From positions 1 through 5,896 of the forward strand of contig CAJWPV010000107.1 in NCBI GenBank assembly GCA_913045395.1: DNA of 5,896 bases. Reading direction: 5' to 3'. Made by a program: the position numbers and the translations under genes. How positions within the stretch are numbered: position 1 is the first letter of the stretch; each line of letters opens with the position of its first letter. Source of the DNA: an uncultured Verrucomicrobiota bacterium (lineage in GTDB: Bacteria; Verrucomicrobiota; Verrucomicrobiia; Limisphaerales; UBA1096). Below the pieces are notes generated by a model. That model saw only the letters and a program-made list of their open reading frames with translations. It ran no database searches and had not been told where the DNA came from. Positions 1-5,896 of this stretch are shown here, one piece after another.

Positions 1-115
1 CACGAAAGTCGGGCTGGTTAAGGTTCAAATCAAAACCGCCGTTGACATTCACATCGGCAGGACACCCCCGACGTACAAGACATACTGCACAAAGGCAAGC
101 CGTACTGTTGTCTAC
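1..115. other. Stretch after the minus-strand gene, no supported gene
   Basis: No intrinsic terminator (GC stem plus T-run) is seen after the TAA at 116-118. The minus-strand frame that continues beyond that stop stays open to the window edge and includes a calcium-loop-like peptide (D-V-N-V-N-G-G-F-D-L, codons within about 55-26). The piece is too short, and lacks a convincing start, to call a gene. Confidence 0.3.
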
Positions 116-2047
116 TTACTGTTTGTCGGTGTAGAGGGTAAGGCGAGAACGAGTGGCGGCGGCGGCCTCGGGTTTACTGGATTTTTCCCAGATTTGAAGT
201 GCCTGTTGGGCGGTGGCGGCGGCGGCCTTGAAGTTATTGTTCGCAGCGTAGGCAACGGAAAGGGTGTCTAGGAATTCGGGGTTCTTGTTCTGGGTGATCC
301 TGCAAAGGCGATCAGACAATGCAAGTGCTTCAGTCGGGCTTCGCAGAGCTGCGTTTGACGTGGTTGCCAGGAGCAGGGAAAGTTGATTGGCGGCATCAAG
401 TTGTTTGATGTCGTTGCGGAGGGCGTCCTGATAGTTGGCGATGGCTTCGGAGATTTGACCCTCGTCACGGAGAGAGTTGGCGAAATGGAAATGGGCCTTT
501 CCAATGGAACGCTTGAGTTGAACGTCAGTAGCATTTATTTTTCGGGCGGCATTCAGGTGGGTGAGTGCCTCTTCAAAGCGCGTTAGATTGAGCAGATTGG
601 ATCCTAGTTCCATCAGAATTCGAAAATCCTCCGGGTTCCTTGCTAGAGCATTCTCAAACGCCTCAAGAGCCGCTTCGGTATTCTTGCGCTCCTTCAGGAT
701 GATCCCGATGACAAAATAGATATCGGCCAGTTCCTTTGGACTGGTGCCCGGTACTGTTTCCGCGACTGCGACATGTCGCTGGAGATAGTTCAGACCTTCG
801 GTGATTTCATTGTGATCGACGAACTGACTGTTGACGCGGAGTGGGTCGCCCTCCGGAGGAGGCCCAACCCATCGCCCAGGAAACGGTACTGAATGGTCAC
901 GCCAGACTTTTGGATCGGTATTGAGCAGATCAACATCGTCAAGGAGTTGATCAACGTTGACCGGGCCCTTGTAGATAACGGCCACGTGCCCGTAACGATC
1001 GATCAAAAAACTCCCTGGAACGGGCATGGGAAGCCAGCGATCAAGCAAGGAACGCTGAAAGAGATCAAGATTGCGAACGGTCTGGGAGGTTGTGTTGTCG
1101 GCGTCAAAAGGGAATTTCAATTTGGCCAAAGCACGCTTGGCTGCAATTGGATTTTCTGTATCAGCGTTCAGCACGTGTATGCGCAGTCCCTTTGAGCGAA
1201 TTCTGGATTCGGCCGCGGTCCATTCACGAAGTTCAGAGATGCAGGGGGCACACCAACTCGCCCAGAGATTGATGAGCAAGGGTCCCTTTAAACGAGCGGC
1301 CGGGAGTTCGGATACGCCGCTTTCAGATTGAACGTAGACTGGAGGGGGTGAGAGCCGTGCCGAAAGCACAATCCGGGCGGAAGGATCAGGGTCGGGAAAT
1401 ACGGGTAGCGAGGGAGAGAGGGTCTTGCGGTTGGGAGGTGGACTCCATGTTTTTGCGCTGTCGATTCCCTGGGTAACGAGGAATCGCTCGCCTGGTTTGA
1501 TACCAGAAATCGATTCTTGTGTCCCTCCCGGCCAGTGAACGAGTAACTTTTCGATGATGGCGTTTGGGCCAAGTCCAAAGTGAAGCCAGCCGCTGGATTG
1601 AGACAGAAACGCATCACCGGCGTGCACACGCCTAATCAGGGGGGTAGGCTGGTTTTTGAGATAGAGATGGACACGGGCACCCACAGCATCGCGGTTGGTT
1701 GTTTTACCGTTGCCTGACAACTTGACGGCAACCCAGTCGGCGTTGGCAACTGAATCGTTCCTTAAGAAGCGCAGGCGAGGTGCGGTGCGCGCTGTCATCC
1801 ACAGGTCGAGATCGCCGTCGAAATCCCAGTCAACGGCCGTGACAGCCCGGGAGTCATCCGGAAAATCGAATCCGGAGACCGAAGAGATATCCGCAAAACC
1901 GGTGCCTCGGCAATTGAGAAAGGCGCAATTACGCTCGTTGCCGCTAAAGGAACGGTCCTCGTGGAGGAGCCGGTTAAGCGCCTTCCATCCCTGCCGGTAA
2001 CGCACGGTGTTTTCCGGGGTGATCTTGTCGACCGGTGATTGCGACAC
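116..2047 (-). CDS. C-terminal part: FG-GAP blade, ASPIC/UnbV, TlpA-like thioredoxin, TPR (643 aa if started at GTG 2047)
   Basis: This is the downstream half of the recoded gene. Residue numbers here count from GTG 2047; add 640 for the full-length protein. One FG-GAP loop (DWDFDGDLDL, 73-82) leads into ASPIC/UnbV (107-193), with N-R-D-A-V-G-A-R-V, L-H-F-G-L-G and V-H-W-P-G-G hallmarks. A proline-rich linker leads to a thioredoxin fold of the TlpA/redoxin type, with W-A-S-W-C-A-P-C (Cys266, Cys269) and the cis-proline region V-P-G-S-F (343-347). About four to five TPRs fill 435-625. It has no signal peptide, yet its domains belong outside the cytoplasm, and the GTG has no well-spaced ribosome site (AGG lies only two bases away). 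Both points speak against independent translation and for readthrough from the upstream half. The exact TPR count is by eye. Confidence 0.85.
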   Translation of the reverse strand: MSQSPVDKITPENTVRYRQGWKALNRLLHEDRSFSGNERNCAFLNCRGTGFADISSVSGFDFPDDSRAVTAVDWDFDGDLDLWMTARTAPRLRFLRNDSVANADWVAVKLSGNGKTTNRDAVGARVHLYLKNQPTPLIRRVHAGDAFLSQSSGWLHFGLGPNAIIEKLLVHWPGGTQESISGIKPGERFLVTQGIDSAKTWSPPPNRKTLSPSLPVFPDPDPSARIVLSARLSPPPVYVQSESGVSELPAARLKGPLLINLWASWCAPCISELREWTAAESRIRSKGLRIHVLNADTENPIAAKRALAKLKFPFDADNTTSQTVRNLDLFQRSLLDRWLPMPVPGSFLIDRYGHVAVIYKGPVNVDQLLDDVDLLNTDPKVWRDHSVPFPGRWVGPPPEGDPLRVNSQFVDHNEITEGLNYLQRHVAVAETVPGTSPKELADIYFVIGIILKERKNTEAALEAFENALARNPEDFRILMELGSNLLNLTRFEEALTHLNAARKINATDVQLKRSIGKAHFHFANSLRDEGQISEAIANYQDALRNDIKQLDAANQLSLLLATTSNAALRSPTEALALSDRLCRITQNKNPEFLDTLSVAYAANNNFKAAAATAQQALQIWEKSSKPEAAAATRSRLTLYTDKQ

Positions 2048-3967
2048 GACCTGCCGCCAATAGACACTTCACAAATCGCCAGTGTCTTCGGTGCTGATAA
2101 AGCCGTTGGCAACAACCAGATCTTCCCAGCCGTCGTTGTTCAGATCCACAAAGCGGGAGCCCCACGCCCATCGCCCCATGGTCACACCCTGTTCCACGCT
2201 AACATCGCGAAAGCCGCGCTCTTCTTGGTTGGCCTGAAAAAGGGTGTTGCCGCGGGCGTGGCGTTGGTATTGAGCAAGCATTGCTTGGGGGGCACCGGGT
2301 TTAAACTGGCGCTGAAATGTAATTCGGTTCCCGGCAGCGGAAAACATGTTGCTGATGTAAATATCAAGGCGGCCGTCCCTGTTAAAATCCCCCCAACTAG
2401 CTGACATTCCAGAGGCCATATCCTCGATGCCCAGTTCAGCAGCGACATCAACAAACCTGCCGCTGGTATTTTCATACAGGTTGTTTCGTCCATAATCGTT
2501 GGCGACGTAGAGATCGGGATCGCCGTCATCGTCGTAATCCTCCCATGTAGCAGCAAAACTGAACCTGTTGTTGTTGTGGTTGAGGCCGACGTTTTCGGTT
2601 ACCTCGTTGAACTGCCACCTGCCGTCATTGCTAAGAAGCATATTTGCCCCCCCATTTTGGGCGTCGTGGTAGGGGAGCGGTTCTCCGAGCGCACCACTAC
2701 GGACTCGGTCCGCCGATGGATTATAACCGCAAGCATAGATGTCCAGGTCGCCGTCGAGATCAAAATCGGCGGCACTGATGGAGAAGGTTTGAGCGTGGGT
2801 GGAGGTTCCGAAGCTGAGATTGAAGCGACCGGAGCCATCGTTTTCCATGAGAAGCAGCTTGAAGTCCTGGGAGACAGCGAGGTCGCGATCACCGTCGTTG
2901 TCGAGATCGACGATCAGTGCACTGGCACAGTAGTCGAGCCAGCCGGTTCCGCTTTGGCGGGTGTGATCGGTAAGGGTTCCATCAGGATTCTGGACGAAAA
3001 GGCGGTTGGGCAATCCTCCCTGCTGGCAAAGGTACAGATCGTCCAGTCCGTCACCATTCACATCGCCTAATGCAAGTCCATGGTTGGCAACGACATCAAG
3101 CCCGAGGTTGACGGGAATGCGCGCACGCCAGTGGTCGGTGGAACGGAGCAACTGTTCCCGGTAAGACTTATTGTGGCCCAAAAGGTCGGCGGTGCAGTCG
3201 TTTAAGAGAGTGGTTTTATTTTTGGCAAGTCGGATGGATTCCTCGTAGGACAGGAGAGTGATGCTCTTGATATGCGGTGCTTCGATGTCTGGTGTCCAAT
3301 GGCAGAGCCATTCGGTGTTGATTTGTTTTGGTCCCTCGGTGGATTGGCCAGTGGCGTTAAACATGACACGGCTTGTAAAATCGTTTCCGGCCTTGTCGAT
3401 CCTGTAGAGTTTAACTTCGGTTTGAAGGATGTTGGTGGACTCAATGGTGGACAGGAGAGCCTGAAAGGCAATGACGGGATCGTTCTGTGAAGGTGCGGAC
3501 CCGGGGCCGCCTCGTTGGATATGGAATTCTGAGTCGCGGTAGAACTCGGATAAATTGGCCGGCTTAAGTTGCAGATTCAACGCAGTATCCTGAATAAAGA
3601 ATTTGCCGATGGAATCGTTGGACAGTTTTGAAGGTGTGGACAGTTCTTTTGCCAGCAGTTTGAGTTGTTTTGTCGCAGCAGCGCTGAATGCTTCACTGTC
3701 CCAGCCGTCCTCGATCGGATCAATGCGCTTGTAGGCATCGGTGAGTGGGGCGACAAAAGTGGTTTGTTCAAGTCCTGGCGCAGTTTGGATACCCTCGACG
3801 ACAGGAACTATTGCAATTGATTCAGGTGATGACGGAAGGGAGTTGGACTCTTTCGGAGTCGAATTTTTGGAGCAACCGGTCCACGAGAGGCATAGGATGA
3901 TACTGAGAATCCTGATCGATAGAAGGAGATCGAACCGGTGGCTACTGTTCTTCCGATCTGCCTTCAC
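116..3967 (-). CDS. Putative selenocysteine-containing CRTAC1-like lipoprotein: FG-GAP repeats, ASPIC/UnbV, thioredoxin and TPR (UGA read as Sec633)
   Basis: I read this as one gene of 1283 residues, from GTG at 3967 to TAA at 116-118, with an in-frame TGA as residue 633. Seen: both halves share one frame, only seven codons separate the TGA from the first possible restart (GTG 2047), and no other in-frame stop occurs. Domains in order: lipoprotein signal (1-32, Cys32); unrecognised region (33-about 290); FG-GAP calcium loops near 299, 352, 400, 476, 526, 607 and 713; ASPIC/UnbV (747-833); TlpA-like thioredoxin (about 870-1015, Cys906 and Cys909); TPRs (about 1075-1260). Known: FG-GAP arrays followed by ASPIC/UnbV normally lie in one CRTAC1-family chain, which is what the TGA would otherwise cut. 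Inferred: an envelope-anchored protein that may combine a beta-propeller scaffold with thiol or selenol redox chemistry. Its substrate is unknown. No selenocysteine machinery is visible in the window. A nonsense mutation or a base error remain alternatives. Confidence 0.7.
2038..2061 (-). promoter_or_regulatory. Candidate bacterial SECIS stem-loop just downstream of the UGA
   Basis: Read 5' to 3' on the minus strand, ATTG (2061-2058) pairs with CAAT (2041-2038). After one bulged G (2057), CGGC (2056-2053) pairs with GTCG (2045-2042) with one G-U pair. A2052-U2046 closes a GGUCG loop (2051-2047). This gives nine base pairs with a single bulge. The loop sits 18-22 nt after the UGA. Known: bacterial SECIS elements are short hairpins inside the coding sequence right after the UGA, with guanines in a small apical loop bound by SelB; the E. 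coli fdhF loop also has the core GCAGGUC at nearly the same distance. Caveat: the same bases encode W-R-Q-V-V, which may be conserved for protein reasons, and the bulge is a G, not the U of fdhF. Confidence 0.65.
2069..2071 (-). other. In-frame UGA codon, candidate selenocysteine (residue 633)
   Basis: The codon lies in the context G-D-L-[UGA]-S-V-Y-W-R-Q-V-V, between the sixth FG-GAP repeat and the linker to the seventh. Reading through it joins two sequences that continue one domain architecture without frame change. The complete gene itself ends with TAA. No other TGA occurs in frame in this gene or in the visible part of the plus-strand gene, so genome-wide reassignment of UGA is unlikely. 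A cysteine codon (TGC or TGT) differs from TGA by one base, which fits the usual Cys/Sec exchange, but I cannot check what homologs carry here. Confidence 0.68.
2069..3967 (-). CDS. N-terminal part of the lipoprotein (632 aa, the product if UGA terminates)
   Basis: This is the upstream half of the recoded gene and what a standard gene caller would report. The start is GTG; an in-frame TAG at 3989-3991 bounds it, and no clear Shine-Dalgarno precedes it. It is kept because the basic stretch before the hydrophobic core (residues 14-29) makes a proper signal peptide ending in T-G-Cys32, a somewhat atypical lipobox with Trp at -3. Residues 33 to about 290 match no family I recognise. Six calcium-binding loops of the DxDxDGxxDL type follow: DVNGDGLDDL, DLDNDGDRDL, DFDLDGDLDI, DYDDDGDPDL, DFNRDGRLDI and DLNNDGWEDL. 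These are typical of FG-GAP/VCBS beta-propeller blades. The half ends 15 residues after the last loop, with no seventh blade and no ASPIC/UnbV domain, so alone it would be truncated. Confidence 0.85.
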   Translation of the reverse strand: MKADRKNSSHRFDLLLSIRILSIILCLSWTGCSKNSTPKESNSLPSSPESIAIVPVVEGIQTAPGLEQTTFVAPLTDAYKRIDPIEDGWDSEAFSAAATKQLKLLAKELSTPSKLSNDSIGKFFIQDTALNLQLKPANLSEFYRDSEFHIQRGGPGSAPSQNDPVIAFQALLSTIESTNILQTEVKLYRIDKAGNDFTSRVMFNATGQSTEGPKQINTEWLCHWTPDIEAPHIKSITLLSYEESIRLAKNKTTLLNDCTADLLGHNKSYREQLLRSTDHWRARIPVNLGLDVVANHGLALGDVNGDGLDDLYLCQQGGLPNRLFVQNPDGTLTDHTRQSGTGWLDYCASALIVDLDNDGDRDLAVSQDFKLLLMENDGSGRFNLSFGTSTHAQTFSISAADFDLDGDLDIYACGYNPSADRVRSGALGEPLPYHDAQNGGANMLLSNDGRWQFNEVTENVGLNHNNNRFSFAATWEDYDDDGDPDLYVANDYGRNNLYENTSGRFVDVAAELGIEDMASGMSASWGDFNRDGRLDIYISNMFSAAGNRITFQRQFKPGAPQAMLAQYQRHARGNTLFQANQEERGFRDVSVEQGVTMGRWAWGSRFVDLNNDGWEDLVVANGFISTEDTGDL

Positions 3968-4003
3968 GCGGTAGCGAAAAATAGATGTCTAATTGCTGGT
4001 TGT

Positions 4004-4036
4004 CGATTAACAAGTACGATTAACCGGAACTAATCG
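4004..4036. repeat. CGATTAAC direct repeat plus inverted copy upstream of the minus-strand gene
   Basis: CGATTAAC occurs at 4004-4011 and again at 4017-4024, 13 bp apart. TAATCG at 4031-4036 is the reverse complement of CGATTA (4017-4022) across an 8-nt gap. The cluster lies about 37-69 bp before the GTG at 3967, where a regulator of that gene could bind. No known regulator motif is recognised. Confidence 0.3.
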
Positions 4037-4101
4037 CCGCCCCAACCTTACCGGGTACAGATCATCGGCCTCTGCCCTTCATAATGAACATAAACACCCG
4101 C

Positions 4102-4163
4102 CAACCTGGTGAATGGGATCAAAGCAACCAGCCTTTATTTAAAATAAAGATATTCACAGGTTG
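4102..4163. repeat. Inverted repeat with arms flanking the AT palindrome
   Basis: CAACCTGGTGAA (4102-4113) and TTCACAGGTTG (4153-4163) are reverse complements except for one extra G in the left arm. They enclose 39 bp that include the palindrome at 4133-4149. The nested arrangement could form a cruciform or paired protein-binding half-sites. It may also be chance; no known operator is recognised. Confidence 0.35.
4133..4149. repeat. Perfect 17-bp AT-rich palindrome
   Basis: CTTTATTT (4133-4140) and AAATAAAG (4142-4149) are exact reverse complements around a single A. The site is 110 bp before the plus-strand start, which suits an operator-like site or a region that melts easily. It lacks the GC-rich stem of an intrinsic terminator. 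Function is not known. Confidence 0.45.
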
Positions 4164-4242
4164 TTCACGATATACCGTTGTTTTTATGAGTGGCCGTGCA
4201 TTGGTTCAGTGAAAGTCGATTGACAAACCCGAGTTGATATCC

Positions 4243-4247
4243 GAGGA
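4243..4247 (+). promoter_or_regulatory. Ribosome binding site for the plus-strand gene
   Basis: GAGGA matches the anti-Shine-Dalgarno complement and lies 11 nt before ATG 4259. The spacing is slightly long. It supports this ATG, which is also the first start codon after the in-frame stop at 4235. Confidence 0.5.
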
Positions 4248-4258
4248 ATCCCCCGCCG

Positions 4259-5896
4259 ATGAAGTGTTCCAACCCCATTTTCGGAATCTGCCTTCTGTTT
4301 GTGGCAGTTGGTTGCGATCGCGCTCCCCATTCGACCATTGTGTCCGAACCGCTGCGTGACCGGCCTGCCCGGGAAGAAGGCGCTCCCCTGTTTGAAAAAT
4401 TGGCCCCGGCGCAGACCGGCGTGGATTTTTCGCACCGAATGGCCATGAATCATCCGCTCAGCCGCCTCAACAGCTCCGGGTTCGTTTGTGGCGGGGTTTG
4501 CATTGGTGACTTCAACGGCGACGGCCGGCCGGACCTGTTCCTGGCCAATGGGCCGGACAAGAACGGCCTTTTTCTGCAAAGAGACGAATTTCGTTTTGAA
4601 GATGTGACCCAACAGGCCGGAGTCGACGGGGGTGATGCCTGGGGTTCCGGGGCGGCAGCGGCTGATTTCGACGGCGACGGCGATCTGGACCTGTACGTCT
4701 GCAACTACGACGCCCCAAATCAACTGTTTGTCAATGACGGCACGGGAACGAAATTCACCGACGAGGCGGAATCGCAGGGGCTGGCGATGATTGATGCCTC
4801 GCTCACACCGTCGTTCGTCGACTACGACCGGGACGGTGATCTCGACCTGTTCGTCGTGACCTACCGATACTACCGGCCCGGTGGTCGGCCCGCGAAAACC
4901 CCCATCGTCATGCGAAACGGCCGCCCGAAGATTCTCGCCGGATTCGAGAAATACTATGACCTGCGCCAGGTCGGCCCGTCAAACTGGACCGTGGACACAT
5001 GCGGCCGCCCGGACCGGCTTTTCCGAAATGACGGCTCGGGGCGTTTCACCGATGTCAGCGAGAGCGCTGGGATCACGGAAAAGGGCCACGGCCTCTCGGC
5101 GACGTGGTGGGATCACGACCGGGACGGCTGGCCCGATCTCTACGTGGCCAACGATTTCACCGACCCGGAGCACCTCTACCGCAACAACGGCGATGGCACA
5201 TTCACCGACGTGCTGGAGCAGGCGATGCCGTACACAAGCTGGTCGTCGATGGGGGCGGACTGCGCCGACCTGAACAACGACGGGCTGCTCGACCTATTCG
5301 TCGCCGACATGGCCGCCACGACACACTACAAGTCCAAGGTCACCATGGGCGACATGGGCGACCGGCGCTGGTTCCTCGAGAATGCCTGGCCACGGCAGAT
5401 CATGCGCAACAACCTCTTCCTCAATACCGGCACGCCGCGCTTCATGGAGGCCGCCTTCCTCTGTGGGCTGGCCGGGACGGACTGGAGCTGGGCCGTCAAG
5501 CTGGCCGACCTCGACAACGACAGCCGCGTCGATGTCTACGTCACCAACGGCGCCTCGCGCATGATCACCGACGCCGACATCACGGTCACCCCGCAGATGC
5601 TCGTCGGCAAGACCGAGTGGGAACTGTGGAAAGAGCAGCCCACGATGAAGGAGGTCAACCTCGCCTTTCGCAACAAGGGCAATTTGCAGTTCGAGCAAAC
5701 CGCCAAGCCGTGGGGCCTCGCCCACGAGGGCATGAGCTACGCAGCCGCCTACGGCGACCTCGACGGCGATGGCGATCTCGACCTCGTCGTGACCAACATC
5801 GACGAGCCGACGAGCATTTACCGCAACATGGGCCACGAGGGCCACCGCGTGCTCGTCCGGCTGGTTGGTGCCGGGAGCAACCGTGACGGTCTCGGT
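4259..5896 (+). CDS. CRTAC1-like FG-GAP repeat lipoprotein with ASPIC/UnbV domain, 3' end outside window
   Basis: An open frame of 546 codons runs from ATG 4259 to the window edge. An in-frame TGA at 4235-4237 excludes an earlier start, and GAGGA lies upstream. The N-terminus is a short lipoprotein signal ending A-V-G-Cys19. Seven calcium-loop repeats begin at residues 84, 136, 188, 285, 337, 417 and 500 (for example DFNGDGRPDL and DFDGDGDLDL). The sixth, DLDNDSRVDV, has Ser in place of the loop glycine. C-G-R-P-D-R-L-F-R-N (248-257) is a form often seen in planctomycete-type members as I recall them. From about 530 the sequence enters ASPIC/UnbV (S-N-R-D-G-L-G) and is cut there. Inferred role: envelope-anchored calcium-binding beta-propeller protein of unknown partner. 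It is a distant paralog of the minus-strand gene and diverges from it. GC content by eye is clearly higher than in that gene, especially after about 5100. Whether it also carries thioredoxin or TPR modules cannot be seen. Confidence 0.93.
   Translation, partial: MKCSNPIFGICLLFVAVGCDRAPHSTIVSEPLRDRPAREEGAPLFEKLAPAQTGVDFSHRMAMNHPLSRLNSSGFVCGGVCIGDFNGDGRPDLFLANGPDKNGLFLQRDEFRFEDVTQQAGVDGGDAWGSGAAAADFDGDGDLDLYVCNYDAPNQLFVNDGTGTKFTDEAESQGLAMIDASLTPSFVDYDRDGDLDLFVVTYRYYRPGGRPAKTPIVMRNGRPKILAGFEKYYDLRQVGPSNWTVDTCGRPDRLFRNDGSGRFTDVSESAGITEKGHGLSATWWDHDRDGWPDLYVANDFTDPEHLYRNNGDGTFTDVLEQAMPYTSWSSMGADCADLNNDGLLDLFVADMAATTHYKSKVTMGDMGDRRWFLENAWPRQIMRNNLFLNTGTPRFMEAAFLCGLAGTDWSWAVKLADLDNDSRVDVYVTNGASRMITDADITVTPQMLVGKTEWELWKEQPTMKEVNLAFRNKGNLQFEQTAKPWGLAHEGMSYAAAYGDLDGDGDLDLVVTNIDEPTSIYRNMGHEGHRVLVRLVGAGSNRDGLG

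What the first reader, a model, noticed from the sequence alone, without database searches (positions are those of the whole stretch)
2038..2071. In-frame UGA followed by a SECIS-like hairpin: a probable new selenoprotein family
A single TGA interrupts one continuous frame of 1283 codons with no frame change. The RNA right after it can form a 9-bp stem (one bulged G, one G-U) capped by a GGUCG loop 18-22 nt from the UGA. Its core, GCAGGUC, and its position resemble the E. coli fdhF SECIS. The protein type (FG-GAP, ASPIC/UnbV, thioredoxin, TPR) is not a selenoprotein family I know. The hairpin overlaps codons for W-R-Q-V-V, so protein conservation alone could explain part of the match.
Basis: partly seen in the sequence, partly recalled or inferred. 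Interest (0 to 1): 0.93.

Follow-up and report, generated by a model that had tools for sequence, protein, structure and literature searches.

The report
New selenoprotein family, UGA-encoded
A UGA "stop" codon inside one gene, together with the RNA hairpin behind it, is kept in related bacteria of three phyla, most of whose genomes carry selenocysteine-making genes; it is therefore predicted to encode selenocysteine, so the protein would belong to a new selenoprotein family that the database records seen here cut in half.

Summary
The UGA at window 2069-2071 (minus strand, codon 633 of 1283) is present in the 11 same-genus orthologs found and in all 80 relatives kept from a scan of named genomes (Verrucomicrobiota, Planctomycetota, Acidobacteriota). 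Two pattern searches that left this codon free gave 17 of 17 and 4 of 4 UGA. Synonymous codon choice is frozen only around the UGA, and the hairpin stays paired through compensatory changes. In the genus, tRNA-Sec, selD, selA and selB follow the gene. selA passes its cut-off in 46 of 51 carrier genomes against 11 of 45 relatives without the gene. The window's contig ends 115 bases after the gene, and its 68%-complete genome shows no Sec gene. The 2026 catalogue of 119 families (PMC13188914) lists no such family and no NCBIfam selenoprotein model fits. Selenium incorporation is not proven. A redox role is inferred: in the model Sec starts a helix of a CRTAC1-like protein fused to a ResA/TlpA-like domain with an invariant CxxC.

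The parts
116..3967 (-). Full gene read through the UGA: 1283 residues, predicted lipoprotein with FG-GAP propeller, ASPIC/UnbV, ResA/TlpA-like thioredoxin and TPR parts
   Evidence: selection on both sides of the UGA
2069..2071 (-). In-frame UGA, predicted Sec codon 633
2038..2061 (-). bSECIS-like hairpin; conserved core 2040-2059 (7 pairs, bulged G), loop GGUCG 2047-2051
   Evidence: criteria of PMC13188914 section 5
3872..3967 (-). Predicted signal peptide and lipobox, Cys32 (LSWTGC)
   Evidence: sequence; Cys at this column in 54 of 64 aligned orthologs; lipobox motif recalled, no signal-peptide program run
2072..3076 (-). FG-GAP beta-propeller part before the UGA (about residues 298-632)
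   Evidence: Pfam FG-GAP_3 and FG-GAP; model and CRTAC1 match
3026..3028 (-). Cys314, candidate partner of Sec633
   Evidence: 81 of 83 UGA orthologs
2729..2731 (-). Cys413, conserved
   Evidence: 80 of 83 UGA orthologs
1487..1687 (-). UnbV_ASPIC domain (residues 761-827)
   Evidence: Pfam PF07593
956..1297 (-). Redoxin/AhpC-TSA (ResA/TlpA-like) domain (residues 891-1004)
   Evidence: Pfam; NCBIfam ResA/TlpA below their cut-offs; Foldseek ResA
1241..1252 (-). CAPC motif (Cys906, Cys909) of the thioredoxin domain
   Evidence: Cys at both columns in 79 of 79 UGA orthologs with that part
413..727 (-). TPR repeats (residues 1081-1185)
   Evidence: Pfam

Best explanation
The in-frame UGA at window 2069-2071 is predicted to be read as selenocysteine, directed by the conserved hairpin behind it, so that the two half-frames would make one 1283-residue selenoprotein of a family absent from the catalogue checked. 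Shown by comparison: the UGA is kept where UAA, UAG or a sense codon was never found among close relatives, the RNA behind it is constrained beyond its protein meaning, the frame after it is under purifying selection, and most genomes that carry it have selenocysteine genes, in this genus downstream of it. Inferred: SelB binds the GGUCG hairpin and brings Sec-tRNA to the UGA; the chain is exported and lipid-anchored; Sec633, at the start of a helix in a CRTAC1-like fold, is the redox-active residue, possibly paired with Cys314, and is reset by the protein's own ResA/TlpA-like CxxC domain. The substrate is unknown.
Against: The window's own genome (68% complete) shows no tRNA-Sec, selA or selB over cut-off. 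Same-genus carriers G001 and G016 show none either; G016 is 93% complete and its contig runs 479 bases past the gene. The single-sequence fold is no better than shuffles. Eight of 252 stem cells do not pair, four of them at one pair (16-30), and the number of further pair types is reached by 84 of 500 shuffles. Only one other conserved Val and four Gln columns served as yardstick. Among sense-codon homologs only 9 of 86 have Cys at the column; Ser, Asp and Glu dominate, unlike most known selenoproteins. Outside the genus no Sec gene was found within 10 kb of the gene. ARAGORN did not call the tRNA-Sec of G004 that the covariance model scores at 61.7 bits. No peptide or selenium data exist here.
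Confidence: 0.94

Rival explanations
1. The UGA is an ordinary stop between two genes translated separately, and the hairpin is a regulatory element or chance.
For: Mechanical ORF calls end and restart here; public databases hold the first half as a finished protein; a GTG lies just behind in frame.
Against: Only UGA, never UAA or UAG, in the 80 relatives and in 21 of 21 pattern hits, the window counted in each search; distant homologs are single full-length proteins with a sense codon; the CRTAC1 match spans model residues 185-776, both sides of the UGA; frozen synonymous codons; link to Sec genes.
Confidence: 0.02
2. The UGA is read through with Trp or another ordinary amino acid, by suppression or a changed code.
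For: The frame stays open and selected behind the UGA; one homolog has Trp at the column.
Against: TGA ends 39 of 80 mechanical ORFs of at least 300 codons in eight loci; read-through would not need selA/selB/tRNA-Sec, which track the gene; the hairpin meets the published bSECIS limits.
Confidence: 0.03
3. The UGA is a selenium-dependent switch: without selenium the cell makes the 632-residue propeller lipoprotein alone, with selenium the full protein with its thioredoxin and TPR parts, and both forms have a role.
For: The UGA lies between most of the FG-GAP repeats and the ASPIC/thioredoxin/TPR parts; termination competes with Sec insertion in known selenoproteins (established knowledge, recalled).
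Against: Nothing tested favours a function for the short form; the CRTAC1-like fold spans both sides of the UGA, so the short form may not fold.
Confidence: 0.1
4. Assembly error or pseudogene.
For: Draft MAGs, incomplete genome.
Against: The same codon in assemblies from many projects, including the chromosome-level record OX638355.1; dN well below dS on both sides; in the 72 of 83 ORFs not cut by a contig end the frame runs on for 460-740 codons.
Confidence: 0.005

Closest known systems
Bacterial selenoproteins decoded by SelB and a bSECIS hairpin (type: E. coli formate dehydrogenase FdhF)
   Different: Protein family unrelated; FdhF likeness recalled, not aligned here
CRTAC1 / UnbV_ASPIC / FG-GAP proteins (mouse CRTAC1, PDB 9etn)
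   Different: Sec-coding UGA, N-terminal extra part, fused thioredoxin and TPR parts
ResA/TlpA thiol-disulfide oxidoreductases
   Same: Fold (2f9s TM 0.78 by target) and CxxC motif
   Different: A domain inside a large protein; its own motif is CxxC, so Sec is not in this active site
Redoxin-family and UGC-containing TlpA selenoproteins of the 2026 catalogue (PMC13188914 Table 1)
   Same: A thioredoxin-fold part is present
   Different: There Sec is in the UxxC or UGC motif itself; here Sec lies 273 residues upstream of the CxxC
Planctomycete P1/P2 selenoproteins and Sec operon (PMC4807772; passages and section 17 seen, Table S9 not readable)
   Same: Sec trait in the PVC group
   Different: The ones named in the section are FdhA and FmdB; whether Table S9 holds this family is unknown

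Membership tests
Bacterial selenoprotein | In-frame UGA with conserved coding frame behind it | tested here: met
Bacterial selenoprotein | UGA (not UAA/UAG) conserved at the column in relatives | tested here: met
   80 of 80 kept loci; 17 of 17; 4 of 4
Bacterial selenoprotein | bSECIS: loop 3-9 nt, stem 4-16 bp, G in first two loop positions, 16-37 nt from UGA, MFE at most -7.5 | tested here: met
   5 nt, 6 bp upper stem, GG, 17 nt, -9.2 kcal/mol; six of six folded sequences at -8.9 or lower; conserved stem
Bacterial selenoprotein | Cys in non-Sec homologs at the column | tested here: inconclusive
   Cys in 9 of 86 sense-codon homologs; Ser, Asp, Glu more frequent
Bacterial selenoprotein | Sec machinery in the same genome | tested here: inconclusive
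   Not found in the window's 68%-complete genome; in carriers: selA 46 of 51, selB 43 of 50, tRNA-Sec 40 of 50
Bacterial selenoprotein | Selenium chemically present in the protein | not testable with these tools
   needs 75Se or mass spectrometry
CRTAC1 / UnbV_ASPIC | FG-GAP repeats and UnbV_ASPIC domain over cut-off | tested here: met
   fold
ResA/TlpA-like thioredoxin domain | Redoxin fold with CxxC | tested here: met
   Redoxin 34.5 bits over cut-off 26.6; CxxC 79 of 79; NCBIfam ResA/TlpA models below their cut-offs
Known redoxin/TlpA selenoproteins (UxxC or UGC type) | Sec inside the thioredoxin active-site motif | tested here: not met
   Motif is CxxC in 79 of 79; UGA lies at residue 633

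The most novel reading that the evidence does not exclude
A new kind of envelope selenoenzyme: a CRTAC1-like propeller whose Sec633, paired with Cys314, does redox chemistry outside the cytoplasm and is recharged by the ResA/TlpA domain of the same chain, and which in this Verrucomicrobiota genus is the gene that keeps the whole Sec operon alive.
Probability: 0.3. Interest if true: 0.9.

Novelty: new member of a known kind. Interest (0 to 1): 0.84.

Why it matters
If true, a widespread family of exported bacterial proteins has been read as half-length fragments in public databases because its selenocysteine codon was taken for a stop. It adds a scaffold (FG-GAP propeller plus ASPIC) that the 2026 catalogue of selenoprotein families does not list, gives uncultured Verrucomicrobiota and Planctomycetota a selenium-dependent function, and links the poorly understood CRTAC1/ASPIC fold to redox chemistry. 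It is directly testable by searching existing environmental metaproteomes for one spanning peptide.

Tried and rejected
Single-sequence folding as evidence: rejected, z -0.50. Rfam on the hairpin region: only one chance-level match, outside the hairpin. NCBIfam: no selenoprotein model over cut-off for the read-through protein; a WAxxUGC ResA-like model matches at 21.7 bits, cut-off 300. Adjacent Sec genes as a general rule: seen only in the window genus. Formate dehydrogenase as the reason for the Sec trait in the genus: the listed hits contain no stop; other known selenoprotein families were not screened, so "sole selenoprotein" is not claimed. tRNA-Sec matches of 47-52 bits were not trusted, since they may be other long-arm tRNAs. 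Distances Sec633-Cys314 or Sec633-CxxC could not be measured (no coordinates given). The Cys314/Sec link uses related sequences and is only suggestive. Whether the Sec helix is an insertion relative to CRTAC1 was not tested.

Rows dropped and limits: one search kept the best 80 of 239 confirmed relatives, and its query alignment A1 was made of proteins that end at the UGA, so it leans to UGA-type relatives; the other 159 were not seen. Its titles also include one "Proteobacteria" (L092, 84% identical to the window protein, so probably mislabelled) and one unnamed bacterium (L157). One search used 83 ORFs, leaving out L090 (contig ends) and L112 (N in the motif region), both TGA, and L171 (motif filter; TGA). 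The tree and the Cys table used 25 of the 83 UGA ORFs and 86 of 119 database homologs that passed a motif filter. The pair counts used a chosen set of 36 and 37 sequences; all 74 distinct ones are counted. Machinery searches outside the genus used 50 of the loci's genomes, plus G456 for selA. "Non-carrier" in the 58 relatives rests (capped list). The database search admits only proteins of about 350-1100 aa, so full-length sense-codon relatives could not appear there; they appear (best 120 of 7429 listed), mostly at 54% identity or less.

Literature: seven library searches on the topic listed no paper on this family (selenoprotein+ASPIC; bacterial selenoproteome, novel selenoprotein families, metagenom; selenoprotein+Verrucomicrob+SECIS; selenoprotein+FG-GAP; selenocysteine+VCBS; selenocysteine+Verrucomicrob, 15 of 56 papers listed; CRTAC1+selenocysteine); two more were. 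Listings were judged by title and start of abstract. PMC13188914: abstract, passages, sections 5 and 9, and parts 1-2 of 3 of section 7 (the whole of Table 1) seen. PMC4807772: passages and section 17. PMC12013277: a term search only, no occurrence of six terms. Haft and Tolstoy 2025 is not held, so it is unread.

Full report
What is there. On the minus strand a 632-codon frame (3967..2072) meets TGA at 2071..2069 and continues without a shift to 116, 1283 codons in all. Pfam finds FG-GAP repeats, UnbV_ASPIC (residues 761-827), Redoxin/AhpC-TSA (about 891-1004) and TPR.

The UGA is conserved. In the 58 nearest genomes the protein search found orthologs in 11 other genomes of the same genus, each with one in-frame TGA, and two homologs of about 40% identity in G055, another family. 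In the 10 of the 11 not cut by a contig end, the 41 bases from the codon before the UGA onward are identical to the window's, even where the proteins are only 60% identical. A scan of named genomes, with peptide patterns that lie far from the codon but an alignment made of proteins ending at it, confirmed 239 relatives and kept the best 80. In 75 of the 80 the codon after residue 632 is TGA; the remaining 5 carry the motif with TGA. The titles name Verrucomicrobiota (most), Planctomycetota and Acidobacteriota, among them a chromosome-level record (L158, OX638355.1), plus one "Proteobacteria" that is probably mislabelled and one unnamed bacterium. Patterns with this codon left free found only TGA: 4 of 4 matches in 387 phylum genomes and 17 of 17 matches, in 15 of 320 order genomes; reversed controls 0; both sets include the window. 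In the protein database, 117 of the 120 listed matches to the first half end at this point; the three exceptions end elsewhere, and 11 of the 120 are marked as the window's own or have no source. Search 24 cannot return full-length proteins; search 8 can, and its best-scoring sense-codon relatives are 52% identical.

The RNA is constrained beyond the protein. Over 83 read-through ORFs, columns with conserved amino acids were scored for synonymous entropy. Codons 632-642 form the lowest stretch in the gene (1.14 bits below the mean for the same amino acids; the lowest stretch that does not touch them, 0.10 below): Gln639 CAG 80 of 82, Val640 GTC 81 of 83, Val641 GTG 82 of 82, Ser642 TCG 76 of 80, Arg638 CGA/CGG/CGC only. 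The yardstick is thin for Val (one other column) and Gln (four). Ser644 and Pro645, just behind, are free again. In 37 chosen sequences (36 distinct) the 7-pair stem is formed in 96.8% of cells. Pair 18-28 is GU 18, AU 16, CG 1, and pair 20-26 is AU 34, GC 2. The covariation score is reached by 0 of 500 shuffles, the number of further pair types by 84 of 500, and slid registers give 16-57% pairing; 8 of 252 cells do not pair. Over all 74 distinct sequences the seven pairs form in 70-74 of 74. A diverged copy in G495 rebuilds the stem. The element meets each bSECIS limit given in PMC13188914.

The frame behind the UGA is selected: in eight pairs dN is 0.02-0.15 and dS 0.12-2.6 in both halves, and in the 72 of 83 ORFs not cut by a contig end the frame runs 460-740 codons beyond the UGA. 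TGA still ends 39 of 80 long mechanical ORFs in eight loci, so the code is not simply changed.

Selenocysteine genes. In G004 the order is UGA gene (888-4748), tRNA-Sec (4895-4984), selD, selA, selB (to 9258) on one strand; all three proteins pass their NCBIfam cut-offs there and in G014. ARAGORN did not call the G004 tRNA, which the covariance model scores at 61.7 bits; it calls tRNA-SeC with anticodon tca in the seven other genomes' loci. tRNA-Sec passes the threshold in 8 of 21 genus genomes, all carriers; it lies 146-388 bases downstream of the gene in 7 of them and 7.4 kb in G014. selB passes in 5 of 21. selA in the genus: 7 of 12 carriers (one a contig-end fragment below cut-off), 0 of 9 others, p = 0.007. 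In the wider set, selA passes in 46 of 51 carriers and in 11 of 45 relatives without the gene, p = 2e-11; the two sets differ in taxonomy. selB passes in 43 of 50 and tRNA-Sec in 40 of 50, 37 of them above 52 bits; every one of the 50 has at least one marker. The window genome, G001 and G016 have none over cut-off. The window contig ends 115 bases behind the gene. G016 is 93% complete, a real gap in the evidence. G013 and G019 hold selB pieces; in G019 no UGA gene was found.

Evolution. A tree of 25 UGA and 86 sense-codon proteins puts all UGA rows in one 35-row group (SH-aLRT 93, midpoint root) that also holds Ser, Ala, Asp, Arg and one Cys row; the drawn tree needs 8 label changes, of which well-supported branches force 3. 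The simplest reading is one origin and repeated loss, but this was not tested formally. At the column, the 86 sense-codon homologs have Cys in 9 and mostly Ser, Asp or Glu otherwise.

Novelty. The catalogue of 119 families in PMC13188914 (Table 1, seen) lists no FG-GAP, ASPIC or CRTAC1 family, though a few of its entries are hypothetical proteins known only by a model number; no NCBIfam 20.0 selenoprotein model fits the protein; the library searches named under Tried and rejected listed nothing. One relevant paper is not held, and one supplementary table could not be read. The decoding is of a known kind; the family is new as far as these sources go.

Noticed in passing
window 4259-5896 (+, runs off the end): A second CRTAC1-like FG-GAP gene without UGA lies divergently upstream; a similar neighbour stands beside the orthologous gene in G007 and beyond selB in G014 (L075 77-3886).
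   Followed up: partly
L103/L109, L111/L148, L140/L143/L150, L144/L149, L139/L155; G055; G456: Several genomes hold two or three UGA copies of the family.
   Followed up: no
L177, minus strand: G495 has a second, diverged copy with a rebuilt hairpin (GCGGCG-CGUGG-CGUCGC) that still pairs.
   Followed up: yes
G000:C280:1006-2640, G008:C225, G006:C3, G010:C377, G005:C6: Paralogs at about 29% identity align across a single in-frame TAA in five same-genus genomes; it may only be the alignment running past the gene end.
   Followed up: no
11 order genomes in which the UGA gene was not found: selA occurs there, so other selenoproteins probably exist in this order.
   Followed up: no
L075 8945-9505 (-): A protein made of repeats KPDIFGR.KT.YKD lies between the UGA gene and the Sec operon in G014.
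   Followed up: no
P0204, P0205, P0238-P0240: NCBI records name the truncated first halves as VCBS or FG-GAP repeat proteins; these are likely mis-annotated selenoproteins.
   Followed up: partly
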